A stretch of 64,000 nucleotides of DNA from positions 1 to 64,000 of the forward strand of contig JAUIKE010000012.1 of the NCBI GenBank assembly GCA_030430845.1. The letters run 5' to 3'. Positions 1 through 64,000 of the stretch are shown here, piece by piece (positions within the stretch are counted from its first letter, which is position 1; each line of letters begins with the position of its first letter). Origin of the DNA: Bacteroidia bacterium. GTDB lineage: Bacteria; Bacteroidota; Bacteroidia; Chitinophagales; Saprospiraceae. Both the position numbers and the translations under genes were made by a program. The notes below the pieces were generated by a model. The model saw only the letters and a list, made by a program, of their open reading frames with translations, was not told the origin of the DNA and did no database searches.

Positions 1-246
1 TCCATAATCCAGCCCCAGGCGAATAGTGGATTGATCGAGGCCGAAAAGCTCATAAGCCCCTCCGTTCAGGCGCCCGAAGCGATGGGAGATCAAAAACTCC
101 AATTCTCCTTCCCACAGCGTTTCCACCGAATGGCCATTGATGATGCGAGTACCTCTGAAAAGGTGGGCGACGTATTGGATATCTTCTGATTGAGAAAAGG
201 CAGTGGCGGGAATCAGGAACAAGCATAAAATAGTAATGGATCTCAT
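1..246 (-). CDS. DUF5777-like beta-barrel protein (N-terminal part, runs off window start)
   Basis: Minus-strand reading from ATG at 246: MRSITILCLFLIPATAFSQSEDIQYVAHLFRGTRIINGHSVETLWEGELEFLISHRFGRLNGGAYELFGLDQSTIRLGLDYG; signal peptide plus the GELEF-ISHRFGR-GAYELFGLD pattern of DUF5777 proteins; adjacent to c-type cytochromes. Confidence 0.7.
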   Translation of the reverse strand, partial: MRSITILCLFLIPATAFSQSEDIQYVAHLFRGTRIINGHSVETLWEGELEFLISHRFGRLNGGAYELFGLDQSTIRLGLDYG

Positions 247-277
247 TATTTTTGATTTATTTAGGCCGCTGAAAAAA

Positions 278-661
278 CTAATTATTCTGTGCTCCGGAAT
301 CGATCCAGGCTTTCAGTTTCTGAATGTCACAAGACGGGATTTTACGTGTCCCTACCGGCATCGGGACATATCCCGCAGCATGATTGGCAGAGCCATACAG
401 CGAGCCGTCTTTCGCATACTTCACCGCCTGTTGATAGCCCACCAGATTAATTCCGCCCTGCTGGTCAGCTGGTCGGTGGCAGCTTACACAATATTGATCC
501 AGGATAGGCACAATATCGGTCGTAAAGGATATCGTCGTGAATTCACAGGGCTGGTCATCGAGATATACGAATAGGTCTTCTTTGTTGTCATAATAGCAGG
601 AAGACAGTGCCAGAAACAGCAATACACAGGGGGATAGCTTAATTATTTTGTGCACCTTCAT
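278..661 (-). CDS. c-type cytochrome lipoprotein (one CVSCH heme motif)
   Basis: ORF 278..697; likely start MKVHKIIKLSPCVLLFLALSSC at 661 (lipobox); CXXCH motif. Confidence 0.75.
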   Translation of the reverse strand: MKVHKIIKLSPCVLLFLALSSCYYDNKEDLFVYLDDQPCEFTTISFTTDIVPILDQYCVSCHRPADQQGGINLVGYQQAVKYAKDGSLYGSANHAAGYVPMPVGTRKIPSCDIQKLKAWIDSGAQNN

Positions 662-1346
662 TGATCCAGTTTTCGATTTGTTGAATAATACAATCACTTA
701 CCTTTGGCGTACTCAGGGGCATGGCAACAAAGCCGTTTTCATGTTTCATACTACCAAGCAAAGAGCCATTTTTCACATAGGGTAAAATATCGTTGTAGGT
801 TTCCAGGTTGACGTTTCCCTGAGCCGAAGCCTGGCTATGACAGCCAATGCAATAGGTTTTCAGTAAGGGATAAATGGAATTTGAAAAACCGGAAAGTGCC
901 GGATCGCAGGGTGTGCCGCAGCTAGTGTTCTTGGCTCCCTGCTCGATCCAGGTTTTGATTAAAGCTATTTCATCCCCCGTCAGAGGCTGATGGGGCGGTG
1001 GCGGCATGATATCGTCCTGATCCTTTTCGGTGATTGATTCATACAGTTCACTATCGCCGGGTTTGCCGGGTTTGACCTCTTTGAGAATATGTTCGTAATT
1101 ATCCAATACCACATCGTCCTCTGCCGAAGCGGCATCATGGCATCCACTGTAAGCACAGCTAGATACGATGAGGGGTAAAATTTCGCCCTGAAAAGAAACG
1201 ATGCCCTCCGGGCAGGCTTCGCTGCCGGCCTGGGTGTTGGGGTCCGTCAAGTCACCGCCTATGAAAATAGGATCGGTTTGGCAAGCATTGATCATCATCA
1301 GGCTGATCATGATCATTTGCCCGATCAAAATTTTAGAAAACCGCAT
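639..1346 (-). CDS. c-type cytochrome domain protein with two heme-type regions
   Basis: Lipoprotein signal; CIGCH motif and noncanonical CAYSGCH; C-terminal half resembles the neighbouring 278..661 product. Confidence 0.75.
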   Translation of the reverse strand: MRFSKILIGQMIMISLMMINACQTDPIFIGGDLTDPNTQAGSEACPEGIVSFQGEILPLIVSSCAYSGCHDAASAEDDVVLDNYEHILKEVKPGKPGDSELYESITEKDQDDIMPPPPHQPLTGDEIALIKTWIEQGAKNTSCGTPCDPALSGFSNSIYPLLKTYCIGCHSQASAQGNVNLETYNDILPYVKNGSLLGSMKHENGFVAMPLSTPKVSDCIIQQIENWINEGAQNN

Positions 1347-1397
1347 ATTTAAAATGTTTGGGGATGGCCTCGGGGAGCAGGCATCATCCAGTGATTA

Positions 1398-2414
1398 TCA
1401 TTGATTGGCTTTGTGTTCGATATAGGACCGAAGGTCTTCTACTTGCTGTTTACTCATCCGCTCGAGTGGGTAGTGCGGCATATACGGACGATGGCCGGGT
1501 ATCGCGTAAGTACCATAGGCAATGATCTGATAAAGAGAAAAATGAGAATCTTTTTCGATCATTTTGCTGAGATGTCGGAAACTCAGCCTGGATTCATCTA
1601 ATATATAATGTGAAACGCCTCCGCTTTTATGGCAATACAAACAGCTGAGCTCATATAAGTCCTTCCCTTTGGCAAGATCTCCCTCAAGCCCTTCGTATCC
1701 TTCTTTTTTGCTATAGGGAGCATCAAAAAAATGAGCCGGCGATCTTTGCATATAAAAGCTTTTGATCCATTGGATCAATTCCGGATGGCTTTTTGAGTCA
1801 GCAATCTCTTGATTTAACCTGATCAGATCTGCTTCGCTCATACCCAAGTCTTTTAGGGTAAACTCTAAGCTCCAATAATAAGCAAGTACCGCTTCTAATT
1901 CCCAATCTTCCATTAGCCGGCCCTGTGAACACTGGATGGCACACAGCTGAATGGATTGCTTAAGGTCACGGTGGGCTTTTAGAACGAGGGTGTCACCATA
2001 TTTTTTCACATAATCATCATTGTACCAGCTTTCGCGATTGACAATTCCTTTAAAAGTAGAGCCCTGAAGGAAAGGAATACCCTTTGCTTTTACATATGGA
2101 AGTCGTGTTTCCGGGTCGCTAAACCTCAGGTCAGGGTCCTCCTGCTCAATGTTATGACAGCTTGTGCAGGCATAATACTTACTGACATAAGAGGATCGTT
2201 TTCCATTTGGAGCAATTGTGCGCCCTAATTTCACAATTTCTTCTCCACGTTTTATATCCATTGGTGTGTACTTGCGATAATGCGCCGGCACACTGTCACT
2301 TAATGCCATTAACACTTCTGCTACACTGCTGTCAGGTTCCCAGATTTTTATAGGCATCTGATTACTCAGAAACAGGACCGTTAAGGCAAGCAAAATTGTT
2401 GAAATGAGTTTCAT
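1398..2414 (-). CDS. di-heme c-type cytochrome (SoxA/diheme-like)
   Basis: Signal peptide; CTSCH and CLYCH motifs. Confidence 0.75.
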   Translation of the reverse strand: MKLISTILLALTVLFLSNQMPIKIWEPDSSVAEVLMALSDSVPAHYRKYTPMDIKRGEEIVKLGRTIAPNGKRSSYVSKYYACTSCHNIEQEDPDLRFSDPETRLPYVKAKGIPFLQGSTFKGIVNRESWYNDDYVKKYGDTLVLKAHRDLKQSIQLCAIQCSQGRLMEDWELEAVLAYYWSLEFTLKDLGMSEADLIRLNQEIADSKSHPELIQWIKSFYMQRSPAHFFDAPYSKKEGYEGLEGDLAKGKDLYELSCLYCHKSGGVSHYILDESRLSFRHLSKMIEKDSHFSLYQIIAYGTYAIPGHRPYMPHYPLERMSKQQVEDLRSYIEHKANQ

Positions 2415-2591
2415 TTGTTCTTTTTGTTCATGAAAAGTCCAGGGTACCTTGTGACATTTCAGGCACCTAAATCATTAGAATATCTCCGAATAAATTCCTA
2501 CTGGTGGTTTGCTAATTATGGATCAACAAGCTTTCATTCCATTTACTTATCAGTACGCTTCAATGGCTGCAGGGGGTTGCGTCGAAAAAAA

Positions 2592-3878
2592 TTAAAAACT
2601 ATAATGAAGGCCAACTTTTCCACCAAAATGGCTGATCCGGTTAATCTGTTCCAGGTTTTTATCAAAATTCTGGAAGCGAAATCCTTCCAGGCTGGCATTG
2701 AGCCCTTTCCCCAGGTAGAACTCCAGACCCACACCGAATTCGAGGTTTTTAATGGAAACTGAGGTCATATTAAAGCTCAGATTTCTATAATACTCTCCAG
2801 CACTTCCTCTAAACTCATACTGCAATTCCGGGCGAACGGCCCTTATGCCGGATATTCCTATTCCAAGATAGGGCTGTATGGATTTTGTAGAGTGGAAGGT
2901 ATAGATAAGTCGCAATGGTATTCTTGCGAAAGAATAATTTGCCTTTATTTCCTCTAGCTCGTCCCCAGGATTATCCGGCGAGATAAGCGGGTAATTATCA
3001 AAGTGATCGTCCTCTTTTTCTTCAAACTCAATTCCAATTTGCTGAAAGCCTGTACGCAATCGCCACCGCCTTGACAGCATCAAGTCCAGGTTAGCCTCCC
3101 AAATAAGGGCACTCAGATGTTCTTCCAGGGCAGCAGTCCCCACAAAAGCGCCAAGTTGTACACCTTGCACGAGGGGCTTGCGTATCGGCCTTGTTTGTGG
3201 ACTTGAGAAATAAGAAACGGATCGAATTTTTTCACTTGCAAAACCATTTTCCATCAAAAACGATGGCTCGGGTCCGTTAATGGTATGCATCGGTGACCAT
3301 GAGCGGGTATCAATATCATTCTCAGTTTGCTCCGGAAATGAAGAGGAGAAGCGCAGGTCCCCCAGAGTGATCCGGCCGTTTTTAATTTGATCCAGAAGCG
3401 TTTCTTTTGATTTTGGAAGACTGCCGGGTTCATAGAAAAAAGGGGGAACAGCCGCTGTGAACGGATGTTGGTTATCCCAATTGGCGGTCCAGGACACACC
3501 ATTGGTTGTCCAATAATTTGGAGCTAAGAAGGGCTGTTCACCTCCTTGCGTGATTATGGTTTTTGTGTAAATCGTATCGAAATGATAGATAGTATGATGT
3601 TGAGTAATCGTGTCTATTTGTCGACTTTTTAATTGTAGAGTAATGTCATCCAGTTTATTGTTTAAGTTTTGAAATTTCATGAAAAAAAAGATCATTCCAC
3701 TGGCAAAAGGTAAGATCAAAAGGGGAATCCACCACCACCAGGGTACCCGCCAAGGGTGGCGGCCATAGGCCTGATCCAGGCGAGTGCGCATATCGTCAAC
3801 GGCCTGTTTGGACGCTTCGAAGGGCGGACTATTCTCCAGTATATTTTTCAGATCTTTATCAAATTGATGCTCATCCAT
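2592..3878 (-). CDS. membrane-anchored protein with C-terminal outer-membrane-beta-barrel-like region; possible anti-sigma-type partner of the upstream ECF sigma
   Basis: Cytoplasmic N-terminus followed by TM (WWWIPLLILPFASGMIFFFM) and a beta-barrel-like C-terminus; 8-bp overlap with sigma gene. Confidence 0.55.
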   Translation of the reverse strand: MDEHQFDKDLKNILENSPPFEASKQAVDDMRTRLDQAYGRHPWRVPWWWWIPLLILPFASGMIFFFMKFQNLNNKLDDITLQLKSRQIDTITQHHTIYHFDTIYTKTIITQGGEQPFLAPNYWTTNGVSWTANWDNQHPFTAAVPPFFYEPGSLPKSKETLLDQIKNGRITLGDLRFSSSFPEQTENDIDTRSWSPMHTINGPEPSFLMENGFASEKIRSVSYFSSPQTRPIRKPLVQGVQLGAFVGTAALEEHLSALIWEANLDLMLSRRWRLRTGFQQIGIEFEEKEDDHFDNYPLISPDNPGDELEEIKANYSFARIPLRLIYTFHSTKSIQPYLGIGISGIRAVRPELQYEFRGSAGEYYRNLSFNMTSVSIKNLEFGVGLEFYLGKGLNASLEGFRFQNFDKNLEQINRISHFGGKVGLHYSF

Positions 3879-4443
3879 TGTTCTCGGTTTTCAAGTTAAA
3901 GCCATTAGCCTGGTGAATGAGTTCCTGAAGTTTCATTCGAGCGCGTGCCAGGTTAGATTTTGAGGTTCCGATGGTAATGCCAAGGTGTTGGGAGATTTCC
4001 CGGTGCGACATCCCTTCTATCACATTCATATTAAAAACCAGTCGGTAGGCTGGAGGAAGATGATGGATCAACCGGATCACGTCCTCGTACTTCAGGTTTT
4101 CCAAGCCCAGATTCTGATCGTAGTCTTCGGATCTGGGTAACTGCCACTCTTCTTGGTTTTTATTAACCTTATGGTGTTTTCTATGATAGTCAATTGCTGC
4201 ATGGATCAGGATTTTTCGCAACCAGGGTTTGAAAGGGAAATCTTTTTTGTATTGATCTATTTTCAGGAAAACCTTTAAAAATCCATCATTCAAAATCTCC
4301 AGAGCCTCTTCCCTGCTATTGGCGTAGGGCAAAGCTACGCCCATACCATAGCTGTAAAAATGTTCATACAGCTTGATCTGACTGGCTCGATTGCCTTTTC
4401 GGCAGCCGGCAATGAGAAATTCTACATTGATGGACCTGGCCAT
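3871..4443 (-). CDS. RNA polymerase sigma factor, ECF subfamily (sigma-70 region 2 and 4)
   Basis: FKPWLRKILIHAAIDYHRK and LPPAYRLVFNMNVIEGMSHREISQHLGITIGTSKSNLARARMKLQ. Confidence 0.9.
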   Translation of the reverse strand: MARSINVEFLIAGCRKGNRASQIKLYEHFYSYGMGVALPYANSREEALEILNDGFLKVFLKIDQYKKDFPFKPWLRKILIHAAIDYHRKHHKVNKNQEEWQLPRSEDYDQNLGLENLKYEDVIRLIHHLPPAYRLVFNMNVIEGMSHREISQHLGITIGTSKSNLARARMKLQELIHQANGFNLKTENNG

Positions 4444-4644
4444 TTGGTTGTTTTGTTCAATAGTCCATACGGAAGATTGGTTTGGGAGGGTTGCGTGCTG
4501 GAGGATTTTTTCATTGTGAGAGGGAAGTAAAGGCGGTTTACCACCCCTCGCTATGGGCGATTTCTAAACCGCCCATAGCGCTTGGGTGTTATTTTTTTTG
4601 CAACTTTGCAGCTCTAAAACAAAATCAACCAAACAGGATTTGAT

Positions 4645-5415
4645 ATGGGTCAACGCATTATTTCTTACAACATCAACGGTATACGGGCCGGACTAAAAAA
4701 GGGCCTGGCAGATTGGATGCAGGAAGAGGATTTTGACATAGTTTGTTTTCAGGAAACCAAAGCTCAGCCTGAGCAGATTGATACCGGCACCTTTGAAGCT
4801 TTGGGATATCATCATTTCTGGCATTCAGCAGAAAAAAAGGGCTATAGTGGGGTAGGTACACTTTCCAAACATGAGCCGGACGATGTAATCCTGGGCTGCG
4901 GTATAGAAAAATATGATCGGGAGGGTCGTATTTTGCGCACGGACTTTGGAGAGGTAAGCTTACTCAATTGCTATTTCCCTTCAGGTACCACCGGCGATGA
5001 AAGGCAAGGTTTTAAAATGGAATTCCTGTCTGACTTTTACCGATGGATCCGGGAATTAAAGGCCGAGCGTCCAAACCTGATTATTGTTGGAGATTACAAT
5101 ATTGCCCATACCGAAATAGACATTCATGATCCGGTCCGAAACAAAACTAATTCCGGTTTTCTACCTGAAGAGCGCGAATGGATGAGCCAATGGTTTGACA
5201 GCGGATTTACAGATGCGTTCCGGCATTTACACCCTAAAAAAGTTCAGTACAGCTGGTGGAGTTACCGTGCCGGAGCCCGTAAAAACAATAAAGGCTGGCG
5301 GATAGACTACCAATCAGTTTCTGAGCCGCTGAAAGCCAAGCTTAAAAAAGCCTGTCAGCTAACGGATGCGGTTCATTCTGATCACTGTCCTGTATTTGTC
5401 GAGATAGACTTCTAA
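4645..5415 (+). CDS. xth: exodeoxyribonuclease III
   Basis: MGQRIISYNINGIRAGLKKG, CFQETKAQ, GDYNIAHTEIDIHDP, SDHCPVFVEI motifs of ExoIII/AP endonuclease family. Confidence 0.93.
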   Translation: MGQRIISYNINGIRAGLKKGLADWMQEEDFDIVCFQETKAQPEQIDTGTFEALGYHHFWHSAEKKGYSGVGTLSKHEPDDVILGCGIEKYDREGRILRTDFGEVSLLNCYFPSGTTGDERQGFKMEFLSDFYRWIRELKAERPNLIIVGDYNIAHTEIDIHDPVRNKTNSGFLPEEREWMSQWFDSGFTDAFRHLHPKKVQYSWWSYRAGARKNNKGWRIDYQSVSEPLKAKLKKACQLTDAVHSDHCPVFVEIDF

Positions 5416-5424
5416 AACACAGGG

Positions 5425-5856
5425 ATGAAAATTCAGGAATCAGACTTAGAAACGGTGGTAGCGCTCAGCCTGCAAATACCTGAGATGGAAAACCCCTATC
5501 CCATCGAAGAATATCAAAAACGCCTGTATGACACAGCACACTTGATCCTCGTAGCGTTTGTGAATGAACAAGCGGTTGGTTTCAAAGTAGGTTATGAGCG
5601 AAGGGATCATTTCTATTCCTGGATGGGGGGTGTATTACCGGATTTTCGGCGCCAGGGGGTAGCCCAGGCTTTAGCCGACTATCAAGAAAATTGGGCGAAA
5701 AACCATGGGCATACAACCATTCAATTCAAAACACGCAACTATTTAAAGGGAATGTTGATCTTCGCACTGCAAAATGGTTTTCAAATCATAGATGTAGAAA
5801 GCCGACCCGACATACGAAATAACCGAATTTTATTAAGTAAACAATTAAACGAATAA
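5425..5856 (+). CDS. GNAT family N-acetyltransferase
   Basis: GGVLPDFRRQGVAQAL acetyl-CoA binding motif. Confidence 0.85.
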   Translation: MKIQESDLETVVALSLQIPEMENPYPIEEYQKRLYDTAHLILVAFVNEQAVGFKVGYERRDHFYSWMGGVLPDFRRQGVAQALADYQENWAKNHGHTTIQFKTRNYLKGMLIFALQNGFQIIDVESRPDIRNNRILLSKQLNE

Positions 5857-6746
5857 TGATAAAACACAGAGCGTTTTTGCTAGCAGCCGGACTGCTGCTT
5901 TTCAGCTGTGGCCTGACTGCCCAAAATTCTTTTTACGGTGGATTCAAAGCAGGAATGAATTTTGCCACTATCGATGGGCCCCTGGACTTGGGAAATAACG
6001 ATCAGGAATTGGAATCCTATTCATACACCACCGGATTTCATGTTGGGGTGAATTTCAACCTCAACCTGACGGATTACTTTGGACTTCGCGGAGAAGTCAT
6101 TTATGGACAAAAGGGAGCTGAATATGATTTTAGCGGTCAGTCTTTCATGCCTTTTTACCGGATTGATGAAATGGGGAGCATCATGGCCTCTGGAAGCAGA
6201 AATACGAAGTTAAGTATTACAAATACCTATATCGACCTACCGGTTTCTGCCTTTATCCGCTTCGGCCGGCTTGAACTATCCGGCGGGCTTAGCCTGGGAG
6301 TCTTAGTTTCTTCTCGCGCCGTGGGAGAAATTATCTTTAATGGAGTTTCTCCACAAGGCGAAAACGTCAATAATGTTGTATTCATCGTAGATGGAAGCTA
6401 CTCCGACACGGATGCCTTCGATGTCAACAATGCCGGCACCGCTGAGGAAATCCGAATTGACGGGCGCCGTGTTTTAATCCCCGAATCTATTGGTGCTTAT
6501 TACGATAATCCGAGCCCTGAAAAATCTCTGTTCAATACGCTGGATGCTTCCGTACAAGGGGGCTTATCCTTTTACCTCAACCAGGGCCTCTTTCTCAGCT
6601 TCAAAGGGTATTACGGGATCTCTGATATCAGCCGCAATGAGGCAGATTATTCCGTCCTTGAACTCAATAATGATCAAAGCCTGATCTTTAAAGAGGATGA
6701 CGATAAAAATATCACCCTTCAGGCGTCTGTAGGGTTTCATTTTTAA
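5856..6746 (+). CDS. outer membrane beta-barrel (porin family) protein
   Basis: Signal peptide, FYGGFKAGMNFATI start, C-terminal aromatic VGFHF. Confidence 0.75.
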   Translation: MIKHRAFLLAAGLLLFSCGLTAQNSFYGGFKAGMNFATIDGPLDLGNNDQELESYSYTTGFHVGVNFNLNLTDYFGLRGEVIYGQKGAEYDFSGQSFMPFYRIDEMGSIMASGSRNTKLSITNTYIDLPVSAFIRFGRLELSGGLSLGVLVSSRAVGEIIFNGVSPQGENVNNVVFIVDGSYSDTDAFDVNNAGTAEEIRIDGRRVLIPESIGAYYDNPSPEKSLFNTLDASVQGGLSFYLNQGLFLSFKGYYGISDISRNEADYSVLELNNDQSLIFKEDDDKNITLQASVGFHF

Positions 6747-6752
6747 AAAAAA

Positions 6753-6775
6753 CAGGGGGCCGCGAAGGCCCTCTG
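6753..6775 (+). terminator. hairpin terminator after 5856..6746
   Basis: cagggggcc gcgaa ggccctctg directly after stop. Confidence 0.6.
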
Positions 6776-7293
6776 TCTATTGCCCACCTTCAACATTTTC
6801 AACCAGGCCTGCTGGTTAAAAAATGATTTTAATAGCTACACTTTTTTCATTTCTTATACCGCATTGATGTCTGTTTCGACTTCTTCATCAGGGAAGGAGG
6901 GAAGAAAAAACAATGGCCCCCGATCTGTCTGTGATGAGCCTTTGTTCCGCTCATTCATTGTGATTGTTTTCATGTCATTTGGTTTTTCGTTTTTAATAAA
7001 TCAATTCTGACTACAAGTTAGGCTGTTTTTTTTCAGATGCGTAGACAGTGAGAAAGGACAATTATCGATTTTTATACCCCAAAACAAAGCCACATTTTCA
7101 CTCGAATAATTAATTATCAACATTTTATAAAATACAACCACTTATCTAAGCTCTCTTTTTTAGGCTGTTTTTTTTCCTTTTTTTTAAAAAAAAAGTGCTT
7201 TCCCTCCAGCGATGAGAGAGTTACTTGGGATACCGTAAATGTATTGTTACATTACTTGTGCAAGCCTACTTTTTCAAGGCTCAAATCAATAAA

Positions 7294-8760
7294 ATGAAAG
7301 CAATACAAGAATTTATCTCTTTGTTACAAAAGTGGGGGGTTACCTCCGCCGAAGGATTGAAGATTCCTTTCAAAAACGAATCACAAACCAAGCAGCTTTT
7401 CCATTTTTTACAAGACCAGGAAAGCCCGGTCGATTTATCTTCTATCAATATTCATCCTCGAATCATTCGTTCCCTGGAGGCTCAACTACTTAGGTCACTT
7501 TTTTTGGTGGACACTAAAAAAATGGGGAAAACACCCCGCCAGCAAGCATATTATTATTGTTGGAAAAACCTATGCGCCGTAAAGGTATTATTAGGACAAT
7601 CGGCTCATCAGGCAGCCATCCACCTTACTAATAAAGTTCTTTACAGGGCAAAAAAATATGATTTGCCCGACCTCTGCCTGGAGTGCTACAAAATACTCCG
7701 ATGGTATTATGGGTGTATAGATGTAAGTAGCTCACGTTATCAAACGTATGATCAGTTGTTAAAAAAACAGCAAGATGCTTGTGCGGCGGAACAAGTAGCT
7801 GAGGATTATTATATTTTTTTGAGTAATGTTTATCAGACAGACAAAGGCCAGCGTTTGTTCCTGGCAGATCAGGCCTTGAAATATTGGGAAGAAGTCTCGT
7901 CTTTAATGGCCGAATATCGCTCCAGACGATTGCATTTTTTAGGGCACCTCATTCATGTATTTCATTATTCCTGTGCCGGAGAATTTCAGGGTGCCATATG
8001 CGCCAATGAACAGGCAGTCAGTTATTTTGAGCAAACAGAAGGTGCAAGATCTACTTATTTATCGCCTTTCCTGAACCATCAATTGGCCTGTTGCGTGAAG
8101 TTAAAGAAGCTGGAAATGGGAGAAAGTTTAATCAGCAAAATAGAAAAGCAGGTCAAAACAGGCTCCTTTGACTGGTTTATAACCCGGCAGCAATACTTCC
8201 TATTAGCCATGCACAGCCGTCATTATGAACGAGCTCGCAATATTTTAAAACAGGCGGTATCGCAGCGGCGGTTTAAATATTTGAGCAGAACCCAGTTTGA
8301 AAGGTGGAGGATCAACCAAGCATACCTATACTACCTGGAATGTGTAAAACGTCTGAGCACGCCTCCAAAATCTCGTCGGGGTTTCCATGCAAAAAAGTTT
8401 TTAAACTCTGTGCCTTTATACGCGAAAGACAAACGCGGTATGAACGTCCCCATTCTGGTAATAGCCATTCTCATCTTGCTGGCCGAAAACCGATACAGTG
8501 AGGTCATAGACCGAACCGAAGCACTGGACAAATATCGGCGCAGGTACCTAAAAACAGAGGATGCCTACCGAAGTAATTGTTTTATACAAATGCTAACGAC
8601 GCTTCCGAAAGCCAATTTTCATCCAAAAGCAGTAGAAAGAAAGACAGAAATTCACAGAAAAAATCTTGCCCAGGTACCACTCCAGGTCTCCCCTCAGGCT
8701 TTTGAATTGGAAATTATTCCCTATGAAGACCTATGGATAATGGTGTTGGAGTCGCTGTAG
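7294..8760 (+). CDS. large alpha-helical (TPR-like) hypothetical protein
   Basis: ORF 7225..8760 with better start MKAIQEFISLLQKW at 7294; helical repeat-like composition. Confidence 0.6.
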   Translation: MKAIQEFISLLQKWGVTSAEGLKIPFKNESQTKQLFHFLQDQESPVDLSSINIHPRIIRSLEAQLLRSLFLVDTKKMGKTPRQQAYYYCWKNLCAVKVLLGQSAHQAAIHLTNKVLYRAKKYDLPDLCLECYKILRWYYGCIDVSSSRYQTYDQLLKKQQDACAAEQVAEDYYIFLSNVYQTDKGQRLFLADQALKYWEEVSSLMAEYRSRRLHFLGHLIHVFHYSCAGEFQGAICANEQAVSYFEQTEGARSTYLSPFLNHQLACCVKLKKLEMGESLISKIEKQVKTGSFDWFITRQQYFLLAMHSRHYERARNILKQAVSQRRFKYLSRTQFERWRINQAYLYYLECVKRLSTPPKSRRGFHAKKFLNSVPLYAKDKRGMNVPILVIAILILLAENRYSEVIDRTEALDKYRRRYLKTEDAYRSNCFIQMLTTLPKANFHPKAVERKTEIHRKNLAQVPLQVSPQAFELEIIPYEDLWIMVLESL

Positions 8761-8803
8761 GAATAGTGAAGTGAACTCTAATTTTTTCAGATTGAAGGCG
8801 GGG

Positions 8804-8935
8804 CGCTAGTGACCTGGTGACTTGGAGTCACCAGGTCACTAGCGACTTTTGCCTGGCCCTCACAAAGTTACTGCAAATTACCATAGCTTGCCAAAGCCTT
8901 GTCCGCTTTTGTCCGCTTTTGTCCGCTTTTGCAAA
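8804..8935 (-). repeat. composite intergenic element copy 1 (hairpin + TAACTTTG + CGGACAAAAG decamers), minus orientation
   Basis: Perfect 19-bp stem CGCTAGTGACCTGGTGACT/AGTCACCAGGTCACTAGCG, CAAAGTTA at 8863, three TGTCCGCTTT decamers at 8900-8929. Confidence 0.9.
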
Positions 8936-8989
8936 GTTTTGCAAGGTTTTGCAAGCCTGCCCGTATGGTGTTTTGCCAGGTTTTTCCCC

Positions 8990-9445
8990 TCAACTCCTAC
9001 GAATGGGATAATACCAGATCCCAATACTCAAAGTCAGTAAATATGTGCCAGGCAGTACCCAGCCATCTTTTGTTAAGAAGGTAGGGGCATTTAAACCAAA
9101 AATAATAAGAAACAGCCCCAGCGTCAGAAAAGCAGCCCAGGCCTGTGCCCCCCAACGAATATGCCGCGTTTGTGAAAACTGTCGTGCTAAAAAAGCCACG
9201 CCCACAAAGAATAACAACCAATTCGGAATGGAAAGCGCGCCCCCATATACCACAAACAAAAAAGTAAATGCAAAGAAGCCGTCAAAAGAACGGCCATCAC
9301 TGATCGTTGTGATGAACATTAACAATACCGGAGACAGCAAAACGCTCGTAATCCATACCAAAGTAGCATAGCGCAAGGCGGATGCCATTCCGATTTCCCC
9401 CTTCGGTTCTTCAGGAAGTTCTGATATATCTAATGGTTCGGTCAT
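8990..9445 (-). CDS. hypothetical multi-TM membrane protein
   Basis: ORF with four hydrophobic segments. Confidence 0.6.
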   Translation of the reverse strand: MTEPLDISELPEEPKGEIGMASALRYATLVWITSVLLSPVLLMFITTISDGRSFDGFFAFTFLFVVYGGALSIPNWLLFFVGVAFLARQFSQTRHIRWGAQAWAAFLTLGLFLIIFGLNAPTFLTKDGWVLPGTYLLTLSIGIWYYPIRRS

Positions 9446-9452
9446 AAAATTC

Positions 9453-11183
9453 TTAATTTCCTCTTACAAAAGTCACTTTTTGGATTAGTCCATTCTTAAT
9501 CTCATAAATGGCCACCGCATCAATATATCCATTGGCAATTCTGACATGCTCCTGATCGATCACTTTATTGCCCAGAACAATCCGGTTTTTAATCTCACAA
9601 TAGAGCATGGGGTTGTTTTCAAAAAGCGTTTTGTAGCGAGTTCCCATAGCCTCTTTTCCATCCATCAATAATTGCCCTGACAGGTCATATATTTTGGTAT
9701 CCTCTGCATAAGTATCCAAAAAAGCCTCCAGATCCCGTGAGTTATAGGCATTCAGCTGGCGCTGGATCAGCATTTCCGGACTTTCCTCAATAAGGCCGGC
9801 AGGGTCCAGTATTTTTCCACTTTTAAAAACGATAGCGATGTCATGGAGATGTTCCAAATTATCCAAAGGATTCTTATTCAACAATACCAAATCAGCCAGC
9901 TTTCCTTCACTAACGGTTCCAAACAAATTTTCTTTACCAAAACCTTTTGCGGCATTGATGGTAGAGGCCTTGAGGATTTCTGCCACACTCAGCCCAGCTT
10001 TCTGCATGGCCTGCAGCTCCTGGATATAGGAAGAGGCGTGCATGGTGCCAATATTACCGGCATCTGTTCCGGTAACTATGTTAACCCCCGCTTTGGCAAT
10101 GCGCAACAGATTGTCGGCCATAATAGCATCTGATTGGGCAGTTCTTTCTTTCCAGGAAGCTATATTGTTTTTCATCCGATTGACCCTACCGGGCAGTTCT
10201 TCTTCACTCATAGCTGAAAGATCGAACAAGGTGCCGAAAGCGAAAGGATTAGCCCAACGCACATCCTGTGGGTGCTTATCCGGATCAGAGATGAATGCTC
10301 GGCCATAATTTTTGCCTACAATTAAGGTAGGGATATAAGCAACCCCATTTTCTTTTAAGGCCTGTATGAACTCATCATCAACGACCCGGTCTTCCACACT
10401 GTGCACCAAAATATCTGCTCCGGCTTTAACAGCCAATTTAGCTGTCTCCAATTGAGTAGCATGCACAGCTAATTTTAATCCGTTTTCCTCCGCTAGTTGA
10501 TTAATGTGTTCGACAATAGGAAAGGTTTCTTCAGCAGGAATGGCAGGAGAAACGATGTACCAAACTTTTATAAAATCAGGTTTGTTGGGCAGCATTTTAT
10601 TAAACAAGACTTCTGCTTCTGCTTTACTACTTATTTTTAAAATCGGTGGATCATCGGTCGTAAGAGCCGCAGGCTGATAGGAGGAGAATAAAGGACCTGT
10701 AACCAAAACATTGGGAGACAGCTGCTCCTTCGCCACTTCATCACGAACAACAAAATTCTTGAAAGGGCCACCAACATCCATAATGGTCGTAATCCCCAGG
10801 CGCAGATACCTTCTGAAATAATCCGGCACACTGTTCCAGGTAAAGTTTAATTCATCCTCATAAGAAAATTTGCTGGTAAGATCTAAAGCATCCGGACGAG
10901 TATAGATACTCCCTGACTGAAAAAAATGGATGTGTGCATCGACCATACCAGGCATTAAAAATTTCCCGTCTGCATCAATAATTTCGGCCCCTTCTTTTAC
11001 CTTTACTTTCCCCTTTGCTCCAATCCTGGCTATTTTTTCTCCCTCAATAACGACCGTTTGCTGTGGAATAATCATGCCTGTTTCAACATCCACGATACTT
11101 ACATTGCGGATGACCTTGGTTTGAGCCCAAAGCCCCGAAAAAAGCATAACTGCAAAAAGAAAGCATACCGTTTTTTTCATCAA
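9453..11183 (-). CDS. amidohydrolase family protein with C-terminal SnoaL/NTF2-like domain
   Basis: MPGMVDAHIHFF, AVHATQ, TGTDAGN, KLADLVLLNKNPLD; C-terminal AYNSRDLEAFLDTYAED. Confidence 0.9.
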   Translation of the reverse strand: MMKKTVCFLFAVMLFSGLWAQTKVIRNVSIVDVETGMIIPQQTVVIEGEKIARIGAKGKVKVKEGAEIIDADGKFLMPGMVDAHIHFFQSGSIYTRPDALDLTSKFSYEDELNFTWNSVPDYFRRYLRLGITTIMDVGGPFKNFVVRDEVAKEQLSPNVLVTGPLFSSYQPAALTTDDPPILKISSKAEAEVLFNKMLPNKPDFIKVWYIVSPAIPAEETFPIVEHINQLAEENGLKLAVHATQLETAKLAVKAGADILVHSVEDRVVDDEFIQALKENGVAYIPTLIVGKNYGRAFISDPDKHPQDVRWANPFAFGTLFDLSAMSEEELPGRVNRMKNNIASWKERTAQSDAIMADNLLRIAKAGVNIVTGTDAGNIGTMHASSYIQELQAMQKAGLSVAEILKASTINAAKGFGKENLFGTVSEGKLADLVLLNKNPLDNLEHLHDIAIVFKSGKILDPAGLIEESPEMLIQRQLNAYNSRDLEAFLDTYAEDTKIYDLSGQLLMDGKEAMGTRYKTLFENNPMLYCEIKNRIVLGNKVIDQEHVRIANGYIDAVAIYEIKNGLIQKVTFVRGN

Positions 11184-11239
11184 AGCCTGGTTTTTTATTT
11201 GGAAAAATGATTATCGGAAGCGTAGAAGCTTACTAATTT

Positions 11240-11331
11240 CCCCCCGACCGCCGAAGCTTTAGCAAAGGCAGTCCTCTCGCCCTTCCCATTCGACCTTCGA
11301 CCTCCGACCTCCGACCTTCGACCTTCTCCTG
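11240..11331 (+). repeat. dispersed repeat, left copy (CCCCGACCGCCGAAGCTTTAGC...CGACCTTCGACCTCCGACC)
   Basis: Reverse complement is homologous to 12839-12943. Confidence 0.8.
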
Positions 11332-11427
11332 GCGGTAACGTCAGGATTCGCCCTTCATCAAGATACAATATTATTCCTTGCAATTATTATCTTTAGGCAC
11401 TCCAAAAAATGCTTCACCCTATTAACT

Positions 11428-12831
11428 ATGTCTGAACCAATAAAGAAAAAATGGTACGAACGGATTCCTCATCCGGTCGTGATGTTGTTTGCTATCATCG
11501 TGCTAGCTGCTATATTAAGTCACATTTTACCTGCGGGGGCCTACGAGCGTGCCGTGGTAGATGGTCGGGAGCGGGTTATCCCTGGTACCTACCAAACCAT
11601 TGAATCCACACCGGTTGGGCTGATCAAGATGTTTACGGCTATGCCTTTGGGCTACAAAACGGCCGCTGAGATCATATTTATCGTACTGGCTAGTGGCGTC
11701 ATGTTTGGCGTACTGGAAAAATCGGGTATGATTGAAAACACCGTGGGAACCATCGTCAAAAAAATGGGCCTCAAAAGAAAGTACTTCATCGTTGTGATGA
11801 TGACCTTCATCTTCGGTATGGCCGGCGTGATGATCGGATACGAAAACAACATTGCCATTGTACCCATCGCCGCTGTCATTAGCCTGGCCCTGGGGGGTGA
11901 TCTGATGTTGGCCGCGGGGATTTCTGTAGGGGCCATTACCGTTGGTTTTGGCTTATCCCCTATCAATCCCTACACAGTCGGAACGGGACATAAAATTGCC
12001 GAATTGCCGCTTTTTTCAGGAGCCGTACTGAGAGGCTTCCTTTGCCTGGTAGGGCTGAGCATTCTGGCCTATTACAATGTGCGATATTTTAAAAAAATCA
12101 ATGCCGACCGATCAAAAAGTCTCAGTCATGGCTTAAATACTGACGGTTTTAGCTTATCCAAACCCCTGGAAGAGTATAAACTAAGTAAAAACAATTGGCT
12201 GATACTCTCCATTTTTATACTTGGCATTCTGATCATGCTCTACGGCGTATTTGTATTTCACTGGTACCTGAACGAAGTATCGGCCATTTTTACCATGATT
12301 GCCATTGTAGCGGGCGTTGCTTCCGGGATGAGCGGGACGGAATTCAGCGAGACGGCCTTCAAATCGATCAGCGTAGTAGCACCCGGGGCTTTTATGGTCG
12401 GGTACGCAACTTCCATAAAGGTGGTTATGGAAATGGGAAATATCAGTGACACCATTGCCTTCTCGCTGGCCTCTGCACTGAACGGACTACCACTATATGG
12501 CTCAGCGGTAGCTATGTCCCTATCTCAATGCGTGATCAATTTGTTCATACCTTCCGGAAGTGGCCAGGCCTTGGCCACCTTACCGATTATGATTCCGCTA
12601 GGAGAGCTATTAGGCCTGACCCGGCAGTCAACTATCCTGGCTTTCCAAATCGGCGACGGTGTGACCAATCTGTTCAACCCTACCCTGGGCGGACTGATCG
12701 CCATGCTCAGCTTGTGCCGGGTGCCCTTTGATCGCTGGTTGCGCTTTATTTTTCCGGTAGTGGGGATTATTCTGGTAGTAGCCTGGGTGTTTTTGTTGTT
12801 TAGCGTTTATATAAAATGGGGGCCTTTTTAG
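11428..12831 (+). CDS. YfcC/AbgT-superfamily C4-dicarboxylate/amino-acid type transporter
   Basis: MSEPIKKKWYERIPHPVVMLFAIIVLAAILSHILPAGAYER and IPSGSGQALATLPIMIPLGELLGLTRQ typical of YfcC family. Confidence 0.85.
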   Translation: MSEPIKKKWYERIPHPVVMLFAIIVLAAILSHILPAGAYERAVVDGRERVIPGTYQTIESTPVGLIKMFTAMPLGYKTAAEIIFIVLASGVMFGVLEKSGMIENTVGTIVKKMGLKRKYFIVVMMTFIFGMAGVMIGYENNIAIVPIAAVISLALGGDLMLAAGISVGAITVGFGLSPINPYTVGTGHKIAELPLFSGAVLRGFLCLVGLSILAYYNVRYFKKINADRSKSLSHGLNTDGFSLSKPLEEYKLSKNNWLILSIFILGILIMLYGVFVFHWYLNEVSAIFTMIAIVAGVASGMSGTEFSETAFKSISVVAPGAFMVGYATSIKVVMEMGNISDTIAFSLASALNGLPLYGSAVAMSLSQCVINLFIPSGSGQALATLPIMIPLGELLGLTRQSTILAFQIGDGVTNLFNPTLGGLIAMLSLCRVPFDRWLRFIFPVVGIILVVAWVFLLFSVYIKWGPF

Positions 12832-12838
12832 AATTTAG

Positions 12839-12950
12839 AAGGACGAATGCGAAGGGCGAAGGACGAATGTGAAGGACGAAGGGCGAAGGGCGAATGTGAA
12901 GGGAGAGGGAGACCGCCTTCGCTGAAGCTTCGGCGGTCGGGGAAGGGCGG
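12839..12950 (-). repeat. dispersed repeat, right copy, inverted relative to 11240-11331
   Basis: gaaggacgaatg...gggagaccgccttcgctgaagcttcggcggtcgggg. Confidence 0.8.
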
Positions 12951-12989
12951 AATATTTATTGGAACACTATTTTGAAAAACAGAGATTAT

Positions 12990-14147
12990 ATGAAAATGAA
13001 CGCGCAGGAAATTTTGGAAAAGCTGGTATCCTTCCCGGTATATGGAGGGCAGAGTAATTTGAGTATTCTTGAATGGATAAAAAGTTATCTGGAGCAGCAT
13101 GGAGTGGCTTACCATCTGGTACCAAATGAGGAGGGGAACAAAGCCTCTCTGCACTGCCGGATCGGACCGGCGGTGGATGGAGGAGTGATCCTTTCGGGCC
13201 ATACCGATGTAGTACCCGTAGAAGGTCAAGCCTGGACGAGTGACCCTTTTGTACTAACTGATAAAGGAGACGGAAAGCTATACGCCCGCGGCTCCTGTGA
13301 CATGAAAGGCTTCATCGCCTGTTGTCTTGCCTGTCTGCCCGAGATGTTGAAGGCTGACTTACAAAAGCCATTATACTTTGCTTTTTCCTATGACGAAGAA
13401 GTGGGTTGCCTCGCAGCCCCTGACCTGGTAAAATCCATCAAAGAAACTTATGAAGAAAAGCCCCAGTATGCCATTATTGGAGAGCCCTCACTGATGCAAC
13501 CAGTAGTGGGGCAGAAGGGCATTTGCATTTTTGAAACAACCGTACATGGCTCGGCCGGACACAGCAGCGGCATCCGGAAGGAAGTCAGCGCCATCCACGA
13601 ATCGGCCCGGTTGATCATGTGGCTAGAAAACAAGATGAACGAACTGATCGAGGCAGGCCACGTTGACGACCGCTTTACACCCAACCACACTTCTATCCAT
13701 GTCGGTATCGTTCACGGCGGGATTGCTCCGAATGTGATTGCCGATCGCTGCACCTTCACCTGGGATGTTCGCAATATTCCGAGAGATGACGTCTACGATA
13801 TCAAAGCAGACTTTGATGCTTATGTCAAAGAAAGAGAGGCGATTCTCCAACAGCGTTTTCCCGACGCAAAAATTGTGACCACCGAGCATCACCCACCGGT
13901 ATTAGCGCTGGATACTCCTGAGCATTATTCAATTGTCGAACTAACTCGCGAGCTGTCTGGTAATCGTAAATTGGATACCGTAGCATATGCCGCTGAAGCC
14001 GGGCAATTTGCCAAATGGGGCTTCGAATCCATTATCTGTGGGCCGGGTTCTATCGATCAGGCACATCGTGCAGATGAATTCATCGTTAAGTCAGAATTAG
14101 AGAAGGGGGTCAGCTTTATCCAAAGCCTAATTAAAAAACTTTCTTAA
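12990..14147 (+). CDS. argE: acetylornithine deacetylase / M20 family peptidase
   Basis: VILSGHTDVVPVEGQAWTSDPF, YARGSCDMKGFIA, GEPSLMQPVVGQKGI; ORF 12972..14147. Confidence 0.85.
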   Translation: MKMNAQEILEKLVSFPVYGGQSNLSILEWIKSYLEQHGVAYHLVPNEEGNKASLHCRIGPAVDGGVILSGHTDVVPVEGQAWTSDPFVLTDKGDGKLYARGSCDMKGFIACCLACLPEMLKADLQKPLYFAFSYDEEVGCLAAPDLVKSIKETYEEKPQYAIIGEPSLMQPVVGQKGICIFETTVHGSAGHSSGIRKEVSAIHESARLIMWLENKMNELIEAGHVDDRFTPNHTSIHVGIVHGGIAPNVIADRCTFTWDVRNIPRDDVYDIKADFDAYVKEREAILQQRFPDAKIVTTEHHPPVLALDTPEHYSIVELTRELSGNRKLDTVAYAAEAGQFAKWGFESIICGPGSIDQAHRADEFIVKSELEKGVSFIQSLIKKLS

Positions 14148-14226
14148 ACCCGTACCATCCGTGCAGATCCGTGTCAAAATGAGATTAAACTTTTATGACA
14201 CGGATCTGCACGGATAAAACGGGTTT
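14146..14226. terminator. bidirectional hairpin between convergent genes (8 bp + 20 bp stem)
   Basis: AAACCCGT acc ATCCGTGCAGATCCGTGTCA ... TGACACGGATCTGCACGGAT aaa ACGGGTTT. Confidence 0.75.
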
Positions 14227-15087
14227 TTACTTTTTTTCGGCTCTCACCAGATAATACTTCCACAAGCCCTTTCTAAGTGCAGGATACTGATAAAAAAGTG
14301 CCTTGTAGTGATTGTCGGCAAAATAACTGACCTTAGGGTTATATATCCGGTACAAACCCGAAAGAACGGTCATAAAAAAAGATCCGTAAAACATTCTCCA
14401 GGAGGCTCTACGAATGTGAGCGGTGATATTGTGAAACTCGGTTTTTTGAAATCCATTCTTCGATATCATCTGTTCAAAGGAAGAGCGCCGTTCGATATCC
14501 GGTATCGCCCAGGCGTGTAGCCACTTTTTGAGCAGACGATCTTCTTTAAGAGAGAAATCACTTTCCTTTTTAAAATACTCCCCCATGATCAGGCGACCAC
14601 CTGGTTTTAACAATCTGTACGCTTCCTCTAAAAAGGCTTGCTTGTCCGAAGCATGAACCACACTCTCCAGGGTCCAAATCACATCAAAGCTTGCATCGGG
14701 AAAAGTAGTGTTGGTAAAATCTTGTTGATCAAAAGAAGTGAGGTTTTCCAGTCCTTCTTTTTCAGCATTCGCTTTAGCACTGGCCTGTTGCTTGGCACTT
14801 AGGGTAATGCCTGTGACCTGGCAGCCGTAATTTTTCGCTAAAAAAATCGAAGAACCTCCCACTCCGCAGCCTGCATCCAAAACCCGATCGGTCCTTTTAA
14901 TATTGGCTATCCGGGCAAGTGCATCATTCATATGTTGTAAAGAATCCCGAAAACTTTCCGTATCCTCGCGCCAGTACCCGTAATGCATAGCCAGGCTGGC
15001 CTCCAGATCCCAGGCGCGGCGGTAGTGGATCTCGGTTTGATCGTAGTAATCGGCAATGTCTTTATTGGTAAACAAAATTTTTGGCAC
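14227..15087 (-). CDS. SAM-dependent methyltransferase (cyclopropane synthase / tocopherol-methyltransferase-like)
   Basis: VLDAGCGVGGSSIFLAKNYGCQVTGITLS; HYGYW N-terminal motif. Confidence 0.85.
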   Translation of the reverse strand: MPKILFTNKDIADYYDQTEIHYRRAWDLEASLAMHYGYWREDTESFRDSLQHMNDALARIANIKRTDRVLDAGCGVGGSSIFLAKNYGCQVTGITLSAKQQASAKANAEKEGLENLTSFDQQDFTNTTFPDASFDVIWTLESVVHASDKQAFLEEAYRLLKPGGRLIMGEYFKKESDFSLKEDRLLKKWLHAWAIPDIERRSSFEQMISKNGFQKTEFHNITAHIRRASWRMFYGSFFMTVLSGLYRIYNPKVSYFADNHYKALFYQYPALRKGLWKYYLVRAEKK

Positions 15088-15161
15088 TTAATTTTTTCCT
15101 TAAAAGATAAAAAACAGTTGACAGTCAATTACGTCAGTTTAAGTCGGTGTCTAAGAACCTT

Positions 15162-16280
15162 TTACGAAACCAACTCAAAAGACTGTTTTTCCACTTCTTC
15201 CCCGTTTACAATGATGGATAGCTCATGCGCTCCGGTGTGATATTTCCGGGTAGTAATAATTTTAAAATGCTGCTTCTTCTCTATCCTGGTTTCGGATTTC
15301 GGTGGATATTCCTTTTCGCTGATCTGGAATACTTTTCTGGAAAGCGAGCCATTTGCTTTTTTAAAATAAACCCCATATTCCAGGCGTATTTTCATCGCTT
15401 CTTCTGACTTATTTTTCAGTAAAAAGTTGAAATACATTTCTTCGCCAATCTTTACCTGGGAGCGATCCAGCTCGAAGCACTTAATTTCAACATCTTCAAT
15501 ACTTCCAAAGCCAAACAAACGCATTACCCGAGTGTGGCCCTGTTTGAGCAGGGTTCGGCAGGCATGCTTGATCACCCAGTCAACTTCCTCGCTTTGCCCC
15601 TTCCATTGATAAGCCAATTCAACCAACTTTTCCGGATGGTCCTTGGAAATATCATTGAGGTTATTCGCTACACTTCTGCGCACCCACTCGGCCGGGTCGC
15701 CTTTCAGTTGGTCCAGGATGGGGATAATCAATTCCGGCTGTTTTTTCAAAAAAGGGACTCCTTTACCCCACGGCAGTCGGGGCCGGCAGCCCTCACTGGC
15801 CAGGCGGCGCACTTTAAAATGAGGATGCTCTGCCCAAGCTTTGGTTTGCTCCAGCATCTGATCCGGATACTTCAAAAAGAATGGACGAACGGCAAACTCA
15901 CAGCTCATCAGTTTGGTAATCTCCGTCATGGCTTCTATCGACACCTCATAGTGATCGAGCCCAAAGAACTCTACGAAGGTGGGCAGGAACATGTAGGCAA
16001 AACCATCTTTGCCAAGCTCTTCCTCCATTTTCAGCTGAGCAATTTTCACGATAATACTGACAGACTCCGGGTAAGGTTCGGGCAGGAATTCTTTTAATAC
16101 CACTGCCGTGTGTTTCATCCTGTCTTTCAACTCCCGCACCTCCCACTCGTCGTCGAATATTTTTTGTCGGAAAGCAGGGGAGTCAAAATTGGGTACTACT
16201 TTTTTTATGGTACCATCCAATTCCTCGAAGAAAGCAGGCGAGTACATGTTTTTGAGTAAAAAGGGTTCTTTTTCTGACAT
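15162..16280 (-). CDS. DNA alkylation repair protein (AlkD-like HEAT repeats)
   Basis: HPHFKVRRLASEGCRPRLPWG, EWVRRSVANNLNDISKDHPE. Confidence 0.85.
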   Translation of the reverse strand: MSEKEPFLLKNMYSPAFFEELDGTIKKVVPNFDSPAFRQKIFDDEWEVRELKDRMKHTAVVLKEFLPEPYPESVSIIVKIAQLKMEEELGKDGFAYMFLPTFVEFFGLDHYEVSIEAMTEITKLMSCEFAVRPFFLKYPDQMLEQTKAWAEHPHFKVRRLASEGCRPRLPWGKGVPFLKKQPELIIPILDQLKGDPAEWVRRSVANNLNDISKDHPEKLVELAYQWKGQSEEVDWVIKHACRTLLKQGHTRVMRLFGFGSIEDVEIKCFELDRSQVKIGEEMYFNFLLKNKSEEAMKIRLEYGVYFKKANGSLSRKVFQISEKEYPPKSETRIEKKQHFKIITTRKYHTGAHELSIIVNGEEVEKQSFELVS

Positions 16281-16292
16281 GGATATGCTAGC

Positions 16293-16823
16293 TTATTTAT
16301 TTTGAATCATTTTAAGCGTCAGGCCAATCTGTCCCAGATGGTACAAATCATGATGTAACAATCCCTCCACATAATACAGATAGGTATTGGTATTCGCGCC
16401 ATATTGAAAAGTTTTTTCCAGGAAATCGTCATTTTGACTTCTGAGCAAGTGGAGTAATTCCTGCTGGGTTTCATCCGACTCCTGCTTGAGTGCTGTCCAG
16501 CCACGAGCCCTCAGTGTGCCATTGTCCAGCCAGTTGTGCGGGCTGTCCACTTTCAGGTTAATTTCCGGATTCCCTTTGATTCGGTTCAGCAGTTCTTTTC
16601 GCCACTCTGTCAAGTGTGATAAAATCTGAGCAATGGAGTTATAGCCGGGGGCAGGTTTGATGAATACATTTTCATCATTCAATTCTTTGAATTTTTTGTC
16701 GAAGGATTCGTACAGCCAGGGGAGTTGGTTGTACACTTCATCAATTTGCCGGGCCAAATTTTGGCAGAGAATGTTACTCATAATCTTGGTTTTAATGGAT
16801 GTTTTTGTTTGGATCACTAACAA
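16293..16823 (-). CDS. DinB family protein
   Basis: Four-helix DinB pattern: SIAQILSHLTEWRKELLNRIKG, GLLHHDLYHLGQIGLTLK; start may be internal at MSNILCQNLARQ. Confidence 0.85.
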   Translation of the reverse strand: MLVIQTKTSIKTKIMSNILCQNLARQIDEVYNQLPWLYESFDKKFKELNDENVFIKPAPGYNSIAQILSHLTEWRKELLNRIKGNPEINLKVDSPHNWLDNGTLRARGWTALKQESDETQQELLHLLRSQNDDFLEKTFQYGANTNTYLYYVEGLLHHDLYHLGQIGLTLKMIQNK

Positions 16824-16882
16824 AAATAGGAGGCAAATAATTCACCCGGAGGGTGATGTGTGTTTTTTTTTTAATGTTCCAT

Positions 16883-17009
16883 TGCAAAAGCGGACAATTT
16901 CGGACAAAAGCGGACAGATATTAGCGGTTGACCGGATTTGGGGGTAACTTTGCAGGGCGGAAAAAAGTCGTTAGTGACCTGGTGACTTGGAGTCACCAGG
17001 TCACTAACG
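16883..17009 (+). repeat. composite intergenic element copy 2
   Basis: GCGGACAATTTCGGACAAAAGCGGACA, TAACTTTG at 16945, 19-bp stem CGTTAGTGACC.../...GGTCACTAACG at 16969-17009. Confidence 0.9.
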
Positions 17010-17079
17010 CCCCCGCCGCCGCTCCAGAATTACCGGAGTGTATAATAACCCAATAATCCTGGAGTCTAGGAAGGGCTTC

Positions 17080-17364
17080 TCAGCCTTTCAGCCTCAATTC
17101 ATGCGGGCTCGTTTTGGGTATGCGCTCGATGAGGCCTCGGGCCTCCAGGTCGAGCTTGATCGTCACTACATACCAGAGTACCTTCCCATCGAAGGAATCG
17201 CTGAGTTGCTCGACGGCCAGGTCGGAGAGTTCCTCGAAGCTGATACGGCCTCTTTCCTGAATGGTATGCAGGATAAAATCTTTGATGAAGTCATATTTGG
17301 AGCGCAGAATGTTCACGCCCTTTTTCCCCGCGGGATGGAGGGTTAGAATTCGTTCTTCAGACAT
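17080..17364 (-). CDS. small hypothetical protein (winged-helix-like, DUF6958-like)
   Basis: MSEERILTLHPAGKKGVNILRSKYDFIKDFILHTIQERG. Confidence 0.65.
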   Translation of the reverse strand: MSEERILTLHPAGKKGVNILRSKYDFIKDFILHTIQERGRISFEELSDLAVEQLSDSFDGKVLWYVVTIKLDLEARGLIERIPKTSPHELRLKG

Positions 17365-17445
17365 AGTGAGTGTAGGTTTGTTTTCAAATGATTTGACAGG
17401 TTAATTTCGGCTACCATTTTCGTCTCTGCAAGATCTTTCTACCTG

Positions 17446-17916
17446 CTACTTCCTGCCTTCTACCAATCGTTCCCAATGTTGTAATTCAATGATATTCCCT
17501 TCCGGATCTGCAATGTAAATAAAGTGGATGGTGCCTACCCCTTCGACGGTAGTTTGACTTACTTCCCCATGTTTGCCAGCTCCATTTTCCAAAGCCATTT
17601 GAAGGCAGGCTTCCAGATTATCCACCTCAAAAGCCAGGTGCCCGAGTCCCTGGCGATTGGCAGTGGAAGGTGCTTGAGGGATCATCTTTGCGTACGAGTA
17701 AATCTCCAGCGTTGGCCCGGTATCGCCATAGCCTGGCAGCCTAAGATGCATACCTTCAAGTGCGGCATTGGGAACTCCAGTACCTTTTTCCAGCCATTCT
17801 CCTGATTGGTTCCGTTGAGGAGGAACGGGAATGCAATAGAATACAGTAGTATAAAAATCGACCAACTTCCGCCAGTCCTTTGCGACAATATTGGTATGAG
17901 CATATCTTATTTTCAT
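17446..17916 (-). CDS. VOC family (glyoxalase/bleomycin resistance) protein
   Basis: HTNIVAKDWRKLVDFYTTVF, GLGHLAFEVDN, DPEGNIIELQHWE. Confidence 0.9.
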   Translation of the reverse strand: MKIRYAHTNIVAKDWRKLVDFYTTVFYCIPVPPQRNQSGEWLEKGTGVPNAALEGMHLRLPGYGDTGPTLEIYSYAKMIPQAPSTANRQGLGHLAFEVDNLEACLQMALENGAGKHGEVSQTTVEGVGTIHFIYIADPEGNIIELQHWERLVEGRK

Positions 17917-17925
17917 AATCTAAAT

Positions 17926-18879
17926 TTAACCTCTTTCCCGCCACCAGCTGGCCAAAGCGGAGCCTGACATATTCATCCACGGACCAAACACGACAGAGGC
18001 CAGCCCCATAGTAGCTACTTTACCCATTTCAAGAGCTATGCCTGATGCCAGGCCTGAGTTTTGCATACCCACCTCCAGGGCTATGGTCCGGGCCGATTTT
18101 TTATCCATTCCTGCTAGTCGGCTCAAGCCATAACCCAGCAAATATCCGGCCGAATTATGTAGTATCACTACTAATATAAGGACCATACCAATATCCAGCA
18201 ACGCATCCCGGCCCGCAGCTGTTATGATAGCTATGATAAAAACGATTCCTCCCATTGAAATGTAGGGAAATACCTTCTGTACTTTTTTCATCCTTCCCCT
18301 TAACAGTCGGTTAATGAGAATGCCGGCGAATATGGGAATAATCACAATTTTGGCAATACTCCACATCATTGCTATGAAATCAACGGAAATTAGCTGGCCG
18401 GCTAATACTTTCATTAAAAAGGGTGTGATAAAGGGCGCTAAAATTGTGGCTACTGCTGTAAGCGTGATGGAAAGTGCCAAATTAGCCCTGGCAATAAAAG
18501 ACATCACATTTGAAGCCAGGCCGCTTGGAGAAGATCCTACCAGGATAACACCGGCTGCTATCTCAGGAGGCAACTTTGAGAGGTATGCCAGCCCCGCTCC
18601 CAGCAATGGCATAATGCTAAATTGACAGATCAAGCCGACCAACACACCCTTTGGCATTTTAATAACTCCCTCAAAATCGCGCAGACTCATACTCGTGCCC
18701 ATTCCAAACATAATAAGCATGAGCAATGGAACAATTAACTTCTTCAAATCCAAGGCTCCCCATTGTGTGAACATCCATGGGAATACCATGGCTAAGGTAG
18801 CCGCCGCCGCTATAAGCAAAGTATACAACAGGCCACTAAAAAGGCTTCGATAGGGCGAAGAAGCACTTTCTTTTATCAT
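17926..18879 (-). CDS. bile acid:sodium symporter family protein
   Basis: GMGTSMSLRDFEGV, LVGSSPSGLASNVMSFIARANLALSITLTA, EVGMQNSGLASGIALEM. Confidence 0.9.
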   Translation of the reverse strand: MIKESASSPYRSLFSGLLYTLLIAAAATLAMVFPWMFTQWGALDLKKLIVPLLMLIMFGMGTSMSLRDFEGVIKMPKGVLVGLICQFSIMPLLGAGLAYLSKLPPEIAAGVILVGSSPSGLASNVMSFIARANLALSITLTAVATILAPFITPFLMKVLAGQLISVDFIAMMWSIAKIVIIPIFAGILINRLLRGRMKKVQKVFPYISMGGIVFIIAIITAAGRDALLDIGMVLILVVILHNSAGYLLGYGLSRLAGMDKKSARTIALEVGMQNSGLASGIALEMGKVATMGLASVVFGPWMNMSGSALASWWRERG

Positions 18880-18999
18880 TGGTTACTAATTGATGTTCAA
18901 TTTTTTGGAAGGTAATCTATTTTTCATTATTCCTGAAACGATACTTCAGCTTTCATCTCTTCTGATGCGGAGGTCATCAGCAGAAAAAATACTGTACAT

Positions 19000-19031
19000 A
19001 AAAAAAAAGCCTCCCTACAAAATAAGGAGGC
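19000..19031 (-). terminator. intrinsic terminator, minus-strand polarity
   Basis: Minus strand GCCTCC...GGAGGC followed by T9. Confidence 0.7.
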
Positions 19032-19257
19032 AGGCGCAAAAGGGAATTCTTGTGTCTAACCTTTTGGTTAAACCACAACACGCATTCTATTTAACATTCA
19101 GTTCATTCAAAACTTTTCTTTTAAAATCATCCAGCTACTAAAGACATTAAAACAATACAATAAGCTATATGATTATCTTTATTCATTCTTAACAACTACA
19201 AGATGCACTTTTGTCATAAGAGTTGTTTTAATTTCTGATACCAGGCATAACATGAGG

Positions 19258-19288
19258 AAAAAAAAAGAGCGATGGTGACCCATCGCTC
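19258..19288 (-). terminator. intrinsic terminator, minus-strand polarity
   Basis: Minus strand GAGCGATGG gtca CCATCGCTC followed by a long T run. Confidence 0.75.
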
Positions 19289-19983
19289 GAAAATATTCGC
19301 CACTTAGACTTAAACTAAGCTGTTGTTTGCCGTAGAGGGGATTGGCTGCTAATAGGGGTGTTTCAATCATCTTATGAAAAAATAGTGTTGGAGTTAATAG
19401 ATGAATTATTTATCTGCTTTTCTGTTTGCACATGGATTGCATGGAAGAGGGGGGAGAGGTGCCGTTCACACTGCTGTTACTTATTAGCAAGTAAAATCAT
19501 GCCCCGATTAAACGTGCCAATATTCTCAAAGTAGTGCTTGGGTTAGAATGCAGGTGACCGGCACCTTCCTTAAAGCAGTTCCATTATCCACCTAATTCGT
19601 ATTATTCTTGTTGATACAAAAGTGACAAAACTTCCGTTTATGGCCTTTCTATTCTGATAATTAAATAAACATGAAGAAAAAAATAAATTAATTTGTATTT
19701 TAAGCTGATCAATTTCATATAGTCGTTTAGCCAATTTTTAAATAATGTAATTAGGGATCCTTTCTGCCTGATGAACATTAGTATTAAAGGGGAACAGTTA
19801 TCTAACAACCATTCTCCATTGTGTAAAAAACACAGCTGCTTTTCTGAAGTCTTTTTATTTACTTAACTGGATTAAGTGTCTAGCCATGTTTAATTACGCT
19901 TTCACTTGTAGCAATCGCCGCAAGCAAACTTAACCGAATAGAGGCTTCCAAAGACATGCTAATCCTTCTATCCTTCTATTGGT

Positions 19984-21507
19984 ATGCTGCTTATTGAAAA
20001 ACAAGTGAAGTTGCTGGATGACTTTCATTTTAACCTATTCAGAGAATATGTTAAAAACCTTAGTCTCAGATCTTATTACCCGTTGGCCTTAATTGACGTA
20101 ATCAGTCGCAATCCACAAGAAGAGCAGGATTCAACTTCCTTATATAAATTAGTATATGGAGAAGAAGCAACAGATGAAAAAGCGCTGAAAAAATTCTTCC
20201 AGTTAGCTCATTATACTTTTCGACAATCCCATTTTCTCTCTCGTAATTATCCCAATTACTTAATGCATAATATTTCACAGATTCAGCATCTAATCAGTCA
20301 GGGGGAACTATCAAAAGCGACTCATCTGGCATTAATGCTCAAAGATGTAGCTGAAAAAATTGAGGATTGGGATACCTGTGAAGCAGTACTGAAAATTTTG
20401 GCCCAAAGAGCTATCTTGTTAGAGTCGCCCAAAGATGCACTGCGATATTATGAAGAATCTCAGAAAATCCTCCAGTTTAAAAATGATCTTAATGACATCA
20501 ACCAGTTCTTCTATAAACAATACATGGACAAAGGTAAAAACGTGGGGGGGGCCAGCTCCAGCTCGAATATGTCTTTCTTTGAAAAATATTTTAACAGCGA
20601 AAGCCACGTCGTTCGTACCCTGAGTCGCCTACATTATTTTTATTCACTTCACTTGCTGCGGGATGAAACCTTTTATGGGGAAGATACTTTAGAACAATTG
20701 AGCCTTCTAAAAGAGGAACTCATTAAATATAACTATATCATATTCCCCTACCTTCACAATCTGTTGCCGAAAGTTTCTTTTCTAAAACTGATGTACTCCC
20801 TTAGGAAACTTTCAGAGGAAAATGTTTTGGAAGAAGCCAGAGACCTGCTCGACTCCTCACAGGATGATCTGTTTTGGAATAGCTTCATTAATTTGCCCGA
20901 ATTCAACTCCATCGGCATACAGACTAGCCATCTCGTTTCCAACTATTTTACCAGCTACAGAGAGGATCACCTCGAAATATTGCCGGAAGAAACGGTTGAG
21001 TTGATTCAAAGTCTAAAAAAAAGATGCCGGGCTATTTTGGATAACCCATTACTCGAAGAAGCCTTTACCACTAAGTACATCAACCTGACTACCGTTTATG
21101 CAGGTTTGTTGTTACTCGGCAGTCAGGAGGACATCAAAGAAGCCATCTGGCAATTAGAAAATCTGCTCATTCGATACCAGCAATTATCCTTTCATGCTTT
21201 TATCGATTCCATCTTTTTAAATCTTATCCTAGCCTCCTTTTGCATAAAAGATTACGAAAAGCTTGAAAAGTATTATCGGCGATACAAAAAGTCAACTAAA
21301 GAAAAAGTAGTCGTACCAGAAAATGACTTCACAGTTCATTTATTTTATTATACCTCCAAATGGCTCTTGAATAAACGTCAACAATACGTAAATAAAATTG
21401 AAAAGACAATTGCAGAAAACACTTTCATCAAGGACTTCCCAACCTCTAAAAAACTATTACTTGATCTAGTTAATTATTACAATATGCCAATCACTATTGA
21501 CTTTTAA
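19984..21507 (+). CDS. large alpha-helical hypothetical protein, similar architecture to 7294..8760
   Basis: 507-aa helical repeat-like ORF with clear stop and downstream spacer. Confidence 0.6.
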   Translation: MLLIEKQVKLLDDFHFNLFREYVKNLSLRSYYPLALIDVISRNPQEEQDSTSLYKLVYGEEATDEKALKKFFQLAHYTFRQSHFLSRNYPNYLMHNISQIQHLISQGELSKATHLALMLKDVAEKIEDWDTCEAVLKILAQRAILLESPKDALRYYEESQKILQFKNDLNDINQFFYKQYMDKGKNVGGASSSSNMSFFEKYFNSESHVVRTLSRLHYFYSLHLLRDETFYGEDTLEQLSLLKEELIKYNYIIFPYLHNLLPKVSFLKLMYSLRKLSEENVLEEARDLLDSSQDDLFWNSFINLPEFNSIGIQTSHLVSNYFTSYREDHLEILPEETVELIQSLKKRCRAILDNPLLEEAFTTKYINLTTVYAGLLLLGSQEDIKEAIWQLENLLIRYQQLSFHAFIDSIFLNLILASFCIKDYEKLEKYYRRYKKSTKEKVVVPENDFTVHLFYYTSKWLLNKRQQYVNKIEKTIAENTFIKDFPTSKKLLLDLVNYYNMPITIDF

Positions 21508-21639
21508 TAAAACTTATATTAATTTTATGCATACCAAAATTTCCTCCCCCCATCTCTTTCGTTTAGAAACTCTTCCTAAGTTCAGGTTTCCGTAGCTGAA
21601 CATTTAATTTTATTACCCTTTAAACGCTTTTAATTCGCC

Positions 21640-22485
21640 ATGAAAAAATTATTACAATTAATTTTTGCAGTACTACTCGTATGCCAATTTTCTTTTGCTC
21701 AATCCCCCTCTACCTTTATTAATGAAATAAATTATCTCGCCAGCCATCCGGATGATCGAATTGTAGAGATCGCTGGTGAGGCTGGCCAAGACCTTGCCGG
21801 CTGGTCACTCGTGTACTATTTTGCCGACGGGACGATCAATGCCATTGAAGAGATTCAATCGGGTGTTATTCCCAACGATCAAAACGATTTTGGAGTGATC
21901 ATCTATGACATTGATCAGGGAGGAGGTTCCGGAGGGCTGGCTCTGGTTAATGCTTCTGACCAGGTTGTTCAATTCATAAGTTACGGCCTAACACCTGTTA
22001 TCGAAGCGCTGGAAGGGCCTGCAGCCGGGCAAACCCCAGAATTTATTGGCTCCCAGCTGTTGCCTTTTAACTCCCTACAGCTATTCGGCTCTGGCAACGA
22101 ATATGAAGACTTTTCATGGACGAACCTCCTCTTGGCTTCTCCTGGTTCCATCAACGTTCGTCAGCTCATCGAAGGTCTTCTGGGCAACCTCGGTCTTAAT
22201 CTTTTTGGGCTTCAGGAGCAGAACTCCTCCGCGCAAGATGATCTACGGGTTGAGACCGTTCAGGTATATCCTAACCCTTTCGTTGAGCGTGTTCGCGTTA
22301 CATTGCCAAATGCTGAGATTAATAAAATCAGCGTAATGGATGCCTCAGGCCGATTTATCCGCACCGTTTCAAGCAATTACCAAAGCCAGGTAGATATTCA
22401 TATGGGAGACCTTTCTCCCGGAATATATTATCTCGTATGCGAAACCGGAAATGCTGTGAGTACTCACAGGATACTGAAAAGGTAA
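21640..22485 (+). CDS. secreted T9SS type A sorting domain protein
   Basis: Signal peptide; INEINYLASHPDDRIVEIAGEAGQDLAGWSLV (lamin-tail-like); C-terminus VQVYPNPFVERV...GIYYLVCETGNAVSTHRILKR. Confidence 0.85.
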   Translation: MKKLLQLIFAVLLVCQFSFAQSPSTFINEINYLASHPDDRIVEIAGEAGQDLAGWSLVYYFADGTINAIEEIQSGVIPNDQNDFGVIIYDIDQGGGSGGLALVNASDQVVQFISYGLTPVIEALEGPAAGQTPEFIGSQLLPFNSLQLFGSGNEYEDFSWTNLLLASPGSINVRQLIEGLLGNLGLNLFGLQEQNSSAQDDLRVETVQVYPNPFVERVRVTLPNAEINKISVMDASGRFIRTVSSNYQSQVDIHMGDLSPGIYYLVCETGNAVSTHRILKR

Positions 22486-22864
22486 TGCACAGGTAAGTTG
22501 AAAATAGGGCCCATAACTCACTGTACACATATTCTGTGCCGTCATTATAAGCCCTAAGCTTTATTTCTTATCCAATGATGTGTTTTGTATCGGTATAAGT
22601 GCAAAACACATCACTAAAAGATTTAATGCAAAATAAACTTACAAATAGCAAGCAAGAACTAATTAAGTGTTTGTTTAACACTATTAAAATCATTTACAGC
22701 CACTTAGTTTTTTTCCCATTCTCATACATATATCAGATACTACAGATTTCATTAAATGATACCCTTATTTTTGTATCAGGAAATCTAAACAAGGAAAAGT
22801 TTGATATCAAATTGAAAGGGAAGAATCATAAGTAGTCTGTACATACATAAAAATTACACTTCTT

Positions 22865-25800
22865 ATGAATTCTAAATTTTATCAGTGCCTGAGTATTGGT
22901 TTAACTATGCTGTTGTTTACAAAAATGGGCCATACTCAGGCACCTCTTTATAATCCAGAATCCCTCCTCCGTACTTATTGCATCGACCGTGATTTTGAGC
23001 CTTCCGTACTGAACGAGCTTCAATTAATGGGGGCTGGTCAAAGTTCTCTCAGCGAATTTAGTCATTATTACTACCAACAATGGATAAACGGCATTCCTTT
23101 GGAAAATGCTTTTGGAAGTTTGCATCTCAATAAAGAGAAGACCAAATTTCATGTTCAACAAAATTTCATTTCAAGCCTCGCAGGCAGATATGTTGAAACT
23201 ATCCCAAGCGATCATCCGAATTTATCCACTTCTCAAATAAAGCAAATTGCAGCCAAAGAAATGTGTCTTTCTTTGGCGGACATACAAACCTTCTTACCAG
23301 ATCAATCAGGTGATTCTCTTCACTTAGTTTATCTACAAAAGGGGGATAGTTTGTTGTTGTCAAGAAAATTTATTCTACAAACAAAGGATGATCTGTCCTG
23401 GGTTCTTTTTTTTAATCTACAAGGAGAGAAATTGATAAAAAAGCATTCCAGAACCTTTACCTGCACCTTTGAGCACGATCATTCTTCAGACCGCCTTCTC
23501 AATGAGCAGCCCGCAGTTTCTACCATTCCAGAAGAGGCACCGCCAATACAGGAAGATGGATCGGGCAATTCGGCTCGATATTTTGTTTTTCCACCTCCGC
23601 TCGACTCCCCGCTTTCGGGTGGTCGGAGCTTTGTTCAGGAAGCAAGTATATCCGATCCGGTCGCATCACCGCTAGGCTGGCATACCGTACCAGCCACTCC
23701 TTTAAACACTGAATTTTACCATACACAAGGCAACAACGTTTACGCCTATTACGACCCCTTTGGTCTGGCTAACGAGCCGGCACCTTCCCCCATTCAAAGA
23801 TTATGGGGTATTTATCTTTCGGGAAATGTTCCGATCCCTAATAACCAAAGCCGGGATTTTAATTATCAAAATGACATCAATTCATTCATCAGCTCAAAAT
23901 ATATTGAAGATGCCATTACCAATGCTTTTGTGTGGTGTAATTATGCTCATGATGTTTTTTATCAATATGGTTTTGACGAAGAAGCCGGCAATTTTCAGGC
24001 TCGCAATCTTAGCGGCCAGGGAGAAGACGACGATTTTGTGCTAGTAGAATGCCAAAATGGATCGGGCCTCAACAATGCCCGATTCAACGCCCAACCTGAT
24101 GGTGAAAAACCTACCATGCGTCTTTTCCTTTGGAACAACGGACTGACAAGCCCCAACAGGGATGTCAGCTTCGAAAACCAGATCGTCATCCACGAATACG
24201 CTCACGGATTGACTTCCCGGCTCATAGGTGGGCCGGATAATGTGGACTGCTTCAGCAATTTCGAGCAGGGAAGTGAGGGCTGGAGTGACTTTTTTGGCCT
24301 TATGCTCACCATGGCTGACAAAAATGGAAATAGCTCGATCGATAAAAACTTCCTCGGAGAAGGTATCCGGTCTATGGGAAATTACGTCATGAATGAAGAC
24401 GCTTCCGGAAACGGCCTCCGACCTGCTCCATACGTTTACAATATGGATAGCGAAGCCGGTACTTACAACGATTTCACTTACGCAGATATCGAGCACCTGC
24501 CGGCACCGCACGGAACCGGTTTTTTGTGGGCAAGTATGCTTTGGGACATGACACTCAACTTAATAGATCGGTATGGCTACGAAGCAGACCTGATGAACGC
24601 TAGCTCGAATGCCGGTAATATCCGAGCCATGAAAATCGTCATTGAAGCACTTAAAATTACCCCCTGCGAACCGCGTTTTTTTGAAATGAGAGATGCCGTT
24701 CTGTTAGCCAATGACATGCTTTTTAATGGCGAAGGAGAAGACTTACTCTGGGATGCTTTTGCCAGACGTGGCCTGGGTTATGGCGCTAATGCAAAAGGGG
24801 AAGTCGCGTTCGACAACCCTACCTTAAAAGTGGAAAAAACAGTAGACAAACAAGAAGTTGCTCCCGGAGAAGCACTCACCTATACCATTAAGGTGACCAA
24901 CAACGCTCCTGAACCACTCAGAATGGTTGAGATTACAGATTATGTTCCTGCTAATTTTCAGGTAACCCATATTTCCAATGGCGGTCAACTCCAAAACGGA
25001 GTCGTGTCTTTTCCACCAATCGGCCACCTGAATCAAGGTACTACTGTTACCCGAACCATCACGGGGGTTCCTGACAACGCAGCGCCCAGTTTGACTGTTT
25101 ACGAAAATGCGGTTGAATCTCCTCTCCCCAGCGACTTTGTTCCCGCACTCAGTTGGCTTGTCGACAGCGGCAACCCCAACCCCAACTCAGGATCTACCCA
25201 ATCCTGGTGGCACTTTGACCCGGGTATTGTTTTTGATGCGTCCTTAATGTTGAATCTAAATTTAGATCCTAACCATAACAATCATTTGAGTTTTTGGCAA
25301 TATTTTGACCTGGAACCTACTTTTGATGGTGGTGTTATTGAAATTTATCAGAACGGGGAATGGACGGACCTGGGGCCAAATATCATTCAAAATGGGTATA
25401 CCGGATTCATCTACGACGTATTTGTTACTCCCGTGAGTATCCCAATACCTACCTCTACACTCAGTGGACGCCGGGCCTTTACAGGTACCAGTCCCGGTTA
25501 TATCAATACGATTGTTGATCTTTCGGATTTTGAAGGTGAGGTTTGGCTTAGGTTTAGAATTGCGGCTAACGATAACAATGATCATGACGTAAACTGCGAT
25601 GAAGGGGCCCAGGGTTGCTACGGCTGGAACCTCGATGATTTTAAATTAATCGACTTTTCTCATATTAAAAACACAGTCTGTGTAGAAACGCAGAACGGCT
25701 ATTCCGAATGCGCTGATGTTGGAAGAGTCGGTACAGTAATAAGAGAAAATCAACAGCTTTTATCCATTCAATCGTTTGATTTTGCTGTTGAGGCTAAAAA

Positions 25801-26038
25801 AGGTGAGGACTTACAGGTTTTCCCTAACCCGACTTCAGGTCAATTTACCTTGCATGGGTCTGAGGATATGGAAAACGTGTCTTTGTTTGACCATACCGGG
25901 CGTTTTATCCAGTATTTTGACTTAAAGGCTGGAGATAATAAACACGAATTCGACATCAGCCACCTCCCCAAAGGCTTCTACTATGTTAAAGCTTCCTTGA
26001 AGGGTGAATGGCAGAGTGTAAAAATTATTGTTCATTAA
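22865..26038 (+). CDS. M36 (fungalysin) family metallopeptidase with DUF11 region and T9SS sorting domain
   Basis: VIHEYAHGLTSRLIGG (HExxH), GSEGWSDFFGL; LKVEKTVDKQEVAPGEALTYTIKVTN; VFPNPTSGQFTLHG...GFYYVKASL. Confidence 0.9.
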   Translation: MNSKFYQCLSIGLTMLLFTKMGHTQAPLYNPESLLRTYCIDRDFEPSVLNELQLMGAGQSSLSEFSHYYYQQWINGIPLENAFGSLHLNKEKTKFHVQQNFISSLAGRYVETIPSDHPNLSTSQIKQIAAKEMCLSLADIQTFLPDQSGDSLHLVYLQKGDSLLLSRKFILQTKDDLSWVLFFNLQGEKLIKKHSRTFTCTFEHDHSSDRLLNEQPAVSTIPEEAPPIQEDGSGNSARYFVFPPPLDSPLSGGRSFVQEASISDPVASPLGWHTVPATPLNTEFYHTQGNNVYAYYDPFGLANEPAPSPIQRLWGIYLSGNVPIPNNQSRDFNYQNDINSFISSKYIEDAITNAFVWCNYAHDVFYQYGFDEEAGNFQARNLSGQGEDDDFVLVECQNGSGLNNARFNAQPDGEKPTMRLFLWNNGLTSPNRDVSFENQIVIHEYAHGLTSRLIGGPDNVDCFSNFEQGSEGWSDFFGLMLTMADKNGNSSIDKNFLGEGIRSMGNYVMNEDASGNGLRPAPYVYNMDSEAGTYNDFTYADIEHLPAPHGTGFLWASMLWDMTLNLIDRYGYEADLMNASSNAGNIRAMKIVIEALKITPCEPRFFEMRDAVLLANDMLFNGEGEDLLWDAFARRGLGYGANAKGEVAFDNPTLKVEKTVDKQEVAPGEALTYTIKVTNNAPEPLRMVEITDYVPANFQVTHISNGGQLQNGVVSFPPIGHLNQGTTVTRTITGVPDNAAPSLTVYENAVESPLPSDFVPALSWLVDSGNPNPNSGSTQSWWHFDPGIVFDASLMLNLNLDPNHNNHLSFWQYFDLEPTFDGGVIEIYQNGEWTDLGPNIIQNGYTGFIYDVFVTPVSIPIPTSTLSGRRAFTGTSPGYINTIVDLSDFEGEVWLRFRIAANDNNDHDVNCDEGAQGCYGWNLDDFKLIDFSHIKNTVCVETQNGYSECADVGRVGTVIRENQQLLSIQSFDFAVEAKKGEDLQVFPNPTSGQFTLHGSEDMENVSLFDHTGRFIQYFDLKAGDNKHEFDISHLPKGFYYVKASLKGEWQSVKIIVH

Positions 26039-26091
26039 AAAAAGTAGGGGTTTTTTGAAAAACTTTGTTTTTCAAAAAACCCCTACTTTTT
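26039..26091. terminator. bidirectional terminator, perfect 25-bp stem
   Basis: AAAAAGTAGGGGTTTTTTGAAAAAC TTT GTTTTTCAAAAAACCCCTACTTTTT between convergent genes. Confidence 0.85.
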
Positions 26092-27171
26092 CAATATCTT
26101 AAACTCTACTCTTCTATTTTTCTTTCGGCCACTTTCCGTTTTATTACTTGCGATCGGTCGTTTATTTCCAAAACCAAGAGAGCTTAATCTACTTGAGGGG
26201 ATGCCATTCTCCTGAAGGTAGCGACTCACAGCTGCGGCCCGGCGTTCAGACAAGTCCTGATTGTAACCCGCTGTTCCCACGGCATCGGTATGGCCGATGA
26301 TCTGAATTTCCATGCCTGGGTTTTGCCGGAGTAACTCCAAGAGGTTTTCCAACTGATCGGTAGAGGTGGGCAGCAAAGCAGATTTGTCGGTATCAAAATA
26401 AATATTAGTCAGGCGGATGGTCTGGCCTACCTCAATAAAGATCTCCAACAGGTCGATAGGTACGCTCAGAGGCGTCACTTTCACCTGGTCAATGTAGTAA
26501 TAAGCATAGTTGAGATGTTCTTCACAATTGGAATACGTATGGGTCAGACTGTCCGGGAAAAAATTGCCTATGATCAGATGAGTATAAGCTTTATCCGCTT
26601 CAAAAGTTTCGGATACGGTATGCCAGGCCTCATCCGGCAATTCAAGCAAGTCATAACCGATCATGGCCGGCGGCAGATCCAGCAGCTTATCATCTGCCTC
26701 GTTGATCTTGCCTTCGCTGAGAGCCATGCCAAGCTTATCAATGGACAACGATTTGGGCAAATGAGCGGTCTTGAAGGACAACAGATAACTTTCACCAGGT
26801 TTCATAGGTGTGCTGAGCGGAACCTGTAGGTATTCCCTACAGTGTGGTTTCCCATCTTTACATCCATACACCGTAATTCCCGCCATAGCTTTTCCATGAT
26901 AGGGTGGCATTTCTCCGAATCCCCGGTCTTTCCAATGTGTAGGTACGACCACCCGGGGCCCAAACGCATCCGGAGAGGCAATAGTTGGTGCTGACCAGTA
27001 ACGTACCAGCCGGGTAAAATGAGCACCTTTGTAGAACCACCCCAGTGGAGGGGCGGCAAACTGTTCGAAACTGGGATTGGGCACCAGATTAGGATCTGAG
27101 TCGGCCGTTTGAGCGGCCAGGCAGCAGGGGGTCAGTATTAAGGCCAAACACCATAGTCTAAATCTTACCAT
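26083..27171 (-). CDS. OmpA family protein (C-terminal peptidoglycan-binding domain)
   Basis: YFDTDKSALLPTSTDQLENL, IIGHTDAVGTAGYNQDLSERRAAAVSRYL, SNKTESGRKKNRRVEF. Confidence 0.9.
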   Translation of the reverse strand: MVRFRLWCLALILTPCCLAAQTADSDPNLVPNPSFEQFAAPPLGWFYKGAHFTRLVRYWSAPTIASPDAFGPRVVVPTHWKDRGFGEMPPYHGKAMAGITVYGCKDGKPHCREYLQVPLSTPMKPGESYLLSFKTAHLPKSLSIDKLGMALSEGKINEADDKLLDLPPAMIGYDLLELPDEAWHTVSETFEADKAYTHLIIGNFFPDSLTHTYSNCEEHLNYAYYYIDQVKVTPLSVPIDLLEIFIEVGQTIRLTNIYFDTDKSALLPTSTDQLENLLELLRQNPGMEIQIIGHTDAVGTAGYNQDLSERRAAAVSRYLQENGIPSSRLSSLGFGNKRPIASNKTESGRKKNRRVEFKILKK

Positions 27172-27240
27172 AATCTTACATTCAGATTAAAAATTTGAAT
27201 GATCGCTTGTAAACATATTGGTGGTTTTGAGGTTGATTGA

Positions 27241-29571
27241 ATGCGGCTGTCTCATTCAATCAGAAAAATTTTCCAAAATATGAAATTAGGGCCAAGGGCA
27301 ATATCTCTTTCGATTTTTGGTGTCTTGTCTATTGTTAGTTTATTCTTTGTATTCCAGTTGAAGTTTTCATTCAGCTTTGAGCAGTTTTTTCCCAAAGGAG
27401 ACAAAGATCTGGATTTTTTCAAAGCGTTCATGGAGGAATTTGAGGCTGACGATAACTTCCTGCTTGTGGCCGTTCGTCATGAGGGAGGGGTGTTTGAACA
27501 GGACTTTCTCAAAAAGGTACATGAATTCACCCTTCAGTCCAGGCAATTGCCCCATGTTTTGGAAAGTCAGTCACTGACAAAGCTGGGGTATCCTATCAAA
27601 ACACCTTTTGCGGTCACCAGCATTCCAGTCATTCACATTGACGATCCCGGCCGCTATGAGAGCGATAAAAAAAGGCTCTTTCAAGATGAACGCTTCATTC
27701 ATAATTTTATTTCGGAGGATGAGGAAACGCTGGTCGTTTTTCTAAAGACGGTCAGTAGCATAACTTTTGAGCAGGCCCGCGAATTATTGGAGGGTTTGAA
27801 TGGTTTAGTAGAAAAATTTGAGTTCGAAGAATATCACTATTTGGGCCGTCCTTATTTCCAGGTGGAATTAGTGGATATGCAAAAAAGAGAAGTCATTTTC
27901 TCCGCTGTCATATCTTTTATCCTGGTGACCCTGATCATGTATTTGATATTTAGAAAACCTTGGGGCATTGCCATTTCACTGGTTTCCATCGCCCTGGGGA
28001 TGCTGTTGTTTTTGGGATACATGGGTGCCTTCGGCCGGGAGTTAAATGCCATGTCGGCCCTATATCCGATCATCATGATCATGGTGGGCACTTCGGATGT
28101 GATTCACATCATGACAAAATACATCGATGAACTCCGGAAAGGAAAAGCTCGAAAACAGGCCGCCATCATCACCGTCAAAGAAATTGGCCTGGCTACCTTG
28201 CTCACCTCGGTTACCACCGCCATCGGCTTTGCTTCCCTGCTGACCAGCCGGATCGGCCCCATACAGGACCTTGGGGTCAATGCAGCGGTGGGTGTAATGA
28301 TTGCCTATGTCACAGTGATCGGCTTCACCGTCGTCATGCTCTCAGGCTTTCGCGTAGATCAATTGATCAAACTAGGTAAAGGACAAGCTTTTTGGGACCG
28401 GAGCATGCTTTGGAGCTATCGCTTGACACGCAACTATCCACGAAGGATTGCGGCAGGAGGAATGTTCGTTTTTGCCTTATGTATACTGGGAATTTCCTGG
28501 GTGACAACAAACTACAACATCAAGAGCAATTTGCCCAGAAATTCCAAAATCACAGATGATTTCAACTTTTTCGAAAAACATTTAACGGGCTTTCGCCCGG
28601 TAGAATTCGCCGTCTTCCCACAGGGGGAGTATAAAGCCACCGACTTTGAAGTGGTTCGAGAAATTGGAAAGGTAGAAGAAAAACTAAAAGAAATAGAAGG
28701 GATCCGGGCCGTTAATTCCATCACTGCCGTTTACAAATCCATCAATCAGATGTTCGGAGGAAATCGACCGGAGGCATACGAATTACCGGAATCCAAGGAA
28801 CAATTCGCACGCTACCAGCGGCTGGTCAGTCAAGTGCCTATGGCGCAGGCCAATGTGCTGGTTAACCAGGACGGAAGCAAGGCCAGGATTACTTCCCGGA
28901 TTTTTGATATTGGGGCAGATAGCGTCAAGCAACGGGTTAATCAGGTACAACAATGGGCCAAAATGAATGTCGATACCAATGTCATCAATATTCAGCAAAC
29001 CGGTACCGCCCTGATCATCGACAAGAATGCGCAGTATGTTCGGGAGGACTTGGTAGAAGGCCTGGGGATGGCTATTCTGATTGTGAGTATTCTTATGGCT
29101 TTGCTGTATCAGAATATAAAAATGCTGTTGATCTCTTTGATCCCGAATGTGTTTCCGCTTCTAATGGCCGGGGCCCTGTTAGGTTTTCTCAACATCGAGC
29201 TGGAAGCCGGTATTTCCATTGTTTTTGCAGCTATATTTGGTATAGCGGTCGATGACACCATTCATTTTTTGAGTAAATACAAACTGGCGATCAATAAGGG
29301 GAAAAGTACGGAAGAAGCGCTGCAGATCACCTTCGCAGAAAGTGGGAAGGCCATTGTGCTGACCACCCTCATTTTGTTTGTCGGCTTTCTGGTGATGCTG
29401 TTCTCTCAAAATCCAGCCAGCTTCACGGTTGGTTTGCTCATTAGTGTGACCCTATTCGGGGCGATGATCAGTGATTTGATGCTGATTCCGTTGTTTATCC
29501 GGAAGTTTATGCCTACGGAAGAAAAAAAAGAAGAAACAGTAAGCCTGAAACCAATAGAAATAAATGTATGA
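27241..29571 (+). CDS. RND superfamily / MMPL-type transporter
   Basis: Two 6-TM repeats with large periplasmic loop; GTSDVIHIMTKY and GIAVDDTIHFLSKY motifs. Confidence 0.9.
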   Translation: MRLSHSIRKIFQNMKLGPRAISLSIFGVLSIVSLFFVFQLKFSFSFEQFFPKGDKDLDFFKAFMEEFEADDNFLLVAVRHEGGVFEQDFLKKVHEFTLQSRQLPHVLESQSLTKLGYPIKTPFAVTSIPVIHIDDPGRYESDKKRLFQDERFIHNFISEDEETLVVFLKTVSSITFEQARELLEGLNGLVEKFEFEEYHYLGRPYFQVELVDMQKREVIFSAVISFILVTLIMYLIFRKPWGIAISLVSIALGMLLFLGYMGAFGRELNAMSALYPIIMIMVGTSDVIHIMTKYIDELRKGKARKQAAIITVKEIGLATLLTSVTTAIGFASLLTSRIGPIQDLGVNAAVGVMIAYVTVIGFTVVMLSGFRVDQLIKLGKGQAFWDRSMLWSYRLTRNYPRRIAAGGMFVFALCILGISWVTTNYNIKSNLPRNSKITDDFNFFEKHLTGFRPVEFAVFPQGEYKATDFEVVREIGKVEEKLKEIEGIRAVNSITAVYKSINQMFGGNRPEAYELPESKEQFARYQRLVSQVPMAQANVLVNQDGSKARITSRIFDIGADSVKQRVNQVQQWAKMNVDTNVINIQQTGTALIIDKNAQYVREDLVEGLGMAILIVSILMALLYQNIKMLLISLIPNVFPLLMAGALLGFLNIELEAGISIVFAAIFGIAVDDTIHFLSKYKLAINKGKSTEEALQITFAESGKAIVLTTLILFVGFLVMLFSQNPASFTVGLLISVTLFGAMISDLMLIPLFIRKFMPTEEKKEETVSLKPIEINV

Positions 29572-29613
29572 TAGAAGCGGCCCTGGCCGCTTCTATCATA
29601 CATTTATTTCTAT
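29554..29613. terminator. bidirectional hairpin, 29-bp perfect arms, overlapping the 3' ends of both convergent CDSs
   Basis: ATAGAAATAAATGTATGATAGAAGCGGCC CT GGCCGCTTCTATCATACATTTATTTCTAT. Confidence 0.85.
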
Positions 29614-30237
29614 CTTCTCAAAGATCTCATCTAACTCATCATAAGACTTATATCCTACTTTTTCTTCCTCTCCACCTTTCACATTAATGCCTAGAGGCTT
29701 CAGCTCTTCGAGAATTTCGTCAATGTTACTTTCGTCAAAATTGAGGCTCAAGAGTATGGGATGCTCCTGCATCAGTTCCTTCAATTCATCCAATAAATTT
29801 TGCTGAATAAAGGCCCAATCTATCCCGTTTTTATCAAAATTGAGGATAAAAACCTCAACCAGGTCGGCATTTTGGTCAAAAACAGGGCGAAGGCTATCCA
29901 GAGAGGTATCTTTTTCGACCACTATTTCCTGCATGACGGGCAGTAGTTCGCTGATAGATTTCAAAGTATTGTAATCGGTGAATGGCCCTACCTGAAGCTG
30001 TTCGATTTCCAGGACCTCCATAGCGGACTTGACCGTTTCCAGATCCGGCAGATTAAATTCGCCCACGATTTTCACACCATCCACCCACTCTTTAATGGCT
30101 TTCATATTTTTGGGCTCGATGTAATCTTCGCTGCCGGCCTCCAGGTTAAACCCCAGCCATTCGACTTCCCAGGCGGCGAAGTAGCGGGCATCGGTCAGGT
30201 TGGTAATGGAACTGGCCTTAACTTTCGTTTTTAGCAT
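29596..30237 (-). CDS. phosphoribosylanthranilate isomerase-like (TrpF-like) TIM-barrel protein
   Basis: KVKASSITNLTDARYFAAWEVEWLGFN resembles TrpF N-terminus. Confidence 0.65.
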   Translation of the reverse strand: MLKTKVKASSITNLTDARYFAAWEVEWLGFNLEAGSEDYIEPKNMKAIKEWVDGVKIVGEFNLPDLETVKSAMEVLEIEQLQVGPFTDYNTLKSISELLPVMQEIVVEKDTSLDSLRPVFDQNADLVEVFILNFDKNGIDWAFIQQNLLDELKELMQEHPILLSLNFDESNIDEILEELKPLGINVKGGEEEKVGYKSYDELDEIFEKIEINV

Positions 30238-30286
30238 AATGATTAGTTTTCAGGATGCAAAAAAACGAAATTTTGGTCACAAATTT

Positions 30287-30452
30287 AGACATGTCATGTT
30301 TAAACATGACATGTCTGGGCCATTTCGACACGTCTTATCCACAAAAACTTGATTATCAATAGGTATGAACGTTGAAAAGGACATGACATGTTTAAGACAT
30401 GTCATGTCCTTTGAATCCAAACATGTCATATCTAGATATGACATGTTTGGAT
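30287..30452. repeat. cluster of three large palindromes sharing ACATGTCAT/ATGACATGT
   Basis: 30287-30316 AGACATGTCATGTTTAAACATGACATGTCT; 30376-30412 AAAGGACATGACATGT ttaag ACATGTCATGTCCTTT; 30415-30452 ATCCAAACATGTCATATCTAGATATGACATGTTTGGAT. Confidence 0.9.
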
Positions 30453-30539
30453 AGACAAAAGAAAGGGGCACTCTAGACTGGCAATGTCTAGCCTGAAAAA
30501 AAGATGAGCAGGAAATGGTTATTGAACGGCGGCCAAAAG

Positions 30540-31244
30540 CTATTCGACCATACTCAACACTTGCTGAGGCCTTAAGCCCATATCCTTCAGCTGAAATTTA
30601 TTCCCATAAAAGACATTAAAATCCACCGGCCCATCAATGCCGGCCAGGCGGCCCCGATTGCCATATTGCCAGAACTTCCAGTCCTTCTGGTCCTCCAGGT
30701 CGGGCTTTCGATAGCTGTAGCGAGCAATCCAAAGCGGGTATTCATCAAAATGACCGGCCAGGTGTTCGTTATAAAATTTCAGATTGGTATAAATAATCGG
30801 ACGGATATCGAAGTGCAGCTCGATCATATACAGCCAGGTGCGCATCTGGGTGATGAGGTGGATCTTATCACTGCCGTCCAGGACTTCTACGTCCAAAACC
30901 GGCGGCAGATCGCCGAAATCCATATCGACCAGATCAATAAAATTCATGGCTTGCTCTTCAGCCGGCGTTTGCGGCCTGAAAAAGTGGTAGGCACCTCTCA
31001 GTATTCCTACACGCTTCATTTCTTCCCAGTTGGAGGAAAAGAGTCCGTCTCTATGAGTGGCTCCTTCTGTAGCTTTGACAAAGGCAAAAGTAATGGCTTG
31101 CTGGGCAACCGAATCCCACTGAATTTCTTTCTGGTGGTGAGACACGTCTATGCCATGTACTTTAAAGCCTTCCATCCTAATGGTTTCGCGTTCACAGGAT
31201 TGGAAAAGTGCCAGCAATAAAGCTAAAGTCATTAAACGCTTCAT
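30540..31244 (-). CDS. glycoside hydrolase family 25 (lysozyme) lipoprotein
   Basis: HGIDVSHHQKEIQWDSV, FAFVKATEGATHRD, AYHFFRP, DLPPVLDVEV, PLWIARY. Confidence 0.92.
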   Translation of the reverse strand: MKRLMTLALLLALFQSCERETIRMEGFKVHGIDVSHHQKEIQWDSVAQQAITFAFVKATEGATHRDGLFSSNWEEMKRVGILRGAYHFFRPQTPAEEQAMNFIDLVDMDFGDLPPVLDVEVLDGSDKIHLITQMRTWLYMIELHFDIRPIIYTNLKFYNEHLAGHFDEYPLWIARYSYRKPDLEDQKDWKFWQYGNRGRLAGIDGPVDFNVFYGNKFQLKDMGLRPQQVLSMVE

Positions 31245-31284
31245 ACTCGCTTATTACTGGATGAATACTAGGTTGTTTATATGG

Positions 31285-31438
31285 GGTTGTCTCATCCGCC
31301 TGAGGAAGATTCGACGCCCCATAGAATTTTTTTTGAGAGGTGTTTTTTATAAGGAAAAACGAAGTTTTTCCTTATAAAAAACACCTCTCAAAAAAATATT
31401 ATTGGCTGGCGAACCCGCGTCAGGCGGATGAGACAACC
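31285..31438. repeat. nested inverted repeat: 19-bp outer arms around a 33-bp perfect hairpin
   Basis: Outer GGTTGTCTCATCCGCCTGA (31285) / TCAGGCGGATGAGACAACC (31420); inner arms 31328-31360 and 31364-31396. Confidence 0.85.
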
Positions 31439-31676
31439 TCCTTTATATTTTCAATATTAGTGAAAAGATTTCACATATAAAATATACCAGAATACTTTAA
31501 TGTTTCGATAACAGAAGATCTGTTTATCTAAAAAAAAGACTCCGCAGTTGATAACAAAACGAACAACTTATTTACACTAATCAGGCAGAATATTATTTTT
31601 TATAAAAAATACTTGAGCCGTTTTTATGTAGATATACTATATTTTACGTTTACCTGACTACAAAAGATTCAAGATT

Positions 31677-32873
31677 TTGAAAAAGCACACCAATTTGTCA
31701 AAAAGACAACTTTTTTTACAACATGTGGCCCAAACGAGCCCTTCTCCGCTCATGATCGAGATCGAGCGAGCAGAAGGTATGTACCTCTTCGATCCAAATG
31801 GGAAGGCCTACCTGGACCTGATTGCGGGTATCGGAGTGAGTTCGCTGGGGCATCGGCATCCGGCAGTCGAAAAGGCGGTCAAGGAGCAATTGGGAAAATA
31901 TTGGCATACGCTGGTATATGGCGAATATGTACTCTCCCCGCAAGTGGAATTGGCTCAACTTTTAACCAAGCAATTACCCGATCCACTAGATAGCATTTAT
32001 TTTGTCAATTCCGGTAGCGAAGCCACCGAGGGGGCCATGAAATTAGCCAAGCGATACACCGGCCGGCCCGAGATCATGGCCTGCAAAAAAGCTTATCATG
32101 GGAGTACGCAGGGTTCTGCCAGCCTAATGTGGCCGAAAGATTTCACGCAGGCGTATCATCCGCTTCTTCCAGGTATCCGCCACATTGAATTCAATTGTGA
32201 AAAATGCCTGAAAAAGATTTCCCAAAAAACAGCCGCCGTGATCGTCGAGCCGGTGCAGGCCGAATGGGGCATCCGGCCTCCTGCTGAGGGCTATTTGAAA
32301 AAACTGAGAAGGCGCTGCGATGAAACAGGTACCCTGCTGATTTTTGACGAAGTCCAGACCGGCTTCGGTCGTACCGGTCATTTGTTTGCTATGCAGCGCT
32401 ATGACGTGACTCCCGACATCGTGCTCATGGCCAAGGGTATGGGCGGCGGTATGCCCATCGGGGCCTTCTGTAGCTCACAAGAGGTCATGCAGGTCCTTTC
32501 ACACAATCCCATTTTGGGGCACATCACCACTTTCGGCGGCCACCCTGTGAGTTGTGCCGCTTCCCTGGCTACCCTGAAAGTTTTATTGCAGGAGGATTAC
32601 ATCAGTCAGGTAGAGAAAAAAGAGGCCTTGTTTCGGTCCTTATTGAAACATCCTAAAATAATAGAAGTAAGGAGCGCCGGACTGATGATGGGCGTACAAA
32701 TGGAGAGCTTTGATTTTATCCAAAAAGTAATCGGCCATTGCCTGGAAAAAGGATTGATCACAGACTGGTTTTTGTTTAATAGCGAGACGCTGAGAATTGC
32801 TCCGCCTTTGATCATTTCAGAAGAGGAGATTCGATGGGCGTGTGGAATTATTTTGGAGGCTGTAGAATTATGA
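31677..32873 (+). CDS. class III (PLP-dependent) aminotransferase, acetylornithine/ornithine aminotransferase-like
   Basis: NSGSEATEGAMKLAKRYTGR, IFDEVQTGFGRTGHLFA, DIVLMAKGMGGGMPIGA; ORF start without canonical ATG before 31677 is unresolved. Confidence 0.88.
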   Translation: MKKHTNLSKRQLFLQHVAQTSPSPLMIEIERAEGMYLFDPNGKAYLDLIAGIGVSSLGHRHPAVEKAVKEQLGKYWHTLVYGEYVLSPQVELAQLLTKQLPDPLDSIYFVNSGSEATEGAMKLAKRYTGRPEIMACKKAYHGSTQGSASLMWPKDFTQAYHPLLPGIRHIEFNCEKCLKKISQKTAAVIVEPVQAEWGIRPPAEGYLKKLRRRCDETGTLLIFDEVQTGFGRTGHLFAMQRYDVTPDIVLMAKGMGGGMPIGAFCSSQEVMQVLSHNPILGHITTFGGHPVSCAASLATLKVLLQEDYISQVEKKEALFRSLLKHPKIIEVRSAGLMMGVQMESFDFIQKVIGHCLEKGLITDWFLFNSETLRIAPPLIISEEEIRWACGIILEAVEL

Positions 32874-32897
32874 AAAAGTAATTGCTAATCAAGTTGT

Positions 32898-33089
32898 GAT
32901 GCTAGTTCCTCCTTCGTCGGAACGATGCTGGATGCTGATGCGGCCTGCAGCCGCAGGAGGCTGGACGTTTGATTTTCTTCAATAAGAAGAAAGAGATCTT
33001 ATTCATTTATCAAAAAAAGACGTTACCATCCTCACGCCGTCGGCGTGATAAGCATCCAGCATCGTTCCGACGAAGGAGGAACTAGCATC
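32898..33089. mobile_element. MITE-like non-coding element, 39-bp perfect terminal inverted repeats
   Basis: GATGCTAGTTCCTCCTTCGTCGGAACGATGCTGGATGCT at 32898-32936 and exact reverse complement at 33051-33089; no ORF inside. Confidence 0.6.
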
Positions 33090-33131
33090 ATTTTTTGATA
33101 GGCACAAAAAACATGGATGCGTGAAAAAAAA

Positions 33132-34637
33132 TTATAATTCTTTCCTTAACCTCGCCACAGGAATATTCAGCTGCTCACGATACTTCGCCACCGTACGCCG
33201 AGCAATATTATACCCCTTTTCTTTCAGATGATTCTTAAGTTTTTCGTCAGAAAGCGGTTTTCTTTTATTCTCATTTTCGATGATCTCAGAAAGGATTTTC
33301 TTGATCTCCAATGTTGAAACCTCCTCTCCTTCCTCATTTTGCATGGATTCGGAGAAAAAGTCCTTCAAGCGCTTGGTACCGAACTCTGTCTGAACAAATT
33401 TGCTGTTGGCCACCCTGGAGACAGTCGAAATATCCAGTCCGGTAATCTCGGCTATATCCTTCAGGATCATAGGGCGAAGCTTACGCTGATCGCCGGTCAG
33501 GAAGAAGTCGTATTGGTATTGCAAAATAGCATACATGGTTCGGTACATGGTCTGCTGGCGCTGACGGATGGCATCGATGAACCACTTGGCCGAGTCGATC
33601 TTTTGTTTGATAAACTTAACAGCCTCCTTTTGTTTTTTATTGGTTTTCCCGGCTTGCTTGCTGCTTTGGTAGGTCTGCAGCATGTCCTTGTACTGATCGT
33701 TAATGCGCAGGTCCGGCGCATTTCTGGAATTCAGGTTGAGCTCAAGTTCGCCGTCCCGGTTGGTAATGATAAAATCAGGAACTACATATTGAGTAGCCCT
33801 GCTACCGGAAGAGCTATACCCACTAGCCGGCTTAGGATTAAGTTTTAGAATTACGTCAATGGCTCCCTTCAGGTCATCTTCGGTGACATTCAGGGAACGA
33901 ACTAGTTTTTGATAGTGTTTTTTAGTGAATTCTTCAAAATTCTTATCGATGACTTCTATAGCCAGGCGGAGTTCTTCCTCAGGGAACCCTTCCACATGCT
34001 CTCCTTCTTCGATGATTTCCAGCTTTTGATGTAGTTGAATGCTCAGACATTCCTGCAAGTCACGAGCCGCCACGCCGGGAGGGTCAAAGCGCTGGATAGT
34101 TTTGAGCATTTCTTTGACTTCCTCTTCCGATACGAAGATGTTCTGGGCGAACATCAGGTCGTCGATAATGGCCACGGGCTCTCTTCTTAGATAGCCATCC
34201 TCATCAATGCTTCCTACGATTTGCCGGGCAAGGGCTTCTTCTTTTTCATCCTTAAACTGGAGCAGGCCCAACTGTCGGTCGAGAAAATCGTGGAAGGTAT
34301 TTTCTACGGCTATCGGCATGGTTTTGTCCTCTTCATCACCGCCGTAGCTGCCATCCTTCATTTTGTAAGCAGAGGGATCATCTTCCAGGTATTCTGTCAG
34401 GTAATCATCCAGTTCAAATGTTTCTTCCGTGTTGTCATCATTGCTGAGTTCGTCGCTGTCCTTGAATTCGAGAGGGTCTTCGTTTTTGTCTCCTTCTTCC
34501 AGTGCAGGATTGGCTTCCAGCTCCTCTTTGATGCGCTGTTCCAGCGAAACCGTCGGGATCTGCAGCAGTTTCATCAGCTGAATCTGCTGAGGCGATAGCT
34601 TCTGGAGCATCTTTTGTTCAAAGCGAAGATTTTGCAT
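33132..34637 (-). CDS. rpoN: RNA polymerase sigma-54 factor
   Basis: Region I QKLSPQQIQLMKLLQIPTVSLEQRIKEELEANPALEE; ITGLDISTVSRVANSKFVQTEFGTKRLKDFFSE; RPO box-like ARRTVAKYREQLNIPVARLRKEL. Confidence 0.95.
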   Translation of the reverse strand: MQNLRFEQKMLQKLSPQQIQLMKLLQIPTVSLEQRIKEELEANPALEEGDKNEDPLEFKDSDELSNDDNTEETFELDDYLTEYLEDDPSAYKMKDGSYGGDEEDKTMPIAVENTFHDFLDRQLGLLQFKDEKEEALARQIVGSIDEDGYLRREPVAIIDDLMFAQNIFVSEEEVKEMLKTIQRFDPPGVAARDLQECLSIQLHQKLEIIEEGEHVEGFPEEELRLAIEVIDKNFEEFTKKHYQKLVRSLNVTEDDLKGAIDVILKLNPKPASGYSSSGSRATQYVVPDFIITNRDGELELNLNSRNAPDLRINDQYKDMLQTYQSSKQAGKTNKKQKEAVKFIKQKIDSAKWFIDAIRQRQQTMYRTMYAILQYQYDFFLTGDQRKLRPMILKDIAEITGLDISTVSRVANSKFVQTEFGTKRLKDFFSESMQNEEGEEVSTLEIKKILSEIIENENKRKPLSDEKLKNHLKEKGYNIARRTVAKYREQLNIPVARLRKEL

Positions 34638-34845
34638 CCTATTTTAATTTTGGTGTGGTAAAAGTGGTATTGAGTTGTATAATAAGTACGTCAAATTTTC
34701 TATCTTTTGCAAGCAAATATATTTGAAAAAAAACTCTGACGCCATATCTACAGCAAAAAATATGCCATTTTTTTTAATTTGTTTTTTGCTTACTCCTAAT
34801 TGATTGCGCGCAGATCAAGCAAATAAACCGTCCAAATAAAAACAT

Positions 34846-36660
34846 ATGACTCCCCCCTCTAGAATTAATGAAAGAATTGCAGCCCTAAAAGGTTTAATGA
34901 AACGGGAAAAACTGGCCGCCTACCTCATCCCGGCTGCTGACCCCCACCAAAGTGAATACGTATGCGACCACTGGAAAGTTCGCGAATGGATGAGTGGATT
35001 TACCGGATCGGCCGGAACCTTAATTGTTACTAGAGAAAAAGCGGTTTTGTGGACGGATTCCCGGTATTTTTTACAGGCCGAAAATGAGCTGAAGTCAACC
35101 GATATCCAATTATTTCGGGAAGTTACAGATAAGCATTTGACCTACCTTTCCTGGCTGGCAGATACGCTCGAAGCAGGAGCCGTCATTGGATGCGATGGCC
35201 GGCAGTTTTCTGTGGACCAGGCCGGCAGGATGAAAAAAAAGCTATCAAATCACGACATTCAACTAGATACACAGCAAGACTTGGTAGGAGAAGTTTGGAA
35301 AAAGCGGCCGAATCTACCAGATCATCCCGTCTTTGAATTTGATGTGGAATATGCAGGCGAAAGTCGCGCTCATAAATTGAACAGGATCCGACAGGCCATG
35401 CTCAAAAAAGAGGTAGACATTCACCTCATCTCAAAACTGGACTGCATCGCCTGGGCATTGAATCTGCGCGGCAGCGATGTCGAATGCAATCCGGTTTTTA
35501 TGAGCTATTTATGGGTTGAAAAAGAAGAAGCCTTTTTATTTATCGATAAAAACAAGGTGCCGGAAGCCATACAAAACGCACTGAAAAGAGATGGCATCGA
35601 AATCATGAATTACAAGGCCATATCCGGCTTCATCGGACGCCTGGCCCCTGAGCGGGTCGTCTGGATCGACTCCGCCTCCACCAACCAGCAATTATTCGAC
35701 TGGCTAAAAGAGCAAGAGGTAGAATTTGTACGCTCCCAGGATGCCGTCGTTTCTCTAAAAGCTGTCAAAAATGATACAGAGATCGGGCATTTGCATCAAG
35801 CCATGGTCAAAGACGGCATCGCCCTGGTAAAGCTCAAGATCTGGCTCGACCTGATGCTCGACCGGGTCATGGTCACCGAATACGAAGTATCCAAGCAGCT
35901 CAACCGCTTCCGGCAAGCCCAGGGGAATTTCATCGATGATAGTTTTCATGCCATCGTGGGTTACAATGCCAACGGCGCGATTGTCCATTACCGGCCCCAG
36001 CCCGCCGAAAGCTCCCCCATCAAGCCATCTGGCATGCTGCTGATCGACTCGGGCGGACAGTACATGGAAGGTACCACGGATATCACCCGTACCTTTGCAC
36101 TCGGCGAGCCTAGTCCGGAACAAAAAGAACACTACACCCTCGTTTTAAAAGGACATATTGCCCTGTCAAAAGCCGTTTTCCCAAAGGGCACCACCGGTGT
36201 GCAAATGGACATCCTGGCCCGGCAATTCCTCTGGCAGCGGGGCCTGAACTACGGGCACGGCACCGGCCACGGTGTAGGCTTTTTCCTCAATGTGCACGAG
36301 GGGCCGCACAGCATCGGTGCCGATGCGAAAGGCAGCCGGACAACCATCCCCTTCCAGCCCGGCATGATCGTTTCGAACGAGCCTGGCCTCTACCTGACCG
36401 GCCAATACGGCATCCGGATCGAGAACCTGATCCTCTGTGTGGAATCAGATGTAAAAGACCTGGAAGGGAAGCCCTATCTCGGTTTTCACACGCTTTCTCT
36501 TTTCCCTTACGACCTGGACTTAATTGACGGCAGTCTTTTATCGGTTTCAGAAAAAGCATGGATCAAGGATTACCATCAGCGGGTGTTTGAGGAGTTGAAG
36601 CCCGGTTTGAGCCCGGAGGAGGTGAAGTGGCTGGAGCGGCAGTGCCAGCCGGTGAGGTGA
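34846..36660 (+). CDS. aminopeptidase P family (M24) Xaa-Pro aminopeptidase
   Basis: LLIDSGGQYMEGTTDITRTFALG, GHGTGHGVGFFLNVHEGPHSIG, MIVSNEPGLYLTGQYGIRIENL. Confidence 0.93.
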   Translation: MTPPSRINERIAALKGLMKREKLAAYLIPAADPHQSEYVCDHWKVREWMSGFTGSAGTLIVTREKAVLWTDSRYFLQAENELKSTDIQLFREVTDKHLTYLSWLADTLEAGAVIGCDGRQFSVDQAGRMKKKLSNHDIQLDTQQDLVGEVWKKRPNLPDHPVFEFDVEYAGESRAHKLNRIRQAMLKKEVDIHLISKLDCIAWALNLRGSDVECNPVFMSYLWVEKEEAFLFIDKNKVPEAIQNALKRDGIEIMNYKAISGFIGRLAPERVVWIDSASTNQQLFDWLKEQEVEFVRSQDAVVSLKAVKNDTEIGHLHQAMVKDGIALVKLKIWLDLMLDRVMVTEYEVSKQLNRFRQAQGNFIDDSFHAIVGYNANGAIVHYRPQPAESSPIKPSGMLLIDSGGQYMEGTTDITRTFALGEPSPEQKEHYTLVLKGHIALSKAVFPKGTTGVQMDILARQFLWQRGLNYGHGTGHGVGFFLNVHEGPHSIGADAKGSRTTIPFQPGMIVSNEPGLYLTGQYGIRIENLILCVESDVKDLEGKPYLGFHTLSLFPYDLDLIDGSLLSVSEKAWIKDYHQRVFEELKPGLSPEEVKWLERQCQPVR

Positions 36661-36792
36661 GTGAGAGGGGGGTAGAACTATTTGATTGACTTAACATGGA
36701 AGATACATATTATTTTGACTTTAGGAATGGAATTCCTTGCTGACTAGCATGATGTTATGAGTAGTTAAAAAAACTAACAACACCAAAAAGTA

Positions 36793-37416
36793 ATGAACTT
36801 TGAATTAGAGGAAAAACTATTAGAATTATTAAATGCCAAAAAGCTTGACGAGGCAATTAATTTGGCTGAGACAGAACTTCTAAAAATTCCAGAGACAAAC
36901 TTTCATAAAATCATTGGAAAAGACTTAAAAAAGCAAGCAAGTGCATTAAGAAGTTTTATCGAGGATTTTGATGAAAAAACAACTAGAGATTTAAAAAAAA
37001 GAAAAGGTTTCTTAAAATTATTTTTTGGAGGAATAGATGAAGTAAAACCGGCAGCTTATTACTGTGAAATGAATGGATTTACGATAAACTATGATCGCTG
37101 GTTTATTGATTTATTCTCATTTGAGAAAATTGAGACAAATAATTGGGAGTGGTTATCCGACTTTTATGATTCAACTGAAAAAGATCTGACTATTAAAGGA
37201 TTTGAAGAAATACAGTCAATTTTTCAGGATGTGCATGAAAATGCCCAATTTAAAGAGCCGAATATTGAAGCGACTTATGAAGTATGCGAATTACTAGTCA
37301 TTTTAAGATTACAAGAGCTTTTCAGAGAAGCATACCAAAATAGTCAAAGTGAATGGGCAAAAATTCCGATGTTCGTGACTGCTCATGACTATGAAATGAT
37401 ATATAAAGTGAATTGA
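36793..37416 (+). CDS. hypothetical protein
   Basis: AT-rich ORF with no recognised motif. Confidence 0.55.
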   Translation: MNFELEEKLLELLNAKKLDEAINLAETELLKIPETNFHKIIGKDLKKQASALRSFIEDFDEKTTRDLKKRKGFLKLFFGGIDEVKPAAYYCEMNGFTINYDRWFIDLFSFEKIETNNWEWLSDFYDSTEKDLTIKGFEEIQSIFQDVHENAQFKEPNIEATYEVCELLVILRLQELFREAYQNSQSEWAKIPMFVTAHDYEMIYKVN

Positions 37417-37503
37417 ATATGAATAGATGATTTATGTTTTTGAGCAACCAACCAAAGGAAAAGAAAACTTGCGCTCTTGGTTAACATTTGTTAATTTTAA
37501 CAA

Positions 37504-38043
37504 ATGAATAATGTTTTCGCTAAAGCTCTAAAAAAGATTGTCGATATCCTTAACAGAGAGGAAATTGATTACATGTTAGTTGGTGGATTTGCTGTAAGTT
37601 ACCATAATAGGGCAAGGACAACCAATGATATTGATATCGTTCTCCAGATTTATCCAAGCCATGTAAAACAGATATTAAAATATTTTCCAGAGTGGAAAAT
37701 ATTTGAAGAATCTTTTATGGATAATGTCGATAAAGGGATATTATTCAATATTACAGATTTTGAAACGGGGATTCGATATGATTTCATATCCTATCGGGAC
37801 AGTGACTACGGTTGGGCTGCCTTTAAAAGAAGAGAAGAGATAGAATTTTTTGATGTGAAATGTTATGTGTGTACCAAAGAAGATTTAATAATATCAAAAA
37901 TGATGTGGCACAATATCACTCCAAGTGACAAGCAACTAGAAGATTTAAAGTTTTTATTGCTTGACCAAGATTTGAATTTGGAGTACATCAAATATTGGAT
38001 ATTCAAACTAAACATCAAAACTCATGGACTTTTGGAATCATAA
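37504..38043 (+). CDS. nucleotidyltransferase-fold protein (MNT/AbiEii-like)
   Basis: MLVGGFAVSYHNRARTTNDIDIVL: GG(x)AV and DxD nucleotidyltransferase signature. Confidence 0.8.
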   Translation: MNNVFAKALKKIVDILNREEIDYMLVGGFAVSYHNRARTTNDIDIVLQIYPSHVKQILKYFPEWKIFEESFMDNVDKGILFNITDFETGIRYDFISYRDSDYGWAAFKRREEIEFFDVKCYVCTKEDLIISKMMWHNITPSDKQLEDLKFLLLDQDLNLEYIKYWIFKLNIKTHGLLES

Positions 38044-38485
38044 GGTAAATGTAAGTAAGGAGGCAGCACAAAGGCAAATTGAGATAATTAACACTTTTTC
38101 TCCCGAGAAAAGAATGAAGATTGCACTTGATTTTGGAAACTTAGGAATAGATCAAACAAGGAACTGGATCAAACGACAGCATCCAGGCTATTCAGAATTA
38201 GAAGTCACCTTGGAATTTGTCAGATTAATGTACTATGAAACGGGTCAAATGTCTGAAGAAGTATGGAGGTTTTTCCATAGAAAAATGAAGCAGAAAATAA
38301 AGAAAGATTGGTCCCTAAGATTCAGGAAAATGATGAAAGAAAATGACTGGACTTATGATGATGTAGCAAAAATTGGAAGTTTTAAAAATGGAAAAGTAAT
38401 CCAAGCCACCATAAGTAGAGAGTTGCCGTCATTTGCAAAAATTGCAGTAATTCTGCATGAGAAAAACATGGAGTCACATAGATAA
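38024..38485 (+). CDS. hypothetical partner of nucleotidyltransferase; N-terminal region resembles Rv0078B-type antitoxin pattern, C-terminal region possibly HTH-like
   Basis: 20-nt overlap with upstream gene; SPEKRMKIALDFGNLGIDQTRNWIKRQHPGYSELEV; C-terminal SLRFRKMMKENDWTYDDVAKIGSFKNGKVIQATISRELPSFAKIAVILHEKN. Confidence 0.55.
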   Translation: MDFWNHKVNVSKEAAQRQIEIINTFSPEKRMKIALDFGNLGIDQTRNWIKRQHPGYSELEVTLEFVRLMYYETGQMSEEVWRFFHRKMKQKIKKDWSLRFRKMMKENDWTYDDVAKIGSFKNGKVIQATISRELPSFAKIAVILHEKNMESHR

Positions 38486-38604
38486 CGCTACAGCACAAAC
38501 ATCGCCTACCTCCTCTTCAACGACATCACCCCTCTGGACTTTTCTCCATAAAAAATACCCAAACATTTAAAGACTTGTAGGAGCTGTATAAATAAACAAC
38601 GACT

Positions 38605-39210
38605 GTGAAACTCAAAGACATTTTTACAGACATCAATACAAAAGTTTTCGTCCTAGTAAATCAAGACGATGACGATGAACTCAATTGGACAATCGAGCCG
38701 ACTGACTATGCCCTTTTGCCAGAAGAAGAAAACATGTATTTCATCAAAGCCTTTCAGGTTTCATCATACAAGACAGCGGATTGCTTCCTTGGAATAATAA
38801 CCCCTGAAAGAATTGCAGAGACCGTAATAAAGCGAGCCTCCAACGGACAAATAGTGGCTGAAAGCATCTACGATCAAGAAAAGACGGTCATTCCAGCCAT
38901 TGCATCTGATTGCTTTGGTAACTATGAACTATACTACGCAAAAGAAAATCCTAAAATTGGTATAGACGTCTTGAAAAAAGGCTTGAACCAAGCAACAAAT
39001 AAAAACGTGGTGGCTGAAGACCTTGGCTATATTTTACGTGATGAAGGACAAGTAAAAGAAGCGATTGAAGCATTTAAAATGAGTGAAGAAAATGGGCCTT
39101 CTTCCAATTATATTTACCTGGAACTTTCCCAGCTTTACAAAGCATTGGGACAAACAGACGAAGAAATCAAATATCAATTGAAGTTTAAAGATAGCAGTGA
39201 AATCGAATAG
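38605..39210 (+). CDS. hypothetical protein with C-terminal TPR-like segment
   Basis: EDLGYILRDEGQVKEAIEAFKMSEENGPSSNYIYLELSQLYKALGQTDEEIKYQLKF. Confidence 0.6.
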   Translation: MKLKDIFTDINTKVFVLVNQDDDDELNWTIEPTDYALLPEEENMYFIKAFQVSSYKTADCFLGIITPERIAETVIKRASNGQIVAESIYDQEKTVIPAIASDCFGNYELYYAKENPKIGIDVLKKGLNQATNKNVVAEDLGYILRDEGQVKEAIEAFKMSEENGPSSNYIYLELSQLYKALGQTDEEIKYQLKFKDSSEIE

Positions 39211-39276
39211 CCGCCGAATTAGAACTATCTTTGCCCATTAACTGTTGACTACAAAAATTCAGTTACTACTTTTTTA

Positions 39277-40314
39277 ATGAAAACAGACGTCAGAAAAATA
39301 TCGCAGACGGAACTCGAGGAGATCTTCAAAGGCATGGGCGAACCCAAATTCCGGGCTAAGCAGGTGTATGAATGGTTGTGGAAAAAAGGAGCACATTCTT
39401 TCGAAGAGATGACCAACCTATCCAAGTCCCTGAGGGGAAAACTGGAAGACGGTTTTGCCATCAATGCGATACAAGAAGATAAAGTACAATTCAGTTCGGA
39501 TGGTACGATCAAAACCCGCTACCGCCTACACGACGGGCACCTGATCGAATCGGTTCTGATACCAGTGCCGGTAGATAAGCGGTTTACAGTCTGTGTGTCC
39601 TCGCAAGTCGGCTGTAGCCTGACCTGCTCTTTTTGCGCCACCGGGCGCATGAAACGCGTGCGCAACCTGGATGCTTCCGAGATTTTCGACCAGGTCTGGA
39701 TGGTGAACAAACAAGCAAACGAACACTTTGGTCACGACCTGACCAATATCGTGTACATGGGTATGGGCGAGCCTTTACTGGCCTATAAAAATGTAATGGA
39801 AAGCATCGACCTGATCACCTCCGACAAAGGGCTGAACATGTCGGCCAAAAGAATTACGATCAGCACGGCCGGCATAGCTAAAATGATCCGAAAGATGGCG
39901 GATGACAACAGCAAGGTGAACCTGGCCCTTTCCCTCCACGCCGCAGACGACGAAAAGCGCAATCGCATTATGCCGATCAACGAGCAGAATAACCTGGCTA
40001 CTTTAATGGATGCCATGGAATACTACTACCGCCAGACGCGCAATCGCATCAGCTATGAATACATCGCCTTCCAGGGCTTTAACGATCAGATAGAAGATGC
40101 TAAGAAGTTAGCGAAACTGTGCCGCCGTTTTCCGGTGAGAGTGAATATTATTGAATACAACCCAATTGATGGGGCAACTTTTGTGAAATCACCTGAGGAT
40201 CAGATCGATCGGTTCGCGAAATACTTAACCGATCATGATGTGTTAGTGACCGTACGAAGAAGTAGAGGAAAGGATATAGATGCGGCCTGTGGACAATTAG
40301 CCAATAAGGATTGA
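39277..40314 (+). CDS. rlmN: 23S rRNA (adenine(2503)-C(2))-methyltransferase RlmN
   Basis: CVSSQVGCSLTCSFCATGRM radical SAM CxxxCxxC, YMGMGEPLLAYKNV, RRSRGKDIDAACGQL. Confidence 0.96.
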   Translation: MKTDVRKISQTELEEIFKGMGEPKFRAKQVYEWLWKKGAHSFEEMTNLSKSLRGKLEDGFAINAIQEDKVQFSSDGTIKTRYRLHDGHLIESVLIPVPVDKRFTVCVSSQVGCSLTCSFCATGRMKRVRNLDASEIFDQVWMVNKQANEHFGHDLTNIVYMGMGEPLLAYKNVMESIDLITSDKGLNMSAKRITISTAGIAKMIRKMADDNSKVNLALSLHAADDEKRNRIMPINEQNNLATLMDAMEYYYRQTRNRISYEYIAFQGFNDQIEDAKKLAKLCRRFPVRVNIIEYNPIDGATFVKSPEDQIDRFAKYLTDHDVLVTVRRSRGKDIDAACGQLANKD

Positions 40315-40332
40315 AGTTATTGCAGGCCCCTA

Positions 40333-40412
40333 GCTTAAAATCTCACGCAGATGGCGCGAATTTCGCAAATTTTTGACTCATCTGCAAAATGGGCGTAATC
40401 TGCGTGAGAAAA
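40333..40412. repeat. hairpin repeat with CACGCAGAT/ATCTGCGTG arms
   Basis: TCTCACGCAGAT 40341-40352 / ATCTGCGTGAGA 40398-40409 between convergent genes. Confidence 0.75.
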
Positions 40413-40421
40413 AAGCATAAT

Positions 40422-41342
40422 CTATAGTTGAGCATCAAAATTAACCAGCTGCACAAACTGCTTCACCCGCTCTTTGATCTCCTCTTTTTGCAAGCCCACC
40501 AAACGCTCGATGCTAAATTTTTCCACACAAAAAGAAGCCATGGCTGAGCCATAGATGATCGCTCTTTTCATATTTTCAAAAGAAGTATCATCTGTCTGCG
40601 CAATATAGCCCATAAATCCACCTGCAAAGGTATCTCCAGCTCCGGTAGGATCTGTAACCTCAGCCAGAGGAAGAGCCGGCGCAAAGAACAGTTCGTTGTC
40701 CTGGAAAAGTAAGGCCCCGTGTTCTCCTTTTTTGACTACCAAAGTTTTTGGCCCCATAGCTCTGATCACATCCGCTGCTTTTACCAGTGAGTACTCGCCT
40801 GACAATTGGCGGGCCTCTTCATCATTGATGATCAACACATCGATCATGGTCATTACTTCCTTAAGGCGTGACATGGTGTTATCCATCCAGAAATTCATCG
40901 TATCCAGCGCGATCAGCTTAGGACGTTTGACCAGTTGCTCGATCACACGGATTTGTACGTCAGGAGTCAGGTTGCCCAGCATCACATAGTCGGCTTCCGT
41001 ATAAGAAGGAGGCAAAACCGGGTCAAAATCCGCTAGCACATTTAACTGAGTATCCAGCGTATCTCTTGAGTTCATGTTGTTGTGGTAGCGACCGGCCCAG
41101 AAGAAAGATTTTTCGCCTTCTTTAATTTGTAAGCCGCCCAGATCAACGCCCTGCTTTTTCATATAGTTGAGCGTTTCTTCCGGGAAATCGTCACCGACTA
41201 CGGATACCAACATTACTCTATCTGTGAAGTGGGCCGCTGCCAAAGAAATATACGTAGCCGCCCCGCCAATGGCCATATCGGCTTTTCCAAGGGGCGTTTC
41301 AATGTCGTCAAAAGCTACCGTACCTACAGTCAAAAGGTTCAT
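40422..41342 (-). CDS. PfkB family carbohydrate/nucleoside kinase
   Basis: AIGGAATYISLAAAHF, LVVKKGEHGALLF, VTDPTGAGDTFAGGFMGY; ORF 40422..41411, start reassigned to MNLLTVGTVAFDDIETP. Confidence 0.9.
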   Translation of the reverse strand: MNLLTVGTVAFDDIETPLGKADMAIGGAATYISLAAAHFTDRVMLVSVVGDDFPEETLNYMKKQGVDLGGLQIKEGEKSFFWAGRYHNNMNSRDTLDTQLNVLADFDPVLPPSYTEADYVMLGNLTPDVQIRVIEQLVKRPKLIALDTMNFWMDNTMSRLKEVMTMIDVLIINDEEARQLSGEYSLVKAADVIRAMGPKTLVVKKGEHGALLFQDNELFFAPALPLAEVTDPTGAGDTFAGGFMGYIAQTDDTSFENMKRAIIYGSAMASFCVEKFSIERLVGLQKEEIKERVKQFVQLVNFDAQL

Positions 41343-41375
41343 TCGAAAATATTTTTGATTTTTTTTTTGCAAATA

Positions 41376-41406
41376 TTGCATTTTATTTCTGGATATAATA
41401 ACTTTG
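41376..41406 (+). promoter_or_regulatory. Bacteroidetes-type promoter (TTG-N20-TAACTTTG) reading toward tRNA-Asn
   Basis: ttg at 41376-41378, 20-bp spacer, taactttg 41399-41406. Confidence 0.5.
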
Positions 41407-41537
41407 CACACGCTAATGAAAGATTAGCATAGGGCTTAAAAGCCTAAACATATAAAACTAACACAATCTCCTCCCACCAGGGGGAGATTGTATTAGCAAA
41501 TTTTAATCTTCGAGCTTTTAAAGGTTCGAAGAATCAT

Positions 41538-41611
41538 GCCTCTTTAGCTCAGCTGGTTAGAGCGCCGGACTGTTAATCCGTAGGTCCTTGGTTCGAGTCC
41601 AAGAAGGGGCG
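41538..41611 (+). tRNA. tRNA-Asn (anticodon GTT)
   Basis: GCCTCTT TA GCTC AGCTGGTTA GAGC G CCGGA CTGTTAA TCCGT AGGTC CTTGG TTCGAGT CCAAG AAGGGGC G; full cloverleaf. Confidence 0.96.
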
Positions 41612-41624
41612 CATAATATTAAGT

Positions 41625-41659
41625 AAAAGGCTGCTGTCGTAATCGACAAGCAGCCTTTT
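41625..41659 (+). terminator. terminator after tRNA-Asn
   Basis: AAAAGGCTGCTGTCG taat CGACAAGCAGCCTTTT + T run. Confidence 0.8.
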
Positions 41660-41931
41660 TTGTTTATGGCCCAATTTGATTAATCGGCTGTAAAAGATAT
41701 TTTATATTTTCAGCTGCGAAAGCCAATAGCAAGTCCTACCCGAGCAAACCTCTATCAAATACCCCTGGCTTTTTAGCCTAAGCTCAGCAGAGACCCGGAT
41801 TTTAAAAATTCGGGTTAATTTTCACATGGAATTTTTTTGATAAAAGGTAATTTAATAAAACCCTGCGATGCGGGGGTCTTCACTATGTCCTGACTAGACA
41901 CAGAATTTTTTTTAATCAAAACCTATCAATC

Positions 41932-42501
41932 ATGAAGAAGTCTTACACCTGGTTTTTCTGTCTCCTCTTATTTTCCGGAATGCTTACAACTTGCACTCAG
42001 CAGCAATCGCCGGAAGAAATCAACGAGAATTTAGAAAATTATGATCCGGAGTTAAAGCTACAGGAATTAAACATCACGCTTCCGGAACCTCCTCAACCAG
42101 TAGCCAATTACGTCAACGGCGTCCGGGCTGGTAACTTGATCTTCCTGGCCGGTAAAGGTCCCAAACGAGCAGACGGCAGTGAATTGAGAGGCAAGCTAGG
42201 TACAGATGTCACCATAGAAGAAGGCTACGAAGGAGCCAGGCTCACAGCCATCAACCAACTGGCCGTTTTAAAAGAAATGCTGGGTGATCTGAAAAAAGTA
42301 AAACGCATCGTCAAAGTGCTGGGGATGGTCAATTCAGATCCTTCTTTTGTTGAGCAACCAAAAGTAATCAATGGGTTTTCAGATCTTATGGTAGCTGTTT
42401 TTGGTGAGCGGGGGCGGCATGCCCGGGCAGCGGTTGGTATGGCATCTTTGCCCAGAGACCAGGCAGTGGAAATAGAGTTAGTGGTAGAAGTTTATGACTA
42501 A
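41932..42501 (+). CDS. RidA family (YjgF/YER057c/UK114) lipoprotein
   Basis: VRAGNLIFLAGKGPKRADG, LKKVKRIVKVLGMVNSDPSF, RHARAAVGMASLPRDQAVEIELVVEV. Confidence 0.88.
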   Translation: MKKSYTWFFCLLLFSGMLTTCTQQQSPEEINENLENYDPELKLQELNITLPEPPQPVANYVNGVRAGNLIFLAGKGPKRADGSELRGKLGTDVTIEEGYEGARLTAINQLAVLKEMLGDLKKVKRIVKVLGMVNSDPSFVEQPKVINGFSDLMVAVFGERGRHARAAVGMASLPRDQAVEIELVVEVYD

Positions 42502-42551
42502 TAGACTGCCGCCGGTAGTTTTTTCTATACATACCTTAAAATAACTTCATT

Positions 42552-43484
42552 ATGAGCTATAAAAAATTTAAAGCCTGCTGTTCCTTATTGCTTATCAGCT
42601 TTTTGTGTACCAACCTGATCGCACAAACCAATCCGCTCTGGACCCAGGAAAAAGTAAAAAATTATCTGCCGCACATGACGGTGCCGGAAGTGGAAGCCTT
42701 TTTGACTAAATCCGACATGGTCATTATTCCAGTGGGCGCTTTGGAGCAGCACGGCCCGCATTTACCGATTGGTACGGATATTCTCAGCGGGATAGAAAGA
42801 TGTAAGTTGATCGCTCAGGAGCGGGATATTCTAGTCGCCCCGATACTATTCGCCGGACAATCGCCTTATCATATGGGCTTTTCAGGTAGCATTACCCTTA
42901 GTGCAGAAACCATTCTAAAGGTGCATCTGGAGGCCGTCGAAAGTTTAATCAGGCATGGCTTTAAGCGATTTATCATTATGAATGCCCATGGCGGCAACAG
43001 GGCCATCACGACCCTTTTGGCAGATCAGATCAACCAAACCACCGCGGGCGTAGCGGTCAATTTCAGCGAGGCCATTGCACCCTTTATGGAATCAGCCCCT
43101 ACTACCAAGGCGACGCTTCTCGACAGGCATGGCGGCACCGGCGAGACTTCGCGGGCGCTTTACCTGATGCCCAGCCTGGTACAGTTGGATAAGGCCTACG
43201 CAGCAGAATTGACCCTTCCCAAACATCTGGAAGACATGCTTCCCGATGTCATTGCTAATGAACCCACGGCAAAAATGCTTTTCCTGGCAGAAGGATTAAA
43301 AGCAGAAGAAACCGGCAAAAAAACTTCCTCTAAGGAGATGTCTACCACCGGGGTTTGGGGCGAACGAGACCCCAAAGAATCCACCGCCCAAAGAGGAAAC
43401 AACCTCATCTCTAAATGGACCAAGGCGGCTGTCCAATTCATTGATAAATGGAATGAATTAGTGCCATTTAAAGCAAAAAAGTGA
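42552..43484 (+). CDS. creatininase family protein (exported)
   Basis: VIIPVGALEQHGPHLPIGTDILSGIE, IIMNAHGGNRA, DRHGGTGETSRALYL. Confidence 0.92.
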   Translation: MSYKKFKACCSLLLISFLCTNLIAQTNPLWTQEKVKNYLPHMTVPEVEAFLTKSDMVIIPVGALEQHGPHLPIGTDILSGIERCKLIAQERDILVAPILFAGQSPYHMGFSGSITLSAETILKVHLEAVESLIRHGFKRFIIMNAHGGNRAITTLLADQINQTTAGVAVNFSEAIAPFMESAPTTKATLLDRHGGTGETSRALYLMPSLVQLDKAYAAELTLPKHLEDMLPDVIANEPTAKMLFLAEGLKAEETGKKTSSKEMSTTGVWGERDPKESTAQRGNNLISKWTKAAVQFIDKWNELVPFKAKK

Positions 43485-43488
43485 AAGT

Positions 43489-43520
43489 AGACTGTCGAAC
43501 CCTTTGGGGTTCGACAGTCT
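43489..43520 (+). terminator. hairpin terminator, perfect 14-bp stem
   Basis: AGACTGTCGAACCC tttg GGGTTCGACAGTCT. Confidence 0.7.
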
Positions 43521-43535
43521 TAACTTAATACTTCG

Positions 43536-44300
43536 CTACAACTCTAACCATTTCTTGAATGGGGTCACCTTCGTTTTACTCACCAAAACCTCCGAATCCG
43601 GAAAAGGGAATAATTCCAGAATTAGTTTACGATGGGTATGCTGTCGGGCGGCTCGTACCGCTTTTTTTGAAATAATAAATTGCCGGTTGGCTCTGAAGAA
43701 CATATCTGGATTCAATTGAAGCTCGATCTTATCCAGGCTTTGATCAATTGCGTAGGTTTCATTTTTATGGGTTCGGCAATAGACGGCTTCGTTCTCCAGG
43801 TAGAAATAGGCAATGTCCTCGACTTTTATAGGTAAGATTTTATCTTTAAAATAGACCAGCAGATTCTTTTTATATTTTTTTTGCCGGCTTGCCTGAAATT
43901 GCGCTACTAAGGCCAGTAAGTCCTGATTCAGTTGCTTGTCCTTTTGATAAATAGAACGATATTTTTGTACGGCGGCTTTTAAGTCTCCTTTGTTGATGGG
44001 TTTTAGTAGGTAATCAATGCTATTGACCTTAAAAGCCTTTAGGGCATATTCATCAAAAGCCGTCGTAAAAATGACCGGAAATCGAATGTCGACCTTTGAA
44101 AAGATCTCAAAAGAATCGCCGTCTGCAATCCGAATATCAAAGAATCCCAGGTCGGGGCTGTCATTTTGCTCCAACCATTCAACTGCCTCTTTAACTGTCT
44201 CGATGACGGCCAAAACCTCCATATCCGCATCTATCTCCTGCAATAAGCTACAAAGATTTTGAGCTACGCCCGGTTCATCTTCTATCAATAAGACTTTCAT
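43536..44300 (-). CDS. LytTR-family response regulator
   Basis: REC domain MKVLLIEDEPGV plus LytTR DIAYFYLENEAVYCRTHKNETYAIDQSLDKIE...FFRANRQFIIS. Confidence 0.92.
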   Translation of the reverse strand: MKVLLIEDEPGVAQNLCSLLQEIDADMEVLAVIETVKEAVEWLEQNDSPDLGFFDIRIADGDSFEIFSKVDIRFPVIFTTAFDEYALKAFKVNSIDYLLKPINKGDLKAAVQKYRSIYQKDKQLNQDLLALVAQFQASRQKKYKKNLLVYFKDKILPIKVEDIAYFYLENEAVYCRTHKNETYAIDQSLDKIELQLNPDMFFRANRQFIISKKAVRAARQHTHRKLILELFPFPDSEVLVSKTKVTPFKKWLEL

Positions 44301-45346
44301 AATAAGGGCAACTTAACACTAAAAAAATCATTCGTTTTTTCAATCACAATCTCTTTTTGTGCCAGTAACCGATATCGGTTAGACAGATTCTCAAGCCCCA
44401 AGCCTAATCCGTGAGATTGTAATTTCTCCTGCAAATTATTCTCCACAACGACCTTATCTTCTTCCATAAAAAACCGGATTTTAAGGGGATTATTCCGAGT
44501 CATCACATTGTGTTGAACGGCATTTTCCACTAATATTTGCAATGACATGGGAGGGAGCTGTCTTTGAGGGACCTCTTCAGGTATCTCCATCTCGAACGTA
44601 AGCTTAGCACCGAATCGCTTTTTCAGTAAAAATAAATACGACCTCACAAAGTCAAGTTCTGCTTGCAGCTTGACCAGATCCTGCTGCTTGCTCGCCAATG
44701 TATAGCGATAAGTGTTCGACATTTCCTGGATAAATTCAAGCGCTACTTCTTTCTCTTCTTCCCGGACTACTGTGCTTAGCGAACTAAGCGTGTTGAAAAA
44801 AAAATGTGGGCTAATCTGATCTTTCAAGGCGGCTAACTCTGCATTGGTCTTTTCTTCTCTGAGCTCCGCTTTTTCCAATTCCGCGGTTTTTACTCTTCTT
44901 AAGAGCAACAGAATATAGGCTTCAGCTATGCCTAATATACCAACGGGGAAATTGGAGGTTAGAAAATAGGAAAGAGCGATTTTTTTAGGTCCATAGTCAA
45001 AATTAACCTGAAACAAAAAATATTCGAGATAACTGATCACCAGGAAAGCCGCTACATTCCCACCAATGACAAATAATACCTTTCTAATCCGGGCCTGCCA
45101 GGTTTCATCGACTTTTATCTTCCAGAAATAGTTACCAAACGCTAAACCAAAAAATAAAAGGAAATGAAAAGCTGACATAAAAAGACCAAAATCGATCCGC
45201 TTGATATTGCCTTCCCAGAGCTCTTTTAAATTCCCTGACTCCACTAAATTTAAAATATACCGATACAATCCAAGGTTGAACAATATCATGATCAATATTG
45301 CCGACAATAAAAAAATCCATATAGCCGGATCGTTCTTCTTTTTCAC
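44297..45346 (-). CDS. LytS-type sensor histidine kinase (His_kinase domain)
   Basis: LKDQISPHFFFNTLSSLSTVV; LPPMSLQILVENAVQHN; 4-bp overlap with regulator. Confidence 0.92.
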   Translation of the reverse strand: MKKKNDPAIWIFLLSAILIMILFNLGLYRYILNLVESGNLKELWEGNIKRIDFGLFMSAFHFLLFFGLAFGNYFWKIKVDETWQARIRKVLFVIGGNVAAFLVISYLEYFLFQVNFDYGPKKIALSYFLTSNFPVGILGIAEAYILLLLRRVKTAELEKAELREEKTNAELAALKDQISPHFFFNTLSSLSTVVREEEKEVALEFIQEMSNTYRYTLASKQQDLVKLQAELDFVRSYLFLLKKRFGAKLTFEMEIPEEVPQRQLPPMSLQILVENAVQHNVMTRNNPLKIRFFMEEDKVVVENNLQEKLQSHGLGLGLENLSNRYRLLAQKEIVIEKTNDFFSVKLPLL

Positions 45347-45376
45347 ACTTAAATGTATTAAAAGTATTGATTTCTC

Positions 45377-48001
45377 CTACCTCATGCTCATCCTGAAACT
45401 CAGCATCACATACTGTCCAACCGTATTCCATTCGCGCTGCATCAGGAAGTTGCTGTCGCTGATCCGCTGGATCCCAATGTATTTATTGAGAAGGTCGAAG
45501 GCACTTAAGGTAAGGGAAGCCTTCTCAGCTTGCAGGAAAAAATAACTGGCACTCGCTGTCACCAGAGGAACGCTAACGGACTCGTCAAAACTTCTTGCAT
45601 TGTAATTCAAAACGTTCACCTTAGTCTGAAAATTCCACTTTCTATTTGGAGTGTACCGGAGGTTTCCCGTAAAACTGGTATTAAAGAACACATTGTTTTG
45701 GTCTTCTGCAATGGAAAACCTCGAATCCGTCAGGTTAATGGACGCAGATACATTGAGTGATATTTGTTCACTGTTGCGATTTTCCAGGCTCAAACTTAAA
45801 ATATGAGTCAGATTCGTATTGATGTTTTCTTCTCCATTGATAAAAACAAGGCCTCTGCTCCAGATTTCTCTCGAGCTCATGTTGAAGTTGAGTTCAAGCG
45901 CCCGAATAGGCGTTGCAAAATAAACATAGGACATAAACAAGGTATTGCTTTCTACATTTATCGGCGTATTCACTTGAATTAGATCTTCCCCTATTTCCTG
46001 CGACCACCTGATTTTATTAGTGGTATAATTACCATACAGGCGAGCAGTGAGCGAGGTAAATGAGAATTGATCAAACAAGGACCAGGTAGCCGCTAAATGA
46101 TGGTTGTACGCTGGTTTTAAATTAATATTCCCCCGAAAAATGCTCAGCTGATTGATAGAGTCTACCACGGGGTTCAGCTGTATCAGGGACGGCATATTCA
46201 CATCCGTGTAGTAGCGAACATTCACCTTTCTTCCCGTACGATATTCATTTCGATAACTAACTTCCGGGAGAAAATAGAAATACGAGCTCTTATCCACGCT
46301 TTGGCTGTTTATCACTTTTTCAAATTGGTTGGTAAATGCGTCGAGCTTTAGATTAAGCTGTGATTTAAGCCCCGTTCTGTTGAAGTCTACACTTGGTTGA
46401 ACGAAGGTTTGCCGGGCCTGAAAATCCGGAATAGGGATCTCAGCAAATTCATCGAATACGTCCAGATAGCCTTCGGTCCTTCTAAGCTGGTCCTCATTTA
46501 TCCCGAAAGTAGCCCCAATGGTCAGAGCCCAGGATTTGCTTAGTTTTTGCACCAGAGAAGGAGCGGCCGTTATTCTTAAGTGCTCCGTCTCATTATGCCT
46601 AAACTGCTCAGCACTTGCCAGAACGGGTGGGTCATATAGCCTGGTTTCATTGGTCCAGTCCAGTTGGTTTGTGTTTTTGTTAAAAATAGTAAGGGTGTTG
46701 AGCTTTAGTTGGGTTTTTTCCCCATCAAGTTTTGAAACATAAGTGGCACGGGTATGCAGGCCAAACTCTTCAGAAGCGTTGTCGGTAGTATTTTGAAGAT
46801 CATTCATCAATTGTTGTTCCAACTGAGTATTGGTCAGGCTTTGGCTAAACAGCTGATTGGTACCCACGTTGAGATCCCCGTCTACGATCAATCGGTTGTT
46901 GTTATTGAAGTTATGTCTGACCCCAAAGTTGATTTTGTGAGGTCGATCCGTTTCAGTTTCCCTTAAGTCCTGGAACTGTTCGTATCTACCCGCTTCAAAG
47001 AAATTTTCGGTGCTGACCAACTCGTCCAATCCCTTCTTTATCCGGCTCCCCAGGTAATTGATGAAATACCGGTTGAGGTTAGCCGGATTGTAAGAAAGAT
47101 TGATGCCGCCGCCTAGGGTGGTGCTAACGCCCTTGTTGTGCTGGCCAAACTGATTATTGCCTTTATGCGTAAAGCCAAATTCGTTAATGTTATTGGCCAT
47201 CCCCAAAAAAGCCGTTTGGGTCTTTTGGCTAAATCGGTATGCCCTGCCTTCCGCCTTATAATAATCTTCCGTACCCAGGCCGGCGGATAGCTCTCCGAAA
47301 TAGCCCTTTTTGTGATCTTCTTTAAGCTCCAGATTGATGGTCTTTTCCCGGGCACCATCATCGATGCCTGTAAACAAAGCTTCCTCAGATTTCCGGTCTA
47401 TGACCTGTACTTTTTTAAGTGCCTTGGCCGGCAAATTTTTGGTCGCCACTTTAGGGTCATTATCAAAAAACTCCTTGCCATCTACCAACACCCTGGTCAC
47501 ATCCTCTCCTTCTGCCTTGATATTTCCGGTTTCATCCACCTCAATGCCGGGAAGTTTTTGCAAGAGTTCTTCCACGGCAGCCCCCGGCCTGGTCTTAAAT
47601 GCCCGAACATCAAACTCCAAGGTGTCCCTTTTGAATCGGACGGGAATTAACTCCGCTTCGACGATTACTTCGTCCATCATGCTCGGCTTGAGCACTTGGT
47701 CGCCAAAGTTCTCCCCTGAGGCAGCCGGGATATCTACCCGTTCATATTCCGTTTGCATTCCTACATAAGAATATTGCATCAGGTACTGTCCTGCTTTAAC
47801 ATTTCTGACATGGTAGGCTCCTTCATCATTGGTAACACCGAAAAACCGGAGCGTAGAATCCGCCGGATGAAGAAGGGCTACGGTAGCATGGCTCAGCGGG
47901 CCGGCCTGCTCGTCCAGTAATCGGCCTTTAATGGAATGCTGAGCCAGGCCGGAAGCGTAGAAACTCAGGCAGAGTATCAAACAAAATATGGATCTAGCCA
48001 T
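45377..48001 (-). CDS. TonB-dependent receptor-like outer membrane protein with carboxypeptidase-regulatory-like N-terminus
   Basis: SIKGRLLDEQAGPLSHATVALLHPADST; LLQKLPGIEVDETGNIKAEGEDVTRVLVDGKEFFDNDPKVATKNLPA plug-like; start reassigned to MARSIFCL. Confidence 0.88.
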   Translation of the reverse strand: MARSIFCLILCLSFYASGLAQHSIKGRLLDEQAGPLSHATVALLHPADSTLRFFGVTNDEGAYHVRNVKAGQYLMQYSYVGMQTEYERVDIPAASGENFGDQVLKPSMMDEVIVEAELIPVRFKRDTLEFDVRAFKTRPGAAVEELLQKLPGIEVDETGNIKAEGEDVTRVLVDGKEFFDNDPKVATKNLPAKALKKVQVIDRKSEEALFTGIDDGAREKTINLELKEDHKKGYFGELSAGLGTEDYYKAEGRAYRFSQKTQTAFLGMANNINEFGFTHKGNNQFGQHNKGVSTTLGGGINLSYNPANLNRYFINYLGSRIKKGLDELVSTENFFEAGRYEQFQDLRETETDRPHKINFGVRHNFNNNNRLIVDGDLNVGTNQLFSQSLTNTQLEQQLMNDLQNTTDNASEEFGLHTRATYVSKLDGEKTQLKLNTLTIFNKNTNQLDWTNETRLYDPPVLASAEQFRHNETEHLRITAAPSLVQKLSKSWALTIGATFGINEDQLRRTEGYLDVFDEFAEIPIPDFQARQTFVQPSVDFNRTGLKSQLNLKLDAFTNQFEKVINSQSVDKSSYFYFLPEVSYRNEYRTGRKVNVRYYTDVNMPSLIQLNPVVDSINQLSIFRGNINLKPAYNHHLAATWSLFDQFSFTSLTARLYGNYTTNKIRWSQEIGEDLIQVNTPINVESNTLFMSYVYFATPIRALELNFNMSSREIWSRGLVFINGEENINTNLTHILSLSLENRNSEQISLNVSASINLTDSRFSIAEDQNNVFFNTSFTGNLRYTPNRKWNFQTKVNVLNYNARSFDESVSVPLVTASASYFFLQAEKASLTLSAFDLLNKYIGIQRISDSNFLMQREWNTVGQYVMLSFRMSMR

Positions 48002-48070
48002 CTTATTAACTTTTAAGATAGAAAAATGAGGCGTTGAGGTATTGGACAAAAAGGAGGACAAGGGCCGGAT

Positions 48071-48844
48071 TTAGCCCTTGGTTTTGTTTTTTCGTTTGGC
48101 TTCCATCGTTTTTTGATACTCCTCCGTTTTCTGTTCTACGATCTTGTCAAACTTTTCAGGAGAGACCTTCTGAGCTTTTTCCAATGAATTAAGCATATTT
48201 TTTTCCAGCGGACTAAAATCGACTGAAGTCGCTAGTATAAAGACTTCCTCATTTTTCTCTACCCCAAGGATCAGGCCGGGCAGTCCATAATAGTGTTCCG
48301 GGCCTGCAGAGACGGGTATTTCAGAAGTAAACCAGGCCGTAATAGTTTCATCACCGACTTGCAATTCAGCCCCCAGGCAAACGTAGTCTAGTACTTTTTT
48401 CTTTCGATTAGTAATTTTCCAGGCTTTCTGCTCAAGGGGTGTTTCAACCAGGAAGAAGCGAGTCATAAACTCTGTTTGTTCAATGCGTTCTTTTTTTCCA
48501 AAATCGTAGAAAATTTTTGCCACCTCAGGTTTGGGGTCCTTTGAATAATTCGCCTTCATAAGGGCGCCCCGCAATTGGGGAGAAAGCGCCGGTTCTTGAC
48601 TGAGATCTACTTCGTACAGGGCCTGATCCATGGTAAAAGAGAGAATATGAAAAGATTTGCCGGTTTTGGGCAGTTCGGCGATGTAGGCATCCCAGCGAGG
48701 ATCGTCGAAAGCACCTTCCAATTGATAATTAGTGATTTGCTCGTAAGTGACCTTGCCTTCTTTAATATCTTGGGCTGCTAAATAATTCAGGCTTCCGAGC
48801 ATCAGGAAAAGCATGGCTGAGAGGATAACATTTGTCTTTTTCAT
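48071..48844 (-). CDS. GLPGLI family protein
   Basis: AGPEHYYGLPGLILGVE signature; ORF 48071..48892. Confidence 0.92.
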   Translation of the reverse strand: MKKTNVILSAMLFLMLGSLNYLAAQDIKEGKVTYEQITNYQLEGAFDDPRWDAYIAELPKTGKSFHILSFTMDQALYEVDLSQEPALSPQLRGALMKANYSKDPKPEVAKIFYDFGKKERIEQTEFMTRFFLVETPLEQKAWKITNRKKKVLDYVCLGAELQVGDETITAWFTSEIPVSAGPEHYYGLPGLILGVEKNEEVFILATSVDFSPLEKNMLNSLEKAQKVSPEKFDKIVEQKTEEYQKTMEAKRKNKTKG

Positions 48845-49095
48845 AGTGGTTACTGGTTTTAATACTTTTGATACAAAGTAACAGCAAACCACTCGTGCGG
48901 GGAGCCCCCATAAAAGCCATGATGTCCGCTATAGCTCGGGTATTGTCCGCTTCCCCTTTTTTAGACTCATTTTGCCTGAATAATTCCTTCTTTTTTAAAG
49001 TACCAGAAGTGATAATTTTGTCAAAAGTCGAACATGTCTCAAAAAAAACAGGTTCAAAAAAAGAACAATCATATAACTCATTAAAAAACCAAACC

Positions 49096-49686
49096 ATGAA
49101 ACGTATTATTGTAAGTTGCTTATTAATCATGTCGGCTATGAGTTTTGCATACAGCCAGGCTCAGTTTAACTTAAAAGGCGGTCTAAACTTTACCCAGGTC
49201 AGTGAAGATTATCAGGATGGAGAAATAGATGGAAAGGCCGGCTTTCAAATAGGTTTTGAAACACGGCTGGGCGACCAGGTCTATATTTCACCCGGTATTT
49301 ATTATTTCCAGCATCAATCTCGTATAAATTTTGTGGATGACGGAGATGTGAACATTGTTGATCTTCCGGATTATGATGTTGACTTCAAGGGAATTCGAAT
49401 TCCGGTACACATCGGGGTAGATGTCATTAAGGGAGAAAACTGGGGCTTGCGCGCCTTTACAGGCCCGAATGCTTCTTTTATCCTAAGCACGAATGACGGA
49501 TTGCCAGGCTATGAAGATGATGCCTTCCGCGATATTTTATGGGGATATAATGCCGGTGTAGGAGTGGACCTTGGCATCATTACGCTTGATGTATCAAGAG
49601 AATGGCGTTTGAATAATGTATTTGAAGGGAATACGCCCGAATTTAAAAACAACATCACTTATCTGTCCGTTGGGTTTCTGTTCTAA
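49096..49686 (+). CDS. outer membrane beta-barrel (PorT-like) protein
   Basis: MKRIIVSCLLIMSAMSFAYSQAQFNLKGGLNFTQ...VGFLF; ORF 48868..49686. Confidence 0.8.
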   Translation: MKRIIVSCLLIMSAMSFAYSQAQFNLKGGLNFTQVSEDYQDGEIDGKAGFQIGFETRLGDQVYISPGIYYFQHQSRINFVDDGDVNIVDLPDYDVDFKGIRIPVHIGVDVIKGENWGLRAFTGPNASFILSTNDGLPGYEDDAFRDILWGYNAGVGVDLGIITLDVSREWRLNNVFEGNTPEFKNNITYLSVGFLF

Positions 49687-49701
49687 CATTATATCAGTTA
49701 T

Positions 49702-49749
49702 AAAAAAAGAGGGCATTTCAGCCGTACGGCTGAAATGCCCTCTTTTTTT
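49702..49749. terminator. bidirectional terminator, perfect 48-bp palindrome
   Basis: AAAAAAAGAGGGCATTTCAGCCGT ACGGCTGAAATGCCCTCTTTTTTT. Confidence 0.85.
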
Positions 49750-49764
49750 TAACCGCTCGGAGAA

Positions 49765-50070
49765 TTATTCTTCAATCACTGCGCTCAACCCCCTATCCAC
49801 CAAGGCATCTTTTTTAGGCTTCAAAACCGGCTTGGGAGCGGTTTTGACCGTCGCTTTTCCCTTAAAATGAATGATCAGGGATAGTTGTTCAGCCTGAGCG
49901 GAAGAATGGTTCAGAACTTCCATAAAACACTGGATGACCCAATCAAAGGTGTTGTGATCGTCATTATATACAATCAGCTGAGCCGGCTCGCCGGTACTGT
50001 CTTCGGTCACTTCGTCCTCAACCAATACTTCTTCTTCAACCTCTTCGAAATGATTAGAATGGATCATCAC
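49765..50070 (-). CDS. clpS: ATP-dependent Clp protease adaptor ClpS
   Basis: LIVYNDDHNTFDWVIQCFMEVLNHSSAQAEQLSLIIHFKGKATV. Confidence 0.9.
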   Translation of the reverse strand: MMIHSNHFEEVEEEVLVEDEVTEDSTGEPAQLIVYNDDHNTFDWVIQCFMEVLNHSSAQAEQLSLIIHFKGKATVKTAPKPVLKPKKDALVDRGLSAVIEE

Positions 50071-50094
50071 TTAATTGTTTTTACAAAAATATAA

Positions 50095-50565
50095 CTAATT
50101 CAGAGAAGATAAAGTTTCTTTTACAGCTCCAAAGTTAGGCATTTTTCCGGGGTTCTCTAATACCTCTGCGTACTGGACAATACCGTCTTTATCAATCACA
50201 AAGGCTGAGCGCTTGGATACGCCCTTCATACCGAAGGCAAACTCTTCGTGCAGGCTGCCGTACTGTTCCGAAACGTTTTTATTAAAATCAGAAAGTAAGG
50301 GAAAATTGTACTGTTGCTCACTTTTAAATTTATCCAGGGTAAATGGAGAATCAACAGAAACGGCCAGGATCTGGGCATCGAGTTGCTCGTACACACCAAT
50401 GTTATCTCTCATACTGCACAGTTCTTCCGTGCATACACCGGTGAAAGCTTGAGGGAAAAATAGTAAAATCACATTTTTCCCTTTGAAATCACTGAGAGAT
50501 ACTTCCTTTTTTTCATCAGAAAAAAGCGTAAAATCCGGGGCAGGAGCTCCAACTTGAATCGACAT
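50095..50565 (-). CDS. peroxiredoxin (AhpC/TSA redoxin family)
   Basis: APDFTLFSDEKKEVSLSDFKGKNVILLFFPQAFTGVCTEELCSMRD. Confidence 0.92.
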   Translation of the reverse strand: MSIQVGAPAPDFTLFSDEKKEVSLSDFKGKNVILLFFPQAFTGVCTEELCSMRDNIGVYEQLDAQILAVSVDSPFTLDKFKSEQQYNFPLLSDFNKNVSEQYGSLHEEFAFGMKGVSKRSAFVIDKDGIVQYAEVLENPGKMPNFGAVKETLSSLN

Positions 50566-50641
50566 AAGCTATTTTGGTTTTAACTTTAAAATTTATTATC
50601 TATTTCAACAACTACCAGAAGAAAGGAAAGTTCATTTAAAA

Positions 50642-50698
50642 AGTGCATAGGGGTTGTGTAAAAACTCGTTCCTCGTTTTTACACAACCCCTATGCACT
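50642..50698. terminator. perfect 24-bp hairpin downstream of phoD-like gene
   Basis: AGTGCATAGGGGTTGTGTAAAAAC tcgttcctc GTTTTTACACAACCCCTATGCACT. Confidence 0.7.
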
Positions 50699-50712
50699 GA
50701 ACTGATTTAAAC

Positions 50713-52755
50713 TTATCGGGATAAAATAATTTTAGCGTTTACAAGCTGCTCATCAATTAGAATGCGATACGTATAAGTACCGCTATCCAGGTTTTCTCCA
50801 TTCAATTCCAAAGAATAAATACCGGCCGGCATACGCTCGTTGACCAAAGAGCGAAGCATGCGGCCATTCAGGTCGTACAGATCAATCTGCACCTGAGCCG
50901 TTTCAGCCAGGGAGTAGTGCAACGTATTCTGTTTCTGGAAAGGATTCGGATAGACGCCTAACAGCGCAAATTTTCTGGACAGGTCCTCCTCACGTGTATT
51001 CGTGACCATAGGAGGATTATTCGGTGCCGGGCTGTCCTGCATTGCTTTCGGAGCGGCAGGCATATCTGCTTTTTTTAGGTAGTTATGGCCGTTTCCGGTG
51101 TACCAACTCTCGCCTATCGACATCGAATCCGTAATTTCCAATATCGGTGTGAAATAATAATCGGCTTGTGCGCTATCGGCTTTCACATCCAGTATAAAGA
51201 AACCATGTTCAATAAGATTGGTATACCTCATATGCTCATTAGGGTTGCCAAGCTCAAAACCAGGAAAAGGAATGATGGGCTGGTTAATTGAAGCCTGGAA
51301 GGTGATGGCAGATTCCAGATCTACATTTTCATCAAAGTTTGCTGAGTTAATACTTGGGCAGGCAAACTCCACCGCAAGGGCCCCCTCTCCCGTTTCCGGA
51401 TTGTAATTGGGCGACGTAAAAAAGGGGATCTCCCCAAATGGAGAAGGTTGAAAAGTAACATCTATTGGGTCATCTACTACATCAAAAGCAAAGGTGGTGT
51501 GGAAATCACCGGTCAGTATTACGACATTGTCAATTTCATTTTCTTTGATGAAGTCCATCAGTTGTTTTCTTTCGGCCGGGTAGCCGTCCCAGATATCCAA
51601 AAACTGACTTTCCACATCGTAGTACTCAAAATTATCATCCACCAAAGCAGCCCATCCCACATTCAGCTCTGAAAAGATCACCTGCTGGCCGATTACTTTC
51701 CACCGGGCAGTGGAATTAGCCAATTGATCCAGTAGCCAAGCCTTCTGCTCACTACCCAAAATGGTCCGCAGGCTATCGTGCAAAGTCGAATCCAAGACAT
51801 CATTGATTTGCATTTCTCTTCCCTCTAACCGGGTGTCCAGCATGATCAAGTCCATCAAGTTTCCGTACGAAATTTTTCGATAGACCCGCTTGTTTTCATT
51901 ATCTCGGATGGGCATCCATTCAAAATAGACCTGCTTCCCGGTAGCCTTTCTGGTTTCCCAGTCCCCTTCCGTTTCCGGATTGTGGTTTTGGGCGCCATCT
52001 TTATACGAATCATTAGCGGTTTCGTGATCATCCCAAACCGTGATGAACGGATGCTGTTGGTGAACCCGAATGAGGTTGGTATCCAGGCGGTAAGTGGAAT
52101 AACGAGCTCGATAATCAGCCAGGCTAAGGATTTCGGTAGCCGGCTCAAGCTGTCTGACATCAAACAAACTATCTGCTCCATAGACTGAATTGCCATATTC
52201 ATAAATATAATCGCCTAGGTGCAGGATGGCATCCAGGTCGTTTCGTTCAGCCAAACGTCCATAAGCGTTGAAATAACCTGCCTGGTAATTGCTACAAGAG
52301 ACAACGCCAAATTTCAGGTGTGCGGATTGATCGCCGCTTGGAGTCGTTTTTGTCCGGCCGGTAAGTGAGTTAGCTCCCAGGGCCGAAAAGCTGTAGTAGT
52401 AAGTCTGCCCCGCTTCCAGGCCGGTTGCATCTACTTTCACAGTATAGTCCGTGGAAGCATCTGTGGTAAAAATACCAGATTGGACGACCTGTTCAAGTTC
52501 AACATCGGTAGCGACTTTCCAGCTGACATCTATGCTTTGTCCGTCGATCACATCAGGTGTCACTCGAGTCCAAATAATGACTCGGTCTTCAAGGGGATCG
52601 CCAGAAGCTACTCCGTGATAAAAGGGAGCCCAATCGGGGTTGAATGAAGGGTTTTCGCCATTCAGGCGATTGTTTTGGAAAACCGTGCCTGAGTTTTGAG
52701 CCAACAGGCACACACTTCCCAAAAAAAGAATCAGCAAAAGGATTGGTTGTTTCAT
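50713..52755 (-). CDS. phoD: alkaline phosphatase D family protein with T9SS sorting domain
   Basis: HGVASGDPLEDRVIIWTRVTP, LHLGDYIYEYGN, TVWDDHETANDSY, LTGDFHTTFAFDV; C-terminal GVYPNPFQKQNTLHYSL. Confidence 0.9.
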   Translation of the reverse strand: MKQPILLLILFLGSVCLLAQNSGTVFQNNRLNGENPSFNPDWAPFYHGVASGDPLEDRVIIWTRVTPDVIDGQSIDVSWKVATDVELEQVVQSGIFTTDASTDYTVKVDATGLEAGQTYYYSFSALGANSLTGRTKTTPSGDQSAHLKFGVVSCSNYQAGYFNAYGRLAERNDLDAILHLGDYIYEYGNSVYGADSLFDVRQLEPATEILSLADYRARYSTYRLDTNLIRVHQQHPFITVWDDHETANDSYKDGAQNHNPETEGDWETRKATGKQVYFEWMPIRDNENKRVYRKISYGNLMDLIMLDTRLEGREMQINDVLDSTLHDSLRTILGSEQKAWLLDQLANSTARWKVIGQQVIFSELNVGWAALVDDNFEYYDVESQFLDIWDGYPAERKQLMDFIKENEIDNVVILTGDFHTTFAFDVVDDPIDVTFQPSPFGEIPFFTSPNYNPETGEGALAVEFACPSINSANFDENVDLESAITFQASINQPIIPFPGFELGNPNEHMRYTNLIEHGFFILDVKADSAQADYYFTPILEITDSMSIGESWYTGNGHNYLKKADMPAAPKAMQDSPAPNNPPMVTNTREEDLSRKFALLGVYPNPFQKQNTLHYSLAETAQVQIDLYDLNGRMLRSLVNERMPAGIYSLELNGENLDSGTYTYRILIDEQLVNAKIILSR

Positions 52756-52860
52756 CTCAATGGTTTTTTTGTGAAGTCTGAAAAAACCAACTTAAGGTTA
52801 ATCCATGATCAAACTGGTTTTAAATTATAATTAAATGATATAAGACGGTAATCTAAGTTT

Positions 52861-52902
52861 GAGGTGCATAAAACCTAACGGCCGTCAGGTTTTATGCACC
52901 TC
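52861..52902. repeat. long hairpin in divergent intergenic region
   Basis: GAGGTGCATAAAACCT aACGGCCGTc AGGTTTTATGCACCTC. Confidence 0.75.
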
Positions 52903-53069
52903 AAAAAAATGATTTTATCCAACTAAGTGATGAATATCATTCTTAAATATGACCCATATCAATTATTTTCAGCATCTTAATGGTCATATTTACAATACAA
53001 AGTATGTTATCTTTTGAAAAGAGCATCATACTCGTCCACATTATTCCCTAATACTAAAAGCCAATTAAT

Positions 53070-53537
53070 ATGAATGTACTTGAACCTATCAGCACTATAA
53101 TGTCTACTAACCTGATTACTGTTAATCCGAAGGATAAGTTAACAGCAGTAAAGGAGGTGTTTGAAAAGCACCAAATCCATCACATCCCGGTGGTTCGTTT
53201 TCGTGAAATAGTAGGTATGATCAGCAAAACGGATTTCCTCCATTTTTTAAGAGGCTTCAAACGGAGTGATGAGGATCGTTTTGTGGATAATGCAAGGCTT
53301 AGGGTATATACCGCAGAAGACATTATGACTACCGGGCTAGCCAAGGTTGGGCCTGATGAGCGCATTGGCGTAGCGCTGGAAATTTTCCTAGAAAATCGGT
53401 TTCATGCTATTCCGATCATCGAAAAAGATGAATTAATCGGAATCGTTACGACCTTTGACATCCTAAAAAAGCTAGCCAGTGAAAAAGTCACGCCTCAGCA
53501 AATACTGGAAAGCAGGTCCAAACCTAAAGATGCCTGA
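53070..53537 (+). CDS. CBS domain pair protein
   Basis: IMSTNLITVNPKDKLTAVKEVFEKHQIHHIPVV and DIMTTGLAKVGPDERIGVALEIFLENRFHAIPII. Confidence 0.93.
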   Translation: MNVLEPISTIMSTNLITVNPKDKLTAVKEVFEKHQIHHIPVVRFREIVGMISKTDFLHFLRGFKRSDEDRFVDNARLRVYTAEDIMTTGLAKVGPDERIGVALEIFLENRFHAIPIIEKDELIGIVTTFDILKKLASEKVTPQQILESRSKPKDA

Positions 53538-53565
53538 TTTCCAAACGCTATGAGGAACTACATGA

Positions 53566-53602
53566 GAAAAGCCCTTTCGGCCGGTGGCCGAAAGGGCTTT
53601 TC
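53566..53602 (+). terminator. hairpin terminator after CBS gene
   Basis: GAAAAGCCCTTTCGGCC ggt GGCCGAAAGGGCTTTTC. Confidence 0.75.
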
Positions 53603-53773
53603 CTTTTCCGCAAAAAAGTGAGGCAATCATTAATTGCGATTGCCTCCTATATAACCCCAAAAAACCAAATGAAAACTATTATACTCAAATTTAATTTTTT
53701 TTCGCAAATAAGCCAATTTTAATTAAATGTTAACAGTAAATAGTCCCAAGCAAGAGCGTTCCCTTACTCAAAA

Positions 53774-54898
53774 TCAGGAACTTGCCTTGCGATAATTTAA
53801 AACGGCCAAGGCATTTATTAATATCGCATAAATGATCATCACCCTCAGATGGGGTTGAATCCCACTAAAACCACTGCCTTTCAATAGCACCAGTCGCATA
53901 ACATCTACAAAATACGCGACTGGGTTAAAATCCGTGATCCGCTGCGCCCACTCAGGCATGCTCTCAATCGGGGTGAACAACCCACTCATCAGAATAAAAA
54001 TGATCAGGAAAAACCAGGCCAGAAACATAGCCTGTTGCTGTGTATCTGTGATCGTCGAAATTAATAAGCCGATCCCCAAAACAGTGATTAGGTACACCCC
54101 GGCAAAAAGATAGATCAACCATAGAGGCCCCACAAAAGGAATGTCAAATATCACTTTCCCAACAATCAAGCCAAATGACAACTCCAACAAACCTATAATC
54201 CAGAAGGGAGCGAGCTTGCCAATAATAAACTGGTACTTCCGAATGGGCGTCACATTGATTTGCTCGATCGTACCGATCTCTTTTTCCTTGACAATATTCA
54301 TACTCGACAAGAACATGCCCACCAAAGTGACCAACAACACGAGAATTCCAGGCACCATAAAGTTGTCGTAGGACAAATCTGGGTTAAACCAATTGGAATA
54401 TTCAATCCCCAGCTGTCCGGGCTGGGCTGTACCGGGCTCCACCACAGCCAGTTCCTTCGCATACGCCATCGCAAAACCTTGCAATATGGCCTGTACATAG
54501 CCGTTAGACACCCCCGCTTTTACTCCGTTAATGGCATCAACGCTTACTTGCATGGCCGCCGGGCCGCCTTCTGATAACTGCTCCTCAAAACCAGCAGGAA
54601 TATCCATAAACAGATCCGTTTCATTTCCTTGAATCGAATTGAAAGCAGCTTCCGGGTTTTGGCCATAGCCCAATATTTCAAAATGCTCAGACGCCTCAAA
54701 CAAGCCGACCAGTCGCTGCGATGCCTGCGTGCCGTCCCGGTCCACTATGTACAGCCGAATATTGTCGACCTCATAATCCGCCGCATTCGCCAGAATGATC
54801 AGCTGGATCAAGGGCATCATAAAGATCAGCACCAGCATGATCCTGTGCCGGAAGATCTGAAGGAACTCTTTGCGTAGTAAAAATACGATGGTTCTCAT
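53774..54898 (-). CDS. ABC-2 type transporter permease
   Basis: NIVKEKEIGTIEQINVTPIRKYQFIIGKLAPFW; LMSGLFTPIESMPEWAQ. Confidence 0.92.
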   Translation of the reverse strand: MRTIVFLLRKEFLQIFRHRIMLVLIFMMPLIQLIILANAADYEVDNIRLYIVDRDGTQASQRLVGLFEASEHFEILGYGQNPEAAFNSIQGNETDLFMDIPAGFEEQLSEGGPAAMQVSVDAINGVKAGVSNGYVQAILQGFAMAYAKELAVVEPGTAQPGQLGIEYSNWFNPDLSYDNFMVPGILVLLVTLVGMFLSSMNIVKEKEIGTIEQINVTPIRKYQFIIGKLAPFWIIGLLELSFGLIVGKVIFDIPFVGPLWLIYLFAGVYLITVLGIGLLISTITDTQQQAMFLAWFFLIIFILMSGLFTPIESMPEWAQRITDFNPVAYFVDVMRLVLLKGSGFSGIQPHLRVMIIYAILINALAVLNYRKASS

Positions 54899-54992
54899 TG
54901 AGTCATTGCTTATTTGATTATTATCATGTTCATTTCAGAGTCCGGGGCTCAGGGCGATTTTAGATGGGGTTGCTTATTGGACACCAGCCCCC

Positions 54993-56099
54993 TTACTCAA
55001 GCCTGATTTTAAAATTCCGTACACTCGCTGCAATAAAGAAAAACGTCATACCAACTAAAATCAGGGTTTCTTTCCATACAAAATCCACCCCCGTCCCTTT
55101 CAGCATGATGTTTTTTATGATGATGATAAACCATTTGGCTGGGATGATATTACTGAGCCATTGCAAAGGCCAGGGCATAGATTCAATGGGGAAAATAAAA
55201 CCTGATAAGAGTACGGTCGGCAGCATCAAGGCAATCAAAGAGATCATCATGGCCACCTGCTGACTGTTCGTCCGAGTGGAGATCAGGATCCCTAAAGCCA
55301 GAGAAGTCAGCACAAACAACACACACTCGGCCAGCAGAAGTACCAAACTGCCTTCAATAGGCATACCAAAAACATAGGTACCCAACAGCAAAATGACCAG
55401 TGTATTAAAAAAAGCCAGTGCAATGTACGGGATCACCTTCCCGACTACGATGATAGCCGGACTGAGGGGCGATACCAACAAAATTTCCATCGTCCCCAAT
55501 TCTTTTTCGCGTGTGATGGCAATGGAAGTCATCATGGCAGAAACCAGCATCAATATCACCGTCATCACTCCCGGAACAAACATAAAAACGCTCTTCAACT
55601 GCGGATTGTACAGCATCCGGATCTCCGGCTGAATCAAGGGAGGACGCCCCTGAAGGCCGTTAACTTCCATCTGGTAATCCTTAATAATTGAAGAAGCATA
55701 ATTAATTAAAGTCGTTGCGGTATTAGGCTCGGTAGCATCTGCCAGCAACTGGATCTGAGCATAGCCTTCTTTTTGAAAGTCCTTGGCTTGTTGATCCGGA
55801 TAAATGATGGCTAATTTCGTTTTACTGAAAATGAAGCTTTTTTCCACTTCCTTAATGTTCTGCGCTTCTTTATACAAATCAAAATACCCCGACGCTACCA
55901 GTCGGCGCGTGATCTCCGTACTCATTTCATCCTTGGAAGGGTCGAGCACCACCAGGTCTGCATTTTGAATTTCATTCGTAATGGCAAAACCAAAAAGCGT
56001 CACCAACACTACCGGCATACCCAACAGGATCAGCAAGGACCGGCGATCCCTGAAAATATGGTAAAACTCCTTTTGAATAAAAGCCCGCATTCTTTTCAT
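54993..56099 (-). CDS. ABC-2 type transporter permease
   Basis: AITREKELGTMEILLVSPLSPAIIVVGKVIPY; LLSGFIFPIESMPWPLQ. Confidence 0.92.
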   Translation of the reverse strand: MKRMRAFIQKEFYHIFRDRRSLLILLGMPVVLVTLFGFAITNEIQNADLVVLDPSKDEMSTEITRRLVASGYFDLYKEAQNIKEVEKSFIFSKTKLAIIYPDQQAKDFQKEGYAQIQLLADATEPNTATTLINYASSIIKDYQMEVNGLQGRPPLIQPEIRMLYNPQLKSVFMFVPGVMTVILMLVSAMMTSIAITREKELGTMEILLVSPLSPAIIVVGKVIPYIALAFFNTLVILLLGTYVFGMPIEGSLVLLLAECVLFVLTSLALGILISTRTNSQQVAMMISLIALMLPTVLLSGFIFPIESMPWPLQWLSNIIPAKWFIIIIKNIMLKGTGVDFVWKETLILVGMTFFFIAASVRNFKIRLE

Positions 56100-56836
56100 A
56101 AGGCTGTACTTTTTTCGGGTCGGACCAATTGAAGAAATACATCGTTCATACTCTTGGCTTGAAAGTCCTTTTTTAACTGATAGGGCGTATCCATAGCAGC
56201 AATCCGGCCATCTACCATGATCGATACCCGATCACAATATTCGGCCTCATCCATATAGTGGGTGGTTACAAATACCGTAACCCCCGTGTCGGCTGCCTCG
56301 TAGATCATTTCCCAAAACTGGCGCCGCGTGATGGGGTCCACTCCTCCGGTCGGCTCGTCGAGGAAAACGATGGCCGGATCGTGCATGATGGCTACGGAAA
56401 AAGCCAGTTTCTGCTTCCAGCCCAGGGGCAGGGATTTCACCAAGGTTTTGGATACTTCCTTCAATTCGAGATTCTCCAGCATGAGTCCGCTTTTTTCTCT
56501 GATCACTTTGTTCGGCAAGCCGTAAATGCCTCCATACAGCACAATGTTCTCCCGCACAGTCAGGTCTTCATATAGAGAAAACTTCTGGCTCATGTATCCG
56601 ATTTTTCGCTTCACCTTTTCCCGTTGCCGTTGAATGTCAAAACCCGCTACCATAGCTTTGCCTGCAGTAGGTTTCGACAAGCCGGTCAGCATACGGATGG
56701 CGGTGGTTTTGCCGGCGCCGTTAGCTCCCAGGAAGCCGAAGATCTCGCCTTTGTCTACCTCAAAACTGATAGCATCCACGGCCGTGAACTTGCCGAAGCG
56801 TTTGGTAAGTTGATTAACTGAAATGCTTTTTTCCAT
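56096..56836 (-). CDS. ABC transporter ATP-binding protein
   Basis: GFLGANGAGKTTAIRMLTG Walker A; VFLDEPTGGVDP Walker B. Confidence 0.94.
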   Translation of the reverse strand: MEKSISVNQLTKRFGKFTAVDAISFEVDKGEIFGFLGANGAGKTTAIRMLTGLSKPTAGKAMVAGFDIQRQREKVKRKIGYMSQKFSLYEDLTVRENIVLYGGIYGLPNKVIREKSGLMLENLELKEVSKTLVKSLPLGWKQKLAFSVAIMHDPAIVFLDEPTGGVDPITRRQFWEMIYEAADTGVTVFVTTHYMDEAEYCDRVSIMVDGRIAAMDTPYQLKKDFQAKSMNDVFLQLVRPEKSTAL

Positions 56837-56883
56837 AAAAAAGTATTGTACCTGAATGTTGGCCTTTGGCCAACATTCAGGTA

Positions 56884-57798
56884 TTAAATCATTAGATCCA
56901 TAAAACAGTCTTCAATATTGGGTTCTATAGGTTTCATCTGAATACTAGTATGCCCCTTATCCCGTAAGTATTGCCGTAAACTTGTTTCATCAATTTTTTC
57001 CCGGGTCGCCAAATGCACAAAATCCCCAAACGGAAAAGCACTGTGCGTCTGCTCCATCTGTCGCAAATCCCCAATCAGCTGATACATCTTATTGGTCCGG
57101 ATAGCCAGCAACTCCTTATCAAACTTCCGGATGATCTCTTCCGGAGAAGCCACATCCATTATGCGGCCTTCCTGTATGAGCGCTACCCGCTCGCACATAC
57201 TCGCCTCATCCATATAGGGCGTCGATACAAGGATGGTAATGCCCTTATCGCGCAATTGCTTCAGCATTTCCCAAAACTCCTTTCTGGAAACGGCATCCAC
57301 TCCGGTTGTGGGCTCATCCAGCAACAGCACTTTCGGCTTGTGGATCAAAGCACAAGACAAGGCCAGCTTTTGCTTCATCCCGCCGGATAGTTTACCGGCT
57401 TTTCGCTTTTTAAAGGGTTCGATCTGGACGTATATGTCTTTGATCAGATCATAATTGGCACGGATAGTTGTACCGAAGGTGGTGGCAAAAAAACGGAGAT
57501 TTTCTTCTACGCTGAGATCCTGGTATAAAGAGAAGCGCCCGGGCATGTAGCCAATATTCGAGCGAATTTTTCGGTAATCTTTCACCACGTCCCAGTCTTC
57601 CACCGAAGCCCTGCCCGAATCGGCCAGGATCAAGGAGCAAAGGATACGGATAAGCGTCGTCTTGCCGGCCCCATCCGGCCCGATCAATCCAAACAACTCT
57701 CCGCGCCTGACCTCCAGGTCAACCTCCTGCAGCGCTACGGTATGATCATTATACTGTTTGCTGACTGCGTCCACCTTTATAGCTATTGAATCATTCAT
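56884..57798 (-). CDS. ABC transporter ATP-binding protein
   Basis: GLIGPDGAGKTTLIRIL; LSGGMKQKLALSCALIHKPKVLLLDEPTTGVD. Confidence 0.94.
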   Translation of the reverse strand: MNDSIAIKVDAVSKQYNDHTVALQEVDLEVRRGELFGLIGPDGAGKTTLIRILCSLILADSGRASVEDWDVVKDYRKIRSNIGYMPGRFSLYQDLSVEENLRFFATTFGTTIRANYDLIKDIYVQIEPFKKRKAGKLSGGMKQKLALSCALIHKPKVLLLDEPTTGVDAVSRKEFWEMLKQLRDKGITILVSTPYMDEASMCERVALIQEGRIMDVASPEEIIRKFDKELLAIRTNKMYQLIGDLRQMEQTHSAFPFGDFVHLATREKIDETSLRQYLRDKGHTSIQMKPIEPNIEDCFMDLMI

Positions 57799-57809
57799 CT
57801 CAGGCTGAG

Positions 57810-58751
57810 TTAATTTACAGTGGCTGATGTACTTGATTCTTCTGAACCGGCTCTCTGCCTGAATAGCACCTCCGCAGGCATGCCGATCTTCAAACTGCCG
57901 TCGTTCACTACATCAACCTTGATGGCGTACACCAAATGAACCCGCTCTTCCTTGGTCTGAATCATCTTGGGCGTAAACTCTGCCTGATCAGAGATCCAGC
58001 TGACTTTTCCTTTCAGCGTTCGGTTGCTTTCTTTATCCTCATCAATCATCACCTGCACCTCCTCTCCAATACGCACATGAGGGAGCTGCTCTCCGCTGAT
58101 GTACGCTCTCAAGGTCATCACGCTCAGGTCGGCGATCTTATAAAGGGGCCGTCCCATGCCGGCAAACTCATGAGCTTCCATGGTTTTTTGCAAAACCCTC
58201 CCATCGATGGGATTAATGATGTGGCTTTTTTCAATCTGATGCTCTAGTACCCGAATCTGAGCTTCGATGGGGTCCAGCTCGGCCAATATGCCCCGGTTCA
58301 CCGTGTTGATTTGATTACGTGTGGAGCGGATTTGTTGTGCTACTACCTCTATTTTTCCTTCAATATCATCCAATTGTTGAGGCGTGGCGGCATTGTTTTC
58401 TACCAAACTTTTCAGGCGTTTCTGCTCCCGCTCCAAATTCCGCTTTTGTTCCAGCAGGACTTCCACCTCCGGATCGGCCGTTTGCGTTTTCCGCCGGACC
58501 GAGCCCATACTGGCCAGCAATTGTAGCTTTTGGAGGTGTAAGCTCGTCGTATCGATTAAGCCGACCCATTGGTCGGCCTGTAGTTCTTGCCCTTCCTCTA
58601 CATCCAATTGAAGGATCTTTCCATTAGCTTCTGCGGGCACCCAGATCTCGGTAGCCTCAAAGTTGCCGTAGGCGTCGGCCCCGTTCTCTTCTTCCTGGCA
58701 GCTGAGTAGGAAAAAGGGAAGGAGCGTAAAAATTAGATATTGTGGCTTCAT
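57810..58751 (-). CDS. HlyD family periplasmic adaptor (membrane fusion) lipoprotein
   Basis: IWVPAEANGKILQLDVEEGQELQADQWVGLID; coiled coil; HIINPIDGRVLQK. Confidence 0.9.
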   Translation of the reverse strand: MKPQYLIFTLLPFFLLSCQEEENGADAYGNFEATEIWVPAEANGKILQLDVEEGQELQADQWVGLIDTTSLHLQKLQLLASMGSVRRKTQTADPEVEVLLEQKRNLEREQKRLKSLVENNAATPQQLDDIEGKIEVVAQQIRSTRNQINTVNRGILAELDPIEAQIRVLEHQIEKSHIINPIDGRVLQKTMEAHEFAGMGRPLYKIADLSVMTLRAYISGEQLPHVRIGEEVQVMIDEDKESNRTLKGKVSWISDQAEFTPKMIQTKEERVHLVYAIKVDVVNDGSLKIGMPAEVLFRQRAGSEESSTSATVN

Positions 58752-58817
58752 GTTGTTTATGTTTCTATTTAATTTGATTGACGTATTTATTCAGGTCATT
58801 CTTACCTGTTCATTGTT

Positions 58818-58924
58818 GGAACCGCAGATTTTCATGGATCTGACAGATTTCACCGAAAGGTTTATAGCCGCTGGCTAAAAACCATTTCCGTGCCATCCAT
58901 TTAATCCGCAAAATCCGTGGTTCC
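58818..58924. repeat. imperfect inverted repeat of ATCCGTG/CGCAGAT type
   Basis: GGAACCGCAGATTTTCATGGAT ... GGTTTATAGCC gct GGCTAAAAACC ... ATCCATTTAATCCGCAAAATCCGTGGTTCC. Confidence 0.65.
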
Positions 58925-58973
58925 GACACCAAATAATTTATTAATCAACAGCAGGCTCCATATACCTACAACC

Positions 58974-60257
58974 TCAAAGCCCCAACAGCGTCCTGTACTC
59001 CGTTTTTAGTTGCTCCATTTGAAGGCGATACAATTCGAGGTTCAATTCGGCCTGGGTGCTTTTATTAAGTTGTTCGATGTAATCGGTGGAGGTCCGCACG
59101 CCCAGGTCTAGCTGAGTGGAAAAGGTCTCCAGAATACTTTTTTGTAAATCCACGATCTGTTGTCCTTGCTCAAAGAGCGATTCCAGTGTCTGCAATCGAT
59201 CCTGGTATGGGCTCTTCATTTTTTCTATTTGATCTAAAAAAACAGCCTGCTGGTTATCCACAAGTTGAGTTTGCACACTTAGTAGTTGGCGATCCACCTT
59301 TGATTTTTTCCAATCGGTAATCTTCCAGCTAAAACCTACGCCGCCGATTGCAAAGGGATTGAGACTATCATCGAAGAAATTGAGTGGGTGAGGATAGCCC
59401 AGTCCAGCCTGGAGGAAAAGGTTAATCTTCGGTTTTCGACTTGCCTCGATCATACCCTCCATGGAGCTTATCTGGGCCTTTTGGAGCTGGAAGAGCTCCA
59501 ACTCGGGCCGTTGGACCGGTCGATTGAATTGAAAATCTGCCTCGGAGGGTACTTCAAGGGAAGTATCCTCGCCAAATTCCTGCCCGGTTATAGTAGACAA
59601 GGATTGCATGGCTTCCTTAGCCCGGCCCTGCAATTGTTGGATCTGCTGCTCAAGTTCGAGTTGACGCACTTTTAGCTGATCAATATCGACCTGAAGGGCT
59701 ACTCCATCCTTTTTGGCTGCTTCCAGGGTATTGATTCGGCTATTCAGGTTAGCCACGCTTTGCTCCAGTACATCGATCTGAGCTTTGGCCAGTAAAGCCC
59801 CGAAATAAGCCTGGTTGACTTGTGAATGGATTGGGTACTGCTCCACTATAATACTTTGCTGTGCGGTACTTAGAGCAGATTGCTCTATGCTTTTCCGGGC
59901 TTCCTGCAGGCCTCCGTCGAAGAGCAGGTAAGAGCCATCAACGCTGGCCTGAGCACGGAAAAGCGGGAGTTCTGGAATTTCCGCTCCAGGTATTTCCAGC
60001 GGAAACTGAACTGTTTCTGACTGATAAGAAGCCTGGGCATTCAACTGAAGCTGCGGTAATCGCTCCAGATCGATCTGCTCCAGTTTAAGCTGCGTCTGCT
60101 GGTCCAGCAAGGCCGGCTTGTCTTTTAAGGGATGACGTTCTAAAGCCCATTGGTAACAGTCCTCTAAGCTGATATTTTTATCTGACTGGGTAAAAGATGT
60201 ATTTACCAGTAGAAAAAAACTAAAAAAAGCAATGACTTTAATCACTATTTTAACCAT
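58974..60257 (-). CDS. TolC family outer membrane efflux protein
   Basis: ISLEDCYQWALERHPL; repeated coiled-coil OEP pattern. Confidence 0.9.
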   Translation of the reverse strand: MVKIVIKVIAFFSFFLLVNTSFTQSDKNISLEDCYQWALERHPLKDKPALLDQQTQLKLEQIDLERLPQLQLNAQASYQSETVQFPLEIPGAEIPELPLFRAQASVDGSYLLFDGGLQEARKSIEQSALSTAQQSIIVEQYPIHSQVNQAYFGALLAKAQIDVLEQSVANLNSRINTLEAAKKDGVALQVDIDQLKVRQLELEQQIQQLQGRAKEAMQSLSTITGQEFGEDTSLEVPSEADFQFNRPVQRPELELFQLQKAQISSMEGMIEASRKPKINLFLQAGLGYPHPLNFFDDSLNPFAIGGVGFSWKITDWKKSKVDRQLLSVQTQLVDNQQAVFLDQIEKMKSPYQDRLQTLESLFEQGQQIVDLQKSILETFSTQLDLGVRTSTDYIEQLNKSTQAELNLELYRLQMEQLKTEYRTLLGL

Positions 60258-60266
60258 TTGGGTAAA
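60249..60266. promoter_or_regulatory. putative TetR operator over the tolC start codon
   Basis: TTTAACCATTTGGGTAAA, near-palindrome, identical to 60912-60929. Confidence 0.65.
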
Positions 60267-60284
60267 TTTTATCTAAAAAAATAG

Positions 60285-60893
60285 CTACTCATTTTTTACT
60301 CTAATAGATTCGATAATAAAACTGCTCACTTCTTTTTTGCGAAGCTGCATAAACTGCAAATAAGTCGTTTTATCCATTTGAAGGATACTTTTAAAAAGTG
60401 GACTGGCCACGAAAGGAAACACACACATCGAGATCATATTGATGACCAATTGTAAGGGGTTGATTTCTCGAATGTTCCCTTTCTGTACTTCCGACTGCAC
60501 CTGTACGATCAGTTTCATAGGGTTGGGCCGGTCTTTATTGTTCATGATGGTGTTGATGAATTCCTCGGGCTTCTGATTCATCTCATGGATCACAAACTTT
60601 GGGATATTGGGGTTTTCCAGCAAAATGTCCATGTATTCATCCACAAAGGATTCGATCTTTTCAAACAGGGGAAAATCTGATTCAAAGATTTTATTAATCC
60701 TTGGTGCAAATTTGTGGAAAGCCTCCATGAAGACTGCACTGAAAAGCTTATCCTTGTTTTTGAAATAATAATGCAACAGCCCTTTGTTGATCTCCGCTTT
60801 GTCGGCAATCTCCTGCATGCGGGCAGCAGCATATCCTTTCTGTATGAATATTTCTTTGGCAGCGGCTAGTATTTTTTCTTCAGTTTCCATCAA
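60285..60893 (-). CDS. TetR/AcrR family transcriptional regulator
   Basis: ILAAAKEIFIQKGYAAARMQEIADKAEINKGLLHYYFKNKDKLFSAVF. Confidence 0.94.
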   Translation of the reverse strand: MMETEEKILAAAKEIFIQKGYAAARMQEIADKAEINKGLLHYYFKNKDKLFSAVFMEAFHKFAPRINKIFESDFPLFEKIESFVDEYMDILLENPNIPKFVIHEMNQKPEEFINTIMNNKDRPNPMKLIVQVQSEVQKGNIREINPLQLVINMISMCVFPFVASPLFKSILQMDKTTYLQFMQLRKKEVSSFIIESIRVKNE

Positions 60894-60911
60894 TTATTGC
60901 GAAATTCTATT

Positions 60912-60929
60912 TTTAACCATTTGGGTAAA
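60912..60929. promoter_or_regulatory. putative TetR operator upstream of tetR
   Basis: TTTAACCATTTGGGTAAA identical to 60249-60266. Confidence 0.65.
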
Positions 60930-60980
60930 TTTTATTCAAAGTAAAGACTTTTATTTTATAATGTCAAGCGCCACATAAAA

Positions 60981-61024
60981 AAAGAGGTTGTTTGCAGCCG
61001 GTATGGGCTGCAAACAACCTCTTT
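60981..61024. terminator. perfect 19-bp hairpin
   Basis: AAAGAGGTTGTTTGCAGCC ggtatg GGCTGCAAACAACCTCTTT. Confidence 0.7.
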
Positions 61025-61040
61025 AAAGAACATTATACCT

Positions 61041-61087
61041 ATTGGGGTTGTGTAAAAACTCGTTCCTTGTTTTTACCCACCCCCAAT
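61041..61087. repeat. hairpin related to 50642-50698
   Basis: ATTGGGGTTGTGTAAAAAC tcgttcctt GTTTTTACCCACCCCCAAT; core GGGGTTGTGTAAAAACTCGTTCCT shared. Confidence 0.7.
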
Positions 61088-61104
61088 AGCCAAACCACCT
61101 CTAA

Positions 61105-61299
61105 TTATTTCCGGGACGCAAACAAGCCAATCACCAGAATTACAACACTGATAATTAAAGGCGTCCAATTAGCGCTGCTCACCGATACATCGAGGCCTAG
61201 GAAGCTGAAGCTTTCGGAGTTTTGAATGGCCTTAATACCAAAAAAGATGGTTCCGATAAGGCCCAAAACGGTTAATACGCGACCGACAGATTGTTTCAT
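61105..61299 (-). CDS. small two-TM membrane protein
   Basis: MKQSVGRVLTVLGLIGTIFFGIKAIQNSESFSFLGLDVSVSS...LIISVVILVIGLFASRK. Confidence 0.65.
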   Translation of the reverse strand: MKQSVGRVLTVLGLIGTIFFGIKAIQNSESFSFLGLDVSVSSANWTPLIISVVILVIGLFASRK

Positions 61300-61409
61300 G
61301 GTTTTTATTTTAGGGTTAAAAAAAATTGAGTTTGTGTACTTTTAAAACCTAAAACCAGAATACCATGTTCGTTTTTTTTCATTGAGAAATAAAATAGGCT
61401 CCGACAACA

Positions 61410-62531
61410 ATGCACAACATAATAATCATAGGCGGCGGCCTGGCAGGCTTGACTGCAGCCCTGCACCTTTCCAGGAAAGGCTTTTCGGTGCAGGTCATTG
61501 AAAAAAAAGCCTATCCACAGCACAAGGTCTGTGGCGAGTATGTCTCAGATGAAGTGCAAGCTTACCTTCAACACCTCGGCGCCGACATCAAAAGCATTCA
61601 ACCTAATCACGTAGATCGCTTCCGCCTGTATGCGCCTTCCGGCACCTTCATCGAAGCGCCATTACCGCTGGGGGGCTTTGGAATGCGGCGCTATACTTTT
61701 GACCAATTTTTATATAAAAAAGCTATGGATGCGGGGGTGGATTTTTTGCTAAACACCAAGGTGGAGCAAGTCCATTTCATAGGGGATCATTTTGAGGTAC
61801 AGGCCCAGCGGCAGCCGATCATCAATGCTCAGGTAGTGCTAGGCAGTTTCGGCAAGCGATCTACACTTGACAAAGCCCTCAAGCGGCCTTTTTTCCAACA
61901 GCCGGCGGATTATCTGGGCGTTAAGTTTTATCTAAAAGCGAACTTCCCTTCCGACCTTGTGGCCTTGTACAACTTCTCCGGCGGCTACGGCGGAGCCGTG
62001 GAAGTCGAGGACGGTACCATCGACATTGCCTACCTGACCCGGCATGATCAGGTGAAAGCCTGCGGCGGCCTCCAGTCTTTTGAAGAAAAAATCATCTGGC
62101 AAAACCCTGCTTTCAAAAAACTACTCACCGAATCAGAACGACTCCAGCCTACGCTTACTATTTCCAACATTTCTTTCCGTCCCAAAAAACAAATTCAGGA
62201 TCACATCCTCATGCTGGGCGACGCAGCTGGTATGATCCCTCCCCTGGCCGGAAACGGCATGGCCATGGCGATCCATGCGGGCAAGCTGGCCAGTGAGGCT
62301 GCTACCGATTTTTTGCAAAAAAAGATCAGTCGCCGGCAAATGGAGCAACAGTATCAGCAAGCCTGGAACCGTCAGTTTGCCTACCGGCTGTTTTGGGGCC
62401 GGCGCCTGCATCGCTTTATGGGTAAGCCGGCCCTGTCAGAGTTTTCGGTCCGAGCACTCCAAAAAATGCCTTTCCTCCTACCCGGCATCGTACGGCAAAC
62501 GCACGGAAAGGAAATTCTGCCCAAGCCATAA
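61410..62531 (+). CDS. NAD(P)/FAD-dependent oxidoreductase (geranylgeranyl-reductase-like)
   Basis: IIIIGGGLAGLTAALHLSRKGFSVQVIEKK; VCGEYVSDE; LMLGDAAGMIPPLAGNGMAMAIHAG. Confidence 0.92.
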   Translation: MHNIIIIGGGLAGLTAALHLSRKGFSVQVIEKKAYPQHKVCGEYVSDEVQAYLQHLGADIKSIQPNHVDRFRLYAPSGTFIEAPLPLGGFGMRRYTFDQFLYKKAMDAGVDFLLNTKVEQVHFIGDHFEVQAQRQPIINAQVVLGSFGKRSTLDKALKRPFFQQPADYLGVKFYLKANFPSDLVALYNFSGGYGGAVEVEDGTIDIAYLTRHDQVKACGGLQSFEEKIIWQNPAFKKLLTESERLQPTLTISNISFRPKKQIQDHILMLGDAAGMIPPLAGNGMAMAIHAGKLASEAATDFLQKKISRRQMEQQYQQAWNRQFAYRLFWGRRLHRFMGKPALSEFSVRALQKMPFLLPGIVRQTHGKEILPKP

Positions 62532-62554
62532 AAAACCTTGCAAAACCTGCCATT

Positions 62555-62665
62555 ATCGGACAAAAGCGGACAAGCACTCAGATAGCTGGCGATTTTGGGC
62601 TACCTTTGTACTGGAAAATAAAGTCGCTAGTGACCTGGTGACTTGGAGTCACCAGGTCACTAGCG
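62555..62665 (+). repeat. composite intergenic element copy 3
   Basis: CGGACAAAAGCGGACA, TACCTTTG at 62601-62608, perfect 19-bp stem 62625-62665. Confidence 0.9.
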
Positions 62666-62708
62666 CTCAAAAAATTGACTAGCACAACACCCTATAAACG
62701 CAAACACC

Positions 62709-63407
62709 ATGATATTAATCCTATTAGCCCTGGCCCTCGCCCCCGGAATTGCCATCGCTTTGTACATTTTTTATAAGGACCAGCATGAGCGGGAGCCGAC
62801 TCGATTGCTCATCAAGAGCTTCCTTTACGGGATCGGTAGCGTCATTGTAACGCTTGCCATCAGCTATTCCATACTTGGAGAAACGATGGTCTTTGGAGCC
62901 AGAACACTCTGGGATTATGTGGTCGATGCCTTCTTGGTCGTTGCCCTTGTAGAGGAATTTTCCAAGTTTATTTTTGTGCGGTGGCTGCTGTATCCCAACA
63001 AAAATTTTAATGAACCCTTTGACGGGATCGTCTACTGCGTCATGGTAAGTATGGGCTTTGCTACCCTGGAGAACGTCCTGTATGTCATGGAGGGGGGGAT
63101 TGGCGTCGCTATGCTGAGGATGTTCACAGCCGTTCCCGCCCACGCTACTTTCGCCGTCATTATGGGCTTTTTTGTTGGAGAAGCTAAGTTTCTGCAGCGA
63201 AACAGGACACTTTACCTGATCATAGGTATTTTGGCCGCAACCATCGCTCATGGTTTTTATGATCTGTTTTTGTTCTTGCAGTATCCGACTGGTATATGGG
63301 TGGGAGCTTTCGTATCCCTTTTCATAGCTCTTTGGTTGAGCAGAAAGGCCATCAAAATTCATCAGGAGGCTTCGCCTTTTAAAGAAGTAGAAGACTCGAA
63401 TCCCTAG
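62709..63407 (+). CDS. PrsW family intramembrane metalloprotease
   Basis: FYKDQHEREPTRLLIKSFLYG; VALVEEFSKF; EPFDGIVYCVMVSMGFATLENVLY; AHATFAVIMG. Confidence 0.88.
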   Translation: MILILLALALAPGIAIALYIFYKDQHEREPTRLLIKSFLYGIGSVIVTLAISYSILGETMVFGARTLWDYVVDAFLVVALVEEFSKFIFVRWLLYPNKNFNEPFDGIVYCVMVSMGFATLENVLYVMEGGIGVAMLRMFTAVPAHATFAVIMGFFVGEAKFLQRNRTLYLIIGILAATIAHGFYDLFLFLQYPTGIWVGAFVSLFIALWLSRKAIKIHQEASPFKEVEDSNP

Positions 63408-63445
63408 GAATGTAAAGGTTTGGTATTAAACCCAGATAGGCTCTC

Positions 63446-63515
63446 AATAGCAATAACAATTTCAATAGCAACCTCAATCTAAAGAAGATTGTTACCATTG
63501 CCATTGCCATTGTTA
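63446..63515. repeat. low-complexity CAATAGCAA / CCATTGCCATTG inverted repeat
   Basis: caatagcaataacaatttcaatagcaacctcaatct...agattgttaccattgccattgccattgttatt. Confidence 0.7.
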
Positions 63516-63586
63516 TTCAGCCCCGAGCCTGGCCATCAACAATTTTAGTAGTGATATCGTGTTTTTTAATCCTTATTCCAGCACCA

Positions 63587-64000
63587 ATGCCAATTTTTAA
63601 TCAATTCAAACATCGCTCAGAAGAAGAAGAGATCATCGATGACTTCAGCATGGCCGGAGAGGAAGTCATAAAAACCTTCCAAACCATCGAGCGGGTCAAT
63701 ACCCTCCTGGGTGGCAATCAGGTATTGGTCAGTGGGGTACGTCAAATAACCGACAAGCTTCAAGCTACCGGACAACCAATCCAGCTCTATGATCTCGGCT
63801 GCGGCAGCGGCGACGGCCTACGCGCCATTGCCCGTTGGGCACGTAAAAGAAACATTCCAATGCAACTCATTGGTATCGATGCCAATGAGTTTATAGTTGA
63901 ATATGCCCGTGAAAAATCGAAGGCTTTTCCTGAGATTCGGTTTGTACAACAAGATATTTTCGATGAGGAGTGCCGCTTAACAAATGTAGACATCGTAACT
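63587..64000 (+). CDS. class I SAM-dependent methyltransferase (truncated by window end)
   Basis: MPIFNQFKHRSEEEEIIDDFSMAGEEVIKTFQTIERVNTLLGG...QLYDLGCGSGDGLRAIARWARKRNIPMQLIGIDANEFIVEYA. Confidence 0.88.
   Translation, partial: MPIFNQFKHRSEEEEIIDDFSMAGEEVIKTFQTIERVNTLLGGNQVLVSGVRQITDKLQATGQPIQLYDLGCGSGDGLRAIARWARKRNIPMQLIGIDANEFIVEYAREKSKAFPEIRFVQQDIFDEECRLTNVDIVT

Follow-up and report, generated by a model that had tools for sequence, protein, structure and literature searches.

A dispersed family of short intergenic repeats with a phased decamer array, a putative promoter and a central palindrome in a Bacteroidota genome

Introduction

The closest described counterparts of the repeat family reported here are the Correia elements (NEMIS) of Neisseria. 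These are non-coding multicopy insertions of ~105–155 bp with putative promoters inside them, a site for IHF and a strong stem-loop, and both filled and empty sites are known for them (PMC2229807). The family from our genome resembles them in being MITE-like, with many non-coding insertions, a putative promoter, a strong stem-loop, and both filled and empty sites. However, Correia elements have 24-bp terminal inverted repeats and a target-site duplication, whereas no terminal inverted repeat was found here. Our family also differs in that the palindrome is central and a phased decamer array is present, and its sequence is unrelated.

For the RUP repeat of Streptococcus pneumoniae, mobilization in trans by an IS has been proposed (PMC2229807). 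RUP and BOX repeats of that species likewise have about 100 intergenic copies, but they show no sequence relation to the family, and no partner IS was found here. BOX repeats are built of modules; an internal unit varies in number, and a stable stem-loop is present. We know of no sigma promoter at fixed spacing in either RUP or BOX.

REP elements and their transposases (REP/RAYT, GTAG/CGTC superfamilies) are similar in that they, too, involve short, multicopy extragenic palindromes with a patchy distribution. The two REP superfamilies are defined by an unpaired tag, GTAG or CGTC. In contrast, the palindrome described here has no such constant unpaired tag, its stem is perfect and symmetric, it does not flank a RAYT gene, and it is embedded in a composite of ~200 bp (PMC3733652).

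A literature search for described palindromic repeats from Saprospiraceae returned none. The family is new in sequence and architecture; its general kind is already known.

Copies in the window and across the genome

The window, i.e. the complete stretch of 64,000 nt which was analysed, belongs to a genome of 9.1 Mb in 396 contigs. It contains three copies (Table 1). For these, the sequence-only reading had described a constant order of decamers, a gap of 29, 28 and 28 bp, the box TAnCTTTG, a second gap of 18, 16 and 16 bp, and a palindrome with 19-bp arms; coordinates and spacings were reproduced throughout. The palindrome is 41 bases long with a 3-nt centre in all three copies, and the loop of copy 2 (TGG) is inverted relative to that of copy 1 (CCA). 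The array of copy 1 runs on upstream as CTTGC/TTTGC-AAAA units to about position 8955. The next ORF after the palindrome of copy 3 has its start codon at 62709, with 43 bp in between.

Table 1. Coordinates of the three repeat copies within the window
Feature	Position	Strand	Remarks
Copy 1, three CGGACAAAAG decamers	8900..8925	-	CGGACA at 8920-8925, 8910-8915, 8900-8905
Copy 1, -7 promoter box TAACTTTG (putative)	8863..8870	-	29 bp past last decamer
Copy 1, perfect palindrome	8804..8844	-	19-bp arms, loop CCA; 18 bp past TAACTTTG
Copy 1 as insertion, approximate extent	8760..8985	-	absent from G001:C108:31818-32438
Copy 2, three decamers	16891..16916	+	CGGACA at 16891, 16901, 16911
Copy 2, -7 box TAACTTTG (putative)	16945..16952	+	28 bp past last decamer
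Copy 2, perfect palindrome	16969..17009	+	19-bp arms, loop TGG; 16 bp past TAACTTTG
Copy 3, two decamers	62557..62572	+	CGGACA at 62557, 62567
Copy 3, -7 box TACCTTTG (putative)	62601..62608	+	28 bp past last decamer
Copy 3, perfect palindrome	62625..62665	+	19-bp arms, loop TGG; 16 bp past TACCTTTG

The genome-wide search for decamer, spacer and box which the same reading had proposed revealed copies far above chance: GCGGACA-N26..33-TANNTTTG matched 24 times in the genome and once in the reversed control. The full hairpin (73–74 matches) and the paired decamers CGGACAWWNNCGGACA (131 matches) had 0 matches in the control. The family consists of about 75 short intergenic pieces which are scattered through this one Bacteroidota genome.

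A set of 73 copies was collected together with their flanks. The elements are non-coding, intergenic, and ~200 bp long, and they have a common module order. A decamer array is found in nearly all of them, mostly with 3–5 ten-bp units of the GGACA, TGCCA, TTGCA or TTCCA type; CTTGC/CTGCC/CTTCC-type units also occur. This helically phased array probably serves in protein binding or in bending. A CCATACGGGCAGGC-like module, often located further to the left of the array, is present in 34 of the 73 copies (3 upon shuffling), and a ACTCCAATATT tail is present on the right side in 45 (2 upon shuffling). Neither of these two modules is an inverted copy of the other, and the element ends are approximate.

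Copies of subtype A were analysed where a decamer was present (49 copies). Subtype B (~23 copies) is characterized by the conserved A/T-rich segment TTTGCGTCCAAATAAAATTTTGTGAATCTTG (median identity 0.86) and a 26-bp stem, and is devoid of a good -7 box at A-type spacing.

Fixed spacing and the predicted promoter

Random spacing between the modules was not seen on the genome scale; as had been claimed from the window copies, the spacing is held while the sequence diverges. Among the 49 A-type copies, TAnnTTTG is found 28 bp past the last decamer (last GGACA) in 26 and 29 bp past it in 2, and these 28 copies compare to a mean of 0.15 in 1000 shuffles. When anchored on the array, the conserved positions are T6/G8 (-33-like TTG), TG15-16, A20-22 (an A-tract), and G28. 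The remaining spacer is near-random, with a median pairwise identity of 0.43. Many of the other A copies carry near-miss boxes such as GAACTTTG. About 40% of the A copies have no intact -7 box, so copies can persist without the promoter.

Primary sigma signals in Bacteroidetes are TAnnTTTG at -7 and TTTG near -33 (PMC7366714, PMC9723704). The earlier assignment of TAnnTTTG as a -7 box agrees with this at the sequence level, given the 28 A copies and the conservation of T6/G8 ~20 bp upstream, where primary-sigma promoters also have a conserved TTG-like position (PMC7366714). What differs from these promoters is the setting, a dispersed repeat. An A-subtype copy would thus carry a primary-sigma-type promoter 28 bp after the phased array. 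Because the Bacteroidetes -7 box is located at -12 to -5 (PMC9723704), we infer that transcripts of A copies would start about 10–15 nt before the palindrome. If the promoter fires, ~30 outward promoters have been placed at random between genes, a ready source of regulatory variation.

Insertion and dispersal

A genome from the same genus (G001), which is syntenic at ~70% identity, has no copy of the element. Where copy 1 is located, G001 has a short intergenic region without the element. At a second site (C262:2808, locus L145), the stop codon of a gene is followed at once by ~210 bp; in G001, hardly any sequence separates the orthologue of this gene from the one behind it. Both comparable sites are thus empty in the relative, each being compared at ~70% identity and with approximate ends; with respect to a target-site duplication, the G001 intergenic parts are too diverged at both. 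At the site of copy 2, other sequence several kb in length is present in G001. The L145 copy has a second perfect hairpin (GAAAGCCTGCCTGGCCAGG...CCTGGCCAGGCAGGCTTTC) at its decamer end (L145:2920-2990), within the part which is missing from G001.

The hairpin was not found in 40 relatives at ≤3 mismatches, and a search of GTDB-220 contigs, viral contigs, phages and plasmids gave no match. Among the genes in the flanks of the collected copies, no autonomous partner was seen. A-type pairs less than 40 kb apart tend to be more alike in their spacer than distant pairs (p=0.019, eight pairs), which fits local spread. Two near-identical copies (L135:4792 and L136:5366) adjoin homologous genes for proteins of ~1010–1026 aa, and this pair has probably spread via segmental duplication.

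We consider it fairly probable that these are ~75 non-coding intergenic insertions, each ~200 bp long, of a species-specific MITE-like family which is mobilized in trans and carries an array, a promoter in subtype A, and a central palindrome. The copies would be moved by a separate enzyme, and the modules would be kept because the copies need them to spread. Of the three functions which had been suggested from the window alone (sRNA family, regulon leader, mobile promoter cassette), the last is the best: the family is dispersed and intergenic, it is absent from the syntenic G001 sites, and its promoter geometry is conserved, with the promoter itself being a predicted one. Taken as a whole, the copies resemble a new selfish repeat of intergenic regions more than a system for gene control.

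Related hairpins in other genomes

The palindrome core GGTGACT-NNN-AGTCACC occurs in 10 of 299 genomes of the order, with up to tens of copies each. In these relatives, core copies are mostly without a promoter, and decamers were found in none of those examined. In G022 (L066, L072, L076, L085, L094), a TGTCCTGG-like motif is followed by TAACTTTG and then by the related hairpin GGCTAGTGGCCAGGCGACT. The order of promoter and hairpin is the same as in the window family; the upstream parts differ.

In two further genomes, from other genera, related hairpins are bordered by mostly locus-specific inverted repeats which abut the stem. This applies to 21 of 28 hairpins in G286 (L237-L242, L259-L278) and to 12 of 31 hairpins in G017 (L246-L249, L279-L298), compared to ~2% in swapped controls. 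The repeats from G286 are up to 26 bp long (one of 40 bp). Some G286 arms have in common a repeat of the CCGCAGAGGCGGAGAG type, and a larger composite may account for part of them. For L239, a copy in G286, an empty-site check yielded orthologues of the left gene, the 3′ ends of which had diverged. The two genes at this locus are convergent, and the repeat extends into the coding end of each; both genes end in VLV-stop.

The inverted flanks likely originate from template switching past the stem, or from an insertion which creates inverted flanks. A broader and rather speculative reading, to which we give little weight, is that the core is a family-wide mobile or self-propagating DNA hairpin which copies its own flank, inverted, to the other side on arrival or by fold-back synthesis, and which in the window species is now part of a promoter-bearing composite. 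If true, this would be a new insertion mechanism, one that produces inverted instead of direct target duplications, and the inverted borders of the relatives would allow a direct test of fold-back or template-switch palindrome growth or spread.

The core being a multicopy palindrome in several genomes of the order is also what would be seen if the hairpin were a REP-type element of single-stranded DNA which a RAYT (REP-associated tyrosine transposase) mobilizes, with promoter and decamers as passengers. Y1_Tnp proteins are encoded in 6 of 6 genomes tested, and the G017 hairpins are imperfect, as in REPs. However, neither the element nor its core lies within ~1.5 kb of any of the five Y1_Tnp genes of the genome itself (some loci being shorter due to contig ends), and the same-genus genome has seven Y1_Tnp matches yet no element. 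Together with the perfect, untagged stems, this makes a REP origin unlikely. Downstream of one Y1 transposase gene of the genome (C324) there is a different perfect hairpin of 27 bp (TTTAGGAGGTCG..., L096:3177-3233), perhaps from another palindrome family.

Gene context, covariation and loop inversion

The repeats might instead represent a regulon or sRNA family, in which an activator acting on the decamers drives ~30–50 transcripts with a strong 5′ hairpin kept for its RNA function. The fixed distance between decamers and promoter despite sequence divergence would fit, as would the predicted hairpin RNA (-36 to -38 kcal/mol, z -6 to -10) and the arrangement in G022, where TAACTTTG precedes a related hairpin behind different upstream motifs. 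The gene context is random, however. Flanking-gene arrangements are about equally frequent (20/18/15/14), and the downstream gene is co-oriented for 33 and counter-oriented for 38 of 71 copies; for promoter-intact copies the ratio is 13 to 14. Downstream genes are unrelated, promoter-intact copies included, and no convincing recurrent gene family was detected beside the element, small recurrent ORFs being translations of the element itself. This speaks against a regulon leader.

The palindrome itself argues against an sRNA family. At 17 of the 19 stem positions the pair is of the Watson-Crick type in 73 of 73 copies, and at the other two in 70–72. Pairs 12, 17, 18 and 19 vary between two to four Watson-Crick types and are never G-T (G-U in RNA); under selection on RNA, one would expect G-U intermediates to persist. 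In 38 copies the centre reads CCA, and in 22 it reads the inverse, TGG. T-runs follow the stem in only 15 of 73 copies, so that there is no consistent terminator, and an Rfam search of the window matched only a tRNA. A regulon or sRNA family is therefore, in our view, even a little less plausible than a REP origin. It is highly improbable that the palindrome is a bidirectional terminator or mRNA 3′-end stabilizer between genes: copies are intergenic and often within 60–90 bp of the next gene, and several G017 and G286 hairpins are located at gene 3′ ends, but there is no bias for convergent genes (15 of 67 copies with both neighbours), T-runs are uncommon, and decamers and promoter would be left unexplained.

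We return to the MITE-like family. Covariation without G-T, combined with a flipped loop, looks like a DNA process and not like RNA selection. Homogenized arms and an inverted spacer are the published signature of template switching by DNA polymerase (PMC8604942). We infer that such switching during replication would keep the stem perfect and flip the loop. Pair 20 is almost never paired in A copies (3 of 50), so the stem ends at a set point. Variation is almost absent from the 35-nt palindrome core, while the spacers of A copies have almost fully diverged. Since even mutation is expected of a freely decaying transposon, this points either to selection on the copies or to homogenization of the palindrome. 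The family represents an unusually clean natural test of palindrome upkeep, with 73 copies in which arms change only in matched pairs and loops flip.

One B-type palindrome appears to be interrupted by an IS with the ends GGGCRTCCCTGAAAAG, across an assembly break between the end of G000:C109 (L212) and the start of G000:C262 (L145:1-116). GTGTTAG is found on both sides of this IS, possibly as a target duplication of 7 bp. A further palindrome of subtype B is truncated close to where contig C184 ends (L214).

Follow-up and report, generated by a model that had tools for sequence, protein, structure and literature searches.

This locus raises the question of how two unrelated proteins, encoded by convergent genes, came to end in the same five residues. 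The window analyzed here is a 64,000-nt stretch of a draft genome that is placed near Saprospiraceae/Phaeodactylibacter by its relatives. Within it, the ORF of an MMPL/RND-family membrane protein ends in KPIEINV and that of a TrpF-like protein in EKIEINV, each directly followed by the stop codon, and both ends fall into one palindrome. The features of the region are as follows.

27241-29571, plus strand: MMPL/RND-family membrane protein gene, the putative acceptor (ORF; Pfam PF03176, 2.3e-39; variable orthologue tails)
29596-30237, minus strand: TrpF-like (PRAI) gene, the putative donor, with the family-typical C-terminus ...DELDEIFEKIEINV (ORF; Pfam PF00697, 2e-8; orthologue tails)
29554-29582, plus strand: left arm of the palindrome, in which 29554-29571 is the IEINV-stop of the MMPL gene and the presumed copy (repeat match; absent in the sister species)
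29583-29584, no strand: 2-nt loop, CT (sequence)
29585-29613, minus strand: right arm, in which 29596-29613 is the IEINV-stop of the TrpF-like gene and the presumed template (sequence; TAGAAAT retained in the sister species)
29560-29607, no strand: terminator-like hairpin in both directions (terminator scan and folding with flanks)
26039-26091, no strand: 25-bp perfect palindrome of the convergent pair M36 peptidase (plus) and OmpA-family protein (minus) (palindrome search)

The palindrome covers 60 bp (29554-29613). Its arms of 29 nt each are 100% complementary with 0 mismatches, which confirms the perfect inverted repeat with a 2-nt loop reported in the preliminary description; the Pfam matches likewise agree with the gene identities proposed there. 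As had also been noted, the last five codons and the stop of both genes lie inside the repeat. The final 18 nt (ATAGAAATAAATGTATGA) are common to both ORFs, IEINV-stop is encoded twice, and the codons of the two tails are identical at every base. The peptides are identical because codons inside the palindrome recur on the opposite strand, where the facing gene reads them in the same phase. The match is therefore a by-product of symmetry at the DNA level, and selection on the peptide need not be invoked. A length of 29 bp is not unique here, since further perfect palindromes of 33 and 25 bp are found nearby in the same window. One stop of its convergent pair is covered by the 25-bp palindrome, which starts just past the other.

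The two tails differ in their relation to those of their orthologues. TrpF-like proteins of more than 40 relatives, mostly with no MMPL gene seen adjacent, follow the C-terminal pattern ...KSFDELDEIFEALEILV before the stop, with variations, and orthologues without an MMPL neighbour have ends such as FEALEILV, FEAIEILV, or FEELEVLV. The end found in the window (...KSYDELDEIFEKIEINV) fits this family pattern. Alignment of the MMPL orthologues holds up to about residue 754-772 of 776, beyond which they stop or continue into unrelated tails, some of them stopping directly after IRWLMK; an IEINV-like end was found in none of the approximately 30 inspected. In the window protein, the region past about residue 757 is such a variable tail. 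Comparing orthologues had been proposed in the preliminary description: forms close to IEINV (LEILV, AIEILV) occur in TrpF-like orthologues whatever the neighbour and never in MMPL orthologues, so that the ending is not carried independently by both families.

The sister species (G001), in which trpF is 75% and the MMPL gene 78% identical, has kept the convergent pair. Its two genes overlap by 49 nt, a palindrome is absent from their junction, and the MMPL tail (...RISNFSKISSNSS) is an antisense reading through the trpF end. The convergent pair is also present in G092 and, with overlapping stops, in G010. Compared to the sister species, the trpF side of the window keeps TAGAAAT, nothing corresponds to the MMPL side, and the distance from the trpF stop to conserved MMPL sequence is ∼55 nt longer. 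This nearest comparison involves the only other species of the genus among the genomes compared, at 75-78% protein identity. Judged by these alignments, it is the MMPL tail that is derived, the TrpF-like gene having kept its native end. The copy was most likely made from trpF to the MMPL gene, because the trpF tail is native, the MMPL tail is non-native, and the MMPL side has no counterpart in the sister species. A product of template switching is expected to have one ancestral and one derived arm, here the trpF and the MMPL arm, respectively, and to be a perfect inverted copy of adjoining sequence with a short loop, as is found at this locus.

The hairpin at 29560-29607 has a G+C-rich core between an A-rich 5' arm and a T-rich 3' arm. 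With the flanks included in the fold, its minimum free energies were -45.5 kcal/mol on the plus strand and -54.8 kcal/mol on the minus strand (z ∼-10 on both strands), and a terminator scan found it on both strands, with the sequence features of a bidirectional terminator. Palindromes at convergent gaps generally have T-rich 3' arms (0.49 T, 0.21 A) and GC-rich cores. A bidirectional intrinsic terminator would thus be the natural reading of the palindrome. Here, the GC-rich core is accompanied by only a weak T-tract, which counts against our best explanation. Moreover, both stops lie within ∼12 nt of the loop, and a ribosome at the stop would therefore cover the 5' arm. Termination at this hairpin would then require that transcription outpace translation.

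Most simply, the inverted copy originated by a template-switch (quasipalindrome-type) mutation at a terminator-like hairpin. In E. coli, quasipalindromes are made perfect by template switching (PMC7202029), a process also put forward as a source of RNA hairpins and as a means of their upkeep (PMC8794818). We regard it as likely that the 60-bp palindrome is a bidirectional hairpin of the intrinsic-terminator type and that its MMPL-side outer arm is an inverted copy of the trpF-like 3' end, made by such a switch. During replication, the growing strand probably stalls at the small GC-rich hairpin (GCGGCC-CT-GGCCGC). It would then switch to the nascent or sister strand, copy back across the trpF stop and the last five codons, and return to its own template. 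The inverted copy would fall into the unconstrained MMPL tail in matching phase (one chance in three), so that both the final residues IEINV and the stop of the MMPL gene would stem from the copy. The hairpin probably ends both transcripts and is probably retained for that. Of the two causes offered in the preliminary description, hairpin-templated repair or gene conversion fits these data, and the direction from trpF to MMPL can now be added. The other, an override of coding constraint by terminator structure, is unnecessary: no constraint is visible on the MMPL tail, and the TrpF arm kept its native conserved tail.

The locus is not an isolated case. Our census covered 942 kb of the focal genome (G000), a 9.1-Mb draft in 396 contigs, and 250 kb of E. 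coli K-12; because genes were called simply as longest ORFs and the samples used for comparison are small, single counts given below may shift. The focal genome contains 167 perfect palindromes per Mb with arms of at least 13 and 80 with arms of at least 20. The respective densities are 87 and 35 in the sister species, 30-110 and 10 in two other genomes of the family, and 20 and 0 in E. coli K-12. Markov-simulated controls (30-280 kb per genome set) contained no perfect palindrome with arms of at least 13. Among 103 convergent gaps shorter than 400 nt in the focal genome, 45% have a perfect stem of at least 13 bp and 33% one of at least 18 bp, compared to 25% and 16% in the sister species and 0% at both thresholds in E. 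coli; stems of at least 18 bp occur in 0-4% of the convergent gaps of the other family samples. Convergent pairs carry 0.43 palindromes per pair (48 for 111 pairs) and pairs in other orientations 0.16-0.19. Both stops lie inside a palindrome in 16 of the 103 convergent pairs, at equal depth in 11, which by extrapolation from 942 kb would give on the order of 150 such pairs in the whole genome.

A search for other convergent pairs with identical ends, also proposed earlier, found three more in the 942 kb, with 9-10 terminal nt in common: an HTH protein and pyruvate carboxylase (LE-stop), an RY-stop pair, and a KK-stop pair. At least 9 terminal nt are thus common to four convergent pairs versus 0.08 expected by random re-pairing, and at least two terminal residues to six pairs versus 0.6 expected. 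With five residues and 18 nt in common, the MMPL/trpF pair lies at the far end of this distribution. Chance is excluded as the origin of its palindrome and shared tail, because simulated sequence lacks arms of at least 13 and because so few pairs are expected by re-pairing. In the second pair, pyruvate carboxylase (...DDLVIELE) carries its own family tail (VVELE), and the tail of the facing HTH protein varies among relatives and is here LE, within an 18-bp palindrome. This pair points the same way, with the conserved tail as the probable donor. The direction of copying rests on these two pairs only, in the second over a short stretch. In the pair on contig C174, the match possibly extends by one more codon (Asn, AAT/AAC) past a single mismatch, which is too short to count.

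Most stems are free of mismatches, namely 65 of 72 single-copy stems of at least 18 bp and 23 of 28 with arms of at least 26; the latter figure is the fairer one, as the search favoured perfect stems, short ones above all. In addition, one orthologous convergent pair (...YYK/...VKKQ) has a perfect palindrome in each of the two species, and the arm sequences are unrelated between the species beyond the common stop. Both observations suit arm copying better than slow compensatory substitution, and neither proves it. Taken together, we infer a template-switch event, terminator function, and ongoing correction of the arms. More tentatively, and at somewhat less than even odds in our judgment, the genus may have an unusually active arm-copying process that keeps making and perfecting palindromes at gene ends and repeatedly rewrites C-termini from convergent neighbours throughout the genome.

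Selection on terminator structure alone, by which point and compensatory mutations build a long stem and both coding tails are forced to conform, would account for the enrichment of palindromes at convergent 3' ends and their resemblance to bidirectional terminators, which are under stronger constraint between convergent genes in Bacillus cereus (PMC5381666). We nevertheless consider it unlikely, since most long stems are perfect, those at unidirectional positions included, and the TrpF tail, being native, made no adjustment to the structure. A stem of 29 bp is also far beyond the needs of termination; intrinsic terminators need far shorter stems. Repeated point mutation with compensatory selection formally still stands as an alternative to a copying event.

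A mobile or dispersed hairpin element inserted between the genes could by chance have supplied both stops. Dispersed hairpin repeats do exist in this genome, where 30 of 102 long stems belong to repeat families, and the longer MMPL/trpF gap would fit an insertion as well. But the palindrome is single-copy in the 9.1-Mb assembly at E ≤ 0.001, and its trpF half has homologous counterparts in the native trpF ends of relatives; we therefore rejected this explanation as very improbable. A fold-back chimera from sequencing or assembly, conceivable in a draft of several hundred contigs, is more improbable still: the palindromes prefer convergent gene ends and terminate near stop codons, and the separately assembled sister genome has the same tendency. 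Finally, the five identical residues might act as a functional signal that is under selection in both proteins. This candidate was rejected, and we give it the least credence, since the MMPL orthologues inspected lack IEINV, the match extends to every base of the codons, and the other pairs end in different residues (RY, KK, LE).

Other repeats were noticed besides the palindrome at the MMPL/trpF junction. A dispersed hairpin repeat with the core GTGACCTGGTGACTTGGAGTCACCAGGTCAC occurs in the window at 8804-8844, 16969-17009, and 62625-62665, and on contig C272 of the focal genome at 5736-5790. At 8804, the convergent gap measures 229 nt versus 6 nt in the sister species, and this copy therefore looks inserted. 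A family of palindromes with arms of 27-33 bp and the core GAAAAAC-(TTC/GAA/AAA/TTT)-GTTTTTC sits between genes, as at 31328-31396 of the window, and at contig ends (e.g., L123, 1-57); the assembly probably broke there because of it. Immediately upstream of the TrpF-like gene, at 30285-30452, overlapping palindromes of ACATGACATGT/ACATGTCATGT form a cluster of possible regulator binding sites. The hairpin core CTCATCCGCCTNAGGCGGATGAG recurs at unrelated loci of both species (focal genome, C174 60602-60654 and C272 26383-26443; sister species, C104 85095-85147). Loss of SbcCD as the cause of the palindrome build-up was unsupported: the sister species has an intact SbcD gene, and the focal genome also encodes SbcD, its two halves lying on separate contigs. 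The halves (C339, 117-509; C318, 6135-6524) reflect either an assembly break or an interruption.

These results suggest that a terminator-type palindrome can carry coding sequence from the end of a gene into the convergent gene facing it, which would be a route for unrelated proteins to acquire common C-termini. The locus alone is moderately interesting, the lineage-wide pattern more so. With its abundance of long, nearly mismatch-free stems, the lineage lends itself naturally to asking whether it is selection or DNA-level copying between arms that preserves perfect hairpins, and why ribosomes that terminate inside the stem do not block hairpin formation. In the literature searched, which mostly did not include subscription papers, we found no report of convergent bacterial genes with C-termini made identical by a common palindrome nothing on palindromes common to the stops of such genes, and nothing for this bacterial family; a paper on runaway transcription (PMC13323073) contained nothing on this phylum.

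Among known systems, template switching at quasipalindromes in E. coli (PMC7202029) and in the origin of RNA hairpins (PMC8794818) likewise yields perfect repeats from imperfect or absent ones in one step, one arm being copied from the other. In contrast to these cases, the copy described here runs across a stop and five codons, so that a second gene acquires a new C-terminus, the palindromes occur genome-wide at gene ends, and the event is deduced from comparison. Bidirectional intrinsic terminators (PMC5381666) also lie between convergent genes and have a GC-rich core, the 5' arm being A-rich and the 3' arm T-rich, whereas the putative terminator stems found here are perfect over 18-35 bp and reach in some cases into both coding sequences. 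In Nematomorpha, mitochondrial genes contain long, nearly mismatch-free inverted repeats in coding sequence, which have been suggested to persist by template switching or conversion (PMC6649704). Those palindromes lie within single mitochondrial genes and both of their arms encode conserved residues, whereas here one palindrome is common to two gene ends and only one arm holds a conserved tail.

Follow-up and report, generated by a model that had tools for sequence, protein, structure and literature searches.

What kind of element packs three large palindromes, all built on one half-site, into a single gap between two genes? This arrangement is found in the window that we analyzed, a stretch of 64 kb from the genome of a member of the Saprospiraceae (G000). 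A preliminary description of the sequence had proposed an operator array for a dimeric regulator, a cruciform or recombination hot spot, or stacked RNA hairpins. Our analysis indicates, with a probability that we put at about 0.8, that the cluster is a single copy of a REP/BIME-like repeat specific to the genus and associated with a REP-associated tyrosine transposase (RAYT). This domesticated transposase most likely has the palindromes as its target. The dispersal of the palindromes, the RAYT gene that they flank and the palindromes that related RAYTs have of their own point to such an element and not to an operator array. REPs and RAYTs have been worked out mostly in Proteobacteria with GTAG-tagged hairpins, and it is a GT[AG]G foot of the hairpin that defines the main REP superfamily.

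Three palindromes between two genes

The palindromes have the lengths given in the preliminary description, and complementarity is 100% in all three (Table 1). Two of them had been called loopless, which holds for the shortest and the longest. The neighbours are also those named before, and the Pfam matches agree with both. When the whole window was scanned for the half-site ACATGWCATGT with up to one mismatch, six were found, four of them exact, in line with the six or more counted earlier. All six lie within the element and the rest of the 64 kb has none. Shuffled versions of the window contained 0.71 half-sites on average, and none of 100 shuffles reached six. An Rfam identity for the region was discarded, the weak miRNA-type matches being far below the gathering scores and reflecting hairpins in general.

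Table 1. Location of the element, its parts and the flanking genes in the window.
Feature	Position	Strand	Details
Whole element: three REP-like nested palindromes and a spacer with an IHF-like site	30287..30452	.	Same extent in copies at three unlinked loci
Palindrome 1	30287..30316	.	Loopless, 30 bp: AGACATGTCATGT-TTAA-ACATGACATGTCT
IHF-consensus match	30342..30354	-	AATCAAGTTTTTG (consensus WATCARNNNNTTR, 9/9 defined positions), midway between palindromes 1 and 2
Core inside the spacer	30350..30358	.	TGATTATCA
Palindrome 2	30376..30412	.	37 bp, 16-bp arms, 5-nt loop: AAAGGACATGACATGT-TTAAG-ACATGTCATGTCCTTT
Palindrome 3	30415..30452	.	Loopless, 38 bp, half-sites ACATGTCATAT / ATATGACATGT
PRA isomerase (TrpF)-like gene	29596..30237	-	PF00697, 2e-8; start toward the element (51 bp to the first half-site)
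GH25 family protein gene	30540..31244	-	PF01183, 1e-47; stop toward the element, 93 bp off

A repeat dispersed in two species

The motif is neither single nor isolated. Exact copies of ACATGTCATGT number 177 in the window's genome, against 2 for the reversed control, and they form at least 46 clusters. A second species of the same genus (G001, the MAG Saprospiraceae bacterium IP29b_bin.15) has at least 43. On the other hand, the full palindrome pattern was found in none of the 394 other Bacteroidota genomes sampled, and a search with the DNA of the element in 58 other relatives gave nothing beyond one match in G037, single and weak (9.6e-4), that we take as chance. A lone match (L120), at one site only, was seen in Gemmatimonadetes.

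Short palindromic repeats (20-40 bp) with many dispersed extragenic copies are REPs in the broad sense. They come here as pairs or triplets, with favoured centre-to-centre distances of 39-39.5, 92-94 and 105 bp. Four unlinked copies, the one in the window included, can be aligned between the outermost edges of their palindromes and no further, indicating that the triplet was copied as a unit. Judging from these sequence comparisons, doublets at favoured distances and copying as a unit, the features that mark BIMEs and REPINs, are both present. The 105-bp class in the second species (L087, L090, L096, L098, L103, L104 and L112) adjoins large paralogous repeat-rich genes, with which it was apparently co-duplicated.

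A transposase gene flanked by the same palindromes

On contig 281 of the window's genome two clusters flank a gene for a RAYT of 226 aa (L072/L164). The orthologous RAYT gene of the second species, at an orthologous locus (L095/L165), is likewise flanked on both sides. The protein matches NF047646, the family model of REP-associated tyrosine transposases, over nearly its full length at 1e-16, with a score of 61.2 bits where the curated cut-off is 80, and the same model is matched by all 11 aligned homologs. The HxH and YxxxNP motifs (H60, H62, Y136, N140 and P141) are invariant in the 11 sequences, as in Y1/HuH transposases of this kind, and a profile of the RAYT finds the solved TnpA_REP structure 4er8 at 1e-5. 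In the window's genome the motifs read NHFH / FQ / YVNYNP, and most homologs in which the motif was found have NHFH / FQ / YIHxNP.

PF01797 misses this RAYT (L072). The 12 other Y1 transposase loci that it detects in the two genomes served as an internal specificity control, and as none of them has an exact half-site nearby, these transposases were rejected as partners. The cruciform or recombination option of the preliminary description came nearest, in the sense that these REP-like repeats are tied to a single-strand DNA transposase of the HuH/Y1 type. A site-specific recombination site, with 11-bp arms and a core of 4-5 bp, was considered and rejected, the loop being of 4 or 5 nt and no recombinase being linked.

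Palindromes beside related RAYTs in other genera

We sampled 50 homologous RAYT loci from Saprospiraceae for palindromes with arms of at least 11 within 300 bp of the gene. They were present at 36 loci, at 15 of them on both sides, and absent by these thresholds at 14. Flanking on both sides occurs in other genera too (for example L175, L174, L177, L178, L198 and L204). The sequence of the palindrome differs by genus: GTTTACTAAAC types are found in L174, L177, L178 and L198, GTGTGSCACAC types beside the RAYTs of L188-L190, AAACCTATAAGGTTT at L200 and AAGGTGACACCTT at L166. When the palindrome type was placed on the RAYT tree, six changes were required (the minimum being four), against a mean of 11.4 after shuffling, and none of 200 shuffles was as low. 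The REP type thus tracks the RAYT tree, in agreement with reports from other bacteria that RAYTs and REPs co-evolve (PMC2817692, PMC8266576).

A hairpin nested within the arm (stem of at least 4, loop of 3-5 nt) was detected in 30 of 55 distinct RAYT-flanking arms; over 2000 trials, shuffled arms gave 3.5 on average and never more than 11. The arms of related RAYTs are not independent in this count, and the nested design recurs with unrelated sequences. The ACATGWCATGT half-site is found again in a genome of another genus (G030), where 30 palindromes with a 6-nt loop are dispersed (0 in the control) and also adjoin the RAYT. A triple nested palindrome with ACCTGTCAGGT half-sites (L205:2137-2189) adjoins a second RAYT of this genome.

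Genomic positions and the operator reading

The clusters are intergenic. Of the 67 stop codons that face a cluster, 49 are at most about 28 bp away from it; start codons are typically 50-100 bp away. Many clusters sit between divergent genes. Some 11 positions are common to both species; at one of them (L048/L111) the cluster is upstream of the same gene in the two genomes and the other neighbour differs. At 14 further loci, including the window's TrpF-like locus (ortholog L222), the ortholog in the second species has no half-site. For one of these, the convergent locus L054, we tested the gene with its stop toward the cluster, which leaves at least 13 occupied loci to be counted as empty in the sister species. 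Three empty loci were aligned. Their genes are conserved and the gap is too diverged to define the target site; with intergenic DNA at saturation in the comparison of the two species, neither a target duplication nor a clean empty site could be defined. The shared positions exceed what random insertion would produce, and old insertions or selection must be assumed for them. The mix of shared and lineage-specific loci fits insertions both old and young, a part of which may have been kept for a use.

If the palindromes were the operators of a regulon, a dimeric regulator would bind ACATGWCATGT sites upstream of dozens of genes. The usual distance to the start codons, the positions common to both species and the PadR-like regulators that adjoin several clusters would all suit such a regulon. 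However, some clusters fill gaps between convergent stops (L059, L076), clusters often begin at stop codons, their neighbour genes are functionally diverse, and the loci empty in the sister species include that of the window. Besides, palindromes of this family stand on both sides of the RAYT gene, and those beside other RAYTs are different. We therefore consider the operator array of the preliminary description improbable. The PadR-like genes (about 110 aa, recognized by eye) have their start toward the cluster at L047, L052 and L067 in the window's genome and at L110 and L116 in the second species, perhaps by chance or common neighbourhood; an operator of PadR was rejected, as most clusters have other neighbours and the association with the RAYT explains more.

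Nested architecture of the palindromes

We scored 178 palindromes across the clusters. The nested unit reads RG-ACATGWCATGT-YTAR (or a 5-nt loop)-ACATGWCATGT-CY, and the half-site is itself palindromic about one pivot base (ACATG-W-CATGT), which makes the whole a palindrome of palindromes. Both pivots are A or T in 176 palindromes, and the two bases are complementary in 140 of these, whereas about 104 would be expected from the column frequencies; the long palindrome thus keeps its symmetry. The pivot pair may be T/A or A/T, in either order, and, where the ends of BIMEs and REPINs stand in inverted orientation, these palindromes are symmetric. The consensus of the foot is RG/CY; no more than 7 of the 178 have GT[AG]G at 6 nt or less from it, and the family is not of the GTAG type. 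The outer arms that differ and stay self-complementary, pointed out before for the window, are seen across the family: locus-specific outer complementarity (score of at least 6) was detected in 17 of 178 palindromes, against a mean of 2.9 and a maximum of 9 after shuffling.

Calculated in silico with DNA parameters, the long hairpin of each palindrome has between -12 and -17 kcal/mol, and the two small triloop hairpins are much weaker, 0 to -4 each. On a free single strand the long form should accordingly prevail, and a role for the small hairpins would require that the protein or supercoiling favours them.

The spacer and its IHF-like site

The 66-nt spacers are nearly unrelated (median identity 0.35, compared with 0.32 when shuffled). 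In spite of this, 38 of 64 contain the IHF consensus WATCARNNNNTTR, a number to be read knowing that the spacers have partly a common ancestry and that the matches are not 38 independent events; dinucleotide shuffles gave 1.2 on average and 5 at most. The location of the match is also restricted. In the 87-95-bp spacing class, 12 of 16 full-consensus matches are 24-26 nt from the nearer palindrome, and in the 101-106-bp class the match is at 16, 26 or 28 nt, the main positions being about one helical turn apart. The word TGATWATCA appears in 13 of 64 spacers (0.1 expected). A site for IHF between two REPs, as in BIME-1 (RIP), is therefore present at the level of the consensus. The genome of the window has two clear PF00216 matches to DNABII genes, and a host DNABII protein (HU/IHF-like) may bind at the spacer site. 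A DnaA box (TTATCCACA, 30335-30343) was rejected as a feature of the spacer, as it was found in 1 of 64, that of the window copy itself. Spacers of the 105-bp class (such as L081:210-288) have a second conserved word, GGGATATSTCC, near one palindrome, resembling a degenerate half-site ATATGTCC.

The stacked RNA hairpins of the preliminary description would make the palindromes bidirectional terminators, or hairpins stabilizing mRNAs, that act as RNA at 3' ends. The closeness of the facing stops (49 of 67) and the strength of the predicted hairpins, which refers to DNA parameters, are in agreement with this. Mismatches of GU type on the coding strand exceed slightly those of AC type (23 vs 12), a difference that is not significant. 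Yet many clusters lie between divergent genes, no consistent T-run follows the hairpins in the sequences that we viewed by eye, and an IHF consensus at a fixed position in otherwise unrelated spacers would have no role in an RNA. The conserved site points rather to a function at the DNA level. As the main explanation this one has about as little probability as the operator array; a role as RNA is possible as a secondary use or side effect. Sites for a nucleoid or segregation protein that organizes the chromosome, with the adjacency to the RAYT as a coincidence, are the least probable explanation, since the dispersal, the strongly conserved palindromes, the favoured spacings and the IHF-like site would suit them but the RAYT is associated in both species, and with other palindrome families in other genera, and many loci are lineage-specific.

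A possible mechanism for the REP/BIME-like repeat

Going by the known biochemistry of TnpA_REP, the palindromes would fold into hairpins on single-stranded DNA. The RAYT would act on them in trans, and complete pairs or triplets would be copied by it into other intergenic regions. A DNABII protein of the host (HU/IHF-like) may bend the spacer, as IHF is known to do, and bring two palindromes side by side. Some copies may be retained as terminators or as supercoiling or nucleoid sites, which would explain the positions common to both species.

Comparison with known REP systems

The closest layout is that of E. coli BIME-1 (RIP/RIB), a REP doublet with two close REPs, intergenic and often beside stop codons, whose inter-REP sequence binds IHF (PMC2817692). 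IHF binding is thus known for BIME-1, whereas in the family described here the IHF-like site is a consensus match. The palindromes are also unrelated in sequence and type, without GTAG, with nested arms and often with a third palindrome. The layout apparently evolved separately. REPINs of Pseudomonas fluorescens (PMC3116915) are similar in being REP doublets at favoured distances, associated with a RAYT and replicated as a unit. However, their ends are oriented imperfect palindromes in inverted arrangement; here each end is symmetric, making orientation hard to define.

Among transposases, subclass 2.6 of TnpA_REP (RAYT group 5) comes from Bacteroidetes, and the text of PMC6006769 describes 'atypical secondary structures' on the flanks of its genes, which lack GT[AG]G and have copies elsewhere in the genome, all of which resembles our case. 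Its motifs are NH[LIV]H / WQ / YIH[QN]NP, different from NHFH / FQ / YIHxNP, and its structures are described as 'weaker' while those found here are strong; that text says nothing of nested arms or of an IHF site. Subclass 2.1 shares FQ, NH[YF]H and a size of about 230 aa, but is reported there without a nearby REP, unlike the RAYTs considered here. By the motifs described, the RAYT of the window's genome is intermediate between subclasses 2.6 and 2.1. The CGTC-tagged REPs (PMC3733652) are short palindromic repeats that occur in Bacteroidetes as well; they have the CGTC tag and no dedicated transposase, while our family flanks a RAYT and has no evident CGTC tag.

We suggest tentatively, at somewhat less than even odds, that this clade of Bacteroidota RAYTs uses a palindrome of palindromes, able to form one long or two triloop hairpins, and that the paired elements of this genus independently gained an IHF/HU bend site at a fixed position, so that a bent synaptic complex like that of BIME-1 would have arisen twice. 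Our literature search found no paper in which elements of this kind have nested arms or an IHF site; for PMC6006769 this refers to its text, and priority is uncertain. That the IHF consensus stands at a fixed distance also in a family with no sequence relation to BIME-1 and a different type of hairpin suggests that bending belongs to the way in which these elements function, which can be tested. The nested arms point to another mode in which HuH transposases recognize hairpins, and the many Saprospiraceae genera in which a RAYT has its own palindrome provide ready pairs of protein and target for co-evolution experiments.

Palindromes of the local REP type were also seen inside the RAYT ORF (L168:1732-1764 and L170:952-985), an arrangement reported for RAYTs of subclass 2.4. 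Besides, contig 54 of the window's genome encodes a second RAYT (39% identical; L196, positions 1498-2049), and upstream of it lies a different palindrome, TAGACCTCAAAGGTTTCGAAACCTTTGAGGTCTA (L196, 1304-1337), perhaps of a second REP family.
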